Shown: positions 1 through 64,000 of the stretch, one piece after another
How positions within the stretch are numbered: position 1 is the stretch's first letter
Layout: every line of letters starts with the position of its first letter
From: Chryseobacterium sp. LAM-KRS1
GTDB taxonomy: Bacteria; Bacteroidota; Bacteroidia; Flavobacteriales; Weeksellaceae
Reading direction: 5' to 3'
DNA length: 64,000 nucleotides
Assembly (NCBI RefSeq): GCF_013184525.1
Contig: NZ_JAAOIZ010000003.1
Location: 620,001 to 684,000 of the forward strand
Made by a program: the position numbers and the translations under genes
Notes under the pieces: generated by a model
The model's input: only the letters and a program-made list of their open reading frames with translations
Databases searched by the model: none
Told to the model about the DNA's origin: nothing

Positions 1-1
1 A

Positions 2-220
2 AAATGCCCTGTACTGGTAAAGGATATGGGTAAAGAGTTTGTGGAAAAAGAAATGAAAGGAGCATTTGGAATAAAAGTAATACCAACGGAGATCTTTATT
101 AAACAAAAACTTTCCCAAAACAGGAAAGAAAAAGATTATCAAAACATTATTTCCCATCTTGAAAATTCGGATGAGCAGGGAAAAAAGATTGCTGAAAAAA
201 TGAAACTTAATAAAAATTAA
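2..220 (+). CDS. C-terminal fragment of an unidentified protein (open at window start)
   Basis: The reading frame is open from base 2 and ends at a stop at 218-220, so this is the 3' end of a gene that begins outside the window. The first visible residues are KCPVLVKDMGKEF and the tail is strongly lysine-rich and probably helical. The internal ATG at 26 is unlikely to be the real start because the frame continues upstream of it. I do not recognise the family. It lies 24 bases before the next gene on the same strand and may share its transcript. Confidence 0.6.
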   Translation, partial: KCPVLVKDMGKEFVEKEMKGAFGIKVIPTEIFIKQKLSQNRKEKDYQNIISHLENSDEQGKKIAEKMKLNKN

Positions 221-244
221 ATACATTATAAAACATAATATTAT

Positions 245-1111
245 ATGAAGCTATATCCAATACAATGTGGAAAATTTAAGCTGGACGGCGGCGCTATGTT
301 CGGAGTCGTCCCAAAGAGTCTGTGGGAAAAAACCAATCCTGCAGACGAAAGAAACCTGATAGAACTGGGAACTCGATCTTTGCTTATTGAAGATGGTAAA
401 AAGCTGATTTTAGTGGATTGCGGTCTGGGAAATAAACAGGATGAGAAATTTTTCGGACATTATTCTCTTTGGGGGGATGATAATTTAGATAAAAACCTTA
501 AAAAATATGGTTTTGTAAAAGAAGACATTACTGATGTTTTTCTTACCCATCTTCATTTTGACCACTGTGGGGGAGCCATCGAATGGAATGACGATAAAAC
601 GGGGTACAGACCGGCTTTTAAAAATGCTCATTTCTGGACTAATGAAAACCATTGGCAATGGGCTACTGAGCCTAATCCGCGAGAAAAAGCAAGTTTTTTA
701 AAAGAAAATATCATTCCTATGCAGGAAAGTGGTCAACTGAATTTTTTACCACTACCGACGACAGGAAACTATGGTTTCGCCCCGGACTTGAAAATGGATG
801 TTATTTTTGTTGACGGACATACCGAAAAGCAAATGCTTCCTGTAATCCAATATCAGGAAAAAACAATCGTTTTTGCTGCAGACCTTATCCCTACAGCCGG
901 ACATATCAACCAGGTTTATGTGATGGGATATGATACAAGACCTCTCTTGACAATGGAGGAAAAAGGAAAATTTTTAAAGCAATGTGTTGATAACGAATAT
1001 TTATTGTTTTTCGAGCATGACGCACATAATGAGCTGGCCAGTCTGAAAATGACAGATAAAGGAGTAAGGCTTGATGAAGTTCACAGTTTTAATGACGTTT
1101 TCGGATATTAA
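245..1111 (+). CDS. MBL-fold metallo-hydrolase
   Basis: A 288-residue cytoplasmic protein (no signal peptide) with the metallo-beta-lactamase fold. The metal-binding motif THLHFDH is at residues 101-107 (H102, H104, D106, H107), with further likely ligands at H192 (GHTE), D213 (AADL) and H258 near the C-terminus. These are the residues that bind a two-metal centre in this superfamily. The general layout resembles lactonase or glyoxalase II-like hydrolases, but the substrate cannot be read from sequence. It is followed 7 bases later by coaE and is probably co-transcribed with it. Confidence 0.85.
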   Translation: MKLYPIQCGKFKLDGGAMFGVVPKSLWEKTNPADERNLIELGTRSLLIEDGKKLILVDCGLGNKQDEKFFGHYSLWGDDNLDKNLKKYGFVKEDITDVFLTHLHFDHCGGAIEWNDDKTGYRPAFKNAHFWTNENHWQWATEPNPREKASFLKENIIPMQESGQLNFLPLPTTGNYGFAPDLKMDVIFVDGHTEKQMLPVIQYQEKTIVFAADLIPTAGHINQVYVMGYDTRPLLTMEEKGKFLKQCVDNEYLLFFEHDAHNELASLKMTDKGVRLDEVHSFNDVFGY

Positions 1112-1118
1112 TTGAAGT

Positions 1119-1748
1119 ATGGAAGAATTGAATTCAGAAACACAAAAAGCAGAACCGGAACCAGCACCCAAGATCATTGGCCTTACTGGTGGAATAGGTT
1201 CAGGAAAAACAACGGTAGCCCATTTTATTGAAGAATGCGGATTTCCGGTTTATTACTCTGATGATAGAGCAAAAACCATTGTCAATGACAATGATACCCT
1301 AAAAGAAAAGATTAAAGAGCTCTTAGGAGCACAGTCTTATGATAATACCGGCCTTTATGACCGGAAATATGTTGCAGACAAAGTTTTTAATAATTCGGAT
1401 TTACTGCAAAAATTAAATGAAATCATACACCCCGCTGTACGAATTGATTTTGAACAATGGGTAAAAGAACAGTCAAAATATTTAGTCTTTAAGGAGACTG
1501 CCTTATTATTTGAATTAAAGCTTAATCTGCAATGCTACAAATCACTTTTAGTTACTGCACAAGACAACATAAGAATAAAAAGGGTAATGGACAGGGACAA
1601 TAAAACTTACCGCGAAGTACAGGCTATTATGGAGCGGCAAATGCCTGAAAAAGAGAAAATAAGGCTTGCTGATTATATCATCTATAATGACACTAATTTA
1701 GAAGATTTAAAAGAGCGGACAGAACGCACCATCTTTGAAATAGAATAA
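1119..1748 (+). CDS. coaE: dephospho-CoA kinase
   Basis: Dephospho-CoA kinase carries out the last step of coenzyme A synthesis, phosphorylating the ribose 3'-hydroxyl of dephospho-CoA with ATP in the cytoplasm. The P-loop GLTGGIGSGKT is at residues 21-31 and is followed by the YYSDD segment (D48/D49) expected for the catalytic acid. At 209 residues the length is normal, apart from an 18-residue acidic/proline N-terminal extension before the P-loop. The gene follows the MBL hydrolase by 7 bases and ends in a clear intrinsic terminator. Confidence 0.93.
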   Translation: MEELNSETQKAEPEPAPKIIGLTGGIGSGKTTVAHFIEECGFPVYYSDDRAKTIVNDNDTLKEKIKELLGAQSYDNTGLYDRKYVADKVFNNSDLLQKLNEIIHPAVRIDFEQWVKEQSKYLVFKETALLFELKLNLQCYKSLLVTAQDNIRIKRVMDRDNKTYREVQAIMERQMPEKEKIRLADYIIYNDTNLEDLKERTERTIFEIE

Positions 1749-1757
1749 AAAAAAGAG

Positions 1758-1788
1758 CTCGTTAGAAAATAATTCTAACGAGTTTTTT
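1758..1788 (+). terminator. intrinsic terminator after coaE
   Basis: A 10-bp perfect stem CTCGTTAGAA / TTCTAACGAG with a 5-base loop is followed by six T, 10 bases after the coaE stop. Confidence 0.85.
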
Positions 1789-1791
1789 ATG

Positions 1792-1822
1792 TAAAAAAAT
1801 AAGCTCTCATTTCTGAGAGCTC
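1792..1822 (-). terminator. intrinsic terminator after the 2151-residue peptidase
   Basis: The perfect stem AGCTCTCA / TGAGAGCT has a four-base loop (GAAA on the minus strand) and is followed on the minus strand by a T-run (seven A at 1793-1799 on the plus strand). It lies just downstream of the stop at 1847. Confidence 0.8.
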
Positions 1823-1846
1823 ATTTTTTAATAGTAAATAATTTAA

Positions 1847-4800
1847 TTATTCTTTGATAAACTTCTTCTGAGCTGTGCCCTGAACATCATCGATATCGAT
1901 AACATATACTCCATTTATCAATCCGCTTACATCAATCTTATTATTGAGGATAATTCCTCCGGAAACAAGCTGACCTGCTGCGTTGTATAGCTTATAATTA
2001 GCTTTCTTGCTAATATTTTTCACATACAATATGCTGCTTACCGGATTAGGATAGATCAGAATTTCAGTCTGGTTAACAGGATTAGGTACTGCCTGCTTAG
2101 AAATTCTTACGGTATAATCTTCAACTTCTCCGTTTGCAAAACTTATACAATTCACAGGAATCGCATCTTTCTGCATGGCAACTCTCATCACAACATATTT
2201 AAAATCCGTCATGCTGATGAATGCATCCGCCGGTACACTGAACGTCCCTTTAACAGGGGTTGTTGAGTTAGGCGAAGACACAAGGATTCTTTCATTAGGA
2301 TCAAATGTTCCACTTCTGTCGAAATCTATCCATACGGCAATACCTTCATTATTCGTTGTTCCTGTCCATGATTTAGCAATTGAAATCTCATTACCAGTAG
2401 ATCCCTGAATCAATTCAATAAACTTGGTAGGATCTCCGGTAAAGTCTGAATAATTCTGAGCATTTGAATCATTTGACATTTGCGGTTTACCAGTAGGTTT
2501 TACCGTAACGTTTGAAATGTATTCACTCACTGAACTTCCAGACGACATCTGACAATAAATAACGGTAGGTGTTGTAAAGAAGTATGGTTGTGTATACGTA
2601 CCAGGAGTACCACTACAAATATTAGCAACCTGTAATTCATACTTCGTCAACTCTGTTAATCCCGTAAGGGTAAGTGTATTGGTAGCCACCGGAACCGTTG
2701 TCCAGCTCGGAATACCTACTTTTCTGTATCTTAAGATATAAGTAGATCCCGGGAATGGATCCCAAACGACAACAGCTGTTGTAGGAGTAAGGTTAGTGAT
2801 GGTTAAGCCCGGAGGTGGTAATTCACATGTCCTTTCCGTAGTAAATACTTTAGGATTTGAATATGGATTGATTGTAGTCTCACCCACACACTTGTTAGCC
2901 ACCTGAACCTCATAAGTAGTGTAAGGGCTTAATCCTGTCAACTGATAAGAGTTCCCAGGTGTTACCGGTACAGTTACATCTACCCACGTGGTTGTTCCCA
3001 CGACTCTATATCTTAATACATACGTTGAACTTGGCGCAATTGGTGCCCATGTTACTAATGCAGAGTTTGTTGTTACGTTACTGATTGTTACAGTAGGAGG
3101 CGTAGGATCACATCTGGTAGAGAATGTTTTAATCGCGGTAAATGTACCTGGTGTTGTACCACAGCTTGCAGCAACCTGCACCTCATAAGTAGTAGCAGGA
3201 GTTAAACCTGTTAACTGAATTGGAGGGTTACCAAGAAGAGTAGAAACGTTAATACTCGTCCACGTAGTAGATCCCAAAGGTCTGTACTGTAAAATATAGG
3301 TAAGCCCATTGGTTACACCAGTCCAGTTTACTATTGCTGAAGTATGGGTAATCGTATTAAACGCAAGATTTGTAGGTGTACCTGTTGCACATGGTCTTAT
3401 TCTCACTGCATAATCTTCCACTTCACCATTCACAGCTACCTGACACATTACAGGAGAACTGGAACGTTTTAGCACCACTCTCATTGTTGTTGTAAGAGGT
3501 CCGCTGTATGCAGTAGACGGAACATTGAACAATGCATTAACAGTACTTGTTGAATTGGAAGCTACTGCCATGATTTGTTCATTTGTCTCGAATACCCCAT
3601 TTCGGTTAAAGTCGATCCAGGCACTTACAGCATCACTGTTGGTTGCTCCTGCCCATCCTTTAGTTACGGCGATTTTATTTCCTGTTGAGCCAAGCTCAAG
3701 GTTAATCAACGTAGCTGGTGTAGTATAACTGATATAGTTTGTCTGTAATGAGGTATTACTCATTGGAGCAATTCCCGGATTTACAGAAGTCACTGTTACA
3801 TTAGCTATATAATCATTGGTTCCTGTTCCTGTCATGTTACAATAACTGATAGCAGTCGTTGTAAATGGAATTGAAGCAGAGAAGGCACCTAATGTACCAC
3901 TACATCTTGTGGCAACCTGTACCTGATATCCGGTTAATTCGGTAAGCCCAGTAATCGTGTAGCTATTTCCAGGTGCAAGTACAGGATCAATTGTTGTCCA
4001 TGCTCCTGTAGCCCCTAATCTCCATCTTAATACATAAGTAGCTCCCGTAGATGCTAGCCAGGAAACATTAGCAGTAGTTGCAGTAATGTTGGACACTGTA
4101 ATATTGCTTGGAGGAGCTGTCGTACATGGTTGAATGTCTACAAATTTAACTGCATAATCTTCTACTTCACCATTACTTGTTAAGTTCTGACATGCATTAT
4201 CAATTGTATTATAGTATACGATAACACGCATTTTGACAATGTTCGTTCCTGTATATGCATTAGCAGGAACCGTGAAAGTAGCAGTCACAGGAGTAGTACT
4301 GGAATATCCAAGATTCATTACTCTCTCCGTACCATTATCAAACACGCCGTCTCCGTTATAATCAATCCATACTGATGTAGCATACGTACTTGATAAGATC
4401 ACTCTACCAATAGAAATATTATTTCCGGTAGAACCACGAACAAATGTAATAAGTTTAGTAGGGTCAGTAGAATAATCTGTATACGTCGTTGCTCCAGAAT
4501 TATTGATCATCATAATCGAATTCGTTGGAGTAACGGTTACATTATTTATATATCCGTCACCTACAGTCGCAGTTCCGGAGTTACAGTAACTAACGGCCAG
4601 TGTTGTGAAATTCACAGATGTAGACCAAGGTCCCTGAGTTCCTCCACAGATGGTTGCCACCTGCACTTCATAAGCAGTGGTTGCATTTAAGTTAAGGATC
4701 GTATAGGTATTTCCAGGCGCCGGAACAGGATTAACTGTTGTCCAGGCTGCTGCTGCTGTAGCCTTATATCTTAATACATAAGTAGCACCTGTAGAGTTTA

Positions 4801-7800
4801 ACCAGGAAACCGTCGCAGTAGATGCACTAACACCTGTTACAGAAATTGGCGAAGGCGCAGCTGTAGAACATGGTTGTAGGTCTACAATTTTAACAGCATA
4901 ATCCTCTACTTCACCATTAGTAACATTGACACATGGATCATTGATATTTGATGAAGAAATGATGACTCTCATTCTAAGGGTAAGCGGACCATTATACGAT
5001 GTGTTTGGAACCGTATATGTTGCCGTAATCGGAGTTGTAGTACTCGTTGTACTGTTGATTACCCTTTCATTGTTTTCAAAAATTCCGTTTCTGTTAAAAT
5101 CGATCCATGCTCCAACAGCCAGAGACGGAGGGAATGTACTCGGTGTGATCCATGATTTGCTCACAGAAATTGCATTATTTGCAGATCCACGTACTAACGT
5201 AATCAATTTAGTTGGATCCACGGAATAATCCGTATAAGAGTTTGCTCCGGAATCATTATTCATAATATATGAATTGGTCGGAGTCATCTTAACATTTGAA
5301 ATATATCCGTTGGTACTGTTACCTGTTACGGTACAGTAGTTAACCGCCGGAGTACTGAACTGAACAGGAGCTGTAAACGTTCCAGTAGTCCCGGAACAAA
5401 TATATGCCACACGAACTTCGTACTGTGAAGATTCTGTTAAACCTGTAATCGTATAAGCACTGGTTGTTAATGGAACAGGTATCCATGCGGTTGCGCCAAC
5501 AGCTCTGTATTCAAGTATATAGGTTGCTCCTACAGCAGGGTCCCACATTACGTAAGCTGATGTAGCCGTAATATTTGTTACGCTTAAATTCAATGGAGCA
5601 TTACTTGTACAAGGTATAGGCTGAATTAATTTCACAGCATAATCTTCTACTTCTCCATAAGTAAAGTTCTGACACATCACAGAAGGAGAGCTAAAGCTTA
5701 GAGCCACTCTCATTCTTGTTGTAGAAGGTCCATTATATGCATTGGCAGGAACTGGAAATGTAGCTGTAACCGGGGTAGTTGTACTTGCCGGAGAAGTCAT
5801 TACCTGTTCATTTGTTTCAAAAATTCCGTTTCGGTTAAAGTCAATCCATACATTCACAGCTTCACTATATGTACTACCCGTCCACCCTTTCGAAACAGAA
5901 ATTGTATTGTTAGCAGACCCGATCACAAGATTTACCAAAGCACTTGCTGTTGTCGTGTAATCAGTATAAGTAGTTCCTAAAGAAGTATTACTCATTACGG
6001 CAGCTCCCGTAGGTGTTACTGTAACATTAGCAATATACTCATCATTAGAATTGCTTGACTGCATCTGACAGTAGTTTAGTCCCGGTGTTGTAAAGTTAAC
6101 AGAGGTAGAGAAAGTACCCTGCGTTCCTGAACATACATTAGCAACCTGAACTTCGTATTGAATTCCATCCGTAAGCCCTGTTAATACTGTAGTATTGGTC
6201 GTAGCATTTACTGTAATCCATGTTGTGCTTCCAACAGGACGATACTGAACAACGTAAGTTGCTCCGGCAGAAGCTGCCCAGGAAACAGTAGCCTGAGTCT
6301 GAGTAACTGCAGAAACTGTAATACCAGTCGGCGCAGCTCCAGTACATGCAGCTAAACTGGCTACTGTAGCACTGCCAATGGCATAAAATACATTTCCGAT
6401 CGCACTTACTCTGATTTTCACGGTAGACCCTAATGTTAAAGCTCCAAAAGTTAAGCTTTCACTTCCATCATTAGGAGTAGATGGCGCCAAAACATTCCAG
6501 GTAACTCCATTGTCCGTAGTGTAATCTATTTTAACATTAGCAACACTATAAGGAGCAGCTGTGGTATTTACCACATCCCAGGTTACAGTGCTTGGTCCGT
6601 TATTATAAGCTGTTGCTGTTGTAACCTTAAAAGGTCCTGCACTACCTACGATAATTGTTTGTTCAGCAAACTGTGTCTGCTGTTGATTCGCAATGGGACT
6701 ATTATCTCTTACTGTTACAGAGAACTTGGTTGTTCTCGCAACATTAGAAACAGATTCCCATCCATTATTCGAATTGTTAAGAACTCCGGCAAGCACAGAA
6801 GATAATTTAGGAAAATATCTTGTTGGACTTGTCGTTGGCAATACCGATCTAAAGGTTGCACCTGAAGTTGTTGTTCCTAAATTATTCTTGTTAATAGTAA
6901 CGCTTGCATTATCCACTTCTTCCCAGGTATAGGTCATTGGATCATTTTCCGCATCGGTGGCAGAAGCTGTTAATACGAATGCTGTTCCTTTAGGAATATT
7001 ATAAGTTGGTAATGCAGAAATCACAGGTGGATTGTTGGCAACTGTAGTTTCAACATCACAGGTTTTAGAAATTAGGTTAGCCTGTACCTGCTTGATACTG
7101 GCGATATGAAAATAATCATCTGAGTGAGGCTGAACATCGGTATTAGGCCCGGTAATTCCGGCATACCCCATAATTGTGGATCCAGAACCGGGTTCCATAT
7201 TCACCCCTGTTCCTTCAAGACCGTGAGAAAATGTATGATTTGCTCCTAACTGATGACCCATTTCATGGGCAACATAATCAATATCAAAATTATCTCCTTG
7301 TGGAATCCCATCTGCTGGCGATGTATATCCGGATCCTTTTCCTTTCGGAACTCCTGTAGTTGGATCTACGCAAACGCATCCGATACATCCTGCATTACCT
7401 CCACCTCCGGAAGCACCAAATAAATGCCCTATATCGTAATTGGCATTACCTACATTAGCCGTTAAAGTATTTTGCAATTCTAGATTCCATGCACCTCCAG
7501 CTCCTGCAGCAGCCGGAGAATAAGGGTCAGTTGCCGGGTTAGTATAAATTACACCCGGAAAGTTCTGTAAATTTAAGTGTAAAGCAAAATCTTTTTCAAA
7601 TACACCATTTACCCGGGTAAGCGTTGCATTAATAGCCGCCATCGCTCCAGGAACTGTTCCTCCATGAAACTGGGTATACTCTCCTGTTACAGACATTACC
7701 AATCTCATTGTTCTGTACTTCTTATCTGAAGACTTCGCAAAATTAGTGGTCTGATTGCTAAATGCAGATCCCTTCTGATAAAGTTTATTGATCTCTTCCT

Positions 7801-8302
7801 TATCCAAAAGACTTTCATTCATGGAGCATAGAAAACCTTCTTTGCTCTTATCAGTTTTCGGATGCACACCGTAAACTGTCTTTTCTCTATTTAGAGGTTC
7901 TACAAATTCAGCGATCCCGTTTTTGATGATCATAGACTGAAAATCATTCGGCGCTAAACTGAACCTCAGATACTTACCCGGATCATCGATTCCGACTCCG
8001 ACATAAGATCCAAGTTGATACTCGTCTGCCAGTTCTTTTACAACAACCGGAAAGCTGTAAACGGCAAACCTTTCAATTTTCCCATCCATGGTTGGCAATG
8101 AAATTGTTACGGGTCGGGCATTCTTGCCCGTCTCCTGTGCATTGGCCAGTTGGGATTTTAATAAGGGAATGTCTAGAGAGTAATAGTTCTTAATTTCAGA
8201 ACTTCCTCTGATTTTATCTCCTCTGAAAGATGTCGGGCTCCATTGTGCACTGGTGACCACAAACAGACAGAGAAGAAAGAAAGAAGTAAAAATTTTCTTC
8301 AT
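1847..8302 (-). CDS. giant secreted reprolysin-like metallopeptidase with FN3/GEVED modules and T9SS sorting domain
   Basis: A 2151-residue secreted protease. The order is: Sec signal peptide (1-19, cleavage near SAQ); propeptide (about 20-190); reprolysin-like (M12B-type) catalytic domain with the zinc motif HEMGHQLGANH at 346-356 and a Met-turn at M378 (STIMGYAG); Ig/PKD-like region (about 420-650); four FN3+GEVED modules (653-1638); two FN3 domains alone; a seventh FN3 with a fifth GEVED (1826-2075); and a T9SS sorting domain (about 2076-2151: IYPNP, NAAGQLV, YVI, KKFIKE). Each GEVED module has a WIDFNRNGxF-type loop that looks able to bind calcium. The next two genes upstream encode paralogs with only one FN3 and one GEVED. 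A TAGATTTG box lies at 8332-8339. Substrate unknown; probably extracellular or surface protein degradation. Confidence 0.92.
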   Translation of the reverse strand: MKKIFTSFFLLCLFVVTSAQWSPTSFRGDKIRGSSEIKNYYSLDIPLLKSQLANAQETGKNARPVTISLPTMDGKIERFAVYSFPVVVKELADEYQLGSYVGVGIDDPGKYLRFSLAPNDFQSMIIKNGIAEFVEPLNREKTVYGVHPKTDKSKEGFLCSMNESLLDKEEINKLYQKGSAFSNQTTNFAKSSDKKYRTMRLVMSVTGEYTQFHGGTVPGAMAAINATLTRVNGVFEKDFALHLNLQNFPGVIYTNPATDPYSPAAAGAGGAWNLELQNTLTANVGNANYDIGHLFGASGGGGNAGCIGCVCVDPTTGVPKGKGSGYTSPADGIPQGDNFDIDYVAHEMGHQLGANHTFSHGLEGTGVNMEPGSGSTIMGYAGITGPNTDVQPHSDDYFHIASIKQVQANLISKTCDVETTVANNPPVISALPTYNIPKGTAFVLTASATDAENDPMTYTWEEVDNASVTINKNNLGTTTSGATFRSVLPTTSPTRYFPKLSSVLAGVLNNSNNGWESVSNVARTTKFSVTVRDNSPIANQQQTQFAEQTIIVGSAGPFKVTTATAYNNGPSTVTWDVVNTTAAPYSVANVKIDYTTDNGVTWNVLAPSTPNDGSESLTFGALTLGSTVKIRVSAIGNVFYAIGSATVASLAACTGAAPTGITVSAVTQTQATVSWAASAGATYVVQYRPVGSTTWITVNATTNTTVLTGLTDGIQYEVQVANVCSGTQGTFSTSVNFTTPGLNYCQMQSSNSNDEYIANVTVTPTGAAVMSNTSLGTTYTDYTTTASALVNLVIGSANNTISVSKGWTGSTYSEAVNVWIDFNRNGIFETNEQVMTSPASTTTPVTATFPVPANAYNGPSTTRMRVALSFSSPSVMCQNFTYGEVEDYAVKLIQPIPCTSNAPLNLSVTNITATSAYVMWDPAVGATYILEYRAVGATAWIPVPLTTSAYTITGLTESSQYEVRVAYICSGTTGTFTAPVQFSTPAVNYCTVTGNSTNGYISNVKMTPTNSYIMNNDSGANSYTDYSVDPTKLITLVRGSANNAISVSKSWITPSTFPPSLAVGAWIDFNRNGIFENNERVINSTTSTTTPITATYTVPNTSYNGPLTLRMRVIISSSNINDPCVNVTNGEVEDYAVKIVDLQPCSTAAPSPISVTGVSASTATVSWLNSTGATYVLRYKATAAAAWTTVNPVPAPGNTYTILNLNATTAYEVQVATICGGTQGPWSTSVNFTTLAVSYCNSGTATVGDGYINNVTVTPTNSIMMINNSGATTYTDYSTDPTKLITFVRGSTGNNISIGRVILSSTYATSVWIDYNGDGVFDNGTERVMNLGYSSTTPVTATFTVPANAYTGTNIVKMRVIVYYNTIDNACQNLTSNGEVEDYAVKFVDIQPCTTAPPSNITVSNITATTANVSWLASTGATYVLRWRLGATGAWTTIDPVLAPGNSYTITGLTELTGYQVQVATRCSGTLGAFSASIPFTTTAISYCNMTGTGTNDYIANVTVTSVNPGIAPMSNTSLQTNYISYTTPATLINLELGSTGNKIAVTKGWAGATNSDAVSAWIDFNRNGVFETNEQIMAVASNSTSTVNALFNVPSTAYSGPLTTTMRVVLKRSSSPVMCQVAVNGEVEDYAVRIRPCATGTPTNLAFNTITHTSAIVNWTGVTNGLTYILQYRPLGSTTWTSINVSTLLGNPPIQLTGLTPATTYEVQVAASCGTTPGTFTAIKTFSTRCDPTPPTVTISNVTTNSALVTWAPIAPSSTYVLRYRVVGTTTWVDVTVPVTPGNSYQLTGLSPYTTYEVQVANKCVGETTINPYSNPKVFTTERTCELPPPGLTITNLTPTTAVVVWDPFPGSTYILRYRKVGIPSWTTVPVATNTLTLTGLTELTKYELQVANICSGTPGTYTQPYFFTTPTVIYCQMSSGSSVSEYISNVTVKPTGKPQMSNDSNAQNYSDFTGDPTKFIELIQGSTGNEISIAKSWTGTTNNEGIAVWIDFDRSGTFDPNERILVSSPNSTTPVKGTFSVPADAFISMTDFKYVVMRVAMQKDAIPVNCISFANGEVEDYTVRISKQAVPNPVNQTEILIYPNPVSSILYVKNISKKANYKLYNAAGQLVSGGIILNNKIDVSGLINGVYVIDIDDVQGTAQKKFIKE
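2078..6346 (-). repeat. tandem FN3 + GEVED coding modules in the giant peptidase
   Basis: This segment encodes seven fibronectin type III domains and five GEVED domains. Each unit of about 245 residues begins with a Cys and a proline-containing FN3 (…GATYxLxYR…YEVQVA…CSGT) and ends with GEVEDYAVK. Unit boundaries fall at Cys653, Cys898, Cys1145, Cys1393 and Cys1638, then two FN3 domains alone, then a final FN3+GEVED from about 1826. The copies have diverged in DNA, so the array is not a recent slippage product. The paralogous genes each carry one unit. Confidence 0.88.
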
Positions 8303-8331
8303 AAGCTTCTCAATATATTATATTAATTACA

Positions 8332-8339
8332 CAAATCTA
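8332..8339 (-). promoter_or_regulatory. -7 box (TAGATTTG) of the 2151-residue peptidase
   Basis: The minus strand reads TAGATTTG, an exact match to the Bacteroidota TAnnTTTG element, 30 bases upstream of the start codon. No convincing -33 TTG was seen at the usual spacing. Confidence 0.5.
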
Positions 8340-8423
8340 ATCATTTTTCATTATTAATTTGTGGCTACAATCATTTTTTTTATACAAATTTCACAATAAT
8401 ATATTTTATAAGTTCAAAATAAA

Positions 8424-8452
8424 AAAATCCCCAGGATTACCTGAGGATTTTT
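8424..8452 (-). terminator. intrinsic terminator after the 1006-residue peptidase
   Basis: On the minus strand AATCCTCAGG and CCTGGGGATT form a stem with one bulged or mismatched base, followed by seven T. It is about 20 bases past the stop at 8472. Confidence 0.75.
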
Positions 8453-8471
8453 TATTGATAAAAATAATATC

Positions 8472-11400
8472 TTACTTTTTAATGAATTTGGAAGTAAATA
8501 CATCTTTTCCTTTGTCATCAATTGTAATTACATAGCCACCTTTGATCAAAGCAGAAACATTAATTTTTCCACCATTGATATTCCCGCTGTCTACCAACTG
8601 ACCCGCAGCACTATAAATTTTATATGCAGCTTTATCAGAAACTTTAGTAATGTTTAACACATCACTTGCCGGATTAGGATATATCTGGATACCATCGTTT
8701 TTAATAGCAGTATCAGAAGTTCCTAAATTAGAAGCAATGATCACATTATAATCCTCAACTTCTCCGTTCGGGAAACCTCCACATGCAAAAGAATCTGGAA
8801 TAGTAGCGCCTATACCTGCAGGATTTATCAGAACAGTAACAACTCTCATTCTTAAAGGAGTATTAGTCATAGCACCTGCAGGCACCGTAAAGTTTCCAGT
8901 CTTAACTGTAGCTCCAACAGGTAATGCTACCACAGGCATATTTAAAACTCTTTCATTAGCTTCAAAAACCCCATTTTTATTATAATCGATCCATGCAGCC
9001 ATACCATTAACTGAAGCACCACTAATTGTTGTAGTAACGGAAACACTTATTGAATTCGTACTATTAGGCAACAAAGTAGGTTGTAATGCAGCATTAGTGG
9101 TAAAGTTTGAGTATGAACTTCCTACAGTAGTATTATTTACTGTTCCCAACGTTACATTGGAAATATAATTAACTTGTCCACTTGTACTTGATGAAGTACA
9201 GTAAGTTACAGCTGAAGTGGTAAAGTTTGTCGAAGCTGAATATGCACCTGGAGTTCCAGAACAAACTGCAGATATCTGCACTTCGTAAGCTGTTCCATCT
9301 GTTAATCCTGTTAATGTTACTATTGGAGAAGTAGAAGTTGTTTGTTGCCAAACAGCCTGCCCTACTTTTCTATAACGGATATTATATGTTGCATTAGCTA
9401 CCGGAGTCCAGCTGATCGTTGCTCCGTTAATTGTAATATTACTTGTAGTAATTCCAGTAGGAGCCGTACCATCACAAGGAGCAAAAGCTTCAACAGTAAT
9501 AGGCTTCACAGCATAGAAAATATTTCCGATAGCAGAAATTCTCAATTTAATCACCTGGCCGTTCAATGAAGTCGGGAACGTATAAGATTCTGATCCGTCA
9601 TTAGGTGTTGAGGCAGAAAGCACAGTCCATGTTGTTCCGTTATTTGTTGTATAATCAATTTTAACGTTTGCTACACTGTAAGGAGCTGCTGTAGTACCTG
9701 CAACATCCCACTCTATTGGTGTAGGAGTATTAACGTTGGCATATTGTGTATTAACCTTAAATGGACCATTGTTCCCAACAACAACTGTTTGAATATTATA
9801 ATCTGATTGTTGTTGAGCAGGATTAGTATTATTATCTCTTACGGTTACGGCAAAATTAGTAGTTCTTGCAACTTGTGAAACTGATTCCCATGTATTATTG
9901 CTATTATCTAAATATCCATTTAATACAGATTCTAATTTAGGAAAATAACGGGTTGGGCTTGTCGTTGGATTCACAGATCTGAAAGTAGCACCACTAGTTG
10001 TTGTCCCAAGGTTATCTTTATCTATTTCAACGGAGGCATTATCAATTTCTTCCCATGCATACGTCATAGGATCGTTTTCTGCATCCGTAGCAGAAGCCGT
10101 TAATACAAATGCAGTTCCTTTAGGGATGTTATAATCCGGCATATCTGCAATTACAGGAGGATTATTGGTAATTGTAGTTTCTACATCACAAGTTTTATCA
10201 ATCAGGTTTTCATTAATCTGGTCAATACTTACAATATGGAAATATGGATCAGAATGCGGCTGAACATCAGTAGTAGCTCCGGTGATACCAGCATATCCCA
10301 TAATGGTAGATCCTGACCCTGGCTCCATATTAGTTCCTGCACTCTCTAAAGAATGAGCAAAGGTATGAGTTGCCCCTAATTGATGTCCCATTTCGTGAGC
10401 AACAAAATCTATATCAAATGTATCCCCTGATGGCGGAGCTGCTGCACTAGGATTTACACTCCCTGTTAAAGGAGAAGTAATACCAGACCCCTTCCCATAA
10501 CCCGCTACAGGATCATAAGTAGTCCCTACAGGGTTAAGGCAAACGCAACCAATACAACCAGCATTTCCTCCTCCTCCGGAAGCACCAAATAAATGTCCTA
10601 TATCATAATTAGCCTGTCCAACATTAGTTGCCAGTATATCTCTAAGAGACGTATTCCATGAAGATGGAGGTTGATTGGCATTTGTTACTGTAGCATATGG
10701 ATCCGACGTAGGATCGGCATAAATAAGCGCCGGATAATTTAATACATTTAAATGCAAAGCAAAATCTTTTTCAAAAACAAAGTTTACTCTTGTTATCGTA
10801 GCATTAATTTGCGCAAGAGCCTGAGGTACTCCTCCAAAATACTGGGTATACTCTCCTGTAACAGACATTGCTAATCTTAGTGTTCTATACTTCTTATCAT
10901 AACTTTTATTAGTAAAGCCTAACTGACTTGATGCAGATTTGCCTTTTTTAAGCAATTCATCGATTTGCTTTACGGAAGATGGAGCTTCTGCTGTACTACA
11001 TACAAATGCTTTATCTCCTGTTTTTGCTGTTTTAGGATGCACATAGTATAATCCTGTTGATTTGTCTACAGGTTCTACAAATTCATAACTCCCATTATTG
11101 AATAACATCGATTGGAAATCATTTGGAGCAACAGAAAATCGGATACTTTGTGAAGGATCATCAACTGCTGTTCCTACATATGAGCCTAATTCATATTGAT
11201 CAGCAAGCTCTTTCACCACAACAGGAAAACTATAAACATTAAAGTTTTTAATCTTACCATCCAGTGTCGGAATAGAAACAACAACCGGTTTAGCATTACG
11301 CCCAGCTTCCTGCGCGTTTTTCAATTGAGATCTTAATTGGTTCAAATCCAATTTGAAATAAGATGCAACAGCCACAGCCTTTACATCACCACCTCTTTTT

Positions 11401-11492
11401 TTGTTATCTAGTTTAGCAGCAGCTGGCGTCCATTGTGCAACGGCAGAACCACCGACTAAACTACAAAACAAAATAGTAAGTAATTTCTTCAT
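8472..11492 (-). CDS. secreted reprolysin-like metallopeptidase, FN3-GEVED, T9SS sorting domain (paralog 2)
   Basis: A 1006-residue paralog of the giant peptidase downstream. It has a signal peptide (cleavage near AVAQ, residue 20), a propeptide, and a reprolysin-like domain with HEMGHQLGATH at 366-376 (ligands H366, H370, H376; catalytic E367) and a STIMGYAG Met-turn. After that come an Ig/PKD-like region, one FN3 domain (about 680-775), one GEVED domain ending GEVEDYNV, and a C-terminal T9SS sorting domain (GIQIYPNPASDVLNIT … KFIKK). A Cys-rich NAGCIGCVC segment lies upstream of the zinc motif, as in its two paralogs. The loop before HExxH is longer than in the others (GSVNPSAAAPPSG). Probably extracellular; substrate unknown. 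It has its own promoter box and terminator, so the three paralogs look like separate units rather than an operon. Confidence 0.92.
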   Translation of the reverse strand: MKKLLTILFCSLVGGSAVAQWTPAAAKLDNKKRGGDVKAVAVASYFKLDLNQLRSQLKNAQEAGRNAKPVVVSIPTLDGKIKNFNVYSFPVVVKELADQYELGSYVGTAVDDPSQSIRFSVAPNDFQSMLFNNGSYEFVEPVDKSTGLYYVHPKTAKTGDKAFVCSTAEAPSSVKQIDELLKKGKSASSQLGFTNKSYDKKYRTLRLAMSVTGEYTQYFGGVPQALAQINATITRVNFVFEKDFALHLNVLNYPALIYADPTSDPYATVTNANQPPSSWNTSLRDILATNVGQANYDIGHLFGASGGGGNAGCIGCVCLNPVGTTYDPVAGYGKGSGITSPLTGSVNPSAAAPPSGDTFDIDFVAHEMGHQLGATHTFAHSLESAGTNMEPGSGSTIMGYAGITGATTDVQPHSDPYFHIVSIDQINENLIDKTCDVETTITNNPPVIADMPDYNIPKGTAFVLTASATDAENDPMTYAWEEIDNASVEIDKDNLGTTTSGATFRSVNPTTSPTRYFPKLESVLNGYLDNSNNTWESVSQVARTTNFAVTVRDNNTNPAQQQSDYNIQTVVVGNNGPFKVNTQYANVNTPTPIEWDVAGTTAAPYSVANVKIDYTTNNGTTWTVLSASTPNDGSESYTFPTSLNGQVIKLRISAIGNIFYAVKPITVEAFAPCDGTAPTGITTSNITINGATISWTPVANATYNIRYRKVGQAVWQQTTSTSPIVTLTGLTDGTAYEVQISAVCSGTPGAYSASTNFTTSAVTYCTSSSTSGQVNYISNVTLGTVNNTTVGSSYSNFTTNAALQPTLLPNSTNSISVSVTTTISGASVNGMAAWIDYNKNGVFEANERVLNMPVVALPVGATVKTGNFTVPAGAMTNTPLRMRVVTVLINPAGIGATIPDSFACGGFPNGEVEDYNVIIASNLGTSDTAIKNDGIQIYPNPASDVLNITKVSDKAAYKIYSAAGQLVDSGNINGGKINVSALIKGGYVITIDDKGKDVFTSKFIKK

Positions 11493-11522
11493 AAATTAAT
11501 ATATTTTTAAATTCACATTTAA

Positions 11523-11530
11523 CAAAAATA
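11523..11530 (-). promoter_or_regulatory. -7 box (TATTTTTG) of the 1006-residue peptidase
   Basis: The minus strand reads TATTTTTG, matching TAnnTTTG, 31 bases upstream of the ATG. The same octamer lies at nearly the same distance upstream of the next paralog, and the leader between box and ATG (…ATATTAATTTATG) is also conserved between the two. Confidence 0.6.
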
Positions 11531-11743
11531 TAAAATATAGAAGAGATATTTTACATAAAACACAATAAATATACAGATAAACTCAATACAACTAAAAGAC
11601 TAACTAATTAGTTAAAAAATAACACATTTTTTAAAGATAAAAAATCATATTAAAAAAAATACAAAACACATCACTTTAACAACAATTAACACAAAAGACT
11701 TTTATATCACCAGGTAATCATAAAAAACCAACATCCATACAAA

Positions 11744-11771
11744 AACCCCTATACTGTAAAATATAGGGGTT
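11744..11771 (-). terminator. intrinsic terminator after the 972-residue peptidase
   Basis: A perfect 10-bp stem AACCCCTATA / TATAGGGGTT with an 8-base loop. On the minus strand it runs into a short T-run (A at 11741-11745 on the plus strand). It sits about 80 bases past the stop, farther than the other terminators here. Confidence 0.65.
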
Positions 11772-11853
11772 AAATATTTTAATATAAAATTAATTAAACA
11801 AATTCAGTGATTATTATTAATAATATTCAAAAATAAAAATCACCTTTCATTAT

Positions 11854-14772
11854 TTATTTTTTTATAAACTTGAGACTTTCTGAAATAGTATTATCTTTTA
11901 TTGAAATGATATAAGCTCCTTTCAACAATTCAGCTACCCTTACCTGGTTATTGGTAATTACACCGCTTTTCACAAGCTGTCCAACCGCATTATGAATCTC
12001 AAAATTTGCCTTGTTGGAAACCTTAGTAATATTCAACACATCATTCGCCGGATTAGGATAGATCTGGATCCCTTCATTTTTGACGTAAGATTCTGAAGTT
12101 CCGAGATTAGATGTTACCATCACATTGTAATCTTCAACTTCTCCATAAGAAAACGTCCCGCAGGTATTAGCCGCCCCCAATGAAGCCCCGGCACTTGTTG
12201 AATAACGAAGGATAACCCTCATTCTTAAAGCCTGGCCTGTTACCGCAGACTGTGGAACTGTAAATGACCCGGTAACAGGAGCAGATATAGCAGCTACTGG
12301 GAAATTAAGAACCTTTTCAGAGTCTTCAAACGCTCCATTTCTGTTATAATCTATCCATGCTGCAACTGCATCAGTATCAGGATCACCTATAGTTACAGAA
12401 ATCGGATAAGTACTGCCTTTAACCAAATTGATCTGTAAAACAGGGTTAGTTGTATAGTTGGTATAAGAACTTGCCAGAGACGAATTGTTTATATTAGCAA
12501 CCGTTACATTAGAAATATACTCATATGTAGAATCATTTGCAGAAGAAGTACAATATGCTAAATTTTGTGTTGTGAAGTTTATGGATGCTGAATAAGTTCC
12601 TGTTGTACCACTACAAACAGTAGCCACCTGTACTTCATAAGCTGTACCATCTATCAAACCATTCAATGTAGTATAAGGAGTAGTTACATCCACCGATGTC
12701 CATACTGTTTCAGACACCTTCTTGTAACGAAGCTTATATGTAGCTCCAACAACTGGCTGCCACGCAACATCCGCAGAATTTGCTGTAATATTAGAAACAA
12801 CAATATTAATTGGTGCCGCACTCGTACAAGGAGCAAGAGTAGTAACCATGATTGATTTAACGGCATAAAAAACGTTTCCTATTGCTGAAATTCTTAATTT
12901 AATAGTTTGTCCGTTCAGAGCAGAAGGTAAGGTAACGTTTTCTGAACCGTCATTTGGTGTAGTGGCAGCAAGCACTGTCCATGTAGCCCCGTTATCAGTT
13001 GTATAATCGATCTTCACATTGGCAACACTATAAGGAGCCGCAGTCGTATTGGCAGCATCCCATTCTAAAGATGAAGCTCCGCCACCGTTAAGATACAAAG
13101 TATTAACCTTAAACGGGCCGGTATTACCCACGATAATCGTTTGATCGGCGTATTGCGTCTGCTGCTGATTAGCCGCGGGGTTATTATCTCTTACCGTTAC
13201 TGTAAATTTCGTTGTTCTCGGTACCATGGAAACAGATTCCCATTGGTTATTTGAGTTGTTAAGAACTCCTGATAACACCGAGGATAATTTAGGGAAATAT
13301 CTTGTAGGACTTGTTGTAGGAACTACTGATCTGAATGAAGCTCCGGTAGTAGTAGTCCCCAGATTATTCTTATTAATGGTAACACTTGCATTATCCATTT
13401 CTTCCCAGGTATATGTTAAAGGATCATTTTCAGCATCTGTAGCAGAAGCTGTTAAAACAAATGCTGTCCCTTTAGGAATATTATATGTAGGTAAAGCTGC
13501 AATTACTGGAGGGTTGTTAGCAACCGTAGTTTCCACATCACAGGTTTTAGCTATTAAATTAGCCTGCACCTGTTTGATTGTTGCAATATGAAAATATGCA
13601 TCAGAATGAGGCTGAACATCAGTATTCGGACCTGTAATCCCCGCATACCCCATAATAGTGGTCCCTGAACCTGGTTCTACATTGACACCCGTTCCTTCAA
13701 GACCGTGAGAGAATGTATGATTTCCACCTAACTGATGCCCCATTTCATGAGCAACATAATCAATATCAAAAGAATCTCCCTGCGGAACATTATTAGCAGG
13801 TGAAGTAATTCCGGAACCTTTACCTTCCGGTTCTGCCGTTGTAGGATCTATACAAACACATCCTATACATCCTGCATTTCCTCCTCCTCCGGAAGCACCA
13901 AATAAGTGTCCGATATCATAATTAGCATTGCCTACCACCGAAGTCAGTGTATTTTGAAGCTGTAAATTCCAGTTCCCCATCTGAGCTGCAGGAGAATATG
14001 GGTCTGTTGCAGGATCTGCATAGATAAGAGCAGGATAACTTAATACATTTAAATGCAAAGCAAAATCTTTTTCAAAAACACCATTTACCCTTGTCATTGT
14101 TGCATTAATCTGGGCAAGCGCCTGAGGAACCCCTCCGAAATACTGAGTATATTCTCCGGTCACAGACATAGCCAATCTCATCGTTCTGTATTTCTTATCA
14201 GAAGATTTAGAGAATGAAGTAGGCTGATGGGCAAAGGATTTCCCTTCCTTCAACAATTCTTTAATCTGTTGCTGAGAAACAGCACTTTCTTTTGTTGAAC
14301 AAACAAAAGCTCCCTCTTTTTTTGTTTTCGGATGTACACCATATACTGTTTTATCAGCATTTACAGCATCAATGAATTCATACTGCCCATCCTGTATAAT
14401 CATCGCCTGAAAATCATTAGGAGCCACAGAAAATCTTAAATATTTACCAGGATCATCCATACTTACTCCAACATAAGAACCCAGCTGGTATTGCTCTGCA
14501 AATTCTTTTGTCATTACAGGGAAACTATACACCGCAAATCTTTCGATCTTTCCTTTTAAAGTAGGAAGTAAAATCTCTACAGGTTTAGAATTAGTACCCA
14601 TTTCCTGAGCACCTCTAAGTTGTGTTTTAATTTTCTCGAGATCCAGCTTATAGTAATTTCTCACATTAGTGGATTCAAGTTTGTCACTTCTTTCAAATTT
14701 AGTTGGAGTCCATTGCGCAAAAGCTGAAACCCCAATTAAACTACAAAATAAAGTAGAAAATAGTTTTTTCAT
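11854..14772 (-). CDS. secreted reprolysin-like metallopeptidase, FN3-GEVED, T9SS sorting domain (paralog 3)
   Basis: A 972-residue paralog with the same layout as the 1006-residue enzyme: signal peptide (cleavage near AFAQ, residue 20), propeptide, reprolysin-like domain with HEMGHQLGGNH at 342-352 (H342, E343, H346, H352) and Met-turn TIMGYAG, Ig/PKD-like region, one FN3, one GEVED (WIDYNRNGAF loop, GEVEDYNV) and a T9SS sorting domain. The catalytic half is close to the giant paralog (SSDKKYRTMRLAMSVTGEY, GNANYDIGHLFGASGG). The last 82 residues, in contrast, are almost the same as the end of the unrelated M43 peptidase encoded just upstream (about 70 of 82 identical by eye). That suggests exchange of the sorting domain between neighbours. 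Confidence 0.92.
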   Translation of the reverse strand: MKKLFSTLFCSLIGVSAFAQWTPTKFERSDKLESTNVRNYYKLDLEKIKTQLRGAQEMGTNSKPVEILLPTLKGKIERFAVYSFPVMTKEFAEQYQLGSYVGVSMDDPGKYLRFSVAPNDFQAMIIQDGQYEFIDAVNADKTVYGVHPKTKKEGAFVCSTKESAVSQQQIKELLKEGKSFAHQPTSFSKSSDKKYRTMRLAMSVTGEYTQYFGGVPQALAQINATMTRVNGVFEKDFALHLNVLSYPALIYADPATDPYSPAAQMGNWNLQLQNTLTSVVGNANYDIGHLFGASGGGGNAGCIGCVCIDPTTAEPEGKGSGITSPANNVPQGDSFDIDYVAHEMGHQLGGNHTFSHGLEGTGVNVEPGSGTTIMGYAGITGPNTDVQPHSDAYFHIATIKQVQANLIAKTCDVETTVANNPPVIAALPTYNIPKGTAFVLTASATDAENDPLTYTWEEMDNASVTINKNNLGTTTTGASFRSVVPTTSPTRYFPKLSSVLSGVLNNSNNQWESVSMVPRTTKFTVTVRDNNPAANQQQTQYADQTIIVGNTGPFKVNTLYLNGGGASSLEWDAANTTAAPYSVANVKIDYTTDNGATWTVLAATTPNDGSENVTLPSALNGQTIKLRISAIGNVFYAVKSIMVTTLAPCTSAAPINIVVSNITANSADVAWQPVVGATYKLRYKKVSETVWTSVDVTTPYTTLNGLIDGTAYEVQVATVCSGTTGTYSASINFTTQNLAYCTSSANDSTYEYISNVTVANINNSSLASSYTNYTTNPVLQINLVKGSTYPISVTIGDPDTDAVAAWIDYNRNGAFEDSEKVLNFPVAAISAPVTGSFTVPQSAVTGQALRMRVILRYSTSAGASLGAANTCGTFSYGEVEDYNVMVTSNLGTSESYVKNEGIQIYPNPANDVLNITKVSNKANFEIHNAVGQLVKSGVITNNQVRVAELLKGAYIISIKDNTISESLKFIKK

Positions 14773-14803
14773 AAATTAATATCTTTTTAAAAATTTGGTT
14801 AAA

Positions 14804-14811
14804 CAAAAATA
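14804..14811 (-). promoter_or_regulatory. -7 box (TATTTTTG) of the 972-residue peptidase
   Basis: An exact TAnnTTTG match on the minus strand, 32 bases upstream of the ATG. It has the same octamer and a similar leader to the 1006-residue paralog. Confidence 0.6.
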
Positions 14812-15003
14812 TGAAACCAATACATATTTATACTACAAAACAGCAATAAAATCAAAAAATTATTTATACCTATAAACTATTAAATGAAAATATCAGGATA
14901 TTATTGAATTTTTAATAAACCATTCAATCCACAATAAAATCAGTCCTATAAAGCAATTGGAAATCATAATTCACAAAAGCAATTGTTAAATTATAAGTAA
15001 AAA

Positions 15004-15029
15004 AAATACCTCAGTAAACTGAGGTATTT
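15004..15029 (-). terminator. intrinsic terminator after the M43 peptidase
   Basis: A perfect 12-bp stem AAATACCTCAGT / ACTGAGGTATTT with a 2-base nominal loop, followed by T on the minus strand. It lies about 20 bases past the stop at 15048. Confidence 0.8.
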
Positions 15030-15047
15030 TCTATTGTTCTATTGAAT

Positions 15048-17066
15048 CTATTTTTTAATAAACTTAATGCTTTCTGAAACAGCATTATCTTTTATTGAAA
15101 TGACATACGCCCCTTTCACCAATTCAGCTACTCTTATCTGATTGTTGGTTATAGTGCCACTCTTTACAAGTTGCCCAACAGCATTATGAATTTCAAAATT
15201 GGCCTTATTGGAAACTTTAGTAATGTTCAATACATCATTTACCGGATTAGGATACACTTGAATTCCACTGTTTTTAATGTTAGATTCTGATGTTCCCAGT
15301 ACCTGTACTTTTAAAGATCTGCTTTGCGTTGAAGCAAAATGAGATCCGGAAAGAAGGGTTGTTCCTGATAAAGACTTAATATTGTAATATCCTCCATACG
15401 GATAGAATCCATCACCAAATTCATCATTCACTGTTAATGTATAACACTCATCAGGACTTAAGGTCCAGTTAAATGTCTTCAGGGCAGGAAGAGCTCCCGT
15501 TGATGAATCAGTATAAGGACCTCCACTCTCCACAGTAGCCCCTGAGCTATTCTTTAAAGTCCAGCTTGTTTCAGAACCATACTGATCCAACTGAAGATTA
15601 AATACAACATTAGCGTCAGCTCTCACTACAGCTCCCAGATAATTTACTGTGATATTACTGTTAGATGCTCTTTGATCCGTAGTACCATTTACTGATGTTA
15701 CATTGATATTCATTTGACCACCTAATACATTAGCATCCATTGGTAATGTAATTATCTGGTATTTATCCTGAGCAAGATTTCCTGACCAGTTATATGTTTT
15801 CGAATTACCATTTACAGAGTAAGTAATTACCGCAGATGTTAATGGGCTTGTTCCTCTATTATATAAAGATATTTTTGGATTTTGAGCTGCTGTAGTAGCA
15901 CAGGTTGCTGTAGCACATTCTCTTTCAAGCTTTACTTCTGCATCATTTGGAAATAAAGGAATTGGCTGATCTGCAATTGAAGTCTTCAGCTCCATTCTTC
16001 TTGGAGAATTATTCATTACCGCAGTAATTCTATCTTTTTGATTGATTGTAAAGATATTCATACAGGTATCATTCGTATAATCCATATAGTTCTGAACCAT
16101 TTCGAATACAGAAGGATTGGTACAACTTGCAATTGCAGGATTACAAGTATAATTGGATGTATGAGCTGTAGGAGTATCTGCACAGAAATCATCACCACAA
16201 TTTGCATCCCCCCAGATATGTCTTAGGCCTAAGAAATGCCCTACTTCGTGTGTCATCGTTCTTCCTTTATCATAAGGAGCTCCAAGAAGGAATGTATTAT
16301 TTACATTATAATCACTGCTTCCAAATGTTGCATAATTAGCCACAACACCATCTGAATAAGCTTCACCTCCCTGTACATTCAAGCCAGGTAGTCCTGACGA
16401 AGAAGGGAATTGCGCATATCCTAACAAAGTATTATCACTAAATTTCACACTCCACATATTCATGTATTTGGTAGGATCCCAAATAGTTGCAGGCTTTACA
16501 AAAGTTTCGATATCAGCTCTTGCCCATGAAGCCTGACATAAGTTAATTCTATCAATACCATTCGTAGGATTTCCATTTGGATCTACCTTAGCCAAAGCAA
16601 ACTGGATTTGCACGTCTGCCCCCACTGCATTATTATTAAAACCAGGAGTTCCCGCAAGTCTACGGTAATCGTTATTCATTACGGTAATTTGAGAAATAAC
16701 TTGCTCATCAACTATATTAGGAGCAACTCCAAGATTCTGACCATTATGGATAACATGTACTACAACAGGAATTGTAATGATATTACCATTTTGGGATTTA
16801 TTAGCTTTAGCATTTTGAACCAATGGAGCCAACCATGCTTCAAATTGGTCAGCATTCATTCTGCCAGGGAATTTTGCCTGCAAATAGTTCTCATACTCTA
16901 CTGTAGAGCATCTTTCAAAACCATGCGATTGTGTAAGTTCTTCAGAAGATTTGCTTACAAAGTCCGCTTTCTTTTTAACAGCTCCATTTTTGCTCTGAGC
17001 ACTTAAAGCAACCGTAGCAAATAGAGGTAATAAAAAAAGAAATTTCAAAGTAGTAGATTTTTTCAT
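15048..17066 (-). CDS. secreted pappalysin-like (M43) metallopeptidase with T9SS sorting domain
   Basis: A 672-residue secreted zinc protease. It has a signal peptide (residues 1-23, ending LSAQ), a propeptide to about residue 95, and an M43 pappalysin-like domain. The zinc motif HEVGHFLGLRH is at 273-283 (H273, E274, H277, H283) and the Met-turn NYMDY is at M328, followed by DTCMNIFT as is usual for M43. The region between about 480 and 590 (DQYGSETSW … DECYTLTVNDEFGDGFY) is a beta-sandwich-type segment often found in Bacteroidota exopeptidases. The last 80 residues are a T9SS sorting domain (IQVYPNPVNDVLNIT … IKFIKK). The catalytic domain is unrelated to the three reprolysin-like neighbours apart from the HExxH class, yet the sorting domain is almost that of the adjacent 972-residue protein. 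Confidence 0.9.
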   Translation of the reverse strand: MKKSTTLKFLFLLPLFATVALSAQSKNGAVKKKADFVSKSSEELTQSHGFERCSTVEYENYLQAKFPGRMNADQFEAWLAPLVQNAKANKSQNGNIITIPVVVHVIHNGQNLGVAPNIVDEQVISQITVMNNDYRRLAGTPGFNNNAVGADVQIQFALAKVDPNGNPTNGIDRINLCQASWARADIETFVKPATIWDPTKYMNMWSVKFSDNTLLGYAQFPSSSGLPGLNVQGGEAYSDGVVANYATFGSSDYNVNNTFLLGAPYDKGRTMTHEVGHFLGLRHIWGDANCGDDFCADTPTAHTSNYTCNPAIASCTNPSVFEMVQNYMDYTNDTCMNIFTINQKDRITAVMNNSPRRMELKTSIADQPIPLFPNDAEVKLERECATATCATTAAQNPKISLYNRGTSPLTSAVITYSVNGNSKTYNWSGNLAQDKYQIITLPMDANVLGGQMNINVTSVNGTTDQRASNSNITVNYLGAVVRADANVVFNLQLDQYGSETSWTLKNSSGATVESGGPYTDSSTGALPALKTFNWTLSPDECYTLTVNDEFGDGFYPYGGYYNIKSLSGTTLLSGSHFASTQSRSLKVQVLGTSESNIKNSGIQVYPNPVNDVLNITKVSNKANFEIHNAVGQLVKSGTITNNQIRVAELVKGAYVISIKDNAVSESIKFIKK

Positions 17067-17089
17067 TCTATAAATTTCTATAAGATTCG

Positions 17090-17097
17090 CAAATATA
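17090..17097 (-). promoter_or_regulatory. -7 box (TATATTTG) of the M43 peptidase
   Basis: An exact TAnnTTTG match on the minus strand, 24 bases upstream of the ATG at 17066. Confidence 0.55.
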
Positions 17098-17154
17098 TCA
17101 GTTTAGATTAATATATTTAACTATATTTAAATAAATAAAATAAAAAAATACAAA

Positions 17155-17598
17155 ATGAAAAACATTATCATATTATTACTCTCAATAACAACAACTATTA
17201 TTGGAAGTTGTCACTCTCAAAAAAGCACAGAAAACAAGCATGTTATAAAGAATAATCAGAAAAACGATCTGGAAAAAATTGAATTAACAGAGCAAACGCG
17301 AGGTACCGATAGAAAAATAACTTTTACCTCAGATTCTATAGTAACGTATCTGAATGGAGAATCAAAGATCACAAAATCAAATGATACTCAATGGACAAGT
17401 ATTGTAAAACAAACCAGTTCATTGAATCTGGATAAACTACCTTCCTATACCGCTCCAACAACAGGTCGCTTTTCGGATAGTGCTTTATCTTCAGTAATCA
17501 TTGTTACCTATAAGGGGAAAATATATCAATCTTCCGGATTCGATGCCGGAGCACCTCCAAAAGAACTGGAAGCTCTTTATCTGCTGCTAAAAAAATAA
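17155..17598 (+). CDS. small lipoprotein of unknown function
   Basis: A 147-residue protein with a lipoprotein signal: short charged start, hydrophobic stretch and a lipobox-like IIGSC with Cys at residue 19. The mature part is polar with a short lysine/asparagine-rich linker and then a compact domain of about 100 residues. The domain includes ITFTSDSIVTY and VTYKGKIYQSSGFDAGAPP, resembling small beta-rich periplasmic lipoproteins of flavobacteria. I do not recognise a named family. It is divergent from the M43 peptidase gene and converges on the DUF6048 gene, so it is probably transcribed alone. Confidence 0.75.
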   Translation: MKNIIILLLSITTTIIGSCHSQKSTENKHVIKNNQKNDLEKIELTEQTRGTDRKITFTSDSIVTYLNGESKITKSNDTQWTSIVKQTSSLNLDKLPSYTAPTTGRFSDSALSSVIIVTYKGKIYQSSGFDAGAPPKELEALYLLLKK

Positions 17599-17619
17599 AC
17601 CTGAAGAAAACTTCAGGTT
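17598..17619. terminator. bidirectional terminator between convergent genes
   Basis: A 9-bp perfect stem AACCTGAAG / CTTCAGGTT with an AAAA loop lies between the lipoprotein stop at 17598 and the DUF6048 stop at 17629. The A-run on the left side can act as the T-run for the minus-strand gene. Confidence 0.7.
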
Positions 17620-17628
17620 CAGATATTT

Positions 17629-18288
17629 TTAAAATTTATAGGCTATATTCCAGGAGAACCCCATATTGAATTTGGACGAACTTCTTCCAAATCCAGGGAC
17701 AATCATGGGCTGTATATCGTCCTGTTTGGTTGTAAATACCATATATTTAGGCTGAAGGTTGACATCAATATAAAAATTGGATTCAAATAACTGTACTCTT
17801 CCTCCTATCACTCCTTCAAGCCAATAAGAAGATTGGGTAGAAGACGGAAAAGCTACAGAAGAATTACTACCTCCAAACCCCCGGACAGGCACAGCCATAT
17901 ACTCCTGAGTATAAAATGATCCTGCTGCCTTTCCTCCGGCATAAAAACCATTAAATTCATTCTCCGGATCCTGGGCTAACATGTAAAAAGCTCCCAGCTT
18001 AGCAAATGGCCCATTCACTTTAGCGTCATATCCGTTTTTCTGGTATACATTTTTTTCAAAACCAGCTTCTGCAATTGCATGTACATTTCCGTTTATTTTG
18101 GAAGATATAAAACCTTGGTATAGTTTTCTATCCGAAAAAAAGGCACTCCCAGCATTGAGAAGATCCAAACCAACCATAAAATTTGGTTCATATTTCCATT
18201 TTTCTTTTTTTTCCACAGGCTTTTTCTGCTGAGCAAATCCAAGCAGGCTTATGCTAAAAAAGAAGGTAAAGATTAGTTTTGTCTTCAT
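17629..18288 (-). CDS. DUF6048-type outer-membrane beta-barrel protein
   Basis: A 219-residue exported protein: signal peptide ending SLLGFAQ (about residue 19), a short lysine-rich linker, then alternating aromatic/polar strands (PNFMVGLDLLNAG, ASFYMLAQDPENEF-like turns, FNMGFSWNIAYKF). The final strand ends in Phe. These are features of a small outer-membrane beta-barrel. Together with the next two genes upstream (DUF6452, rlmD) it forms a cluster that I recall as common in Flavobacteriia. The start codon overlaps the end of the DUF6452 gene by 35 bases, which implies co-transcription. Molecular function unknown. Confidence 0.78.
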   Translation of the reverse strand: MKTKLIFTFFFSISLLGFAQQKKPVEKKEKWKYEPNFMVGLDLLNAGSAFFSDRKLYQGFISSKINGNVHAIAEAGFEKNVYQKNGYDAKVNGPFAKLGAFYMLAQDPENEFNGFYAGGKAAGSFYTQEYMAVPVRGFGGSNSSVAFPSSTQSSYWLEGVIGGRVQLFESNFYIDVNLQPKYMVFTTKQDDIQPMIVPGFGRSSSKFNMGFSWNIAYKF

Positions 18289-18733
18289 TCTCTATATTAT
18301 TTTGTCCTATTTCAACTTTCTTTACCGGATTGCTCGGTGTTGGTGAATCAGAGTTCAGGTTTTCATATGTTTTTTTCAATCCACATCCGGGAGATACATA
18401 TGTAGATTTAGTGGTATAACTTATCCTTACCTTTGACTCAGTCCCTTTGTCTGCTAACCGGAAATATACGTCTGTATAAGGGGAGTCGTCAACCCTTAAT
18501 GGAATGAGTCTTGAACTTATTTTTTGCTGTTTTCCCAACTGCACTTTTCCGTTTCCATAATCTACGGCTACGTAAAGAGAGTCTAATGTTATGATTTTGT
18601 CATTATCTGCATTTTTAAAAGCAATTTTAATTCGTGGCGTACCTTCACCACTCTCACAGATATCATCATCTCCGCCACAGGAGCAAAGCATTCCCAACAT
18701 CAGGGTTAATAAGAGAAATTTAAAATATTTCAT
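18254..18733 (-). CDS. DUF6452-type lipoprotein
   Basis: A small lipoprotein: hydrophobic leader from MKYFKFLLLTLM with lipobox MLCSC, followed by GGDDD. An acidic flexible stretch after the lipidated Cys is common in Bacteroidota surface-exposed lipoproteins. The body is beta-rich (RIKIAFKNADNDK, PYTDVYFRLADKG, KVRISYTT). An in-frame ATG six codons earlier (18751) would add MSLNII in front of the signal sequence, so I prefer 18733. It sits 30 bases after rlmD and its 3' end overlaps the DUF6048 gene. Function unknown; the conserved pairing with DUF6048 suggests the two act together in the outer membrane. Confidence 0.8.
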   Translation of the reverse strand: MKYFKFLLLTLMLGMLCSCGGDDDICESGEGTPRIKIAFKNADNDKIITLDSLYVAVDYGNGKVQLGKQQKISSRLIPLRVDDSPYTDVYFRLADKGTESKVRISYTTKSTYVSPGCGLKKTYENLNSDSPTPSNPVKKVEIGQNNIENEDKTNLYLLF

Positions 18734-18762
18734 AATAATATTTAAACTCAAATTTAGGTAAA

Positions 18763-20169
18763 TTATTTCTTTATCAGCAATGCAATATTCTCCACATGGT
18801 GGGTTTGCGGAAACATATCCACAGGTAATATCTTAACAACCTTATATTGATCTTTCATCAACGCAAGATCTCTTGCCTGGGTAGCTGAATTACAGCTTAC
18901 ATAAACCACTTTTTCAGGGGAAAGCTTTAATATTTGTTCTACCACTTTCTGATGCATTCCGTCTCTCGGAGGATCAGTAATCAACACATCCGCCTTTGGA
19001 TGATTTTCGAGAAATTCATCATTAAAGACATTCTTCATATCCCCACAATAGAATGTACAATTCGTAAGACCATTGAGTTCAGCATGTTCAATAGCTGCAT
19101 CAATAGCCTCCTGAACAGATTCTATACCTATCACCTGCTTCGCCTTTCTGGCCACATACTGTGCAATAGTACCTGTTCCCGTATAGAGATCATAAACTAC
19201 TTCATTTCCTTTCAGATCTGCAAATTCCAATGTCTTTCTATATAACTCTAATGCCTGCTTATAGTTGGTTTGAAAAAAAGATTTAGGCCCGATTTTAAAT
19301 TTCAGTCCATCCATCTCTTCCATTAAAAATCCTTCCCCGGAGTAAACATTAATATCCAAATCGTAAATCGAATCATTTTGTTTTGGATTAATTGCATACA
19401 CCAATGTTTTGATCTGTGGAAACTGACTCAATAAAAATTCAAAAAGCTTCTCTCTGTTTTCAGTTTCTTCCCTGTATAACTGAAACAAGACCATCCATTC
19501 TCCCTGGGAATTCTGCCTCATCATCAGAGTTCTTAAAAAACCTTCCTGATTTTTTACATCAAAAAAGTCCAAACCATTTTCAACAGCATAATTTTTTACG
19601 GCTAAACGAATTGCATTGGACGGGTCTTCTTGAAGAAAACATTCTTTCAGGTCTAAAATCTTGCTCCACATTCCCGGAATATGAAATCCTAAAGCATCTT
19701 TATTTCCAAAATTTTCTTCGGAACTGATTTCGTACTGAGTAAGCCATCTTGCATTGGAAAAAGAAAACTCCATTTTATTTCTATAATAATATTGCTCTTC
19801 AGCACCCAGAATTGGCAACGTTTCAAAGTTCTCTATTCCTCCTATTCTCTTAATATTATTATATACCTCTTCCTGTTTAAAATCCAGTTGTTTTTCATAG
19901 CTCATATTTTGCCACTTGCATCCTCCACAAGTACCAAAATGAATACACTTTGGATCTACTCTGTACGGAGAACTTTCCACAACTTCTACAGCCTCTGCTT
20001 CGTAATACTTAGACTTCGATTTCTTCACCCTTGCATTTACCACATCTCCCGGAATAGCTCCTGAAACCAATACCGTTTTGCCTTCCTCCGTTCTACCTAT
20101 GGCAACTCCTTTTGCTCCGGCTGCTATTAATCTTATATTTTCAAGAATAATATTCTTCTTCTTTTTCAT
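18763..20169 (-). CDS. rlmD: 23S rRNA (uracil-C5) methyltransferase, RlmD/RumA family
   Basis: An S-adenosylmethionine-dependent enzyme that makes 5-methyluridine in 23S rRNA (U1939 in E. coli numbering). An N-terminal TRAM RNA-binding domain (about 1-62) is followed by the iron-sulfur cluster cysteines C75, C81 and C84 (PKCIHFGTCGGCKWQ) with a fourth in LKECF. The Rossmann methyltransferase part has DLYTGTGTIAQ as SAM motif, and the nucleophile is Cys426 in YVSCNSAT. At 468 residues it is normal for the family. It heads the rlmD-DUF6452-DUF6048 cluster. The exact target uridine is inferred from the family. Confidence 0.9.
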   Translation of the reverse strand: MKKKKNIILENIRLIAAGAKGVAIGRTEEGKTVLVSGAIPGDVVNARVKKSKSKYYEAEAVEVVESSPYRVDPKCIHFGTCGGCKWQNMSYEKQLDFKQEEVYNNIKRIGGIENFETLPILGAEEQYYYRNKMEFSFSNARWLTQYEISSEENFGNKDALGFHIPGMWSKILDLKECFLQEDPSNAIRLAVKNYAVENGLDFFDVKNQEGFLRTLMMRQNSQGEWMVLFQLYREETENREKLFEFLLSQFPQIKTLVYAINPKQNDSIYDLDINVYSGEGFLMEEMDGLKFKIGPKSFFQTNYKQALELYRKTLEFADLKGNEVVYDLYTGTGTIAQYVARKAKQVIGIESVQEAIDAAIEHAELNGLTNCTFYCGDMKNVFNDEFLENHPKADVLITDPPRDGMHQKVVEQILKLSPEKVVYVSCNSATQARDLALMKDQYKVVKILPVDMFPQTHHVENIALLIKK

Positions 20170-20240
20170 CCGTAATTTCTATTTTTTCTATCTGTTTTAA
20201 TGTAACCTTACGGTTTCATTTTGCAAAAATACAATAAAAA

Positions 20241-20264
20241 AAACCTTATCCTAGGACAAGGTTT
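20241..20264 (-). terminator. intrinsic terminator after the DUF4369/thioredoxin-fold gene
   Basis: The stem AAACCTTATCC / GGACAAGGTTT has one mismatch and a 2-base nominal loop. On the minus strand it is followed by eight T. It lies 20 bases past the stop at 20285. Confidence 0.75.
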
Positions 20265-20284
20265 TTCATGTATGTTAAAGTTTA

Positions 20285-21826
20285 CTATTTTGTTGGAGCT
20301 GGTTGAGGATTCGCAGGTTGCGGATTTACTTGCTGAGCAGAAGGATCAGCTCCCAAACCAGGTTGTAATTGTACATTCGGATTAACTTTTGGCGCAGAAA
20401 GTCCGGTTAATTTATCCAGTATCGTTACCAATTCAGGCTCTCCAAGATTTACAAAAGATCTGCTGGCAATTTTACCGTCTTTATCAATAATTACAAAACA
20501 AGGTAACTTGAATCCATAAACACCGTATTTTTTAGCAATATCAGAGTTCAGTCCCCCATCACCATAAACATTCGTTCCCGGAATTCCTTTCAATAAAGAA
20601 TTGCTTGTTTTTACAAACTGATCTTTTGTATCGTCAACATTTACAAATACAAAATTCATTTTTGATTTATAGAAATTAACAACTTCTTTTAGTACCGGTA
20701 CAGCAGCCTCACTGATGTATGGATTCCATGAAGCATAGAAAAACAGCATATAAGGTTTTCCTTTATTTTCAGAAAGCTTATAGGATTTTCCATCTTGCTT
20801 TATTAAAGTAGCATCTGGCGCTACCTCTCCGATTTTAACCCCATTTACAGCTATCTGAATCTTATTAAGGTCGTTTTTAATGGTTGCATCTTTGATATCC
20901 TCATCAATAATCTTCTTGATTTTATCCGTCACCTTTGCCGGTGATCCAGGATGGATATCAGACTGAGCCATAACAAATGCTAATAGATAGTCTTTCGTGG
21001 TTTGAGAAATATCCTTTTTTGTTTTTAAATACTGGGCAAATAATTCAGAAGTAGTTATGTCTGTTTTATTTTTGCTGTTGGCTTCAGCATATTTTTGAAA
21101 ATCAGGACTCATTTTAGCCAATAAGTATTGTCTGTAGTAAGGATTCTCCTTTATCATAACATCCTTATTTTCCTGAAGTTTATTTTCATAATCAGTGAAA
21201 GTCTTACTGGCTTTAAAAGATGGATTTCCAGGCGTTTGACCTTGTCTCATTTCATACTGGTTGATGATGGACAACAAAGTGCTGGAAAGATCATTCTTCT
21301 TCCAATTTACTACCTCGCTGTCAGGACTAAATTTTTTAACGTTTTCTTCAATATTATTATTGATATCCTTTTCAACTTTCTGAATTCCCTGAAGAAATCC
21401 CTTTTCATCTTTCATCATCAGCTCATTCATATTAACTGTTTGAGCGTAATTGGTAAGATATTTTTGAGTTGCCGTGAAGAAATCATTATTCTTTTTTGCA
21501 TCACCTGTAATTACATAATCATTCGGAAAATTCATTCCGCTACCTGAAATGTTAAGTGTTTGCCCTCCTTTTAGATATACCAGATTTTGTTTTCCGGCGT
21601 AGGAAATAAGATACATCCCGTTTTTTGGAGCCTCAAAACTCCCTGAGAATGTTCCGTCATTTTTCACTCCTATGTTTGCCAACGGTAATGTAGCAACTCC
21701 TGAAGCTTCAATGAACTCTATTCTTTCCAATGGAGATCCACCTGTGATTTTTCCTTTTACTTCAACTTTTTTAGAGCAAGACATTACAAATATTGCAATG
21801 ATAAACAATAAAAGATATTTTTTCAT
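20285..21826 (-). CDS. DUF4369 / TlpA-like lipoprotein lacking the CXXC motif
   Basis: A 513-residue lipoprotein (lipobox FVMSC, Cys17). The N-terminal DUF4369 domain (about 20-115: VKGKITGGSPLERIEF … YLKGGQTLNISG) is followed by a helical middle region and a C-terminal AhpC/TlpA-type thioredoxin fold (about 330-475: GEVAPDATLIKQDGK, LFFYASWNPYISE, FVIIDKDGKI). The tail is rich in Pro, Gln and Asn. Family members usually have WCxPC where this protein has WNPYI (W367-I371), so both redox cysteines are missing. The cis-proline loop is LPC (441-443) and keeps one Cys. It may be a non-redox, binding or scaffold member; no partner is evident nearby. Confidence 0.85.
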   Translation of the reverse strand: MKKYLLLFIIAIFVMSCSKKVEVKGKITGGSPLERIEFIEASGVATLPLANIGVKNDGTFSGSFEAPKNGMYLISYAGKQNLVYLKGGQTLNISGSGMNFPNDYVITGDAKKNNDFFTATQKYLTNYAQTVNMNELMMKDEKGFLQGIQKVEKDINNNIEENVKKFSPDSEVVNWKKNDLSSTLLSIINQYEMRQGQTPGNPSFKASKTFTDYENKLQENKDVMIKENPYYRQYLLAKMSPDFQKYAEANSKNKTDITTSELFAQYLKTKKDISQTTKDYLLAFVMAQSDIHPGSPAKVTDKIKKIIDEDIKDATIKNDLNKIQIAVNGVKIGEVAPDATLIKQDGKSYKLSENKGKPYMLFFYASWNPYISEAAVPVLKEVVNFYKSKMNFVFVNVDDTKDQFVKTSNSLLKGIPGTNVYGDGGLNSDIAKKYGVYGFKLPCFVIIDKDGKIASRSFVNLGEPELVTILDKLTGLSAPKVNPNVQLQPGLGADPSAQQVNPQPANPQPAPTK

Positions 21827-21911
21827 TTTGATTTTTATAATTAAACAAAAATAGGTTTTTCAGTATTACTAAATACAATTTAATAGTACTTTTTATGAAA
21901 GATTTAACTAA

Positions 21912-21943
21912 AAAAATCGCCATCCTATAAGGAGACGATTTTT
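21912..21943 (-). terminator. intrinsic terminator after sdhB
   Basis: AAAAATCG and CGATTTTT form an 8-bp stem with an inner TCCT/AGGA extension, and T follows on the minus strand. It is about 20 bases past the sdhB stop. Confidence 0.7.
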
Positions 21944-21962
21944 CTATTTACTTTAGCTGGTG

Positions 21963-22730
21963 TTATCCTTTATCTACCAGTGCTGCCATATATTCTCTGT
22001 TCATTCTTGCAATGTTTTCCAGAGAAATTCCTTTAGGACATTCTACTTCACAAGCACCTGTATTTGAACAGTTACCAAATCCTTCTTCATCCATCGCCTG
22101 CACCATGTTAAGAACTCTTCTTTTCGCCTCAACTCTACCCTGAGGAAGTAAGGCAAACTGAGAAACTTTAGCTCCCACAAATAACATCGCAGAACCATTT
22201 TTACATGTAGCAACACAAGCTCCGCAACCAATACATGCTGCAGCATCCATTGCTTTGTCCGCATCATCCTTAGGAACAAGGATTGCGTTAGCATCCAATG
22301 TGTTTCCTGAAGTATTCACAGAAATGAATCCACCTGCAGCCATTACTCTGTCAAATGCACTTCTGTCTACCATTAAGTCTTTAATTACCGGGAAAGCGGC
22401 ACTTCTCCATGGCTCAATAACGATTGTTTCACCGTCTTTGAACATTCTCATGTGAAGCTGGCAAGTTGTGATACCTGTATCAGGTCCATGCGCTCTACCA
22501 TTGATATAAAGAGAACACATTCCGCAGATTCCTTCACGGCAATCGTGATCGAAAGCGATCGGTTCTTTTCCTTCGTTAATTAAATTCTCATTAAGGATAT
22601 CCAACATTTCTAAGAATGAAGAATCTGTTGATACATCCGATATTTTATAGGTCTCAAACTGACCTTTGGTTTTATTATTTTTTTGTCTCCAAATTTTCAG
22701 CGTAAGATGTAAGCCTTTTTTTGCACTCAT
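21963..22730 (-). CDS. sdhB: succinate dehydrogenase / fumarate reductase iron-sulfur subunit
   Basis: The electron-transfer subunit that passes electrons between the flavoprotein and the membrane quinone. All three clusters have their ligands: [2Fe-2S] C64, C69, C72, C90; [4Fe-4S] C166, C169, C172 with C176 ([11 protein letters not shown]); [3Fe-4S] C221, C227, C231 ([11 protein letters not shown]). At 255 residues it is normal for the short Bacteroidota/epsilonproteobacterial type. It is the last gene of sdhCAB, 24 bases after sdhA. Confidence 0.95.
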
Positions 22731-22754
22731 AATTTTATATTTATAGGTTGGAGA

Positions 22755-24767
22755 TTATTTGTAGCTTCTAGTTTTAACCTCAATGTTTTCATATATCAGG
22801 TCTTCTTTATGCAGAATTTCATTATTGATATCTGCTCCCTGATATTCCCAGGCTCCAACGTATTTGTAGTTTACGTCATCTCTTTCAGCCTCTCCATCCG
22901 GAGTTGAGTGATCTTCACGGAAATGTCCTCCACAAGATTCGTTTCTATGTAATGCATCGATAGCCATTAACTGTCCAAGCTCTAAGAAATCAGCTACTCT
23001 GAAAGCTTTTTCAAGCTCAGTATTCATTCCTTCTCCTTCTCCCGGAACCTTTACATTTTTCCAGAAATCGTTTCTTACTTCTTCAATTTCTTTTATCGCT
23101 TCTCTTAAACCTTCAGGAGTCCTTCCCATTCCTACTTTGTTCCACATAATGTTTCCTAGTTGCTTGTGGAAATGGTCTACAGAGTGGGTTCCTTTATTAT
23201 TTAAGAAGAAATCTATTTTCTCTTTAATTCCTTTTTCAGCTTCTTCAAATGCTCCTGTATTCGTAGGAATAGCTCCTGTTCTGATATCAGCAGAAAGATA
23301 ATCTGCAATGGTATAAGGAAGAACGAAATATCCGTCCGCAAGACCTTGCATTAATGCTGATGCTCCAAGTCTGTTTGCTCCGTGATCAGAGAAGTTAGCC
23401 TCACCAATTACGAAACATCCAGGAATTGTTGACTGAAGATTATAATCTACCCAGATTCCCCCCATTGTATAATGTACCGCAGGATAAATTTTCATCGGTG
23501 TCTTATAAGGATCATCTGCGGTAATTTTTTCGTACATAACGAATAGGTTACCATATTTTTCCTCCACCCATTTTTTTCCTAAATCATAAAGCTGCTGATC
23601 TGTAGGATTATGAATATGCTTTTCAATTGCTGCTTCTCTACCTTTCTTCATGATCTCTGTAGAGAAATCAAGATAAACACCTTCTTTGGTATCATTATTT
23701 TCGATTCCATAACCAGCATCACATCTTTCTTTAGCAGCTCTAGACGCAACGTCTCTAGGTACTAAGTTACCAAATGCAGGATATCTTCTTTCTAAATAAT
23801 AATCTCTGTCTTCTTCTTTTATATTTTCAGGTCTTAATTTACCTTCTCTGATTGCCACAGAATCCTCTATCTTTTTAGGAACCCAGATTCTTCCTGAGTT
23901 TCTCAAGGATTCGGACATCAAAGTTAATTTAGACTGTTGTGTTCCATGAACAGGAATACACGTCGGGTGGATCTGTACATAACAAGGGTTTGCGAAATAC
24001 GCTCCTTTCTTATGAATCTTCCATGCTGCGGAAACGTTTGAACCCATTGCATTAGTGGAAAGGAAATAAACATTTCCGTATCCTCCAGATGCAATAACCA
24101 CTGCGTGAGCAGAATGTCTTTCAATTTCTCCGGTTACAAGATTTCTTGCAATAATACCTCTGGCTTTTCCGTCTACAATAACAAGGTCCAGCATCTCATG
24201 ACGGTTGTACATTTTGATTCTACCTTTACCGATCTGACGGCTCATTGCAGAATAAGCACCTAACAATAACTGTTGTCCTGTTTGCCCTTTTGCATAAAAT
24301 GTTCTTTTTACCTGAACACCACCAAATGAACGGTTGTCTAACTGGCCACCGTAATCTCTCCCGAAAGGTACTCCTTGAGAAACACACTGGTCAATGATAT
24401 TGGCAGATACTTCAGCCAATCTGTATACATTAGCCTCTCTAGCTCTGTAGTCACCCCCTTTAATAGTGTCATAGAATAATCTATAGGTAGAGTCACCATC
24501 ACCCTGGTAATTCTTAGCTGCGTTAATACCTCCCTGCGCTGCAATAGAGTGTGCTCTTCTTGGAGAATCCTGGTAGCAGAATGCCTTTACATTATATCCC
24601 TGCTCTGCTAAAGTAGCAGCTGCAGAACCTCCGGCCAAACCAGTACCTACAACAATAATATCAATCTTATCTCTGTTGTTTGGTGCAACAAGGTTCATAT
24701 GGTCTTTATGATGCTTCCATTTATCCTTAAGAGGACCTGCTGGAATTTTTGAATCTAATTTACTCAT
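22755..24767 (-). CDS. sdhA: succinate dehydrogenase / fumarate reductase flavoprotein subunit
   Basis: The catalytic flavoprotein that interconverts succinate and fumarate. It has an FAD-binding dinucleotide motif [12 protein letters not shown] (40-50), the covalent-FAD histidine H73 in [15 protein letters not shown], the substrate-domain segment HPTCIPVHG, and the C-terminal domain with [13 protein letters not shown]. At 670 residues it is longer than the E. coli enzyme (about 590), as is usual for this branch. It sits between sdhC and sdhB. Direction in vivo (oxidation or reduction) cannot be read from sequence; an aerobic lifestyle would favour succinate oxidation. Confidence 0.95.
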
Positions 24768-24782
24768 ACTAGTATAGTGATA

Positions 24783-25445
24783 TTATTGAGTTATAAAATG
24801 ATAAATCGCGATGAAAATAAATCCAAAAGGAATAAGGATTGAATACCATGTTCCTATCGCTTTAATTACCGGAGTATATTTTGGATGTCTTGCTCCAATT
24901 GACTGAAAAGAAGATTGGAATCCGTGAGCAAGGTGTAGTCCCAATAAAACAAATGAGATTACATATAAAGCTACTCTCCAGATATCTGCAAACTTTTCAT
25001 GCAATTCCGGCCAGAAACGCTCTGCATCAGGTGCAAGCACTTCTACGTACTTATAATTGATTTCGTGAATCCAGAAATCATAAAAGTGAAGCGCTAAAAA
25101 AGCTAATATAACAGCTCCGGAGATGATCATGTTTCTGGACATCCATGTAGAATTCGCAGAAGCATTGTTGGAATCATATTTAATCGGACGCGCTTTATTA
25201 TTCTTAACTTCCAAAACAAATCCCATAATAAAATGGAAAAGTACTGCGAAACCAAGAATAGGTTGCATTAAGAATTGAACAAAAGGATTATACCCCATAA
25301 AATCGGACGCTGTATTGAATGCATCTCGATTTATAACAGATAATAAATTTGTTGTTAAATGCAGTATAAGAAAAATCAGCAAAAACATAGCTGATAATGC
25401 CATAGCATATTTTCTACCTATTGTAGAACTCGTTAAACCTGCCAT
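24783..25445 (-). CDS. sdhC: succinate dehydrogenase cytochrome b subunit (b558 type)
   Basis: A 220-residue membrane anchor with five hydrophobic segments, as in the Wolinella/Bacillus b558 family. A single membrane protein replaces SdhC plus SdhD, and no sdhD is present. Candidate haem-ligand histidines lie in the helices (LHLTTNLLS, FHFIMGF, LHFYDFW, LHLAHGFQSS, AIYHFI). It is the first gene of sdhCAB, with a TAATTTTG -7 box 25 bases upstream. Confidence 0.93.
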   Translation of the reverse strand: MAGLTSSTIGRKYAMALSAMFLLIFLILHLTTNLLSVINRDAFNTASDFMGYNPFVQFLMQPILGFAVLFHFIMGFVLEVKNNKARPIKYDSNNASANSTWMSRNMIISGAVILAFLALHFYDFWIHEINYKYVEVLAPDAERFWPELHEKFADIWRVALYVISFVLLGLHLAHGFQSSFQSIGARHPKYTPVIKAIGTWYSILIPFGFIFIAIYHFITQ

Positions 25446-25469
25446 ATTAAGTTTAAATTTGAATTTCTA

Positions 25470-25477
25470 CAAAATTA
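25470..25477 (-). promoter_or_regulatory. -7 box (TAATTTTG) of sdhCAB
   Basis: An exact TAnnTTTG match on the minus strand, 25 bases upstream of the sdhC ATG. No TTG at ideal spacing was found. Confidence 0.5.
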
Positions 25478-25591
25478 GGAAATGTTAACAATACTGAAAA
25501 GTGAGAAATCTCACTATTAGCCAGTTTGTAATCTTTCTAAATAAGATTGTAAAAGCTTAATAAATAAGCGAAAATCAGAGAATGACAAGCA

Positions 25592-27361
25592 TCAATTTAT
25601 CTCATAAATCTTACCCTTGTAAATAATCTTTTTCCTGGTTACGTCCAGACTTTTTAATTCAGCACTTTTTATTCTTCGTGAAGTACAATAAGGATTAACC
25701 ATATATTTAATAATTTTCTCCCTGTCAGTGGAGTCTGATATCCAAAACAAGGCTTTATTGCCATATTTAATTGAAAGCACTTTATTTTTTCCTGAATCGT
25801 GTATTAAAACCTCATCCTTTTGATTTTCTACAATCGTAAAGATAGCTCTTGCAATAAAAAACAAAAGAATAAAACAAATCAGTATCATCCTGTTTTCAAA
25901 ATTGAATTTCAGTATAACAAACCTCAACCAATAGACAGACACAGATAAAATAAAGACTTCAACAAGATTCATCGGAATATTTTCAAAAAAAAGAGTATCG
26001 AAATCAGCAAACCAACGGATACTTGTAAGCAATCCGTTAATCATGATATCATATCCTTGGTTGATCAAATTAAAATCTATATTAAATGCAGCTAAAGCTG
26101 CAATAACAAAAGAGCATATAATAATAAGCTCTGAAAAGGGAATTACGATGAAATTAGCAACAATGGAAATAAATGAAAACTGATGAAAGTAGTATAAAAC
26201 TAAAGGAATTGTTGCAAGCTGAGCAGAAACAGAAACAGATATCGTATTGAAAAGCAATTTTTTAAAATAGCTATCCTGCTTTGGAAAGCATTTTAACAAT
26301 GGCTGATTCAACCAGAATATTCCTATGACAGCTATAAAGCTTAATTGAAATCCAATGGTAAATAACTGTTGGGAATCCATAAATAAAATGATAAAAGCGG
26401 ACAAAGCTACAGAATGCAGTACATCTGGTTTTCTCTGGAGTAAAACATAGATAAAATAAACAGTAAGCATAATACATGCCCGCAGAACAGAATTTCCAAA
26501 TCCAATAAACAAAGCAAACATCCATATAAATATTAAACTCAGTATTACTGTATATTTCCTGAATTTCAAAGGAAGGATCATTCTGAAAATAAAATAGAAC
26601 AGACCAAAAACCACCATTATATGCGTTCCCGAAATGGCAAGAAAATGCACCAATCCTGATTTGCTGAAATCCTGTATTACCGATGAATCCATTTCTGTTC
26701 GATCTGCAAGGATAATTCCCTTTAAAAACTCCCTGTTTTTAGGAGAAATATTTATTCCGTCAATTTTTTGCAAAACTTCAAGCCTTCTCTGCCGAATAGA
26801 TTCCTTTAAACTCATATCGTTTCTTGCAACGGATAACAGTTCTCCCGACAGGTACATCTGGTACCTTATATTTTTCCGTTTAAGGTAACCGGAGTAATTA
26901 AATTGAAAATCATATACAGGAGGTTTCAATTCCTGCATAAAAACCCATCCTTTATAGTAATAATTAAAGTTAAGCTGATGAACATTTTTAGGAATATATA
27001 AAATTGACTTGATGTTTTTTCCTTCTGCCTGAGCAATAACCTCATATTTCTTATATTTTTCAGTTGAGTTTAGCTTTCTGACTATTTTAAATGTTACAAG
27101 TTCCCTGGATTTCATTACATCAGAATTCAAAGGAAACGTATTCAATGAATGTAAAATAATGCCAAGAAAAAAGAACATCAACGCTAAAAAAATTGGTCTG
27201 ACCCTATGGGAAAGATAGGACCGGAGAAACAAAGCGAGCAAAAGAACTGAACATAGAATTATTACAATGACAATAAATCTTTTATCAAGTGATACATAGT
27301 CCTGAAAAAAGATTCCAAGAATAAAACATATAACAAGAATAAAAAGTGGCTGCTTATTCAA
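25592..27361 (-). CDS. ComEC/Rec2-family membrane protein without a lactamase domain
   Basis: A 589-residue polytopic membrane protein of the ComEC family, whose best-known members form the inner-membrane channel for DNA uptake in natural transformation. It has N-terminal helices, a soluble OB-like segment (about 100-190) and then the Competence domain starting near SGLVHFLAISGTHIMVVFG, with the GNSVLRACIMLTVYF helix. After the last helix only about 60 residues remain, and they lack an HxHxDH motif. The C-terminal metallo-beta-lactamase-like domain seen in the Bacillus-type protein (about 750 residues) is therefore absent. Whether the organism is naturally competent cannot be judged from this gene alone. 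Confidence 0.85.
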   Translation of the reverse strand: MNKQPLFILVICFILGIFFQDYVSLDKRFIVIVIILCSVLLLALFLRSYLSHRVRPIFLALMFFFLGIILHSLNTFPLNSDVMKSRELVTFKIVRKLNSTEKYKKYEVIAQAEGKNIKSILYIPKNVHQLNFNYYYKGWVFMQELKPPVYDFQFNYSGYLKRKNIRYQMYLSGELLSVARNDMSLKESIRQRRLEVLQKIDGINISPKNREFLKGIILADRTEMDSSVIQDFSKSGLVHFLAISGTHIMVVFGLFYFIFRMILPLKFRKYTVILSLIFIWMFALFIGFGNSVLRACIMLTVYFIYVLLQRKPDVLHSVALSAFIILFMDSQQLFTIGFQLSFIAVIGIFWLNQPLLKCFPKQDSYFKKLLFNTISVSVSAQLATIPLVLYYFHQFSFISIVANFIVIPFSELIIICSFVIAALAAFNIDFNLINQGYDIMINGLLTSIRWFADFDTLFFENIPMNLVEVFILSVSVYWLRFVILKFNFENRMILICFILLFFIARAIFTIVENQKDEVLIHDSGKNKVLSIKYGNKALFWISDSTDREKIIKYMVNPYCTSRRIKSAELKSLDVTRKKIIYKGKIYEIN

Positions 27362-27462
27362 TTCGAAAATTTGTGTTACTCAAAAATATTTATTGAGACA
27401 AAAATTAACACACCAAAATTTCAGAATCTTTAAAAGACTACTAAATTCGTTTTAAAAAATAA

Positions 27463-27489
27463 AAATCGCAGAAAAAAATTCTACGATTT
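27463..27489 (-). terminator. intrinsic terminator after lpxB
   Basis: The stem AAATCGCAGAA / TTCTACGATTT (one mismatch) has a 5-base loop and is followed on the minus strand by T-rich sequence. It is 23 bases past the lpxB stop. Confidence 0.7.
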
Positions 27490-27511
27490 ATGTTATTTAT
27501 TATTGAATATT

Positions 27512-28615
27512 TCAAACTTTCAAAATCACATCTGCAGCATGATCACTTGCCCCGCTTCCACCGAGCTTTTCTTTTAAAAGAACATAATCATTCAATACTT
27601 GTGATCTTTTATTTCCCTCCAGTATCTTCTTTAATTCCTCGATTAAATTTCCGGTGTTTAGATCATTTTGGATTAGTTCCTTTACAACCTCCCGATCCAT
27701 AATCAAGTTTACTAAAGAAATATATTTTATATTTTTAACCAATCTTTTGGCAATAGCATAAGAAATCTTACTTCCACGGTAACAAACTACTTCAGGAACA
27801 TTCAGTAAAGCAGTTTCCAGTGTTGCTGTACCCGACGTTACCAAAGCGGCTTTTGAACATCTCAGTAAATCATAGGTTTTATTTGAAACAAAATGCACAT
27901 TATCATCTACATAAGATTCATAAAAATCTTTTGGCAGACTTGGAGCTCCGGCAATCACAAACTGATACTCTTTAAAAGATGATCTCACAGAAAGCATCAT
28001 TTCCAGCATTTTTTCAACTTCCTGCTTTCGCGAACCTGGTAATAAGGCAATAATTTCTTTGTCATTTAAGCCGTTTTCCTTCTTAAAAATATCTATATCG
28101 ATTTCCTGTAAACTGGATATGGCATCTAACAGAGGATGCCCTACAAAATGGGAATGAACTCCATGTTTTTTATAAAAGTCTTCTTCGAACGGAAGAATGA
28201 CCATCATTTCGTCCACATATTTTTTTATGATCTCTACCCTGCCTTCTTTCCATGCCCAAAGCTGTGGTGAAATATAATACACTACTTTTATTCCAAGTTC
28301 TTTGGCAAATTTGGCTATTCTTAGATTAAATCCCGGATAATCAATTAAGATTAAAATATCAGGTTGATTATTTTTAATGTCCTCTTTACAGAATTTAATA
28401 TTATTTAATATCGTCCTGAGATTCATAGCAACTTCCAGAAATCCCATAAAAGCAAGATCACGGTAATGTTTTACAAGGGTTCCTCCCTGCTTAGCCATCA
28501 GATCACCTCCCCAGAATCTGAATTCAGCATCCGGATCTTTCTTTTTTAAAGACTTCATTAAATTACTCCCGTGTAAATCTCCTGAGGCTTCTCCGGCAAT
28601 GATATAATATTTCAT
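27512..28615 (-). CDS. lpxB: lipid-A-disaccharide synthase
   Basis: A glycosyltransferase of family GT19 that joins UDP-diacylglucosamine and lipid X to make the lipid A disaccharide at the inner face of the cytoplasmic membrane. The start MKYYIIAGEASGDLHG and the segments WAWKEGRVEIIKK, VGHPLLD and LLPGSRKQEV are typical. I chose the ATG at 28615, because the upstream in-frame ATG at 28639 adds eight residues before the conserved N-terminus. The length is 367 residues, normal for LpxB. It is divergent from the DUF2480 gene. Confidence 0.93.
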   Translation of the reverse strand: MKYYIIAGEASGDLHGSNLMKSLKKKDPDAEFRFWGGDLMAKQGGTLVKHYRDLAFMGFLEVAMNLRTILNNIKFCKEDIKNNQPDILILIDYPGFNLRIAKFAKELGIKVVYYISPQLWAWKEGRVEIIKKYVDEMMVILPFEEDFYKKHGVHSHFVGHPLLDAISSLQEIDIDIFKKENGLNDKEIIALLPGSRKQEVEKMLEMMLSVRSSFKEYQFVIAGAPSLPKDFYESYVDDNVHFVSNKTYDLLRCSKAALVTSGTATLETALLNVPEVVCYRGSKISYAIAKRLVKNIKYISLVNLIMDREVVKELIQNDLNTGNLIEELKKILEGNKRSQVLNDYVLLKEKLGGSGASDHAADVILKV

Positions 28616-28666
28616 TTCTATAATAAGGATAGAGAACAAATTAAAACTTTGTTGGATCTTAATTTG

Positions 28667-28674
28667 TAAATTTG
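28667..28674 (+). promoter_or_regulatory. -7 box (TAAATTTG) of the DUF2480 gene
   Basis: An exact TAnnTTTG match 20 bases before the ATG at 28695. A TTTG lies at 28648-28651, slightly closer than ideal. Confidence 0.55.
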
Positions 28675-28694
28675 TTCAAAGATAATGATAAAAA

Positions 28695-29204
28695 ATGTCA
28701 GAAGAATTTGAAATCAGAAATAAAGTAAACGAAAGCGGTCTTGTAAATTTTGATCTTGCCACGCTTCTTCCAAAAGGCACAAGAAAAGGAATCGACCTGA
28801 AAGATTTTCTTTTTCAGGAAATGATTTTGAAAGAGAAAGAATTTCGTGCACAGGTGGCCGCTATCAATACTGATGAATATAGTGATGCTTACATATACAT
28901 TTACAATTCGGCAGATGCTATTGTTCCATTGTGGGCTTATTTTGTCCTTACAGCCAAACTTACTGATGTTGCAAAGAAAATAGTCTTTGGTAACCGTGAA
29001 GATCTTGAAGTTATTTTAATGCACAATGCAATACAGACTTATGACTTTGATGATTTAAGAGATAAAAGGGTATTGGTGAAAGGATGTTCGGATAAGGAAA
29101 TTCCTGAGAATGCGTATGTAGAATTAGTAGAACAATTGAAGCCTATCGTAAAATCTCTGATGTTTGGCGAAGCATGTTCCAATGTCCCTATTTTAAAAAA
29201 CTAA
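28695..29204 (+). CDS. DUF2480 family protein
   Basis: A 169-residue cytoplasmic protein recognised as DUF2480, a family largely confined to Bacteroidota. The conserved core here includes VNFDLATLLPKGTRKGIDLKD, IYIYNSADAIVPLWAYFVL and the C-terminal KGCSDKEIPENAYVEL … CSNVPI. Two Cys (in VKGCSD and EACSN) are placed near the end. No biochemical role is known to me. It is transcribed alone from its own promoter. Confidence 0.85.
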   Translation: MSEEFEIRNKVNESGLVNFDLATLLPKGTRKGIDLKDFLFQEMILKEKEFRAQVAAINTDEYSDAYIYIYNSADAIVPLWAYFVLTAKLTDVAKKIVFGNREDLEVILMHNAIQTYDFDDLRDKRVLVKGCSDKEIPENAYVELVEQLKPIVKSLMFGEACSNVPILKN

Positions 29205-29286
29205 ACTCAGTACCAGTTGCTTAGAAAAAATAAAAAACTTTAACAGTAATTTTAGATTAAAAAAATTATTAGGGAATATTTTTTGA

Positions 29287-29294
29287 TAACTTTG
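29287..29294 (+). promoter_or_regulatory. -7 box (TAACTTTG) of the DUF937 gene
   Basis: An exact TAnnTTTG match 28 bases before the ATG at 29323. Confidence 0.6.
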
Positions 29295-29322
29295 GTTTAT
29301 TAACAATTTAAATAAACACAAC

Positions 29323-29973
29323 ATGAGTTTAATCGATTTGCTAACAGGAAACACAAGCAACCAGGTTGCGGTACAGGCTGAAAACAAATTTGGAATCAGC
29401 AAAAACCAGATTATTGCTTTGTTAGCTGTAGCAGCACCCCTAATTATTTCGTACTTAAGAAATAAATCTCAGGATTCTAAAGAAGCTGAAGCATTAAACA
29501 ATGCTCTGGATAAAGACCATAACGGAAGTATCCTGGATGATGCTTCACAAGTTGAAGCAAGACAGGCAGAAGGAGGCTCAATCCTTAGCCACATTTTCGG
29601 TAACGACAAACAAAATGTTGAAAATCAGTTATCACAAAATACAGGAATTTCCATTGATAAAATAGGTCCTGTTTTAGCAATGCTTGCTCCGGTTATTATG
29701 GGCTATATTGGCAAAGAAAAACAACAGAACAATGTTGGAGCAGGTGGATTGGGAGATCTATTGGGTGGAATTCTTGGAAATGCCTCTAATCAGGCACAGG
29801 CTCAGCAATCAAGTCCGTTAAATGACATTCTTGGTAGTGTTCTTGGCGGTGGCGGGCAGGCTCAATCGTCAGGAAATCCATTAAATGATATTTTAGGAAG
29901 CGTTCTTGGTGGAGGCCAAAAGCAACAACAAGGCGGACTGGGTGGTATCCTGGGAAGTATATTCGGAAAATAA
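29323..29973 (+). CDS. DUF937 family protein with glycine-rich repeats
   Basis: A 216-residue protein with no signal peptide. The N-terminal half matches DUF937: helical, with KFGISKNQIIALLAVAAPLIISYLR and a second copy-like stretch NTGISIDKIGPVLAMLAPVIMGYIG, which suggests two related helical units. The C-terminal part is rich in Gly, Gln and Leu, with a near-perfect internal repeat PLNDILGSVLGGG (about residues 166-178 and 187-199), then GGLGGILGSIFGK. Function unknown. It has its own -7 box and ends in a strong terminator shared with the convergent bTHX gene. Confidence 0.85.
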   Translation: MSLIDLLTGNTSNQVAVQAENKFGISKNQIIALLAVAAPLIISYLRNKSQDSKEAEALNNALDKDHNGSILDDASQVEARQAEGGSILSHIFGNDKQNVENQLSQNTGISIDKIGPVLAMLAPVIMGYIGKEKQQNNVGAGGLGDLLGGILGNASNQAQAQQSSPLNDILGSVLGGGGQAQSSGNPLNDILGSVLGGGQKQQQGGLGGILGSIFGK

Positions 29974-29987
29974 TTTAATTTGTATAA

Positions 29988-30021
29988 AAAAAAGACCGGG
30001 GATTTATTTCCGGTCTTTTTT
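29988..30021. terminator. bidirectional terminator (DUF937 gene / bTHX gene)
   Basis: The stem AAAAAAGACCGG / CCGGTCTTTTTT has a 10-base loop, with A- and T-runs on both sides. It sits between two convergent stops at 29973 and 30028. Confidence 0.85.
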
Positions 30022-30027
30022 ATTCTG

Positions 30028-30147
30028 TTACTTCTTTGATTTTTCCTCCGAAGTTTCTAGTGATTTAGAGGCTTTTCTTGGTCTTCTTTTTCCATAGCTG
30101 CCATTATTAATTTTACCTCTTCTTGATTTTTTGTCTCCTTTTCCCAT
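30028..30147 (-). CDS. ribosomal protein bTHX (THX)
   Basis: A 39-codon gene on the minus strand, short enough to be missed by length cut-offs. It encodes MGKGDKKSRRGKINNGSYG, then KRRPRKASKSLETSEEKSKK. The N-terminal MGKGDKKSRRGKIxxGSYGKxR is the signature of the small basic THX protein of the 30S subunit, which was first described in Thermus and is widely annotated in Bacteroidota. The acidic-lysine tail of about 10 residues is variable in the family. It converges with the DUF937 gene and shares its terminator. Confidence 0.9.
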   Translation of the reverse strand: MGKGDKKSRRGKINNGSYGKRRPRKASKSLETSEEKSKK

Positions 30148-30374
30148 AATAAATTATTTGTTGGTTACGTCTAATGTAAGAAAACTTGTAAAAAAGCACA
30201 AAATATTGCCGTTAAAATTTTTATAAAACCAGTACACAAAAGACTCAAATTCTCACAAACAATCCTTTAAAATTAGCAGAATTACATTTTGTCATTATTA
30301 ACAAATAGCATATATTTTATTTAATTTCAAAAATTGAAATCATAATCATAGTAAATTGTATCAAAAAAATAAAT

Positions 30375-30382
30375 TAACTTTG
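30375..30382 (+). promoter_or_regulatory. -7 box (TAACTTTG) of the ankyrin gene
   Basis: An exact TAnnTTTG match 23 bases before the ATG at 30406. A TTG at 30356-30358 is 16 bases upstream, near the usual spacing. Confidence 0.6.
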
Positions 30383-30405
30383 TGTATTCTTAAAATAAAA
30401 TTTTC

Positions 30406-30843
30406 ATGAAAAAAATAATCTCTACTACATTGGTTTTCGCAATTTCTATTTTTGCTGGTTCATTATTCGCTCAGCAAATTTCAAGTGAACAGAGAATAGC
30501 TTTTCAAACAGATAATATTGAAACATTTAAAAAAGCTTTTCCAAAAGAAGACTACGATAAATGTCTGGGAGAAAAAAATATCAGCTACAATCTTTTGGCG
30601 TACAGTGTAAGATTCGACAAAAAAAATATTTTTAATTATTTACTTACAAATAATGTAGACGTCAATAAAATCTGCAGCAATCTAAGTCCGCTTATGGCCG
30701 CAGCTAAATTTGGAAGACCTGACCTGGCTAAAATATTATTAAAAAAAGGTGCTTCAAAAAATCTGAAGAATGAAAACGGAGAAACAGCCAAAGACATTTC
30801 AGTAAAATATAAACAGGCGGCTCTTACAGAAATTCTAAAATAA
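30406..30843 (+). CDS. exported ankyrin-repeat protein
   Basis: A 145-residue protein with a Sec signal peptide ending SLFAQ (residue 22). The mature part has about three ankyrin-type repeats (NLLAYSVRFDKKNIFNYLLTN, LSPLMAAAKFGRPDLAKILLK, then ENGETAKDISVK as a capping unit). Ankyrin repeats mediate protein-protein contacts. An exported single-domain version suggests a periplasmic binding or inhibitor role, but no partner is evident beside it. It has its own promoter and terminator. Confidence 0.85.
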   Translation: MKKIISTTLVFAISIFAGSLFAQQISSEQRIAFQTDNIETFKKAFPKEDYDKCLGEKNISYNLLAYSVRFDKKNIFNYLLTNNVDVNKICSNLSPLMAAAKFGRPDLAKILLKKGASKNLKNENGETAKDISVKYKQAALTEILK

Positions 30844-30864
30844 TTTTCTTAAAAAATATATTCA

Positions 30865-30890
30865 AAAACTTCCTTTGGGAAGTTTTTTTT
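30865..30890 (+). terminator. intrinsic terminator after the ankyrin gene
   Basis: The stem AAAACTTCC / GGAAGTTTT has a TTTG loop and ends in eight T, 21 bases past the stop. Confidence 0.85.
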
Positions 30891-30913
30891 ATTTATAAGA
30901 CTTTCAAAAATCT

Positions 30914-30921
30914 TATCTTTG
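30914..30921 (+). promoter_or_regulatory. -7 box (TATCTTTG) of aspS
   Basis: An exact TAnnTTTG match 64 bases before the aspS ATG, giving a leader of about 60 bases. Confidence 0.6.
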
Positions 30922-30985
30922 CACTTTAAAATTCAGACCTTAATGAGTCTGATATATAAAGTATAATATCTAACATCTAAAACTA

Positions 30986-32740
30986 ATGTTTCGATCGCAC
31001 ACAAACGGAGAATTATCTCTAAAAAATCTTAATGAAGAAGTTACACTTTCAGGATGGGTACAAACTATCCGTGATAAAGGATTTATGATTTGGATAGATC
31101 TTCGGGATCGTTACGGAATTACACAATTGGTTTTAGACCAGGATCGCTCTTCAACTCAATTAATGGAAGAAGCTAAAAAACTGGGACGTGAATTTGTGAT
31201 TCAGGTTACCGGAAAAGTAATTGAGAGAGTAAGCAAAAATCCTAATATTCCAACCGGAGAAATTGAAATTTTAGTTGAAAAACTAAGCGTTCTTAATGAC
31301 TCTCAACTTCCACCCTTTACAATTGAAGATGAAACAGACGGAGGTGAAGAATTAAGAATGAAATACCGTTATCTTGATATCAGAAGAAATCCGGTAAAAG
31401 ATAAATTAATCTTCCGTCATAAAATGGCTCAGAAAGTGAGAAATTACCTTTCAGAAGAAGGTTTCATTGAAGTGGAAACACCTGTTTTAATTAAGTCTAC
31501 TCCGGAGGGAGCGAGAGACTTCGTGGTGCCAAGCAGAATGAACCCAGGGCAGTTTTACGCACTACCTCAATCTCCACAGACATTCAAGCAACTTCTGATG
31601 GTAGGTGGAATGGATAAATACTTCCAGATTGTAAAATGTTTCCGTGACGAAGACCTGAGAGCAGACAGACAGCCTGAATTTACACAGATCGACTGCGAAA
31701 TGGCCTTCGTTGAACAGGAGGATGTGATGAATGTATTTGAGGGAATGACCAAAACATTGCTCAAAGATATTACCGGACAGGAATTCGGAGCTTTTCCGAG
31801 AATGACTTTCGCAGAAGCGATGCAAAAATATGGGAATGACAAACCGGATATCCGTTTCGGAATGGAATTCGTGGAGCTTAATGAACTGGTAAAAGGAAAA
31901 GATTTTAAAATATTTGATGATGCGGAATTGGTAGTTGGAATTAATGTTGAAGGCTGTGCAGACTATACCAGAAAACAGATCGACGAATTGGTGGACTGGG
32001 TAAAACGTCCTCAAATCGGAGCCTCAGGGATGGTGTGGGCAAAATTCCAGAATGATGGTGTAAAAACATCATCTGTTAACAAGTTTTACAACGAAGAAGA
32101 CTTAACAAAGATTATTGAAAAATTCGGGGCGAAAGAAGGAGATTTGATGCTTATTCTTTCAGGAAATGAAAATAAAGTAAGAGCTCAGCTTTCCGCATTG
32201 AGAATGGAACTGGGAAACCGTTTGGGATTAAGAAAAGGAGATGTATTTGCTCCTCTTTGGGTAGTCGATTTCCCACTATTGGAATTTGACGAGGAAACTC
32301 AGAGATACCACGCGATGCACCATCCTTTCACTTCTCCTAAGCCGGAAGATATTCACCTGCTGGAAACTGATCCCGGAAAAGCCAGAGCAAATGCTTATGA
32401 TATGGTTCTTAATGGAAATGAAATCGGAGGAGGATCAATCAGAATTTTCGACAGGGAACTTCAATCTAAGATGTTTGATTTATTAGGTTTTTCAAAAGAA
32501 GAGGCGGAAGCACAATTTGGGTTCTTGATGAACGCATTTAAATATGGAGCTCCTCCTCATGGTGGTTTAGCTTTCGGGTTTGACCGTTTGGTGGCCATTC
32601 TTGACGGAAATGAAGTGATCAGAGATTATATTGCCTTTCCTAAAAATAACTCGGGACGTGATGTGATGATTGACGCACCGGCATCAATTGCTGATGCACA
32701 GCTGGATGAACTGGAATTACAATTAAATTTAAAAGCATAA
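30986..32740 (+). CDS. aspS: aspartate--tRNA ligase
   Basis: A class II aminoacyl-tRNA synthetase charging tRNA-Asp. It has an N-terminal OB-fold anticodon-binding domain ([23 protein letters not shown]), catalytic motif 2 [18 protein letters not shown], a bacterial GAD insertion in the middle, and motif 3 [13 protein letters not shown] near the C-terminus. At 584 residues it is normal for bacterial AspRS. Whether it is discriminating or also charges tRNA-Asn cannot be decided from this window. Confidence 0.96.
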
Positions 32741-32743
32741 ATT

Positions 32744-32770
32744 AAAGCGAGGTTTTTACCTCGCTTTTTT
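32744..32770. terminator. bidirectional terminator between aspS and purA
   Basis: A perfect 10-bp stem AAAGCGAGGT / ACCTCGCTTT with a TTTT loop and flanking T-run lies between convergent stops at 32740 and 32774. Confidence 0.85.
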
Positions 32771-32773
32771 ATT

Positions 32774-34063
32774 TTATACTATCTGAGATATCAGTTTTGA
32801 AGTCATCTTTATCATATCTTCCCTGCCAGGTCCCGTAGAAAGATAACTCACAGGAATTTCAAGCTCATTTTCAAGAAATTGAATAAACTCCAATAATTCC
32901 TCGGGTAAAGAGGAAGGATCTTTACATTCTGAAAATTCAGTTTTCCATCCTTTCATCCGACGGAAAACCGGACGTGCTTCATCATCAGTCATTAAACCTG
33001 ACACTACAGTCTGATCTTTGACTTTATAGTGAGTACATATAGCCACAGACTCAAAGCCATTCAAGACATCCGCTTTGGTAATGATCAATTGAGTCACTCC
33101 ATTAATCATTACAGCATATTTTAAAGCAGGCAGATCCAGCCACCCTACTCTTCGGGGCCGTCCTGTATTAGAACCAAACTCATTACCTGTTTGCCTTATC
33201 TTCTCACCTGTTTCGCCAAAAAGCTCCGTAAGAAAGGCACCATTTCCTACCCTGGTACAATATGCTTTTGTAACCCCATAGATTTCGCCTACCTTTTTAG
33301 GCGAGACTCCCAAACCGCTGCACGCTCCTGAAGCAATCGTTGTAGATGATGTAACGTAAGGATAGGTTCCGTGATCTATATCGAGTAATGTTGCCTGTGC
33401 ACCTTCTGCAAGAATTTTTCTTCCACTCTTAATCGATTCATTTAAAAACACTTCAGCTTCTATCCATCGAAATTTTTTCAAAAACTCTATAGCATCGAAA
33501 AATGTATCTTTCAGATCTGTTATCGGAGGAAGTATCTGACCATAATCTAACAGCTGCTGATAGTCTCTTTCTACAATATGATTTACTGTTTCATTAAAGT
33601 CGGATCTATCAATATCACCCACTCTTAGATTCTGCCGCAGAATTTTGTTAGCATAGGCCTGTCCTATACCATTTTTAGTTGTACCAATTGTATTATAGGA
33701 TGAATTCTCTTCCATAAATACGTCCATTAATGTATGTGTGGGTAACACAAGATGTGCTTTCCTAGATACAGTCAGGCGTTTTTCAACCTGAATATTCATA
33801 TCAAAAGCATTTAGTTTCAAAACTTCCTGCTTGAAATTAACAGGATCCAATACGATCCCTGCCCCGATTACATTGTCTACTCCTTCTATAAATATTCCCG
33901 AAGGAAGAGTTTTCAATGTTATTCTTTTTCCATTTCGCTCAATACTATGTCCTGCATTCGCTCCTCCGTTGAAACGTGCGACAATGTCATAATTCCGACT
34001 GATCAGGTCAATGAATTTACCTTTCCCTTCATCTCCCCACTGTAATCCTAATACGATATCCAT
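32774..34063 (-). CDS. purA: adenylosuccinate synthase
   Basis: A GTP-dependent enzyme converting IMP and aspartate to adenylosuccinate, the first step of AMP synthesis. The N-terminal GTP-binding loop GLQWGDEGKGK (residues 6-16) is intact, followed by NGGANAGH and the C-terminal STGPGRED. At 429 residues it is standard. A good promoter (TTG-N19-TAGTTTTG) precedes it. Confidence 0.95.
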   Translation of the reverse strand: MDIVLGLQWGDEGKGKFIDLISRNYDIVARFNGGANAGHSIERNGKRITLKTLPSGIFIEGVDNVIGAGIVLDPVNFKQEVLKLNAFDMNIQVEKRLTVSRKAHLVLPTHTLMDVFMEENSSYNTIGTTKNGIGQAYANKILRQNLRVGDIDRSDFNETVNHIVERDYQQLLDYGQILPPITDLKDTFFDAIEFLKKFRWIEAEVFLNESIKSGRKILAEGAQATLLDIDHGTYPYVTSSTTIASGACSGLGVSPKKVGEIYGVTKAYCTRVGNGAFLTELFGETGEKIRQTGNEFGSNTGRPRRVGWLDLPALKYAVMINGVTQLIITKADVLNGFESVAICTHYKVKDQTVVSGLMTDDEARPVFRRMKGWKTEFSECKDPSSLPEELLEFIQFLENELEIPVSYLSTGPGREDMIKMTSKLISQIV

Positions 34064-34091
34064 ATTTTATAATTTATCTCTTTTTACAGAG

Positions 34092-34121
34092 CAAAACTAT
34101 AGCATGAATACGAGGGGGCAA
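34092..34121 (-). promoter_or_regulatory. promoter of purA
   Basis: The minus strand has TTG (34119-34121), a 19-base spacer and TAGTTTTG (34092-34099), close to the Bacteroidota -33/-7 consensus. The ATG is 29 bases downstream of the -7 box. Confidence 0.65.
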
Positions 34122-34146
34122 TTGTCATTTGACAAGAAAGGGAAAT

Positions 34147-34716
34147 CTATATTATATTTTTTCTGATCCGGCTGAATGAGGAGGGAGTAATTCCGAGATA
34201 AGACGCCAACATTGCCTGAGGAACACGGTTTGCCAATCCGGGATAATGATCCAGAAAATGAAGATACCTGGATTTCGCATCCAGGCTCAGCATCGTGCTG
34301 GCAACCTTTAGCTTATTCTCTGCTACAAAAGCATGCAACTTAGCGATCAGAACCGGCCAAACAGATATTCTGCTTTCTATGGTTCTAAAATGATTAAAAT
34401 CTATGACCCATAAAGTTCCATCCGTAATTGCTTCTATATACTCGTTAGAAGGGGTCTGATTAACAAAACCCTGAAAATCTCCGATAAACCGGCCTTCATA
34501 AATAAAATATCGTGTACAATCGTCTCCTTGTTTATTATAATACAATGAACGAAATACACCTTCTTTTACAAAGGCAATCATCTGGCTTATCCTGCCCGCC
34601 TCTACAAATACCTCTCCTTTTTGGATAGTTAGTTCCTGTACTCCAACAGCAATCAGGTCTTTCTCTTCTTCACTTAGTTCCGCGAATTTCCTTATGTAAC
34701 TGAATAGCTCTTTCAT
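34147..34716 (-). CDS. Crp/Fnr-family transcriptional regulator
   Basis: A 189-residue cytoplasmic regulator. The N-terminal cyclic-nucleotide-binding-type beta-roll (about 20-125: VQELTIQKGEVFVEAGRISQ, GVFRSLYYNKQGDDCTRYFI) lacks the FNR cysteine cluster. The C-terminal helix-turn-helix is short (about 165-189: VPQAMLASYLGITPSSFSRIRK). This is the compact Bacteroidota type, usually without demonstrated cAMP binding. The gene is divergent from ku, and a perfect 15-bp-arm palindrome lies in the 180-base gap, 38 bases upstream of this start. Autoregulation is a reasonable guess, but the ligand and targets are unknown. Confidence 0.88.
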   Translation of the reverse strand: MKELFSYIRKFAELSEEEKDLIAVGVQELTIQKGEVFVEAGRISQMIAFVKEGVFRSLYYNKQGDDCTRYFIYEGRFIGDFQGFVNQTPSNEYIEAITDGTLWVIDFNHFRTIESRISVWPVLIAKLHAFVAENKLKVASTMLSLDAKSRYLHFLDHYPGLANRVPQAMLASYLGITPSSFSRIRKNII

Positions 34717-34753
34717 TCTTTATTCATTGGTATTTTAAAGATATACAAATACT

Positions 34754-34784
34754 TTTTATTCTCAATTGACAATTGAGAATAAAA
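34754..34784. promoter_or_regulatory. perfect 15-bp inverted repeat between the Crp/Fnr gene and ku
   Basis: The left arm TTTTATTCTCAATTG (34754-34768) and right arm CAATTGAGAATAAAA (34770-34784) are perfect complements around a single central A. The site lies 38 bases upstream of the Crp/Fnr start and 112 bases upstream of ku. A one-base centre suits a protein operator for a symmetric dimer better than an RNA hairpin, and there is no adjacent T-run of a terminator. The binding protein is unknown; the adjacent regulator is the obvious candidate. Confidence 0.6.
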
Positions 34785-34896
34785 CAAAAACACATTTTTC
34801 TTTTTACATTTTATAAAATCATAATAAAGTACCACATTACGTAAATATTTTTCATACGGCACAATCATTGTACGTTATCTAAACAAACATAGTACA

Positions 34897-35682
34897 ATGA
34901 AAGCAATCTGGAATGGCGCCATTGGCTTTGGCTTAGTAAATATCCCTGTTAAAATATATTCAGCAACAGAAACCAGCAAACTGGATCTTGACATGCTGGA
35001 TAAATCTGACTTTTCTAACATAAAATTCAAAAGAGTTAATGAAAAAACAGGGAAAGAAGTAAAGTGGGAAAATATTGTGAAGGCTTACCTGATGGAAGAC
35101 CGGTATATTGTTCTCGACGATGAGGATTATGCAGCGGCAAGTCCTGAAAAAAGCAAAATATTATCGATCGACCAGTTTGTAAAAGAATCTGAAGTAGATA
35201 GTGTTTATTTTGAAAATCCATATTTTCTTGAGCCCCAGAAAAATGGGGAAAATGCTTACAGGCTTCTCATGAAAGCTTTAACAGAAACCGAAATGGTAGG
35301 TGTAGGAACATTTGTATTGCGCGAAAGTGAAGCAATAGGGATGATCAGGCCATACAATGAAGAGGTTCTTATTCTCAACCGATTACGCTTTGATCAGGAA
35401 ATAAGAGATTACCATGATTTAAAAATCCCGGCTAAAAAAGCTCCTAAACCTGCAGAATTAAAAATGGCAGTAAGCCTTATTGAGCAGCTTTCCCAGAAGT
35501 TTGATCCTACGATGTATAAGGATACTTACTCTGAATCACTCATGAAGATCATTAAACAGAAAGCTAAAGGTAAGAGTGTTAAGGCTCAGAAAGCTGAACC
35601 TGCAAAAGAAGGAAAAGTAATTGATTTGATGGCTCAATTAAAAGCTAGTTTACAAAGTTCAAAATCTAAAAACGCATCCTGA
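34897..35682 (+). CDS. ku: Ku protein (non-homologous end joining)
   Basis: A bacterial Ku homodimer subunit that binds double-strand DNA ends and recruits LigD. The typical N-terminus MKAIWNGAIGFGLVNIPVKIY, the Ku core (IDQFVKESEVDSVYFENPYFLEP, LNRLRFDQEIRD) and a lysine-rich tail (KQKAKGKSVKAQKAE) that helps bind DNA are all present. The length of 261 residues is normal. The stop and the start of the next gene share a base (TGATG), indicating translational coupling with ligD. Confidence 0.94.
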   Translation: MKAIWNGAIGFGLVNIPVKIYSATETSKLDLDMLDKSDFSNIKFKRVNEKTGKEVKWENIVKAYLMEDRYIVLDDEDYAAASPEKSKILSIDQFVKESEVDSVYFENPYFLEPQKNGENAYRLLMKALTETEMVGVGTFVLRESEAIGMIRPYNEEVLILNRLRFDQEIRDYHDLKIPAKKAPKPAELKMAVSLIEQLSQKFDPTMYKDTYSESLMKIIKQKAKGKSVKAQKAEPAKEGKVIDLMAQLKASLQSSKSKNAS

Positions 35683-36284
35683 TGGCTCTTAAAGATTATA
35701 ACGAAAAAAGGAAATTTAACGAAACAAGTGAACCTAAAGGCAAAACAAAAAAGAGTAAGGATCAGCTTATTTTTGTCATCCAAAGACATGCTGCCTCACA
35801 TCTTCATTATGATTTTCGTTTAGAGATGGAAGGAGTTCTAAAAAGCTGGGCAGTTCCTAAAGGCCCTTCTTTAGATCCAAAGGATAAACGTCTGGCTATG
35901 ATGGTTGAAGACCACCCTTATGACTATAAAGATTTCGAAGGAAATATACCCGAAGGAAATTATGGAGCCGGACAAGTCGAAGTCTGGGATAGTGGAACTT
36001 ATGAACCTTTAGAGAAAGACAGCAAGCTTTCTGACGAAAAAGAATTGTTAAAAGAACTTCATGCAGGATCTTTGAAATTTATTTTACACGGTAAAAAGCT
36101 GAAAGGTGAATTTGCTTTGGTAAAAATGAAAAACACGGAAGGGAATTCCTGGTTACTCATAAAACATAAGGATGACTTTGCAGAAGCTGGCTATAATGCC
36201 GAAGACAATACCTCTCCCAAATCTTTGGTAACAAAATTCTTAGAGGAAAAAAAAAGCCTAAAAAACAACAAAAAGAAGTCATAA
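35682..36284 (+). CDS. LigD phosphoesterase domain (5' frame of split ligD)
   Basis: A 200-residue product equal to the 3'-phosphoesterase domain of LigD, which trims 3'-phosphates and ribonucleotides at breaks. The catalytic set RHAASHLHYDFRLE (H36, H40, H42, D44, R46) and EDHPYDY (H78) is complete, followed by EGNIPEGNYGAGQVEVWDSG. Residues after about 190 (SLKNNKKKS) arise from the frame past the A-run and are probably not native. Stand-alone PE proteins exist in other bacteria, so this product could be active on its own. Confidence 0.8.
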   Translation: MALKDYNEKRKFNETSEPKGKTKKSKDQLIFVIQRHAASHLHYDFRLEMEGVLKSWAVPKGPSLDPKDKRLAMMVEDHPYDYKDFEGNIPEGNYGAGQVEVWDSGTYEPLEKDSKLSDEKELLKELHAGSLKFILHGKKLKGEFALVKMKNTEGNSWLLIKHKDDFAEAGYNAEDNTSPKSLVTKFLEEKKSLKNNKKKS

Positions 36285-36355
36285 CATCAAAGCCTGAATT
36301 TAAAAAATTCAATGCATTAGCTGATGAAAAGAAGCTTACCTCTTTCATTAAGCCT

Positions 36356-38233
36356 ATGTTGGCGAAGTCCTATGAAAAAGCATTTGATTCCCCGGAATGG
36401 ATCTTTGAAATCAAATGGGACGGCTACAGGGCTATAGCCGATCTGAGCAAAAATGATCCTTTATTTTATTCAAGAAACGGAATTTCTTTTTTATCAAAAT
36501 TCAGAAAAGTTACCCAAGACTTTAGTCTTCAAAAGCAAAAAATGATTTTGGATGGAGAAATTGTGGCCTATGACGAAAACGGAAAACCCAATTTCCAACT
36601 ATTACAACAGATTGGTGATAATCCTGATCTCGCCCTGGTATATCAGGTTTTTGATCTGCTTTGGCTGAATGGCCATTCTACCGAACAACTCCCATTATTG
36701 CAAAGAAAAGAGCTGTTAAAAGAAGCATTGGTAGAAACAGAAATGATTAAATATTGTGACCATATCCCTGAAAATGGAATCAGTTTTTTCAATCAGATGG
36801 AAAAAATGCAACTTGAAGGCATGATCGCAAAAAAATCCGATAGCCAGTATGTTGAAAATCACAGAACTTCTGATTGGTTAAAAATAAAATTCACCAGTAC
36901 TGAAGAAGTCATTATCTGTGGATTCACAGAACCCAGAGGTTCCAGAAAAGGCTTCGGAGCATTGATATTAGGAAAATATAAAGGTGGAAAGCTCATTTAC
37001 TCCGGACATACAGGAACGGGATTCAATAGTGAATCTTTGAATCAACTTCATCAGCGTTTGGAAAAGTTAATTATAAAAAATTCACCGTTTGACAAAATCC
37101 CCAAAACCAATATGCCAGTCACATGGGTAGAACCGAAACTGGTTTGTGAAATCAAATATTCTGAAATCACCAAGGACGGAATTTTCAGACATCCTGTTTT
37201 TATCACGATCCGGGAGGATAAAAACCCGGAAGAAATCAATGATTCCGCCAATAAAGTGAACCCAAAAAATGAAAAACCTAAAAAAATGAAAGCCACTACA
37301 TCATCAAAAAATACTGAAAAAGAAAAGGAAGTTACTTTAGATAAGCATAAAGTAAAATTGACAAATCAAGATAAAATATATTTTCCGGAAGATGGTATAT
37401 CAAAAGGAGATGTGATTGAATACTATCAATCGGTTGCCAGATATATTTTACCGCATCTGAAAAACCGTCCGTTATCCTTAAACCGTTTCCCAAACGGAAT
37501 TGAAGAACAAGGTTTTTATCAGAAAGATGCCAGTGACAATACTCCGGAATGGGTAAAAACAACACAGGTTTATTCTGAATCCAACGATAAATATATTGAT
37601 TATATCTACTGTAATGATAAAGCCACACTCGCTTATCTTAATAATCTAGGTTGTATAGATCTCAACCCCTGGAACAGTTCACTCCCTGATCTTGAACATC
37701 CCGATTATTTAGTGCTTGATCTCGATCCCTCTAAAAAAAATACATTTGATGATGTTATTGAAACCGCCTTACAGGTAAATGAAGTCCTGAAGTCAATTAA
37801 AGTGAAAGGGTATTGTAAAACATCAGGAAGTACCGGAATTCACATCTATATTCCGATGGGAGGTAATTATGAATTCGATCAGGTAAAGGATTTTGCTCAT
37901 ATTGTCATGAAACAGGTCAATGAAAAACTTCCTAAAATAACCACCTTAGAAAGAAGCCTTCAAAAAAGGGATGATAAGAAAATCTATCTGGATTACCTTC
38001 AAAACAGAACAGGACAAACGTTGGCAAGTGCTTACAGCTTACGTCCAAAACCGGGAGCTTCGGTTTCTATGCCGATTGCATGGGAAGAATTAAAGCCCGG
38101 ATTAAAACCTACAGATTTCAATATCCACAACGCACTTGACAGGATTAAAGAAAAAGGAGATTTATTTAAACCGGTTTTAGGAAAAGGAATTGATATGATG
38201 AAGGCGTTGGATTTATTGCAGAATTTAGGATAA
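36356..38233 (+). CDS. LigD ligase-polymerase part (3' frame of split ligD)
   Basis: A 625-residue frame holding the ATP-dependent DNA ligase domain (motif I KWDGYR with K20, DGEIVAYD, EGMIAKK, DWLKIK), an OB-fold (about 190-290), and a lysine-rich linker. The primase-polymerase domain then follows from about 325 (KLTNQDKIYFPEDGISKGD, the metal-binding LDLDPS, SGSTGIHIY, DYLQN). The ATG at 36356 is the Met of the conserved FIKPMLA segment and has no obvious ribosome-binding site. It is therefore more likely an internal Met of full-length LigD than a genuine start. Confidence 0.8.
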   Translation: MLAKSYEKAFDSPEWIFEIKWDGYRAIADLSKNDPLFYSRNGISFLSKFRKVTQDFSLQKQKMILDGEIVAYDENGKPNFQLLQQIGDNPDLALVYQVFDLLWLNGHSTEQLPLLQRKELLKEALVETEMIKYCDHIPENGISFFNQMEKMQLEGMIAKKSDSQYVENHRTSDWLKIKFTSTEEVIICGFTEPRGSRKGFGALILGKYKGGKLIYSGHTGTGFNSESLNQLHQRLEKLIIKNSPFDKIPKTNMPVTWVEPKLVCEIKYSEITKDGIFRHPVFITIREDKNPEEINDSANKVNPKNEKPKKMKATTSSKNTEKEKEVTLDKHKVKLTNQDKIYFPEDGISKGDVIEYYQSVARYILPHLKNRPLSLNRFPNGIEEQGFYQKDASDNTPEWVKTTQVYSESNDKYIDYIYCNDKATLAYLNNLGCIDLNPWNSSLPDLEHPDYLVLDLDPSKKNTFDDVIETALQVNEVLKSIKVKGYCKTSGSTGIHIYIPMGGNYEFDQVKDFAHIVMKQVNEKLPKITTLERSLQKRDDKKIYLDYLQNRTGQTLASAYSLRPKPGASVSMPIAWEELKPGLKPTDFNIHNALDRIKEKGDLFKPVLGKGIDMMKALDLLQNLG

Positions 38234-38254
38234 ATCAACGCCTTGATGAAATAA

Positions 38255-38285
38255 AAAAACCTGCATTTTATCAATGCAGGTTTTT
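38255..38285. terminator. bidirectional terminator between ligD and mscS
   Basis: A perfect 13-bp stem AAAAACCTGCATT / AATGCAGGTTTTT with a 5-base loop lies between convergent stops at 38233 and 38299. Confidence 0.88.
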
Positions 38286-38298
38286 CATTATAAGATTT

Positions 38299-39147
38299 TT
38301 AGTTATTATTATATACATGTACATCCCTTTGTGGAAAAGGAATTTCAATTCCTGCCTTATCAAGGGCTGCCTTACAAGCTATAATCAATTCTTCATTCAT
38401 TGCCCAGAAATTTTCATTAGTGGTCATTACCCTTACAGACAAATTCACTGCACTATCTCCTAGCTCGGTAACAACTACTTGTGGCGCAGGTTCCTTAAGA
38501 GCATATTCATTCTGATGTATTGCCTCCAGCAGTATTTCTTTAGCTTGCTTTAGATCTGCATTATAAGAAACTCCTATATCAAACCACGTTTTTCTTGTTC
38601 CCAACTGCGTATAATTGGTAATACTCTTGTTGGAGATTTCACCATTAGGGATTACGATCAACTGATTCTGAGGCGTAATAAGCCTTGTATGGAAAACGTC
38701 TATTGCATTTACCGTTCCGGATACTCCTGAACTTGCCGAAATAAAGTCTCCGATCTTAAATGGTTTTAATAATAAAATAAGAATGCCTCCCGCAAAATTC
38801 GTTAAAGATCCCTGTAAAGCCAATCCAACCGCTAATCCGGCAGCACCTATCATGGCGACAAAGGCTGAAGTCTGTACTCCTAATTGGGTAACCACTACAA
38901 TAAAGAGCAGGATATTAAGTCCCCAGTTGATAATATTTAATAAAAAAAGCTGTAAGGACGGCTCCATATTACGTCTTTTAAAGGCTTTTTCAACAAGTCT
39001 TTTAATCATCCTGATCATCCACGATCCTACCAAATATATCAGGAATGCTGAAATCACAGCTGTAATAATTTTCGGTGCCCATGCAATAGCTGAGGTCAAG
39101 AAGGTGTCCCACTGTTGTTGAACGTTGTCTAATTTTAAATCATCCAT
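38299..39147 (-). CDS. small-conductance mechanosensitive channel (MscS family)
   Basis: A 282-residue inner-membrane channel that opens under membrane tension to release solutes on hypo-osmotic shock. Three hydrophobic segments lie in the first 130 residues. TM3 carries the Gly/Ala-rich pore pattern GAAGLAVGLALQGSLTNFAGG, followed by the beta domain (KPFKIGDFISASSGVSGTV) and the C-terminal alpha/beta cage with IPFPQRDVHVY. The length matches E. coli MscS (286). Transcribed alone. Confidence 0.92.
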   Translation of the reverse strand: MDDLKLDNVQQQWDTFLTSAIAWAPKIITAVISAFLIYLVGSWMIRMIKRLVEKAFKRRNMEPSLQLFLLNIINWGLNILLFIVVVTQLGVQTSAFVAMIGAAGLAVGLALQGSLTNFAGGILILLLKPFKIGDFISASSGVSGTVNAIDVFHTRLITPQNQLIVIPNGEISNKSITNYTQLGTRKTWFDIGVSYNADLKQAKEILLEAIHQNEYALKEPAPQVVVTELGDSAVNLSVRVMTTNENFWAMNEELIIACKAALDKAGIEIPFPQRDVHVYNNN

Positions 39148-39497
39148 TTTGTATTTATTTAAATTGATATGTTATTTTTCTGATAAATTCTGAAACGATC
39201 CATATACCATAAAAAAATTAACCTTAAACCCTGGTTTAAAGTAATCTATATAATAAAAAGTATTGGATATCAGAACGACCTGTTCAGGTGCACTCAATGA
39301 TCATTTTTCGAAATTTATTCAGGTAAAAGAATCATTTCAGATTTTAAAAATACTGAAAAAAAGAATGATTTCCAATTTCTATACCGTACTCCTTTTTTGA
39401 AAAAGAGCAGTCTTTTTGAGACTTAAAAATTAAAAATAAACAGATTTAAGAGTTTAATTAAAATTTATTTAGAAAAATAAAAATTCAGCGAAAAATA
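39148..39497. other. 350-base intergenic region without a gene
   Basis: An AT-rich region between the starts/stops of mscS and the SDR gene. I see no coding frame with conserved character. It holds a perfect 7-bp-arm inverted repeat TTAAACC-CT-GGTTTAA at 39224-39239 in the mscS upstream region, and a looser hairpin (AATCATT … AATGATT) near 39330-39370. Confidence 0.6.
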
Positions 39498-40232
39498 TCA
39501 TGGTAATTTTGCCACCATACTTCCAGGTAAAATTTTCAAAATAAAATAAATAATTTTCCATTTAAAATTCGGGACTATAGTAAATGAGCTCCCTGCATTG
39601 ACCACAAAGTTCGCAACATAATCCGGTTCCATTATCAGGGATTCCGTAAGCTTCAGACCTGTATTCATTTTAGTGCGAATATATCCAATGACCAATGCAT
39701 TGACAATAATATTTCTTGAAGATAATTCCTGTCGGAGACCGGCTAAATATTGTGTGAATGCAGATTTTGTGCTTCCATATATAAAATTACTTTTTCTTCC
39801 TCTTACGCCGGAAAGTGAAGAAAGTCCGATAATTCTCTCAAGGTTATTATTACTTTTGTCCATAGCAATAATATTAAGAATTGAAACCCCACCCATATAG
39901 TTTACCTGCATCATCTGGTATGCACCTTTAAAATCAAGCAAAGCTTTTTGATTGTCAACCAGAAATCCGGCTGCATAAACTACAATAGCCGGTTTTATCA
40001 CCAGGTTATCATAAAATTGCTGATGCGAAGCAAAATCGGAAGCATCAAAATATATAATCTTAATTTTCGCTTGATCTAATTGATTTTCTTTAACAAAATT
40101 TTCCAGCGAGTCCGTATTTCTGGAAGCCGCAATTACTGAGTATCCTTTTTGCAGATACTGCTTAAAAGATTGTTTTGCAACATCAGAATTTGCTCCTAAA
40201 ATAAGAACTGTTTTGTTTATATTTTGCTTCAT
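39498..40232 (-). CDS. short-chain dehydrogenase/reductase (SDR)
   Basis: A 244-residue Rossmann-fold oxidoreductase. It has the glycine-rich cofactor loop near the N-terminus (VLILGANSDVAKQSF, a GxxSxxA variant of the usual TGxxxGIG) and the catalytic YGSTKSA (Tyr-xxx-Lys) with the upstream Ser in GLSSLSGVRG. The GANSDVA loop is seen in the branch that includes decaprenylphosphoryl-ribose epimerase partner reductases, but the substrate here is unknown. The C-terminal 30 residues are hydrophobic and basic (FKWKIIYFILKILPGSMVAKL) and may associate with the membrane. Confidence 0.85.
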   Translation of the reverse strand: MKQNINKTVLILGANSDVAKQSFKQYLQKGYSVIAASRNTDSLENFVKENQLDQAKIKIIYFDASDFASHQQFYDNLVIKPAIVVYAAGFLVDNQKALLDFKGAYQMMQVNYMGGVSILNIIAMDKSNNNLERIIGLSSLSGVRGRKSNFIYGSTKSAFTQYLAGLRQELSSRNIIVNALVIGYIRTKMNTGLKLTESLIMEPDYVANFVVNAGSSFTIVPNFKWKIIYFILKILPGSMVAKLP

Positions 40233-40328
40233 AGGACAAAGATAATTTAAAACTATAAAAATAGTAAGGATTTAATGCCAACAGGAATTTATTGGTTACC
40301 ATTTTTGTCGGCTTATCTCTATATAAAA

Positions 40329-40363
40329 GACCGGCGCGGTGAACTTTGTTCACCGCGCCGGTC
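40329..40363 (-). terminator. GC-rich perfect 16-bp hairpin downstream of yajC
   Basis: The arms GACCGGCGCGGTGAAC (40329-40344) and GTTCACCGCGCCGGTC (40348-40363) are perfectly complementary around a 3-base loop, and the minus strand then reads TTTTATAT. Its position 24 bases past the yajC stop fits a terminator. The stem has 12 G/C of 16 in a region that is otherwise about two-thirds A/T, and its composition is unlike the other terminators of the window. Confidence 0.75.
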
Positions 40364-40386
40364 ATATTCTCTTTTAAACTAAAAAA

Positions 40387-40761
40387 TTATTTCTTTTCAG
40401 TATCAATTTCTTTTTTCTCAGCAGTTTTTTCAGCTGCTTTAGTTGCTTTTTCTCCAAAACGATTGTCTGTAAATTCTCTTGATACAGCCGCTTTTTCGAA
40501 CTTTAACTTTCCTGATAATGTTTCAATAACAAAACCATCATCCTGGATTTGAGCAATTCTTCCATGAAGGCCTGAAGTTAGTACTACCCTGCTTCCTACT
40601 TTCAGATTTTCCTGAAAGGTTTTCTCCTGCTTCTGTTTTTTCATTTGTGGCCTTATCATTAAGAAATAAAAACCTACAAACATCACACCCATCATGATCA
40701 GCATCATTGAAGATGATCCTCCTGCCGGCTGTGCCTGTAAAAAAATGGTTAATGTATTCAT
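40387..40761 (-). CDS. yajC: YajC, preprotein translocase accessory subunit
   Basis: A 124-residue small inner-membrane protein of the SecDF-YajC complex. One transmembrane helix near the N-terminus (SSMMLIMMGVMFVGFYFLM) is followed by the family signature IRPQMKKQKQ and the cytoplasmic domain (LKVGSRVVLTSGLHGRIAQI). The C-terminal tail is highly charged (KAAEKTAEKKEIDTEKK). It is the last gene of nusB-DUF1573-yajC, with a gap of 5 bases to the DUF1573 gene. Confidence 0.93.
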   Translation of the reverse strand: MNTLTIFLQAQPAGGSSSMMLIMMGVMFVGFYFLMIRPQMKKQKQEKTFQENLKVGSRVVLTSGLHGRIAQIQDDGFVIETLSGKLKFEKAAVSREFTDNRFGEKATKAAEKTAEKKEIDTEKK

Positions 40762-40766
40762 TTTAA

Positions 40767-41273
40767 TTAAGGTTGAATATTCGCAGTGAATGTTAATTTA
40801 ATTGGAGATTTTTCTACGTTCGCATATACGTCAGCATATTTCTGAACATTTCCATCGAAACTTGAAGAATCAAAATGTAAGGTAATCTTTCCTTTTTTAC
40901 CTGGTAAAATAGGCTCTTTAGTAAAGTCAGGAGCTGTACATCCGCATCCAGGCTTAACTTCAGAAATTACCAATGGATTTTTACCTGTATTGGTTACTTC
41001 ATAAACATGCTCTACTTTATCTCCTTTTTTGATATTTCCAAAATCGAAATTGCTTTCAGATAAAGCAAGTGAAGTTGAAGGTTGGTTAGATTGAGCCGGA
41101 GTTACCGCTTCTGTTGTTGCAGGAGCTACCGGAGAATCAGCGGGAGTTGTTGCAGCAGCAGAGGAATCTGTTGCTACAGATTCAGCAGTTTGAGCCTCCT
41201 TGTTTTCTTTTTTACAAGAAACTAAACCAAAGCCTATAATAGACAAAGCGATAATTGATAACGTCTTTTTCAT
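40767..41273 (-). CDS. DUF1573 lipoprotein
   Basis: A 168-residue lipoprotein (lipobox GLVSC, Cys20) with a low-complexity Ala/Thr/Pro/Ser linker (about 25-70). The DUF1573 domain follows (ESNFDFGNIKKGDKVEHVYEVTNTGKNPLVISEVKPGCGC … LHFDSSSFDGNVQK), an Ig-like fold that is abundant in Bacteroidota. The conserved PGCGCT motif is present. It lies between nusB and yajC with gaps of 1 and 5 bases, so it is almost certainly in the same operon. Specific function unknown. Confidence 0.88.
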   Translation of the reverse strand: MKKTLSIIALSIIGFGLVSCKKENKEAQTAESVATDSSAAATTPADSPVAPATTEAVTPAQSNQPSTSLALSESNFDFGNIKKGDKVEHVYEVTNTGKNPLVISEVKPGCGCTAPDFTKEPILPGKKGKITLHFDSSSFDGNVQKYADVYANVEKSPIKLTFTANIQP

Positions 41274-41274
41274 G

Positions 41275-42180
41275 TTAAATTCTATTTTGATCTTTACAAT
41301 ATTTATCTAAAATTCCGTTAATGAAGATATTGGATCTGTCTGTAGCAAATACTTTAGCAATTTCAATATATTCATTGATAATAACTCTTGATGGTGTAAA
41401 AGGAAAATTATCAAGTTCCGATATAGCGGTAGACAAAATAACTTTATCCATTAAAGAAACTCTTTCCAAATCCCAGTTTTCCAATCTTTCACTTAGTTTC
41501 TTTTCATTATTTTCCCAATTGTTCAAAGTATCTCTTAGAAGTTTAGCTGCAAAAGCCTTATCATCTTCATCCTTGATCATTTTGATTAATGTTCTGCTTT
41601 CTTCATCTTCCTTCAGAAATCCAATTGTCTTTTGAACCATTGAATTGGAAATGTGAATATCATCAGACCAGGTCAGTTCCTTGTCTCCAAGATAATCATG
41701 AAAATCTTCATTTTCAGCGATATAGCGCAAAAATAATTTTCCGATAAACTTCTGGTCCTCTTCAAAAGAATATTCTTCTACTTTCATGAAATCCTGGTAA
41801 CGTTTCCCTGCAGTAATTCTCTGGAAAGTTTTTACCAATAGATCATCATGTAAATCCCATTTCAATTCTTTATGTTGCCCTGTAAAGAATAGCCTTTCAG
41901 GGTTTTCCTCTAGTTTGATCAACACCTGATTGTTAATAAATTTCTGGTTGGGATTAATATCAGAATCTGTTTTCAGATATTTTTTCTTCCCAATTTCCAT
42001 CTGGTTTTCAGCAAGCGCCTTTAGACCTACTAAAAAATTCAGTTGGTAAATATAGAGATGATAGATTTTCTCTATACCCGAAAACATGTTTTTCTCTAAA
42101 ACATCAAATTTAATCGGATTCTGGTAGTATGAATACACATTTTCCACCACTTTTTCACGGATTTGTCTTCTTCCTAACAT
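41275..42180 (-). CDS. nusB: transcription antitermination factor NusB
   Basis: An all-helical RNA-binding factor which, with NusE, binds boxA of rRNA leaders to prevent premature termination. The N-terminus MLGRRQIREKVVENVYSYYQ and the C-terminal conserved block (LERVSLMDKVILSTAISELDNFPFTPSRVIINEYIEIAKVF, residues about 238-278) identify the family. At 301 residues it is about twice the E. coli length, with a long insertion in the middle as usual for Bacteroidota. It is the first gene of nusB-DUF1573-yajC. Confidence 0.93.
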   Translation of the reverse strand: MLGRRQIREKVVENVYSYYQNPIKFDVLEKNMFSGIEKIYHLYIYQLNFLVGLKALAENQMEIGKKKYLKTDSDINPNQKFINNQVLIKLEENPERLFFTGQHKELKWDLHDDLLVKTFQRITAGKRYQDFMKVEEYSFEEDQKFIGKLFLRYIAENEDFHDYLGDKELTWSDDIHISNSMVQKTIGFLKEDEESRTLIKMIKDEDDKAFAAKLLRDTLNNWENNEKKLSERLENWDLERVSLMDKVILSTAISELDNFPFTPSRVIINEYIEIAKVFATDRSNIFINGILDKYCKDQNRI

Positions 42181-42253
42181 TCAAAGAGCTTTTTATGGGT
42201 GCAAAGATACAAAATTTAAAATTTATCGAATTCGTAGTGTGAAGGTATTTTTG

Positions 42254-42261
42254 TAATTTTG
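42254..42261 (+). promoter_or_regulatory. -7 box (TAATTTTG) of the ABC exporter gene
   Basis: An exact TAnnTTTG match 9 bases before the ATG at 42271. Transcription would begin about at the ATG, so the mRNA may be leaderless or nearly so. Confidence 0.5.
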
Positions 42262-42270
42262 TAAAACTAT

Positions 42271-43932
42271 ATGAAAGCTTTAAAAACCCTGAACCCCTAC
42301 TTTTGGAAACACAAGATATTGTTGTTTTGGGGGCTGTTATTTATCATTGCCAGTAATTTTTTTAATACATATAAAGTTCAGTTTGTAGGAAAATCGGTTG
42401 ATGAACTTACCAAAAACGGACAAATGGGATTCAACAGGCAGGTATTGATTTACGTTGCCATTATTGTTGGTTGTTCGTTATTGACGGGATTCTTTACTTT
42501 CATGATGAGACAGACCATTATTGTAGCGTCAAGGAGAATTGAATATGAGCTTAAAAATAAAATCTACAGACACTATCAGGAGCTTTCCCTTACAGATTAT
42601 AAGCAGACGACTATCGGTGACCTCATGAACCGATTGAGCGAAGATATTGTAGCGGTAAGAATGTACCTTGGACCGGGAGTCATGTATGTCGTAAATTTAC
42701 TGGTGTTACTTCTTATTACCAGCATCTATATGATAAAAACGGACGTATCCATGACTTTATGGACATTACTACCACTTCCGATTTTGTCATACCTTATTTT
42801 TAAAGTAAGTTCAATTATTAACAAGAAGTCAAAGATAATGCAGAAAAGCCAGTCCGGTATTTCAACTTTTGTACAGGACAGTTTTTCGGGAATAAGAGTT
42901 GTAAAATTCTTTGCCAGGGAAAATTATATCAAAAAGAATTACGGGGCAAAGGTAACCGATTACCAGGATAAGGCATTAGACCTCGCAAAGACAGAAGCTT
43001 ATTTTTTTACTATTATTTTATTTGTAATCGGATTGCTTAACGTAGCCATCATCGTCATCGGTGGACAAAAATATATTGCAGGACAACTAAGTATCGGTAA
43101 AATAGCCGACTTTTTCATGTACATCAATACCCTTATATTTCCTTTTTCAATGGTAGGATGGGTAACATCAGTCAATCAACGAGCAGAAGCCTCCATGCAG
43201 AGAATCAATGAGTTTCTGGATAAAAAATCTGAAATCATTAATAAAAATTCTGATCAGTATAAAATCAAGGGAGATATTGAATTTAGAAATGTTTCATATG
43301 TGTACCCTAACACAGGAATAAAAGCTTTAGAAAATTTAAGCTTTACAATTAATGCGGGACAATCATTGGCGATTATGGGGAAAACAGGAAGCGGAAAATC
43401 TACGATCGCCTTATTGCTATGCCGTTTAATAGACCCTACTGAAGGTGAAATTCTGATTGACGGGAAAAATCTTAAGGACCACAATCTCGAAGTGTACAGG
43501 GATTTTATTGGCTATATTCCTCAGGAGAGCTATTTATTCTCGGATACTATAGAAAATAATATTGGATTTGCGATCGACCATCCGTCCCATGAGAAAGTAG
43601 TAGAATATGCTAAAATCGCAGACGTTCATAAAAACATCATAGGATTTAAAGAACAGTATAAAACGACGGTTGGAGAGCGTGGAGTGATGCTTTCGGGAGG
43701 ACAAAAGCAAAGAATTTGTATCGCCAGAGCCCTGATTAAGGATCCAAATATCATTATTTTTGATGATTCTTTATCTGCATTAGATACCGAAACCGAACAA
43801 AATATACTGCAAAATATTGAGTCAAAAATCCACAATGCAACCTCCATAATTATCACACACAGAGAGTCTAGCGCACAAAGAGCTGACAAAATCCTTAATC
43901 TTACTGAAATTACCAATTCTGTAACTGCTTAG
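42271..43932 (+). CDS. ABC exporter (fused permease and ATPase, MsbA-like)
   Basis: A 553-residue half-transporter that would dimerise in the inner membrane. Six predicted transmembrane helices lie in the first 300 residues. The nucleotide-binding domain has Walker A GKTGSGKST (about residue 370), Q-loop YIPQESYLF, signature LSGGQKQR, Walker B IIIFDDSLSALD and the switch His in IIITHR. The family exports lipids, peptides or drugs. The fused arrangement and the short MKALKTLNPYFWKHK start are typical of Bacteroidota MsbA-like proteins, but the substrate is not identifiable. Confidence 0.92.
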   Translation: MKALKTLNPYFWKHKILLFWGLLFIIASNFFNTYKVQFVGKSVDELTKNGQMGFNRQVLIYVAIIVGCSLLTGFFTFMMRQTIIVASRRIEYELKNKIYRHYQELSLTDYKQTTIGDLMNRLSEDIVAVRMYLGPGVMYVVNLLVLLLITSIYMIKTDVSMTLWTLLPLPILSYLIFKVSSIINKKSKIMQKSQSGISTFVQDSFSGIRVVKFFARENYIKKNYGAKVTDYQDKALDLAKTEAYFFTIILFVIGLLNVAIIVIGGQKYIAGQLSIGKIADFFMYINTLIFPFSMVGWVTSVNQRAEASMQRINEFLDKKSEIINKNSDQYKIKGDIEFRNVSYVYPNTGIKALENLSFTINAGQSLAIMGKTGSGKSTIALLLCRLIDPTEGEILIDGKNLKDHNLEVYRDFIGYIPQESYLFSDTIENNIGFAIDHPSHEKVVEYAKIADVHKNIIGFKEQYKTTVGERGVMLSGGQKQRICIARALIKDPNIIIFDDSLSALDTETEQNILQNIESKIHNATSIIITHRESSAQRADKILNLTEITNSVTA

Positions 43933-43972
43933 CCGATTCATTCAAAATTGTTAAATAAATCATAAAAAAAAT

Positions 43973-44002
43973 TTTGTGATTAAAAGAAATCTTTTATATT
44001 TG
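43973..44002 (+). promoter_or_regulatory. promoter of the PUR-like gene
   Basis: TTTG (43973-43976), an 18-base spacer and TATATTTG (43995-44002) almost exactly match the Bacteroidota vegetative promoter. The ATG follows 29 bases later. Confidence 0.75.
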
Positions 44003-44031
44003 TTCTTAACAAGATTAAAAAATATCTAACA

Positions 44032-44367
44032 ATGAGTGAATACAAGGAACGCCATGAAAATGAAATTTTCACGAAGGTGTTAAAAGCAGGAAGAAGAACA
44101 TATTTCTTTGATGTGCGTGAGACGAAAGCGGGGGATTATTATCTTACGATTACCGAAAGTAAAAAGAACTTCGGTGAAAATGGAGAGGCTACATTTGAAA
44201 AACACAAAATTTACCTTTACAAAGAAGATTTTAAGAGTTTCCAGGAAATGTTCAATGAGTCAACAGATTTCATCATTAATGAAAAGGGTGAGGATGTAAT
44301 TTCAGAAAAACATGACAAAGACTTCAAAAGCAAATCTTATACTATAGATTCTGACGACGAAGTATAA
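44032..44367 (+). CDS. PUR-family (DUF3276) DNA/RNA-binding protein
   Basis: A 111-residue cytoplasmic protein with the PUR-alpha-like single-repeat fold found in Bacteroidota and Borrelia: EIFTKVLKAGRRTYFFDVRETKAGDYYLTITESKK, then FEKHKIYLYKEDFKSFQEMF. PUR proteins bind single-stranded nucleic acid. The C-terminal 25 residues are acidic/polar (SEKHDKDFKSKSYTIDSDDEV) and probably disordered. It has a strong promoter and its own terminator, so it is probably well expressed. Confidence 0.9.
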   Translation: MSEYKERHENEIFTKVLKAGRRTYFFDVRETKAGDYYLTITESKKNFGENGEATFEKHKIYLYKEDFKSFQEMFNESTDFIINEKGEDVISEKHDKDFKSKSYTIDSDDEV

Positions 44368-44388
44368 AAAAAGAATATCTAAAAACAC

Positions 44389-44415
44389 AAGCATCTGAAA
44401 AAAGGTGCTTTTTTT
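44389..44415 (+). terminator. intrinsic terminator after the PUR-like gene
   Basis: The stem AAGCATCT / AGGTGCTT (one G-U pair) has a 6-base loop and is followed by a T-run. Confidence 0.78.
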
Positions 44416-44710
44416 ATGTCTATTTTTTTACAGGATTATTCTAAGAACAATGGATTTAAAAGATGCAAAAGAGTACTTTTAAATCTAAATACCTATGATG
44501 TACCACTCATTAACAGTAATTATGCTAGAAATATGCTATAAAAATCTCTCTAGAATATTCTCTTATTATTTATCACTTCACATTCTATTTCAATCAAGTA
44601 TTCCCCTTAAAACATCATCAAAATAAAAATCTATCCTGATCCTAAAATAAAATTAAAAGTTTGTGATATTTTTTTGGATAAAAAAATGAAACATCAGAAA
44701 GGTATAAAAT

Positions 44711-44738
44711 AAAAAAGTACACTTTAAAAGTGTACTTT
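44711..44738 (-). terminator. terminator after tRNA-His
   Basis: A perfect 11-bp stem AAAGTACACTT / AAGTGTACTTT with a 3-base loop and six T on the minus strand. It begins 6 bases beyond the tRNA 3' end. Confidence 0.85.
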
Positions 44739-44743
44739 CTTTG

Positions 44744-44818
<75 letters not shown>

Positions 44819-44853
44819 GTTTTGTGGTTGCAAATATAGGAAAGATTTTTTAA

Positions 44854-45573
44854 TTACAAAACAATTCCTTCAAAATTTTTCAAAGCAATTAACTTCTCTG
44901 TCGTAAATCCCTCAGCGTAAGCAACTCCCGATAGACGCCCTAAATCCTGAGCTCTGTATGTTAAGCTTTCCAGAAAGTCTTTTGTAGCAATCGGAGTTAC
45001 TGGTTCGGTAGAATTCGGATCATAAAACTGAGTTTTAAATGCAAGGCATGCTTCAATTTTCTTATCCAGATATTCTGAAATATCAATTACAAATTCAGGT
45101 TGAATATGTTTCCATTGGATATAATGAAAAATGTGTTTAGGTCTCCATACGTCCTGGCTTTCTCCTCCCTCTACAGTTTCTATCTTTCTAAGACCAGCTA
45201 AAAAGCACGCATCGGAAACTAATTTCGCTCCTTTTGCATGATCCGGATGTCTATCATCAATCGCATTGGCTAAGACGATTTCCGGGCGGTATTTGCGGAT
45301 CATTTTTACAATCTTCATCTGATACTCTTCTGAATTAACAAGAAACCCGTCTTTCATACCTAAATTTTCCCTTGCGGAAACCCCAAGAATTTTTGCAGAT
45401 TCAGCAGCCTCCATTTTTCTGGTTTCGTCTGTTCCTCTTGTTCCCAGTTCACCTTTTGTAAGATCTACAATAACACATTTTTTTCCTTCTGATATCAATT
45501 TGGCAATGGTACCTCCACAACCCAGTTCTACGTCATCAGGATGCGCTCCAAAAGCAAGTATGTCTGTTTTCAT
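44854..45573 (-). CDS. bshB1: bacillithiol biosynthesis deacetylase BshB1
   Basis: A zinc-dependent LmbE-family deacetylase that removes acetyl from GlcNAc-malate in bacillithiol synthesis. The metal-binding AHPDD near the N-terminus (FGAHPDDVELGCGG) and the distal HPDHAKGA are both present, as are KGELGTRGT and the C-terminal segment RAQDLGRLSGVAYAEGF that is typical of BshB1. I prefer the start MKTDILAFG at 45573 over the ATG three codons earlier. No other bsh gene is in the window. It faces away from the TPR operon with its own unit. Confidence 0.9.
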   Translation of the reverse strand: MKTDILAFGAHPDDVELGCGGTIAKLISEGKKCVIVDLTKGELGTRGTDETRKMEAAESAKILGVSARENLGMKDGFLVNSEEYQMKIVKMIRKYRPEIVLANAIDDRHPDHAKGAKLVSDACFLAGLRKIETVEGGESQDVWRPKHIFHYIQWKHIQPEFVIDISEYLDKKIEACLAFKTQFYDPNSTEPVTPIATKDFLESLTYRAQDLGRLSGVAYAEGFTTEKLIALKNFEGIVL

Positions 45574-45599
45574 ATTTTTCAAAGATAAGGCTTAAAATA

Positions 45600-45632
45600 A
45601 AAACTTCCCAAACATTATGAATGGGAAGTTTT
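45600..45632 (-). terminator. intrinsic terminator after the TPR gene
   Basis: A perfect 11-bp stem AAAACTTCCCA / TGGGAAGTTTT with an 11-base loop lies 25 bases past the stop at 45657. Confidence 0.72.
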
Positions 45633-45656
45633 AATATATATAATTTAAATTTTAAA

Positions 45657-47288
45657 TTACTTATTGATCTCACCGTTAAGTTTAACAGCATCCTGATAAG
45701 TCGGATCCAACTGAACAGACTTAGCAACATAATCTTTAGCTTTAGCTAGATCAGAATCTTTGCTCATATAAGCTACGGCAAAGTAAGCATAAGCTAAAGT
45801 TTGTTTATTAGCCTCTACATCTGCTGGCTTAACAGTAGTGATGAATTTTTCATACGCTATTTTCGCAGCATCATTATTCCCAGCTTGTTGGTAAGAATAA
45901 CCTAAACTGTAATAAGCAGGAGCCCAATCAGGAAGAAGTGTACTCATTTTCTGCCATGTTAATATAGCTCCGTTCCAGTTTTTAACATCCTGGTAAGCAG
46001 TCGCTAATTTGAATAATGAATCTGTATCCTGCGCATTAGCTGCTACTTTTTGCTTTAATCCTTCAATGGTAGGGTTTGTAGGTCCTGCATCAGCTGATCC
46101 CTGAGAAGCTCCTCCTCCGGCAATCTTAGCTAATTCCATATCCCATTTCATTGTTTCATCTTTTGCAGCTTTTGCAATAGCTATTTTCTGCTGAGCTTCA
46201 GTTGTTAAAGCAGTTTTCTTTGCTGCATCTTTTTCATCCTTAGCCAATCCAGCGGCAATTAAACCTTGTAATCCCTGGTCAGCAGGTTGTACTCTTGATT
46301 TATCCGCCTGAGAAACGAAAGTATCCATGTTTTGCTTAGCCTCTGCATATTTACCTTCAGAATATAATTGATAAGCTCTCAATTTGAACTTAATAGGATC
46401 ATCAATTTTATCAAAGATCTTATCTAAAACAGTTCTTGAATTGTTATAATCTTCGTTTGTAAAATAAAGCTTAGCGATTTCTAATTGTGTATATGGATCT
46501 TCATCCGCATATTTAGTATAATTGATCAAGTCCTGAGTCGCTTTATCATTTTGCTGATATTTAATATCATAGGCAGCCAAAGCTTTATAAGCAGGTGCAT
46601 ATGTAGCATCTACAGCAATTGCTTTATCAATATTCTCTTTAGCTAATTTCCATTGCTGAGCAGCCATCCATAAGGTACCCATTCTGGTATAAACAGAAGC
46701 TTTATTTTTAGCCAGAGGTAACGCTTTATCATAAGCAGTCATAGCATCACCAGGGATTTTTTTCAATCTGTAAGCGTCTCCCAGTGTATAGTAATAATTC
46801 GCAGGAACTTCTTTTTTCTGTGCTCTTTCAATTGCCTTATTAAGGAATTGAATGGCAAGATCAGGAGAGTTATTTTTCTCAAATAAAGTTAAAGCCTCTG
46901 CAGCTCTGAACAGTACTTCAGCATCTTTTTCTCTTGAATCGCTAACAATTTTCTGTATTTCTGCAACAGCTGCCTTATCACCTTTTCCAAGCTTTACAGC
47001 CGCCAATCCGATCTTGTTTAAATAGCTTTTGCTGTCTGCTGCAAGACCTTTATTGAAGCTTTCAGTTGCTTTAGCAAAATCCGGCTCACCTTGTCTTAGA
47101 AAAGTATTTCCTAAATAGAAATAATTTTCAGCAGTAGGAGCTTTAGCAATCATATCAGTGAACTGAGTCTTTGCCTGGGCAAATTTATCACTGTCGATAC
47201 TGTTAATACCATCTTGCAATGTTTGTGCAAACGAAAAATTGGCAAAAAATACCACCGCTGCTCCAAAAGCAATCTTTTTTACATTCAT
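45657..47288 (-). CDS. exported tetratricopeptide-repeat protein
   Basis: A TPR solenoid protein of 543 residues from the preferred start at 47288 (MNVKKIAFGAAVVFFANFSFAQ is a clean signal peptide). An in-frame ATG at 47339 would put 17 unlikely residues in front. At least ten 34-residue-type repeats can be followed (for example ENYFYLGNTFLRQGEPDFAKA and WAPAYYSLGYSYQQAGNNDAAKIAYEKF). A low-complexity GGGASQGSADAGPT linker lies near residue 400. TPRs bind proteins, and the neighbouring Ton motor genes and PstS-like lipoprotein suggest a periplasmic role linked to energised transport. Confidence 0.88.
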   Translation of the reverse strand: MNVKKIAFGAAVVFFANFSFAQTLQDGINSIDSDKFAQAKTQFTDMIAKAPTAENYFYLGNTFLRQGEPDFAKATESFNKGLAADSKSYLNKIGLAAVKLGKGDKAAVAEIQKIVSDSREKDAEVLFRAAEALTLFEKNNSPDLAIQFLNKAIERAQKKEVPANYYYTLGDAYRLKKIPGDAMTAYDKALPLAKNKASVYTRMGTLWMAAQQWKLAKENIDKAIAVDATYAPAYKALAAYDIKYQQNDKATQDLINYTKYADEDPYTQLEIAKLYFTNEDYNNSRTVLDKIFDKIDDPIKFKLRAYQLYSEGKYAEAKQNMDTFVSQADKSRVQPADQGLQGLIAAGLAKDEKDAAKKTALTTEAQQKIAIAKAAKDETMKWDMELAKIAGGGASQGSADAGPTNPTIEGLKQKVAANAQDTDSLFKLATAYQDVKNWNGAILTWQKMSTLLPDWAPAYYSLGYSYQQAGNNDAAKIAYEKFITTVKPADVEANKQTLAYAYFAVAYMSKDSDLAKAKDYVAKSVQLDPTYQDAVKLNGEINK

Positions 47289-47395
47289 AATCATTATATC
47301 TTTCATTTTATATTTTCTAAATCGAGTAATATTATACACAATTTTCAGACCAAAATAGTGTATTTATTTGGGGGATAAAGTCAATTTAATATTTT

Positions 47396-48268
47396 TTAAC
47401 GCATTTGCACCTCTCTTTTGTAAATATTGTAGGGTTGCAAACCTTCCTTCTGCACAATCATTTGCCCTAATTGGGTACATGAATATCTGATGAAACCATT
47501 GGCAATGTTAAAGTTTCCTTCATTTGTTAAAAAATACAAAACTCTAGTAAAAGGATATTTCATTTCACGCAGTCCTGCAAAATCCGGAGTATATAATTTT
47601 CCTTTGTTTTCAACCGGCAATACTTTAACCATATCCCTTAATTTTTCAGAAGTTTTATCATAAGGGCGGCTAAAGGTATTAAGACCTATGACACCAATTT
47701 TATCGGGATATTTATTGAGCTGTTCAATGATATTTTCATTACCTGGAATCACAGAAAATTGGAGATCTTTAGGCTGCTTCTTAAGCTTCTGAGCCACATA
47801 GTTTAAGTTACTAGAATTAGTCCCGTCAAAAACAAATTCCTTTTTATCAGAAAGAAGACCGTTTTGAATTTCATCCATTGAAATACTGGTCCTGGTAGAA
47901 TTTTTTGGAACAATAAAAACAACTGCGTCAGCAGCAAATCTGGCAGGCAAAAATTTAGAACCCACCTGCTCTTTAAAAGCTTTAAGCTCTTCAGGACTTA
48001 AATCTCTGGACATTACCGCTACTCTGGCCTTTCCTTTCAGAAGGTCTAAAAAGCCCAGGTCTTCCTTCCTTGTAACTACCTTTAGGTGCGCTTCAGGATA
48101 ATTAATCATGTATCCGTCGGCTAAGGCTTCCGTAACACTTTTAAAGGATTCATCAGTAAGGATTGTAAGATCTCCCTTATAATAGGATGGGGATTTGTCT
48201 TCTTTTTTACAGCTTACTGCAACTATACTTAAGACAAAAAGTATGATTACTTTAAAATTATTCTTCAT
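47396..48268 (-). CDS. PstS-like substrate-binding lipoprotein
   Basis: A 290-residue lipoprotein (lipobox VAVSC) of the periplasmic binding protein type II fold. It has GDLTILTDESFKSVTEALADGY, VAVMSRDLSPEELKAF, ADAVVFIVPKNSTRTSISMDEI and a C-terminal GQMIVQKEGLQPYN, all resembling PstS phosphate-binding proteins. No pstCAB or phoU is beside it. It overlaps the small membrane protein gene by 11 bases and is followed by the TPR gene. The ligand may not be phosphate; the position behind tonB suggests a conserved role with the Ton system. Confidence 0.83.
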   Translation of the reverse strand: MKNNFKVIILFVLSIVAVSCKKEDKSPSYYKGDLTILTDESFKSVTEALADGYMINYPEAHLKVVTRKEDLGFLDLLKGKARVAVMSRDLSPEELKAFKEQVGSKFLPARFAADAVVFIVPKNSTRTSISMDEIQNGLLSDKKEFVFDGTNSSNLNYVAQKLKKQPKDLQFSVIPGNENIIEQLNKYPDKIGVIGLNTFSRPYDKTSEKLRDMVKVLPVENKGKLYTPDFAGLREMKYPFTRVLYFLTNEGNFNIANGFIRYSCTQLGQMIVQKEGLQPYNIYKREVQMR

Positions 48269-48455
48269 TTCCTGAATTTTTTATTCTTGAAACCGCTCTG
48301 TAAATTCTAAAGATTCCATACAGAATCATAACACCTCCAAGAGGGTACGCTACAGTAGGCTCTAAAATAATAAAGAAGAATTTGTAAAAAATAACTACAA
48401 TTCCTAAAACGATATAAAACAATCCCGTAACCAGGGATAACCAATTGAACATCAT
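48258..48455 (-). CDS. small two-helix membrane protein
   Basis: A 65-residue protein with two hydrophobic helices (VTGLFYIVLGIVVIFY and PTVAYPLGGVMILYGIFRIY) and a charged tail KNSGNEE. It overlaps the start of the PstS-like gene by 11 bases, so it is very likely a real coupled gene. A second Met immediately follows the first (48452 is an alternative start). A TATTTTTG box ends only 5 bases upstream, so it might have its own near-leaderless promoter in addition to read-through from tonB. I do not recognise a named family with confidence. Confidence 0.72.
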   Translation of the reverse strand: MMFNWLSLVTGLFYIVLGIVVIFYKFFFIILEPTVAYPLGGVMILYGIFRIYRAVSRIKNSGNEE

Positions 48456-48478
48456 ATAACAAAAATACCAAAAAAAAT

Positions 48479-48506
48479 AAAAAGAGAAGCATATGCTTCT
48501 CTTTTT
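48479..48506 (-). terminator. terminator-like hairpin after tonB
   Basis: A perfect 12-bp stem AAAAAGAGAAGC / GCTTCTCTTTTT with an ATAT loop lies 24 bases past the tonB stop, with T-rich sequence after it on the minus strand. It may separate the Ton motor genes from the small membrane/PstS-like/TPR unit, or act as a partial terminator. Confidence 0.7.
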
Positions 48507-48529
48507 TAATTATTATTTAAAGATAAAAA

Positions 48530-49372
48530 TTATCCTTCAAAATTCATTGTTAATGGTAATCTGAAACGGTAACGTACAGATTGTCCATTAATCTTAGCAG
48601 GAGCCCATTTAGTCTTAATAGACTTAATAGTTCTTACTGCTTCAGCATTAAAGTCTGAGCTTTTTCCACTCGCTTTAACGTCTGTAATACTACCGTCTCT
48701 TTCAACAACGAAAGTTACTTCAGCTTTTACAGTTCCTTCATCACCATTCATTGCAGATCCGTCAAAGTTACTAGACACTTTATTTCTAAAAGCATTAATA
48801 CCTCCTGGGAATTCTGCAGTTTGCTCTACCTCTGTATACACTTGAGTGTCACTTACCTGAGGCTTAACTTCAGCAGTTGAAGTTTTAGTCCCCGTTGATG
48901 GTGGAGGTGGCGGAGGTGTGTAAGCCGGAGCTTTAACCCCCTCCTGATTTTGCAAACCAGTTGTTGTTTCTAATTGCTTAGAAATCGGTGGTGGTGGAGT
49001 TTCAATTTTCGGAGCCTTAACAGGCTCTGGAACCACGTTCTGAATTACCTCGATTTTCTCTTCTTTTGGAGGTGGAGGTGGTGGAGGTGGTTCTTCTTCT
49101 TTTGGCTGCTCAATAATTTTATCTTCCTGAAGAATTTCCACCAAATCAGCTTTTACTTCTTTCTTCTCTGGTGCAGTAAGTCTTTTAATCGTAAGATAAA
49201 TAAAAGGAGACAAAGCCAAAATCAGGAATAGTGCCGTTCCGATAAGAAAAGATCTTGTCAGAAGTTTTGGATACTGATGTCTCAGATCATAGGCACCATA
49301 TTCTTTGTTTCTATTTTCAAATACAATCTCGTCTAAAGTAAGATTCTGACTGTATACATTTTCATCTGCCAT
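48530..49372 (-). CDS. tonB: energy transducer TonB
   Basis: A 280-residue protein that spans the periplasm and transmits proton-motive energy from ExbBD to outer-membrane TonB-dependent receptors. It has an N-terminal cytoplasmic segment with the DEIVFENRNKEYGAYDLR motif common to Bacteroidota TonB, one helix (FLIGTALFLILALSPFIYLTI), a Pro/Glu/Lys-rich spacer with EEEPPPPPPPPKEE, and a C-terminal TonB domain (EVEQTAEFPGGINAFRNKV … VTFVVERDGSITDVK … PAKINGQSVRYRFRLPLTMNF). It is the last of exbB-exbD-exbD-tonB. Confidence 0.94.
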   Translation of the reverse strand: MADENVYSQNLTLDEIVFENRNKEYGAYDLRHQYPKLLTRSFLIGTALFLILALSPFIYLTIKRLTAPEKKEVKADLVEILQEDKIIEQPKEEEPPPPPPPPKEEKIEVIQNVVPEPVKAPKIETPPPPISKQLETTTGLQNQEGVKAPAYTPPPPPPSTGTKTSTAEVKPQVSDTQVYTEVEQTAEFPGGINAFRNKVSSNFDGSAMNGDEGTVKAEVTFVVERDGSITDVKASGKSSDFNAEAVRTIKSIKTKWAPAKINGQSVRYRFRLPLTMNFEG

Positions 49373-49395
49373 AGATTTACAATTTTATGGTTAAA

Positions 49396-49968
49396 TTACT
49401 TTGTAGCTGGTGCAGCCGCAGCTCCATTATTCCCAACTTTCTTGTTATAAATAGCTACCTCCCAAGGTTTCAAATCGGTAACCCCATATTGTTCACTTTT
49501 GGTAATTGCCATTTCGTCAAGAATATCAACAAAGTTTTTATATACAGCGTCATCTGTCGGCTTAATAATTACAGTAAATTTACTTTTATCAGCCGCATTT
49601 GCTTTTGCTTGCTCAATTACCTTTCTAACACCTTCTCTATCGAAAGTAGTTTCATTCAGATTCTGATCAGTTAAAGATGTATTATCTTGCTGATGCCAGA
49701 AAATTTTATTGTCTTTACCCAATAACAATGAAATTGAGTTAGAAAGTTTAATTTCAGTTGGAGGTGGTTTTTTATCTTTTTCTTTCGGTTTTGCCGGAAG
49801 ACCCAAATCCATTACGTTAGGTTTACTAAACGTGGTTGTGAACATAAAGAAGGTGATCAATAGAAAACCCAAGTCCACCATCGGAGTCATGTCAACTCTG
49901 GTACTCTGCTTCTTGGAACGTACCTTGCCGCCCTTGGCGCCCTTTTCCTGTACTTGTACTTCTGCCAT
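49396..49968 (-). CDS. ExbD/TolR-family proton-channel subunit (second copy)
   Basis: A 190-residue single-span inner-membrane protein that forms the proton-conducting core with ExbB. A basic N-terminus (KGGKVRSKKQSTRVDMTPMVDLGFLLITFFMFTTTF) carries the key Asp in MVDLGFLL. The periplasmic domain has IKPTDDAVYKNFVDILDEM. The C-terminal tail is Ala-rich (NNGAAAAPATK). It is one of two adjacent exbD genes, 12 bases after the first. Confidence 0.92.
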   Translation of the reverse strand: MAEVQVQEKGAKGGKVRSKKQSTRVDMTPMVDLGFLLITFFMFTTTFSKPNVMDLGLPAKPKEKDKKPPPTEIKLSNSISLLLGKDNKIFWHQQDNTSLTDQNLNETTFDREGVRKVIEQAKANAADKSKFTVIIKPTDDAVYKNFVDILDEMAITKSEQYGVTDLKPWEVAIYNKKVGNNGAAAAPATK

Positions 49969-49980
49969 TTCTGCTCGATA

Positions 49981-50589
49981 TTATTCGTTAGGTTTACCTT
50001 CTTGTGATGTAATCAACCAAAATTTAAGAAAATCAATATCTCTTAAACCTTCAAATAAGCTTTTCACTTTAGGGTATTGAGTAGTAACGTCTCCTTTAAT
50101 CGCTAATTTGTATTCAGGATTTACGCTCAAACTTTGTTGTACCCAGTCTACTAACTGCTTATTTGTACTATCCATAGGAATCCCTGTAGGACTCTTAAAA
50201 TTCTTCTGCTCGTCATCTGGCAAATCAAGATAGCTTTTAAGTTGGTTCATTGGAACCCCAATCGCTTGTACTTTTTGAAATGCAGCTTTTTCGTTGTTGT
50301 CAAAAGTAATACCATATTTTTGACCCATTTTATCTAAAAGCTGTAATCTCTCTGATGCATTCTCTACCGGTTGGAAATAGAATTTCCCGTCCGGAGTAGC
50401 GTTGATAGTCATTAAACTAGCATCAGGAAGTAACTTCTCTGATATTGAAGATGGCGGTTTAATCTGCTCCACGTCAGGTTTTTTAAACTGAGTGGTCAAT
50501 ATAAAGAATGTAAGTAGTAGGAACGCAACGTCACACATCGCGGTCATATCCGTCACTACTCCATGTCTTTTTGGTTTGACTCTCGCCAT
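49981..50589 (-). CDS. ExbD/TolR-family proton-channel subunit (first copy)
   Basis: A 202-residue ExbD-like protein. The N-terminus VKPKRHGVVTDMTAMCDVAFLLLTFFILTTQF includes the conserved Asp (MCDVAFLL). The periplasmic region (YFQPVENASERLQLLDKM … KLAIKGDVTTQYPKVKSLFEGLRD) is longer than in the second copy and carries an insertion with a predicted helical segment. Two non-identical ExbDs next to one ExbB are common in Bacteroidota and suggest a hetero-oligomeric motor. Confidence 0.92.
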   Translation of the reverse strand: MARVKPKRHGVVTDMTAMCDVAFLLLTFFILTTQFKKPDVEQIKPPSSISEKLLPDASLMTINATPDGKFYFQPVENASERLQLLDKMGQKYGITFDNNEKAAFQKVQAIGVPMNQLKSYLDLPDDEQKNFKSPTGIPMDSTNKQLVDWVQQSLSVNPEYKLAIKGDVTTQYPKVKSLFEGLRDIDFLKFWLITSQEGKPNE

Positions 50590-50651
50590 TATTTTTATTA
50601 TTTTTAATTAAACTTCTTTTATTGCTAATGCAAATTCCTTGCTGGAAATTC

Positions 50652-51515
50652 TTAGTTGAATTCCGCGAAAGATTGTTGGATACTCATTGCGATCTCATCG
50701 ATCTTATAAGTTAATCCATCAATTTTAGATGTAAAGAAGTTATAAAGGATAATAGCGATAGCTGAAGTACCAATACCTAAAGCCGTGTTGATCAATGCTT
50801 CAGAGATACCTGTAGAAAGTGCAGCAGCATCTGGAGTACCACCACCTGAACCTAATGCGAAGAATGCTTTGATCATCCCGATTACGGTTCCTAAAAGTGC
50901 TACTAACGTTGCAACTGTACCTAAAGTAGAAAGAATCATCATGTTCTTTTCCAACATTGGCATTTCAAGAGTTGTAGCCTCTTCGATAGCTTTGTTAAGA
51001 GCCACCATTTTTTGCTCTTTGTTTAAAGTCGTATCATGAGATAAAGCTTTGTAAGTCGTAAGACCTTCTTTTACTACATTACCTACAGAACCTTGTTGTC
51101 TGTCGCACTCTTCTAAAGCCTCATCAATTTTGTTTTGGTTTAATAAGCTTCTTACCTGAACAACGAAGCTATCCAAGTTTCCTTTTCCAGCTGCTTTACC
51201 AAGTACGAAATATCTTTCAAAAGAGAAAACGATTACAGTGATCATGAAAGTAATCAAGATTGGTACGATAACCCCTCCTTTGTAGATAATACCTAAAAAC
51301 GACTCTGGGTGAATGTCTTTTCCTTCAACACTTGAAAAAGCTACAGATCCACTACCTAGTTTATCTGCATCTTTGAAGTTACCAGGACTCCCTAGCACGA
51401 ATAAATAAATACAAACTCCTATAACGAATAAAATAGGAATAATAATAGCCGGGTTTAAACCTCCTGCCTTTCTAGCAATTACTTGCTCATCATTTTTTGA
51501 AACATTCATTTCCAT
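50652..51515 (-). CDS. ExbB / TolQ / MotA-family proton channel
   Basis: A 287-residue inner-membrane subunit with an N-terminal extra helix (LNPAIIIPILFVIGVCIYLFVL) and then three helices of the MotA/ExbB fold (GVIVPILITFMITVIVFSFERYF, LSTLGTVATLVALLGTVIGMIKAFFAL, LINTALGIGTSAIAIILYNFF). The conserved cytoplasmic VALNKAIEEATTLEMPMLEKNM is present. It heads exbB-exbD-exbD-tonB, and a well-spaced promoter precedes it. Confidence 0.94.
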   Translation of the reverse strand: MEMNVSKNDEQVIARKAGGLNPAIIIPILFVIGVCIYLFVLGSPGNFKDADKLGSGSVAFSSVEGKDIHPESFLGIIYKGGVIVPILITFMITVIVFSFERYFVLGKAAGKGNLDSFVVQVRSLLNQNKIDEALEECDRQQGSVGNVVKEGLTTYKALSHDTTLNKEQKMVALNKAIEEATTLEMPMLEKNMMILSTLGTVATLVALLGTVIGMIKAFFALGSGGGTPDAAALSTGISEALINTALGIGTSAIAIILYNFFTSKIDGLTYKIDEIAMSIQQSFAEFN

Positions 51516-51566
51516 ATTTAACTAAATTATATTGTTTTAAAATTTTATCAAGTTGTAAATTAAAGG

Positions 51567-51596
51567 CAAAATTAATTAAAATACAATAGTCTCAAA
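51567..51596 (-). promoter_or_regulatory. promoter of exbB-exbD-exbD-tonB
   Basis: The minus strand has TTTG (51593-51596), an 18-base spacer and TAATTTTG (51567-51574), with the ATG 51 bases downstream. Confidence 0.7.
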
Positions 51597-51756
51597 TAAA
51601 CATTTTGCATTTTTTTGATAACGAAATATTATTACGATTTCGATAAATCAATTATTCTCTTTTTTTTTAATGATATTTCTCAGTATTTTTAAATACTTTA
51701 AAAATTTCAAAAAATTAAGCCTTCATTTTTTTTAATTTGCCAATGTTAATTTTTTT

Positions 51757-54570
51757 TTAAATTACAATATTCACAATTCTGTGAGGGACTACAATGATTT
51801 TTTTCGGGGTTTTTCCTTCCAAAATCTGTTGCATTTTGGGGTCATTAATCACCAAATCTTCTACTTGCGCGGGTGATAATTGAGCAGATAGGGATAATTT
51901 GAACCTCATTTTACCATTTACACTCACCGGATATTCAATTTCATCTTCTACTAAATATGATTCTATTAATTCAGGGAATTTTTCAAATTCAATAGAATCG
52001 GTATGTCCTAACAAACTCCAAAGCTCTTCACAAATATGTGGCGCATAAGGAGAAATGATAACGGCTAACGGCTCAAGAATATTGCGTTTGTTACATTTTA
52101 TTTTTTGTAATTCATTTACAGCGATCATAAATGAAGATACAGAGGTATTGAAAGAGAAGTTTTCGATATCGTAAACCACCTTCTTTATTAAAGTATGCAG
52201 GACTTTATATTCTGCTTTTGTCGGTTCTTCATCAGAAACTTCAAATACATCTCCGTTAAAATAAAGGTTCCAGAATTTTTTAAGGAATCCGTACACTCCA
52301 CTTAGTCCCTGGGTATTCCATGGTTTCGATTGTTCCAATGGTCCTAGGAACATTTCATATAATCTTAATCCGTCCGCTCCATATTCTGCACAGATATCAT
52401 CCGGGTTTACAACATTATATTTAGACTTGGACATCTTCTCTACCTCGCGATCTGTAATATACTTTCCGTCTTCCAAAATAAATTCAGCATCAGCATAGTC
52501 GGGTCTCCATTGTTTGAATGCTTCAGTATCCAATTCATCAGATGTTCCTTTTAATAAGGATACATCCACATGAATCTTCTGTGTTTTATATTGAGTTACC
52601 AATGATTTGGAAACATACTGATTTGTTCCTTCTACCCTGTACACAAATGCACTCATTCCTAAAATCATCCCTTGATTGATCAACTTTTGGAAAGGCTCAT
52701 CCTGACTGATGTATCCTCTGTCCTTTAGGAACATATTCCAAAAACGGGAATACAGCAAGTGACCTGTTGCATGTTCACTTCCTCCTATATATAGGTCTAC
52801 CTGTCCCCAATAATTAGTGATATCTTTTTTAGCAAAAACTTCTTCATTATGAGGATCCATATATCTTAAGAAGTACCATGAGCTTCCTGCCCAACCAGGC
52901 ATGGTGGACAACTCTAATGGAAATACATTAACCTCATCGATTAATTCTGTAGCTACAACTTTTTGATTAGTCTCATCCCACGCAAAAAACTTAGCGTTTC
53001 CTAATGGAGGATCCCCGTCTTCTGTTGGTAAATATTTTTCAACTTCGGGAAGCTCCAAAGGCAAAGAAGACATTGGTAAAGTATATGGCATTCCATCCTT
53101 ATAATATATAGGAACCGGTTCACCCCAATAACGCTGTCTTGAGAAAATAGCATCACGCTGTCTGTAATTTGTAGTTCCATGACCGATATTACGCTTCTCA
53201 ACTTCGGCAATCATTTTTGCTTTAGCCTCATCGTAAGATAATCCATTCAGGAAATCTGAATTAACACAAACGCTGGTCTTAGAGTCAAAAGATTTTTCCT
53301 GAACATCTTCATCGGTCTCAACAACCTTTTTAATTTCAAGATTAAACTTCTTTGCAAATCTGTGATCACGTTCATCGTGAGCAGGTACTGCCATAACAGC
53401 TCCTGTTCCATATCCCATCAATACATAATCTGAGATATAAATCGGCATCTTCTCATTGCTGAAAGGATTGATTGCATAACTTCCGGTAAATGCACCACTC
53501 ACGTTTTTTACATCAGACATTCTATCCCTCTCGGTTTTCTTAGAAGTCTCTTCTATATAAGCATCAACTTCAGCCTTCTGAGCAGTCGTAGTAATGGTAT
53601 CAACTAATGGGTTTTCCGGAGCAAGTACCATGAAAGTCGCTCCGAAAATAGTATCAGGTCTTGTGGTGAAAACCTCGATCTTTTCGTCGTGATTCTCAAC
53701 ATTGAATTGAACCTGCGCTCCCTGGGATTTTCCAATCCAGTATTCCTGCGAATCTTTTAAAGGTTGTGGCCAGTCTATTGTATTTAATCCCTGAAGTAAT
53801 CTCTCAGAGTATGCGGAAATCCTCATACTCCATTGCATCATCTTTTTCTGAAATACTGGAAAACCTCCTCTTTCAGACTTCCCATCTTTTACTTCATCAT
53901 TGGCTAATACTGTTCCAAGAGCAGGGCACCAGTTAACTGTCGTTTCAGCTCTGTAAGCCAGACGATAATTTAACAAGATATCTTCCTTATCAATATCTGA
54001 AGCATTCTTCCACTCTTCTGCCGTGAAATCAAGTTCGTCATTTTGGTTTGCATTTAAACCTTGTGTCCCTTTTTCTTCAAAATGCTGAATCAGCGTTTCT
54101 ATAGGCTCTGCTTTATCGGTATCTTTATTGTACCACGAATGGAACAACTGGATAAATATCCATTGTGTCCACTTATAATAGGAAGCATCTGAAGTTCTCA
54201 CTTCCCTGCTCCAATCAAATGAAAAACCAATTTTTCTTAATTGTTCTTCATACCTGTTAATGTTTTGTTCAGTAGTAATAGCAGGATGCTGTCCTGTTTG
54301 AATAGCATACTGTTCCGCAGGAAGTCCAAAGCTGTCATAACCAACCGGGTGAAGCACATTAAATCCCTGATGTCTTTTATACCTTGCATAAATATCAGAT
54401 GCAATATATCCAAGAGGATGTCCTACGTGTAATCCTGCTCCTGATGGATAAGGAAACATATCGAGAACATAAAATTTGGGTTTATCTGTTGTATCGGAAG
54501 TTTTGTATGTCTGCTTTTCTTCCCAGTATTTCTGCCACTTTTTTTCTATCTGCTGATGATCGTAAAACAC
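51757..54570 (-). CDS. leuS: leucine--tRNA ligase
   Basis: A class I synthetase charging tRNA-Leu. The HIGH-type motif HVGH is at residues 48-51 (GAGLHVGHPLGY) and the KMSKS motif is in VEKMSKSKYNVVNPDD. A CP1 editing domain (about 230-430) has the TRPDTIFGATFMVLAPE and GTGAVMAVPAHDERD segments that remove misacylated products. The C-terminal anticodon-binding helices are present. At 937 residues it is longer than the E. coli enzyme (860), as usual for this phylum. Confidence 0.96.
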   Translation of the reverse strand: MFYDHQQIEKKWQKYWEEKQTYKTSDTTDKPKFYVLDMFPYPSGAGLHVGHPLGYIASDIYARYKRHQGFNVLHPVGYDSFGLPAEQYAIQTGQHPAITTEQNINRYEEQLRKIGFSFDWSREVRTSDASYYKWTQWIFIQLFHSWYNKDTDKAEPIETLIQHFEEKGTQGLNANQNDELDFTAEEWKNASDIDKEDILLNYRLAYRAETTVNWCPALGTVLANDEVKDGKSERGGFPVFQKKMMQWSMRISAYSERLLQGLNTIDWPQPLKDSQEYWIGKSQGAQVQFNVENHDEKIEVFTTRPDTIFGATFMVLAPENPLVDTITTTAQKAEVDAYIEETSKKTERDRMSDVKNVSGAFTGSYAINPFSNEKMPIYISDYVLMGYGTGAVMAVPAHDERDHRFAKKFNLEIKKVVETDEDVQEKSFDSKTSVCVNSDFLNGLSYDEAKAKMIAEVEKRNIGHGTTNYRQRDAIFSRQRYWGEPVPIYYKDGMPYTLPMSSLPLELPEVEKYLPTEDGDPPLGNAKFFAWDETNQKVVATELIDEVNVFPLELSTMPGWAGSSWYFLRYMDPHNEEVFAKKDITNYWGQVDLYIGGSEHATGHLLYSRFWNMFLKDRGYISQDEPFQKLINQGMILGMSAFVYRVEGTNQYVSKSLVTQYKTQKIHVDVSLLKGTSDELDTEAFKQWRPDYADAEFILEDGKYITDREVEKMSKSKYNVVNPDDICAEYGADGLRLYEMFLGPLEQSKPWNTQGLSGVYGFLKKFWNLYFNGDVFEVSDEEPTKAEYKVLHTLIKKVVYDIENFSFNTSVSSFMIAVNELQKIKCNKRNILEPLAVIISPYAPHICEELWSLLGHTDSIEFEKFPELIESYLVEDEIEYPVSVNGKMRFKLSLSAQLSPAQVEDLVINDPKMQQILEGKTPKKIIVVPHRIVNIVI

Positions 54571-54620
54571 TTTATGTATAGATTTTATTTAAAATTAATC
54601 TTCAAAAATTTGAAGAGGTA

Positions 54621-54628
54621 CAAAAATA
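54621..54628 (-). promoter_or_regulatory. -7 box (TATTTTTG) of leuS
   Basis: An exact TAnnTTTG match on the minus strand 51 bases upstream of the leuS ATG. A 7-bp inverted repeat CTTCAAA-AA-TTTGAAG (54600-54615) lies in the presumed leader. Confidence 0.5.
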
Positions 54629-54690
54629 AAGATTTTAAAAGAAATAGAACTTTAATTTTTAATTAATTAGCATACTTTGATTTAAACAAA

Positions 54691-54713
54691 AAAATCTCAT
54701 CCGAAGATGAGAT
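54691..54713 (-). terminator. intrinsic terminator after the lipocalin-like gene
   Basis: A perfect 8-bp stem ATCTCATC / GATGAGAT with a TTCG tetraloop on the minus strand, followed by a T-run. Confidence 0.88.
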
Positions 54714-54743
54714 CTGTATTCTTTATTTTCAACCTTATATATA

Positions 54744-55211
54744 TTACTGAGGAATTCTCTTTAGTGTATATGTGGTAGACTTGTATAGATTAGGATCTGT
54801 AGTATCTTCAATGGTAAGATTTAGCGTCGTATCAGTGAGTGTAGTTACTTTTCCTTTGTCCGGAACTACTGTACCCTGATACTTGATTTCAATCCTCTTA
54901 TCACTTGAACTATAGGTATAAGTAAAATTTCGGTCTGAAACAGTACTACATATTGCAGGGGTTCCTATTTCATCCTTATCGGTTCTTTTTCCGGTATTTC
55001 CTTCATTGAACAACCATCTTGATTCTTTCTGGCAAGTGGTAAAAGTAATTTCATCTGAAACCCCGGATCCGTTTGCCGGAATAGTGGTAATCACTTCTTT
55101 TACAGGTTGCCAAAGTCCGTTAATTGGAAATACCTGTTGAGTATCGTCGTCCTTACATCCGGTTGCTACTAATAATGATAAACCTGCAAATAGTAATGCT
55201 AATTTCTTCAT
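54744..55211 (-). CDS. lipocalin-like lipoprotein
   Basis: A 155-residue lipoprotein (lipobox VATGC, Cys19, followed by KDDD). The mature part has the start of a lipocalin-like barrel typical of Bacteroidota (INGLWQPVKEVIT … WLFNEGNTGKRT … FTYTYSSSDKRIEIKYQ … LTIEDTTD). Two Cys (in TTCQKE and AICST) may pair. Ligand unknown. Transcribed alone, divergent from the glycosyltransferase. Confidence 0.8.
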   Translation of the reverse strand: MKKLALLFAGLSLLVATGCKDDDTQQVFPINGLWQPVKEVITTIPANGSGVSDEITFTTCQKESRWLFNEGNTGKRTDKDEIGTPAICSTVSDRNFTYTYSSSDKRIEIKYQGTVVPDKGKVTTLTDTTLNLTIEDTTDPNLYKSTTYTLKRIPQ

Positions 55212-55336
55212 GTATCAAATTTTTCAAGGCCTAAAATTATGATTTTTTTTAAATACTCTGTCATTTTTTTTAGGTTTTGCAATTATAATTTTCATTTTCT
55301 TAAAATTCCTTCAATAAAACAGATATTTTAAAACCT

Positions 55337-55344
55337 TATATTTG
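55337..55344 (+). promoter_or_regulatory. -7 box (TATATTTG) of the glycosyltransferase gene
   Basis: An exact TAnnTTTG match 13 bases before the ATG at 55358. Confidence 0.55.
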
Positions 55345-55357
55345 CATAAAAACACGT

Positions 55358-56110
55358 ATGCCCGAGGTTTCCATAATCACTCCATGCTATAATTCTTCCA
55401 GATTTCTGGAAGAGACCATTCATTCTGTAATGAGCCAAACTTTTACAGACTGGGAGTGGCTAATCACTGATGACAAGTCTTTGGATAATTCTGTGGATAT
55501 AATCCGTAAGGTAAATGATCCAAGAATAAAGTTATCTGTTGCGGAAAAAAATGGAGGTGCAGGACATGCTCGAAATTTATCCCTTGAAAAAGCAACCGGA
55601 AGATTTATTACTTTTCTGGATGCCGATGACTACTGGGAGCCTGATTTTTTAGAAGAGATGATCAGCTTCATGAAGCGCGAAAATGCTGAAATTGCCTATT
55701 CCAATTATGCGAGATGCAATGAACAGCTTATTCCTCAGATTGAAGATTTCAAAGCAGACAAGGAAGTAACTTTTGACAATTTACTGAAAACATGCCGATT
55801 ATCCCTCCTATCATCGATGTATGATTCCCAGAGGGTAGGCAAAGAATACTTTCCGGAAGGCAGCAAACGGGAAGATCATGTTATGTGGCTCAATTTACTA
55901 AAGAAAATTCCTGTGGGAAAACCCCTTCCAAAAACTATGGCAAAATACAGGATGCATTCAACGAGTGTTTCCAGAAAAAAACAGCATATCGTAAAAGATC
56001 AGTACCTTGTGTACAAAGATTTCATGAAGTTTTCTACGTTAAAGTCTCTATATTATACTGCCAACTGGGCGTTGAACGGGTTTATGAAATATTCTAAAAT
56101 TTTTAATTAA
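55358..56110 (+). CDS. family 2 glycosyltransferase
   Basis: A 250-residue GT-A-fold sugar transferase. The start VSIITPCYNSSRFLEETIHSVMSQT, the nucleotide-binding DDKS, and the DXD-type FLDADDYW (about residues 86-93) are typical, with EGSKREDHVMW as the likely catalytic-base region. It probably adds a sugar to a surface glycan; the donor and acceptor are not clear. The stop and the start of the next gene overlap by one base. Convergent waaA lies beyond, so the locus is envelope-related. Confidence 0.9.
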   Translation: MPEVSIITPCYNSSRFLEETIHSVMSQTFTDWEWLITDDKSLDNSVDIIRKVNDPRIKLSVAEKNGGAGHARNLSLEKATGRFITFLDADDYWEPDFLEEMISFMKRENAEIAYSNYARCNEQLIPQIEDFKADKEVTFDNLLKTCRLSLLSSMYDSQRVGKEYFPEGSKREDHVMWLNLLKKIPVGKPLPKTMAKYRMHSTSVSRKKQHIVKDQYLVYKDFMKFSTLKSLYYTANWALNGFMKYSKIFN

Positions 56111-56736
56111 TGGAGTATTCAAAAGAATTCAAAGCAGCACTGAGTAATTTCTCTTCTATAGAAAAAGACCGTTTGATCTTCAGACTTCTTAAAAAAGATA
56201 AGCTTCTTTCCAAAAAACTATATTTTGAGTTAATTGATACTGAAACAACGGATCAGAAAAGATCCCAGATGGAAGATATCATTGAAGAAAAAGTTCTTTT
56301 TGCATCTAAATATATAACTAATCCAAAATATTTCCTGGTTCTTATTAGAAAAATAAGCGCTGAAATAACTGAACACATAAAAGTTACTACCGATAAATTC
56401 GGTGAAGTATCACTTCACCTGTTTCTCATCAACAGAATTTTAGACCAAAATTCTCAGCTCAACCATCAAAGGTTCGATGCCGTATATAAGCTTTACATTT
56501 ATATAATCAATAAAGCAATAAAGGCGCTTCTTACTATACAAAAGCTTGATGAAGATTACTGGATTGAGTTCGATGAGCAATTGAGTGAAATGGAAGATAA
56601 AATTCAAAATAACCGCTACCTACAGAAACTTTGTATCAATAATAGTTTTGATATTAGATGGCTTAAATCTGACCGTATTCCTGAAAATCTGGATTTAATC
56701 ATTAAAGAGATCAAAAGCCAGGGATTCTTAAAATAA
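56110..56736 (+). CDS. conserved protein of unknown function, coupled to the glycosyltransferase
   Basis: A 208-residue, mainly helical cytoplasmic protein with no signal peptide or membrane segment (SNFSSIEKDRLIFRLLKKDKLLSKKLYFELID, then long helices). It overlaps the end of the glycosyltransferase by one base (ATTAATG arrangement), which implies translational coupling. Its last 9 bases overlap the end of the convergent waaA gene. I do not recognise the family. Confidence 0.72.
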   Translation: MEYSKEFKAALSNFSSIEKDRLIFRLLKKDKLLSKKLYFELIDTETTDQKRSQMEDIIEEKVLFASKYITNPKYFLVLIRKISAEITEHIKVTTDKFGEVSLHLFLINRILDQNSQLNHQRFDAVYKLYIYIINKAIKALLTIQKLDEDYWIEFDEQLSEMEDKIQNNRYLQKLCINNSFDIRWLKSDRIPENLDLIIKEIKSQGFLK

Positions 56737-57966
56737 TGTCATCTTTTTAATAATAAGCTCCGAAGAATCGGGTTTATCATCTACAAATTTTCTGGCACTT
56801 TGAGACATATCTTCAATTACCTCTTCATTATGGGTTAAAAAAAGAATAAAATCCGCAGCCAAATATTCGGTTTCAAAAGATTTGCCTCCATCTGCTAAAA
56901 TCAGTTCATCTGCTTCAGGATTTTTCCTGTAGTGGTTTCCGAAAACAACAGGAACACCAAAAGCCGCCGCTTCAAGAATATTATGAAGACCTGCATCATG
57001 AAACCCACCTCCCACTACGGCAATATCAGCATAGGAATATAATTTTGATAGCAGCCCGATGCTATCAATAATCAACAACTGAGGATTGAAAGCCGAAAAT
57101 CCCGAATCAGAAATCTCACTGTACAATAAGGCATTGGGAAACATCTGCTTTAAGTTCTGGACTCTTTTTAAATCATGAGGAGCAATAATAATTTTCACAT
57201 CCTGATTCATTACAGAAACCAGCTCTGCAATTTTTTCTTCAGCATGCCACGAACTTCCGAAAACAATGGTTTTTTGATCTCCTGTAAAGTCTTTGATAAA
57301 TTTTACATGATGATCCCTGCTCCTAAGTTGCTTAACCCTGTCAAACCTTGTATCTCCTGTTATGGAAGATTTTACCAATCCTATACTTTTAGCGAGAGCG
57401 TATGAAAATTCAGTCTGATGAAAAAACCAATCAACATTTGACTGAAGCTGTTTAACAAACCATTTCCCGTAAGATGTAAAAAATGACTGCCTTTCATAGA
57501 ACAGTGCAGAAATCACATAAATTCTGGCATTCCTTTTTTTTAGTTCAGCTAAAAGATTATACCAATAATCATATTTAACCGTAAAGAACAGTTCAGGAGT
57601 GAACTGTGCAACAAACTCGCTCACAGATTTTTTTGTATCAAAAGGAAGATAGCAAATAACATCAGCGATATGTTTTTTCCTGATAACATTTTCATATCCT
57701 GAAGGTGAAAAAAATGTAATCAGAATTTTATGTTGTGGAAAAATTTCTTTCAGCCTTTCAAGAACAGGAAGCCCCTGTTCATATTCCCCCAGACTTGCTG
57801 CATGCATCCAGATTATCTTATCCGTTTTTGAAAATGAAGATTTTACAAGCGATAAAGAATGTTTTCGTCCCTCAATTCCTTTTTTAGTTTTCTCATTGAA
57901 CAACGAAAATACTTTCATTCCGAAAATGAGGATATTAATCAGTATGTTATAAATAAAAGACATCAT
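56728..57966 (-). CDS. waaA: 3-deoxy-D-manno-octulosonic acid (Kdo) transferase
   Basis: A GT30 transferase that adds Kdo to lipid IVA on the inner face of the inner membrane. It has an N-terminal membrane anchor (FIYNILINILIFGMKVFSLF), the acceptor-side domain with WMHAASLGEYEQGLPVLE, and GSSWHAEE and GGGFHDAGLHNILEAAAFGVPVVFG in the donor-binding half. The length of 412 is normal. The start codon abuts the stop of the cupin gene on the same strand (no gap), so it is the last of a run C40-DUF1648-cupin-waaA. The number of Kdo residues added is unknown. Confidence 0.92.
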   Translation of the reverse strand: MMSFIYNILINILIFGMKVFSLFNEKTKKGIEGRKHSLSLVKSSFSKTDKIIWMHAASLGEYEQGLPVLERLKEIFPQHKILITFFSPSGYENVIRKKHIADVICYLPFDTKKSVSEFVAQFTPELFFTVKYDYWYNLLAELKKRNARIYVISALFYERQSFFTSYGKWFVKQLQSNVDWFFHQTEFSYALAKSIGLVKSSITGDTRFDRVKQLRSRDHHVKFIKDFTGDQKTIVFGSSWHAEEKIAELVSVMNQDVKIIIAPHDLKRVQNLKQMFPNALLYSEISDSGFSAFNPQLLIIDSIGLLSKLYSYADIAVVGGGFHDAGLHNILEAAAFGVPVVFGNHYRKNPEADELILADGGKSFETEYLAADFILFLTHNEEVIEDMSQSARKFVDDKPDSSELIIKKMTLF

Positions 57967-58311
57967 CTATTTTTCAATTTCAACCCGGTCATTATTTGTT
58001 GAAGGACAAGAGATCACTAAAAACTCAAGTTCTTCTTCTGTATCATTAAAAATATAATGTTGTGCTTTCGGCTCAATAGAAATACTTTCACCCGCTTTTA
58101 TAAAAAACTTTTCCTGATCAATTTCAAATGAAGCCTCTCCCTTAAGAATATAAAAGAATTGGCTAGCTCTATTATGAAAATGAAGTTTTTCAAAGGTTCC
58201 CGAAGGCATTTTTTCCTGCTTTACAGAAAGTTCCTGGGTATCCTTCAGTATCCAGCTATCACAATGCTCTCCCCATATATAGTGATCAGAATTATTTTTG
58301 GATTTTATCAT
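57967..58311 (-). CDS. single-domain cupin protein
   Basis: A 114-residue cupin. The first motif is recognisable in EKLHFHNRASQFFYILKGEASFEID and the second in ESISIEPKAQHYIFND, giving two or three His plus Glu-type metal ligands. Small cupins are often isomerases, dioxygenases or metal-binding regulators. No specific function is indicated. Its 5' end overlaps the DUF1648 gene by 20 bases. Confidence 0.85.
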   Translation of the reverse strand: MIKSKNNSDHYIWGEHCDSWILKDTQELSVKQEKMPSGTFEKLHFHNRASQFFYILKGEASFEIDQEKFFIKAGESISIEPKAQHYIFNDTEEELEFLVISCPSTNNDRVEIEK

Positions 58312-58759
58312 ACTTTCCTTTTTTAAACATTACAAATATGTTTGTCCCTATTACAAGGATCATCAAGCCTAAAAAAACGAAAAACATATTACCCAAAGTA
58401 TTTGTTCTGTTTTCAGCTATCCGAACGGTTTCTAAAAGAGTATACCCAAACAACAATAGCAGAGGTAGCAGAATACTGTATGCAAAAAGCTCTAAAGATT
58501 TTTTATTTCGGAAGTGATCCGGAATAGTAAGCATGGGAGAGTTGGGATCTCTAGTAACCGCAAAAAGAATAAAAGATAAGAAAGTAGCAATAGAAGGTAA
58601 AATCCAAATTATCCTTTTATGATCGTACCCGTCAATTCTTCCGTTAACCATAAAATGAGTTGGAATAATTTCCGGTAATTCTGCATATTTCCATCCGGTA
58701 AAAATCCAAATTGAAATAAGCAAGAGAATATTTACAATGAGTAATAGTTTACCAGACAT
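58292..58759 (-). CDS. DUF1648 membrane protein
   Basis: A 155-residue inner-membrane protein with four predicted helices (LLLIVNILLLISIWIFTGW, IIWILPSIATFLSFILFAV, LFAYSILLPLLLLFGYTL, MFFVFLGLMILVIGTNIFVMF). The DUF1648 motif PEIIPTHFMVNGRIDGY is present; this motif is shared with the SdpI/YhfC group. Function unknown. It lies 10 bases after the NlpC/P60 gene and overlaps the cupin gene. Confidence 0.85.
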   Translation of the reverse strand: MSGKLLLIVNILLLISIWIFTGWKYAELPEIIPTHFMVNGRIDGYDHKRIIWILPSIATFLSFILFAVTRDPNSPMLTIPDHFRNKKSLELFAYSILLPLLLLFGYTLLETVRIAENRTNTLGNMFFVFLGLMILVIGTNIFVMFKKGKYDKIQK

Positions 58760-58769
58760 GCTTCGGTTA

Positions 58770-59489
58770 TTACAAAACTTTTTTAATCACTCTTAATTTA
58801 TGGGTATGACTGTTCAATTCCTTATTGAAAATTCCGGAGGAATCAAGGGTGTCAATTCTTACCTTACCAGAGGCATGAATGATCTTCTGATTTTCTAACA
58901 TAATTCCAACGTGAATAATTTTCCCTTCGGCATTTTCAAAGAATGCCAGGTCTCCGGGCTGACTTTCCTCAACAAAGGTTAAAGGCTCCCCCACCTCTGC
59001 CTGCTGATAGGTATCTCTCGGAAGCTTGATGTCGTGAACTTTATACACCAATTGTGTAAAGCCTGAACAATCTACCGCAAAAAAGCTTTTTCCTCCCCAT
59101 AAGTAAGGAACATTAAGAAATTCTTTTGCCGTTAAAGCAATGCTTTCCCGAATATCATGACTTCTCCTTGAAGCCACAGCCGGAAATTCAACTTCTGATC
59201 CCATAGAAAGCAATGTTTTACCATCATTCATCAATACAGAGGAGAAATCTTCCGTAATCAGAGTAACTTTTCTCTTTTCAAGTTCTTCGTCTGATACCGG
59301 TTTTATCTGTTTAGTATCCATCCATCCTTCATAGCCATCATAATGCATTTTTATTTTGGTCCAGTTTTTATTCACTTCCAAAATATCAGCACTTTCACCA
59401 AACAATATTTCTGTTACAATCTCTGCTTTGTCCGAGTTTTCTGCCCGGACAGGAGCTACAGTAACAATACAGATTCCTTTATTCATCAA
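58770..59489 (-). CDS. NlpC/P60 (C40) peptidase with SH3 domain
   Basis: A 239-residue cell-wall peptidase. N-terminal SH3b-type region (GESADILEVNKNWTKIKMHYDGYEGWMD), then the C40 domain with catalytic Cys in FFAVDCSGFTQLVYK, catalytic His in GKIIHVGIML and a third polar residue in IIHASGKVR. Such enzymes cut stem-peptide bonds of peptidoglycan. No signal peptide is apparent from the ATG at 59489, so it may act in the cytoplasm on recycled muropeptides. Confidence 0.88.
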   Translation of the reverse strand: MMNKGICIVTVAPVRAENSDKAEIVTEILFGESADILEVNKNWTKIKMHYDGYEGWMDTKQIKPVSDEELEKRKVTLITEDFSSVLMNDGKTLLSMGSEVEFPAVASRRSHDIRESIALTAKEFLNVPYLWGGKSFFAVDCSGFTQLVYKVHDIKLPRDTYQQAEVGEPLTFVEESQPGDLAFFENAEGKIIHVGIMLENQKIIHASGKVRIDTLDSSGIFNKELNSHTHKLRVIKKVL

Positions 59490-59555
59490 CTTTCTTTATA
59501 TATTAAATGACTAAGGATTTGAAAATTAAAAAATTTAAATTTCAAACCTCTCTAT

Positions 59556-60203
59556 TTACTTCCTTCGAAGGAAATTAACCCCATCACGCAAAGGTAAAAT
59601 AAGATTTTCAAAATCTTCATCTTTTGCAATCAAATCATTTAATTCTTTAATGACCTGGGTAGATCTTTGTTTTGGGTTTTCTTCCAATACTTTACCGTAC
59701 CATAGAACATTATCAAACAATACCACTGATCCGGATTGGGTATGGGGTTTTATTAATCTGAAATATTCTGCATAATTATCCTTATCTGCATCGATAAAAA
59801 CAAGATCAAAAATCTCATTTGTTTCTTTTAAGAAGTCTTTTGCATCCTGAAGTTTAAAATAGATCTGCTCCGAAAATTCACTTTCAGAAAAATACTTCCT
59901 TGGAAGGTAAGCCAGGTCTTCATTAACATCCAATGTTGTAATTTTTCCTTCTTTGGATAAGCCCGTAGCTAAACAAAGGGTGGCATATCCCGTAAAAGTT
60001 CCTATTTCAAGAATATTTACTGGCCGCAGCATCTGGGAAATAATCGTTAAAAGCCTTCCCTGCTGATAACCGGATATCATATGCGGCTGTGTTGTTTTCT
60101 GGAAAGTTTCTTTTCTTAATCTCTTCAGAATTTCAGGTTCGGAAGAAGCGTGGGTCTCCAGATACCTATCCATTTCCGGGTTCTTTTCTTCAAAAAAACT
60201 CAT
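59556..60203 (-). CDS. O-methyltransferase (class I, SAM-dependent)
   Basis: A 215-residue O-methyltransferase of the CCoAMT/catechol type. SAM-binding motif VNILEIGTFTGYATLCLA, acidic motif TTLDVNEDL, and DLVFIDADKDNYAEYF for the metal site with DNVLWYG downstream. The substrate is not identifiable. A TAAATTTG box lies 20 bases upstream. Confidence 0.9.
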   Translation of the reverse strand: MSFFEEKNPEMDRYLETHASSEPEILKRLRKETFQKTTQPHMISGYQQGRLLTIISQMLRPVNILEIGTFTGYATLCLATGLSKEGKITTLDVNEDLAYLPRKYFSESEFSEQIYFKLQDAKDFLKETNEIFDLVFIDADKDNYAEYFRLIKPHTQSGSVVLFDNVLWYGKVLEENPKQRSTQVIKELNDLIAKDEDFENLILPLRDGVNFLRRK

Positions 60204-60222
60204 GTTATCGATTTTTGTTATT

Positions 60223-60230
60223 CAAATTTA
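60223..60230 (-). promoter_or_regulatory. -7 box (TAAATTTG) of the O-methyltransferase gene
   Basis: An exact TAnnTTTG match on the minus strand, 20 bases upstream of the ATG at 60203. Confidence 0.55.
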
Positions 60231-60296
60231 ATTAAATAAAAGAAAAAATGGTGGTATTGTGGATAAAAGATACAATTTAACCATGGGAAAATCACC

Positions 60297-60333
60297 CTGC
60301 TAAAATACCGTAAAAACACGGGTGTTTTAGCAG
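60297..60333. promoter_or_regulatory. nested inverted repeat in the divergent control region
   Basis: The outer arms CTGCTAAAA (60297-60305) and TTTTAGCAG (60325-60333) are perfect, and inside them CCGT and ACGG form a second short stem around AAAAAC. The right arm covers the expected -33 position of the small gene promoter (-7 at 60346-60353). It could be an operator; a hairpin in RNA would need transcription from farther upstream. Confidence 0.55.
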
Positions 60334-60345
60334 ACTGGACATTAG

Positions 60346-60353
60346 TACCTTTG
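60346..60353 (+). promoter_or_regulatory. -7 box (TACCTTTG) of the 48-codon gene
   Basis: An exact TAnnTTTG match 30 bases before the ATG at 60384. The TTTT of the inverted repeat lies 17-20 bases upstream in the -33 position. Confidence 0.6.
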
Positions 60354-60383
60354 CTAAGCAGCAAACGCAAAAACATCATAAAC

Positions 60384-60530
60384 ATGGAAACAGAAGAAAG
60401 CCTAACTAAGAAAAAGAGAAAAGCTACAGGATCATTAGAGAATGTATCTTCTGAAAAAACTAAACGCAAATTATCCGATTCATTTATTAAGCGAATTATT
60501 TCATTATTGAAACAAGAAGAATTAGTTTGA
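60384..60530 (+). CDS. 48-residue lysine-rich small protein (unknown)
   Basis: A short gene encoding METEESLTKKKRKATGSLE, then NVSSEKTKRKLSDSF and IKRIISLLKQEELV. It is highly charged: about a quarter is Lys/Arg, with a basic middle and an amphipathic C-terminal helix (FIKRIISLLKQEELV). Support comes from an exact TAnnTTTG box 30 bases upstream, a terminator immediately downstream and the lack of another gene in the interval. No membrane segment or signal. It could be a nucleic-acid-binding or regulatory peptide; I do not recognise it. Confidence 0.62.
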   Translation: METEESLTKKKRKATGSLENVSSEKTKRKLSDSFIKRIISLLKQEELV

Positions 60531-60537
60531 TTAAAAT

Positions 60538-60567
60538 AATAAATCCCGAATTTCTCCGGGATTTATT
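60538..60567. terminator. bidirectional terminator (small gene / OmpA-family gene)
   Basis: A perfect 11-bp stem AATAAATCCCG / CGGGATTTATT with an 8-base loop lies between convergent stops at 60530 and 60589. Confidence 0.82.
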
Positions 60568-60588
60568 TATGTTTATGTATTTCAAGTA

Positions 60589-61422
60589 TTATTTCTTAGG
60601 AGCAATATCCATCAGTTTCATGAACTCATCAAGCTTAGGCATAATGATAATTTCAGTTCTTCTGTTTTCTGCTCTTCCTGAAACACTCATGTTCGTTGCT
60701 TTAGGATTGTATTCTGAACGACCTCCAGCTGTAATTCTTGAAGGATCTACACCAAACTGAGTTTGCAGCACCTTAGCAACCGCAGTTCCTCTCAATGCAG
60801 AAAGATCCCAGTTGTCTCTTGGTAAATTAGCAGAGCTCAAAGGAGCATTATCAGTATTCCCTTCAATAAGTACGGAATATTTATCGTAATCGTTGATCAC
60901 TTTAGCTACTTTTCCTAGTACTTCCTGAGCTGCCGGCAGAATGTTATAATCTCCTGTTTTGTACAACATTTTATCTGAAAGGGAAATCATTACAACTCCT
61001 TTCAATACTTTTACCTGAACATCCTCATCTGTTACATTATCCAAAGATCTTTTCAGTTTATTTGACAATGCTAAATTCAGACTGTCATTTTTAGCATTAT
61101 TAGAAATCAATTGTTTGATGTATGAGTTTGAAGCATTAATCTCACCTACCAGTTTATCAATATTTGCAGAGCTTTTTCCTGTATTGGATAAGCATGCATC
61201 TAAAGATGACTTCAGAGCATCATGCTGGCTTTTTAGTAAACTATTTTCACCGGATAATGCGGAGTTTTGAGATTTCAGATCCTGAATCTCTCTTTGTCTT
61301 TCGCCAATATTTTCAATGCACTGTTTGTAGTTCGAACTTAGTGCATCATACTGTTTTTTGCTGACACAAGATGTCATTCCCAACGCCATCGCAGAAACTG
61401 CTAAAATTTTTAATATCTTCAT
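60589..61422 (-). CDS. OmpA-family peptidoglycan-associated lipoprotein
   Basis: A 277-residue lipoprotein (lipobox GMTSC, Cys19). A coiled-coil region of about 100 residues (YDALSSNYKQCIENIGERQREIQDLKSQ and on) is followed by a C-terminal OmpA/MotB domain that grips peptidoglycan (VLIEGNTDNAPL … NWDLSALRGTAVAKVLQ … ITAGGRSEYNPKATN … RAENRRTEIIIMPK). It ties the outer membrane to the wall. A TAACTTTG box is present 23 bases upstream on the minus strand. Confidence 0.9.
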   Translation of the reverse strand: MKILKILAVSAMALGMTSCVSKKQYDALSSNYKQCIENIGERQREIQDLKSQNSALSGENSLLKSQHDALKSSLDACLSNTGKSSANIDKLVGEINASNSYIKQLISNNAKNDSLNLALSNKLKRSLDNVTDEDVQVKVLKGVVMISLSDKMLYKTGDYNILPAAQEVLGKVAKVINDYDKYSVLIEGNTDNAPLSSANLPRDNWDLSALRGTAVAKVLQTQFGVDPSRITAGGRSEYNPKATNMSVSGRAENRRTEIIIMPKLDEFMKLMDIAPKK

Positions 61423-61444
61423 AAATAATCTTTTTTAGACGGAT

Positions 61445-61452
61445 CAAAGTTA
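61445..61452 (-). promoter_or_regulatory. -7 box (TAACTTTG) of the OmpA-family gene
   Basis: An exact TAnnTTTG match on the minus strand 23 bases upstream of the ATG at 61422. It is back-to-back with the tilS box at 61478-61485. Confidence 0.6.
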
Positions 61453-61477
61453 GAAAATTCAATTGAATTATATGAAT

Positions 61478-61485
61478 TATCTTTG
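61478..61485 (+). promoter_or_regulatory. -7 box (TATCTTTG) of tilS
   Basis: An exact TAnnTTTG match. The upstream ATG at 61491 starts only 6 bases later, so transcription would begin at or after it; this favours the ATG at 61509 as start. Confidence 0.6.
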
Positions 61486-61508
61486 CACAAATGAAATTCT
61501 CAACAGTT

Positions 61509-62822
61509 ATGTTGAAAAAATTAAGTATTAAAGAACAGCTTCAAAATCTGGTTAACTCACCCGAAAAACACAATTATCTTTTAGCGGTAAGCGGAGGTGC
61601 AGATTCCATGGTTTTAGCTTTTCTATTCAGTAATCTGGGTCTTAATTTTCAGATTGCACATATCAATTACAAACTTCGGGGTACGGACTCTGATTCGGAT
61701 CAGAAAGTTGTTCAGGATTTTTGTCAGGCCAATGACATCAGATTTCATTTATATGAGGTTTCGGAAGAAGATCAACAACCTGAAAACTCCATTCAGCTTT
61801 GGGCCAGGGAACTCCGATATCAATTTTTTAAAAAGGTACAAGAGGCCGAAAAACTGGAATATCTGGTAACCGCACATCACCTGAATGATCAACTAGAAAC
61901 ATTCATCATTAATCTGTCAAAAGCAGCAGGCATTAACGGATTGAGCGGCATTCCTGCTAATGAGAACAAAATCCTGCGCCCTCTTTTAGGTTATTCCAAA
62001 GAAGAGATTTATAGTTTTGCAAAAGAAAACAATATTGAATACAGAGAAGATGCGTCTAATAAAAAAAACGATTACCTAAGAAACAAAATCAGAAATGAAA
62101 TTGTCCCGAAACTTCTTGAAACTAATGATCATTTTTTAGAAAATTTTAAAAAAAGCTCTTCTTACCTGAATCAGGCAAAAGATTTTATACAAAAACAAAT
62201 AGAAGAAATAGAAAATAGTATTTCTACATTTAACCTGGAAAAGAGAATCCTATCAAAGCAAAAGCTGGCTAAAGGAAGTGATTTTATAAAGTTCGAAATT
62301 TTAAAAAAATACGGATTCAACAAAGAAGAAGAAATCAGGAAAATTTTCACCGCCTCTACAGGAAGTTCTTTTTTTTCTAATGATTATCAACTGATGGTTA
62401 ATCGGGATGAACTTATCATAATCAATAAGGTTGATAAAAAAGAGGAAGAACAGATAATTTTAATTGAAAAGTTTGATTTCAATAAAGTTTCAGTTGAAAT
62501 CAATCTTGCCACATTCATTACAGACAGTAGTGAGCATAGCAAGAGTTTCAAATGGTCTTTTGATGCAGAACAGCTTCAATTCCCATTAATTTTAAGGAAA
62601 AAAGAGGAAGGTGATTTATTTTATCCATTACTCTTTTCGGGAAAAAAGAAAGTTTCCAAGTTTTTTAAGGATGAAAAATTATCTATTTTAGCGAAGCAAA
62701 AAATTTGGGTATTGGCGGACGGCAATAAAAACGTCTTAGGCATTATTCCTTACAGACAAGACAGAAGATTTGTGTGTACAGAAAAAACAAAGCATACCCT
62801 AAACCTTTTTAATGAAAAGTAA
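61509..62822 (+). CDS. tilS: tRNA(Ile)-lysidine synthase
   Basis: An ATP-dependent enzyme that turns C34 of the CAU-anticodon tRNA-Ile into lysidine so that it reads AUA. The PP-loop signature SGGADSM lies near the N-terminus (LAVSGGADSMVLAF), followed by HINYKLRG, the HHLNDQLETF segment, and the C-terminal TilS domain (LRKKEEGDLFYPL … KVSKFFKDEKLS … WVLADGNKNVLGI). I chose MLKKLSIKEQ at 61509 rather than the ATG at 61491, because the -7 box would leave no leader for the latter. The following gene begins 3 bases after the stop. Confidence 0.93.
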   Translation: MLKKLSIKEQLQNLVNSPEKHNYLLAVSGGADSMVLAFLFSNLGLNFQIAHINYKLRGTDSDSDQKVVQDFCQANDIRFHLYEVSEEDQQPENSIQLWARELRYQFFKKVQEAEKLEYLVTAHHLNDQLETFIINLSKAAGINGLSGIPANENKILRPLLGYSKEEIYSFAKENNIEYREDASNKKNDYLRNKIRNEIVPKLLETNDHFLENFKKSSSYLNQAKDFIQKQIEEIENSISTFNLEKRILSKQKLAKGSDFIKFEILKKYGFNKEEEIRKIFTASTGSSFFSNDYQLMVNRDELIIINKVDKKEEEQIILIEKFDFNKVSVEINLATFITDSSEHSKSFKWSFDAEQLQFPLILRKKEEGDLFYPLLFSGKKKVSKFFKDEKLSILAKQKIWVLADGNKNVLGIIPYRQDRRFVCTEKTKHTLNLFNEK

Positions 62823-62825
62823 AAA

Positions 62826-64000
62826 ATGAAAAGTAAATTTAAAGCATGGCTGTTATTAGCTTTGGTATTCTTATTTTCAGGACTCAATGCACAGATCAAA
62901 AATCCTGTAAAATTCAAATTCACGATCAATGATCTGGGAAATAATCAATACGAGGCAGTTCTTAATGCAACGATGGAAAGTGGTTGGCATATTTACTCGA
63001 GAGATATTCCTGAAGATACAGGGATTCCCACAGAATATAAAGTTTCGGGAAAAAACATTGAACTGATTGGAAAATTTCAGGAAGTTGGAAAGAAGCATGA
63101 AGAATTCTCTGAAGCTTTTGGCGGAACGATTGTTTTCTATTCAAATTCGGCAGGCTTTAAACAAAAATTCAAACTTAAAGATCCTACAAAACCCGCAGAT
63201 GTCATCTCGGAGATCACTTATCAAACGTGTGATGACAGGGTATGTCTGGCTCCCAATACATTAGAATTCAATCAAAAGGTCACTCCAAAAGGAGCAACTG
63301 AAGAAGCAACCACTGAAGCTGTTTCAGAAACAGTTAAAGATTCTGCAAAAACGACTGTAACCGCTGTAGAAAATCCATCTAAAGACGAAATTGTCGTATC
63401 CCAGGTTTCGCATCTGGATCCTAAAAAATTGAAAATAGAAACAATAGATTTTAAAAAGCCTTTAACGGATTGTGGTACTAAGTCTTCAAAGGTTGATGAA
63501 AACTACTGGACCTATTTATTTTTAGGATTTATCGGTGGATTAATAGCCTTATTAACCCCTTGTGTTTTTCCAATGATCCCTCTAACGGTATCATTCTTTA
63601 CTAAAGGAAATAAAAATAAAGCCAAAGGAAAAAGAGATGCTCTTATCTATGGTTTTTTCATCCTGCTTATATTTGTATTGTTAAGTGTTCCGTTCCATTT
63701 AATTAATGGAATTGCAGGAAATATCTTTAATGAAATTTCAACAAGTGTTTGGCTTAATATAGCGTTCTTTATCATATTTATTTTCTTTGCCGGAAGCTTC
63801 TTCGGATACTATGATATTACACTACCAAGCGCTATTGCTAATAAATCATCTAAGGCTGAAGAGGCAGGAGGTATCATTGGAATCTTCTTTATGGCTCTTA
63901 CACTGGTAATTGTTTCCTTCTCATGTACCGGACCTATTTTAGGAAGTTTATTAGGGAGTGCTGTTACCGGATCTACCAATGTACCGATGTTGCTAACTTT
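62826..64000 (+). CDS. dsbD: DsbD-type thiol:disulfide interchange protein (5' part, cut by window end)
   Basis: The frame is open to the end of the window (391 codons visible). Signal peptide (MKSKFKAWLLLALVFLFSGLNAQ), then an N-terminal periplasmic domain with the pair C135 and C140 (TYQTCDDRVC), a Thr/Ala/Glu-rich linker, then the membrane domain with C246 (LLTPCVFPMIPLTV) and C367 (VSFSCTGPILGSLLGS). These are the two transmembrane cysteines that relay electrons. The expected C-terminal thioredoxin-like domain lies beyond the window. It delivers cytoplasmic reducing power to the periplasm. It follows tilS by 3 bases. Confidence 0.9.
   Translation, partial: MKSKFKAWLLLALVFLFSGLNAQIKNPVKFKFTINDLGNNQYEAVLNATMESGWHIYSRDIPEDTGIPTEYKVSGKNIELIGKFQEVGKKHEEFSEAFGGTIVFYSNSAGFKQKFKLKDPTKPADVISEITYQTCDDRVCLAPNTLEFNQKVTPKGATEEATTEAVSETVKDSAKTTVTAVENPSKDEIVVSQVSHLDPKKLKIETIDFKKPLTDCGTKSSKVDENYWTYLFLGFIGGLIALLTPCVFPMIPLTVSFFTKGNKNKAKGKRDALIYGFFILLIFVLLSVPFHLINGIAGNIFNEISTSVWLNIAFFIIFIFFAGSFFGYYDITLPSAIANKSSKAEEAGGIIGIFFMALTLVIVSFSCTGPILGSLLGSAVTGSTNVPMLLT

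Follow-up and report, generated by a model that had tools for sequence, protein, structure and literature searches.

The window analysed here, a stretch of 64,000 nucleotides from Chryseobacterium sp. LAM-KRS1, carries a ku gene followed by ligD, and all features described lie on the + strand. The ku gene (34897..35682, 261 aa) was read directly and is matched by the Pfam Ku model (PF02735) with an E of 6e-47. Its stop codon TGA overlaps by one base the ATG of the next ORF (TGATG). This ORF, whose frame we call the zero frame, spans 35682..36284 (200 aa, TAA at 36282-36284) and encodes a 3'-phosphoesterase (PE) domain with a Lys-rich tail. The ligase and polymerase domains of LigD are found in the -1 frame at 36356..38233, 625 aa counted from the first ATG. 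A run of nine A (36247..36255) with G on both sides marks the site of the frame change. The sequence GAGG (36243..36246) is directly upstream of the run, and a G at 36256 closes it, making the Lys codon of the -1 frame AAG and not AAA. A -1-frame linker then extends up to the first in-frame ATG (36256..36355), which translation can reach only after a change of frame. The zero-frame codons across the run are GAG GAA AAA AAA AGC. The short ORF stops 26 nt past the run, and a gap of 71 nt separates this stop from the ligase ATG. The first-pass annotation had placed the PE and ligase-polymerase parts in different frames at the A9 run, with a -1 frame running through it without a stop, and had counted a single 850-residue LigD once the frame is restored. 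Direct reading of the window bears this out: the -1 frame is open from 36197 through the run, and by arithmetic the read-through product has 850 codons.

All three domains are intact by model comparison. LigD_N (PF13298) is matched completely (1-107 of 107), as are the Pfam ligase and Prim-Pol models, and the NCBIfam models LigD_PE_dom, NHEJ_ligase_lig and ligD_pol all score above their cut-offs. With TIGR02777, TIGR02779, TIGR02778 and TIGR02776 as the curated models for LigD membership, PE, ligase and polymerase domains above the curated cut-offs are found next to ku. The long subfamily model PRK05972 stays below its cut-off even for the naturally fused gene L037 (796 of 895 bits). By eye, the window has the motifs KWDGYR in the ligase and DLDP in the polymerase, and its PE, ligase and polymerase domains match solved domains of those kinds. 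Pseudomonas-type LigD has the order PE-ligase-polymerase in one reading frame. The split ligD has the same domain order and linker as these one-frame enzymes and the fused relatives, which need no recoding; its domains lie in two frames, while those of L037 lie in one. An Rfam search around the locus gave 13 matches with E up to 5, all under the gathering scores and none at the run.

A search of 173 Chryseobacterium genomes found the PE domain in 145. Leaving out one weak match (G016), we read 150 PE-ligase places in 144 genomes, the window's own included. Relative to PE, the ligase frame is -1 in 137 of them, equal in 11 and +1 in 2. Such recurrence of the offset is more than chance would give, and a break kept in more than 100 related species looks deliberate rather than a mistake or a dead gene. 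By identity the places fall into three kinds: 138 of type 1 (the main gene), 10 paralogues with a PE about 70% identical, and 2 more distant ones. Type 1 is split by -1 in 131 places from 128 genomes, has both parts in the same frame in 6 and shows +1 in 1. The paralogues are -1 in 6 places, fused in 3 and +1 in 1; both distant places are fused. A set of named records, which overlaps the 150 places, has the -1 offset in 60 of 64 Chryseobacterium loci. The comparison with related Chryseobacterium ligD that the first-pass annotation had suggested shows the offset in most of the places read across the genus. The identical A9 break is present in G090, a genome of the same species in a single contig. 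The ku stop overlaps the PE start in 108 of the 131 type-1 -1 places (TAATG in 88, TGATG in 20). The ligase-polymerase frame is full-length in 100 of the 101 type-1 -1 places whose locus reaches the end; the other 30 loci end too early for this check. A second type-1 copy in one genome (L171 of G119) has a truncated ligase-polymerase frame (425 aa) and an intact slip site. In Chryseobacterium sp. E1 (L208 and L098) several frame breaks run across ligD, probably owing to poor assembly; L208 is one of the six same-frame places.

The -1 frame upstream of the ligase ATG behaves as coding sequence. Starting at the run, it reaches the first ligase ATG without a stop in all 131 type-1 -1 places. Between the zero-frame stop and this ATG, a span of 23-27 codons, the other two frames contain stops in 124 and 127 of the 131. 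Differences at -1-frame codon positions 1/2/3 in this span are 0.186/0.166/0.489, computed for pairs within two equal-length groups of 65 and 54. A frame that is free of stops and evolves as coding is expected to be translated, here by way of a frame change. The ligase region itself is constrained as well: in a sample of every third type-1 place, its first 120 codons differ by 0.178/0.064/0.477 at positions 1/2/3. The offset is thus conserved across species and both frames are under coding constraint, as in recoded genes.

The slip site is conserved in length and in its flanks. Of the 131 type-1 -1 places, 128 have A9 and 3 have A10, the latter by a border substitution. An A or T run of roughly nine or longer, kept at the same length in homologues, is what characterises a transcriptional slippage site, and the type-1 site has it. 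GAGG stands directly 5' of the run in 128 places and GG in 130. The codon before the run ends in G in all 131, also where it is CAG or AAG, and GAG makes up 14% of the Glu codons in these genes. A G closes the run in 129 of 131, giving AAG as the -1-frame Lys codon though AAG accounts for 15% of Lys codons here. Both flanks of the type-1 run are retained in the face of codon preference. Across the 173 genus genomes there are 131 copies of GAGG-A9-G, spread over 126 genomes and, by position, within ligD in 128 cases, against 8 copies of the reversed pattern. In the window's genome there are 163 exact A9 runs. Open frames of at least 150 codons hold 11 of the first 30, several of them near a frame end, which does not distinguish polymerase from ribosomal slippage. 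Two other GG-A9-G sites of this genome sit in uninterrupted ORFs, a point that counts against the slippage reading. The zero-frame stop follows the run by 20-29 nt in the type-1 -1 places, and in 3 genomes the -1 frame opens just 2 nt before the run, which confines the change of frame to the run itself and the short stretch ahead of that stop. All 131 places give a short product of 198-201 aa. A zero-frame stop within 33 nt is likewise found in all 131, compared with an average of 0.47 per genome under synonymous recoding; since the genomes are related, this counts as weak support for selection.

A second ligD lineage has a slip site of a different build. A family search found the PE domain in 144 of 246 genomes, and 60 non-genus places were compared; left out, among the matches listed, were three places with open frames of 857, 859 and 819 aa and four paralogous places (953, 661, 906 and 922 aa). 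Of the 60, 28 are -1 and 32 fused, with PE frames of 829-868 aa in the fused ones. One genus (g9) is -1 in 19 of 21 places, another (g26) is fused in 24 of 29, and frame states are mixed elsewhere. The g9 genes and the Chryseobacterium paralogues together form the second lineage (31 places). The paralogues, a second ligD in ten Chryseobacterium genomes (L219-L228), group with g9 on the tree, as if horizontally transferred. All 31 places have a T before the run, and the frame follows from the run length in every one: A10 gives -1 (25), A11 fused (5) and A9 +1 (1). In the 25 -1 places the short product always ends at 203 aa and the -1 frame always opens 2 nt inside the run. The site, GT-A10, is without the type-1 flanks and also offers the heptamer A AAA AAA. 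An A run alone proves nothing, because fused genes, too, often have a long one in this Lys-rich linker; A9-A11 is present in 17 of the 24 fused g26 places.

On a FastTree tree of 209 proteins, from which the noisy L208 was excluded, accounting for the frame states takes at least 20 changes, 10 of them within Chryseobacterium. The five fused type-1 genes on the tree are single tips amid split relatives; three are fused by a tenth A (L209, L212, L215), and two keep A9 and carry a downstream indel. Over the two lineages eight places are fused by run length, and with the two type-1 indels these indicate that the split is not essential everywhere. At the level of the order, 58 of 296 genomes searched match the PE model. 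In f3, another family of the order (20 places), 14 are fused, three are apparent two-gene splits and three have PE without a matching ligase part; the last (L334, L335, L336) are PE-like ORFs that appear to be free-standing phosphoesterases within the stretches fetched. Two metagenome-assembled genomes also show offsets in the linker before position 5001: a Bacteroidetes one (L102) of -1 near an A10 run, and an Ignavibacteria one (L101) of +1. They could be further recoding or assembly errors.

Taken together, these comparisons make it very likely that recoding of one kind or the other, by polymerase or by ribosome, occurs in ligD. Probably, the Chryseobacterium gene yields a free PE and a full LigD by RNA-polymerase slippage on the A run, an arrangement that would serve to keep LigD scarce. 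Ordinary decoding would give the free 200-aa 3'-phosphoesterase, ending at the stop 26 nt beyond A9. RNA polymerase would slip on the run and leave some transcripts with one extra A (or 1+3n), and these events would shift decoding to the -1 frame, giving the full PE-ligase-polymerase LigD of 850 aa. The genes ku and PE/LigD are probably on one message, given the overlap of stop and start. Full LigD would then be scarce relative to Ku and PE, and free PE would be supplied, maybe for end cleaning. The first-pass annotation had listed programmed slippage to a short PE and a full LigD among its possibilities, and the conservation, the flanks and the second site all speak for it. Polymerase slippage is favoured as the frame-changing step by the uninterrupted A9 or A10, by the lack of an RNA structure common to all type-1 places and by the precedent of an A9 run in Thermus dnaX. 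Uninterrupted runs of nine or ten A are found in 156 of 156 -1 places of both lineages. A run of nine A conserved in length among homologues is regarded as very likely used for slippage (PMC1088944).

More tentatively, GG-A9-G could be a purpose-built slippage cassette that determines how much free PE is made relative to full LigD. The bacterial pause signal has been described as G-10 Y-1 G+1 (PMC7876045). If the RNA 3' end is taken to be the last A, the type-1 site would present G at -10 (and -11) and G at +1, that is, two of the three parts of this signal. The nine-base hybrid would be all rA:dT, and the polymerase would pause exactly where the hybrid can slip. Such a pause cassette would explain the invariant third-position G, the closing AAG and the length of nine together. 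The second site has no pause-like flanks and would be a differently built dial.

The strongest competitor is programmed -1 ribosomal frameshifting, in which two tRNA-Lys, in tandem in the P and A sites, would move back by one base on A AAA AAA. The resulting proteins would be identical under either mechanism. Ribosomal frameshifting is a serious though lesser possibility, and we judge polymerase slippage the more likely of the two. The slippery heptamer pointed out in the first-pass annotation is present in the zero-frame phase in the window (GA[A AAA AAA] AGC), in agreement with the X XXY YYZ pattern. This phase is kept in 130 of the 131 type-1 places (the remaining one begins AAA), and it fits a -1 heptamer at the second site as well, which counts against the polymerase reading. 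GAGG, present in 128 of 131, resembles a Shine-Dalgarno (SD) core. Its conservation is not needed by simple slippage and counts against polymerase in the same way. Against the ribosome, nine or ten uninterrupted A are kept where seven would do. GAGG is adjacent to the run and ends two bases before the P-site codon. SD-like stimulators of -1 ribosomal frameshifting lie further upstream, and GAGG is too close for the usual stimulation. In addition, Bacteroidia ribosomes sequester the anti-SD (PMC9976891), which makes GAGG doubtful as a ribosomal stimulator.

RNA structure gives a divided answer. In a search for perfect stems, compared with synonymous recoding over the 131 type-1 places, a downstream hairpin of at least 5 pairs occurs in 63 (21% expected) and is absent in 68. 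At least 45 of the 131 places carry GAAGT-NATA-ACTTC or a close form (e.g. GAAGT-CATA-ACTTC) near the zero-frame stop; the window does not. Over the first 40 nt downstream the mean folding z is -1.05 in 66 of the 131 type-1 places, with 32% under -2, against -0.02 for a control stretch in the ligase part; over 70 nt it is -1.28 at the 19 g9 sites. The commoner-than-expected hairpin and the lean to structure in g9 favour the ribosome and count against the polymerase. On the other side, the mean energy z against synonymous recoding over all 131 type-1 places is -0.32, the 100 nt downstream in the window have z -0.29, and no RNA structure common to every type-1 place was found.

The first-pass annotation had also raised a phase-variable switch, by which replication slippage would vary the run between cells and turn full LigD on and off. 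Rare length variants between genomes are in line with it. Near-identical g9 genes differ by one A, split with A10 (L285/L286) and fused with A11 (L283), so the frame can flip at the DNA level on short time scales. Two genomes named C. lathyri have A9 and A8 (L090, L097), and the tenth A fuses L209, L212 and L215. As the main function of the run this is improbable, since a single state is found in 131 of 138 type-1 and 25 of 31 second-lineage places where random phases would be mixed, and conservation of the flanks is not expected from it.

Still less probable are two separate proteins, with the ligase-polymerase initiating independently of PE at the ATG at 36356. An ATG does lie just upstream of the ligase domain, a TTG or GTG precedes it in the -1 frame in 27 of 131 places, and Bacteroidota initiate without SD. 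Apparent two-gene forms exist in f3, where three ligase ORFs (L337, L338, L339; 34-37% identical) have their own ATG at the PE stop. In type 1, no ATG, GTG or TTG is found in the -1 frame before the ligase ATG in 104 of 131 places. The candidate start Met is part of a KPM motif common to fused relatives too, and 71 nt separate it from the PE stop in the window. Above all, a start at this ATG leaves the conservation upstream of it unexplained: the 23-27 codons before it are stop-free in all 131 places and evolve as -1-frame coding. Two genes with independent starts, the condition named in the first-pass annotation for a true split, are disfavoured on this ground. Finally, homopolymers are common places for sequencing error and one noisy genome (L208) has several frame breaks, but an assembly or indel error, a very fresh disabling mutation or a decayed gene, as the first-pass annotation had also considered, has practically no probability left and is refuted by an A9 break found in 128 of 131 type-1 -1 places and in the one-contig conspecific, by the genus-wide offset, by the stop-free coding -1 frame and by a ligase region maintained under constraint.

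The closest known system is dnaX (tau/gamma) of Thermus thermophilus. Like ligD, it is a chromosomal gene of DNA metabolism with an A9 run, short and long products, and a stop codon soon after the run in the other frame (PMC1088944, PMC3711429). They differ in that the templated run encodes the long product in Thermus dnaX and the short product in ligD (PMC1088944, PMC3711429). The gene and the phylum also differ, and slippage in ligD is deduced from sequence. Escherichia coli dnaX uses a -1 ribosomal frameshift on A AAA AAG and shares with ligD the -1 direction, an A-rich slip site and two products; it has an upstream SD-like stimulator and a downstream hairpin (PMC3711429). In ligD, by comparison, the SD-like word touches the run, the perfect hairpin is present in only 63 of 131 places, and the run has nine or ten A. 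Transposase genes of IS elements with A-run slippage also join two frames at A9 into a fusion made by recoding (PMC1088944), whereas ligD is a host repair gene beside ku and not a mobile element. Among the open-access papers listed in literature searches, none dealt with recoding of LigD. The word 'ligase' does not occur in the available text of a recoding review (PMC5009743), and the sole ligase mentioned in the main text of PMC3711429 is the Mur ligase cluster. Recoding of LigD resembles the known dnaX-like kind, and its conservation, flanks and second site are new beyond the first-pass annotation.

If this reading is true, recoding produces a key bacterial end-joining enzyme throughout a genus and again in a second lineage, from ORF pairs that annotators would see as broken genes. 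A free 3'-phosphoesterase is predicted to exist beside full LigD in a set proportion, and the split may function in limiting end joining or in supplying an end-cleaning PE. The conserved GG-A9-G could also serve as a natural test case for the tuning of slippage by neighbouring bases. Should the tentative cassette also hold, one genus would have a dial devoted to end joining, and another lineage a second, differently built one.
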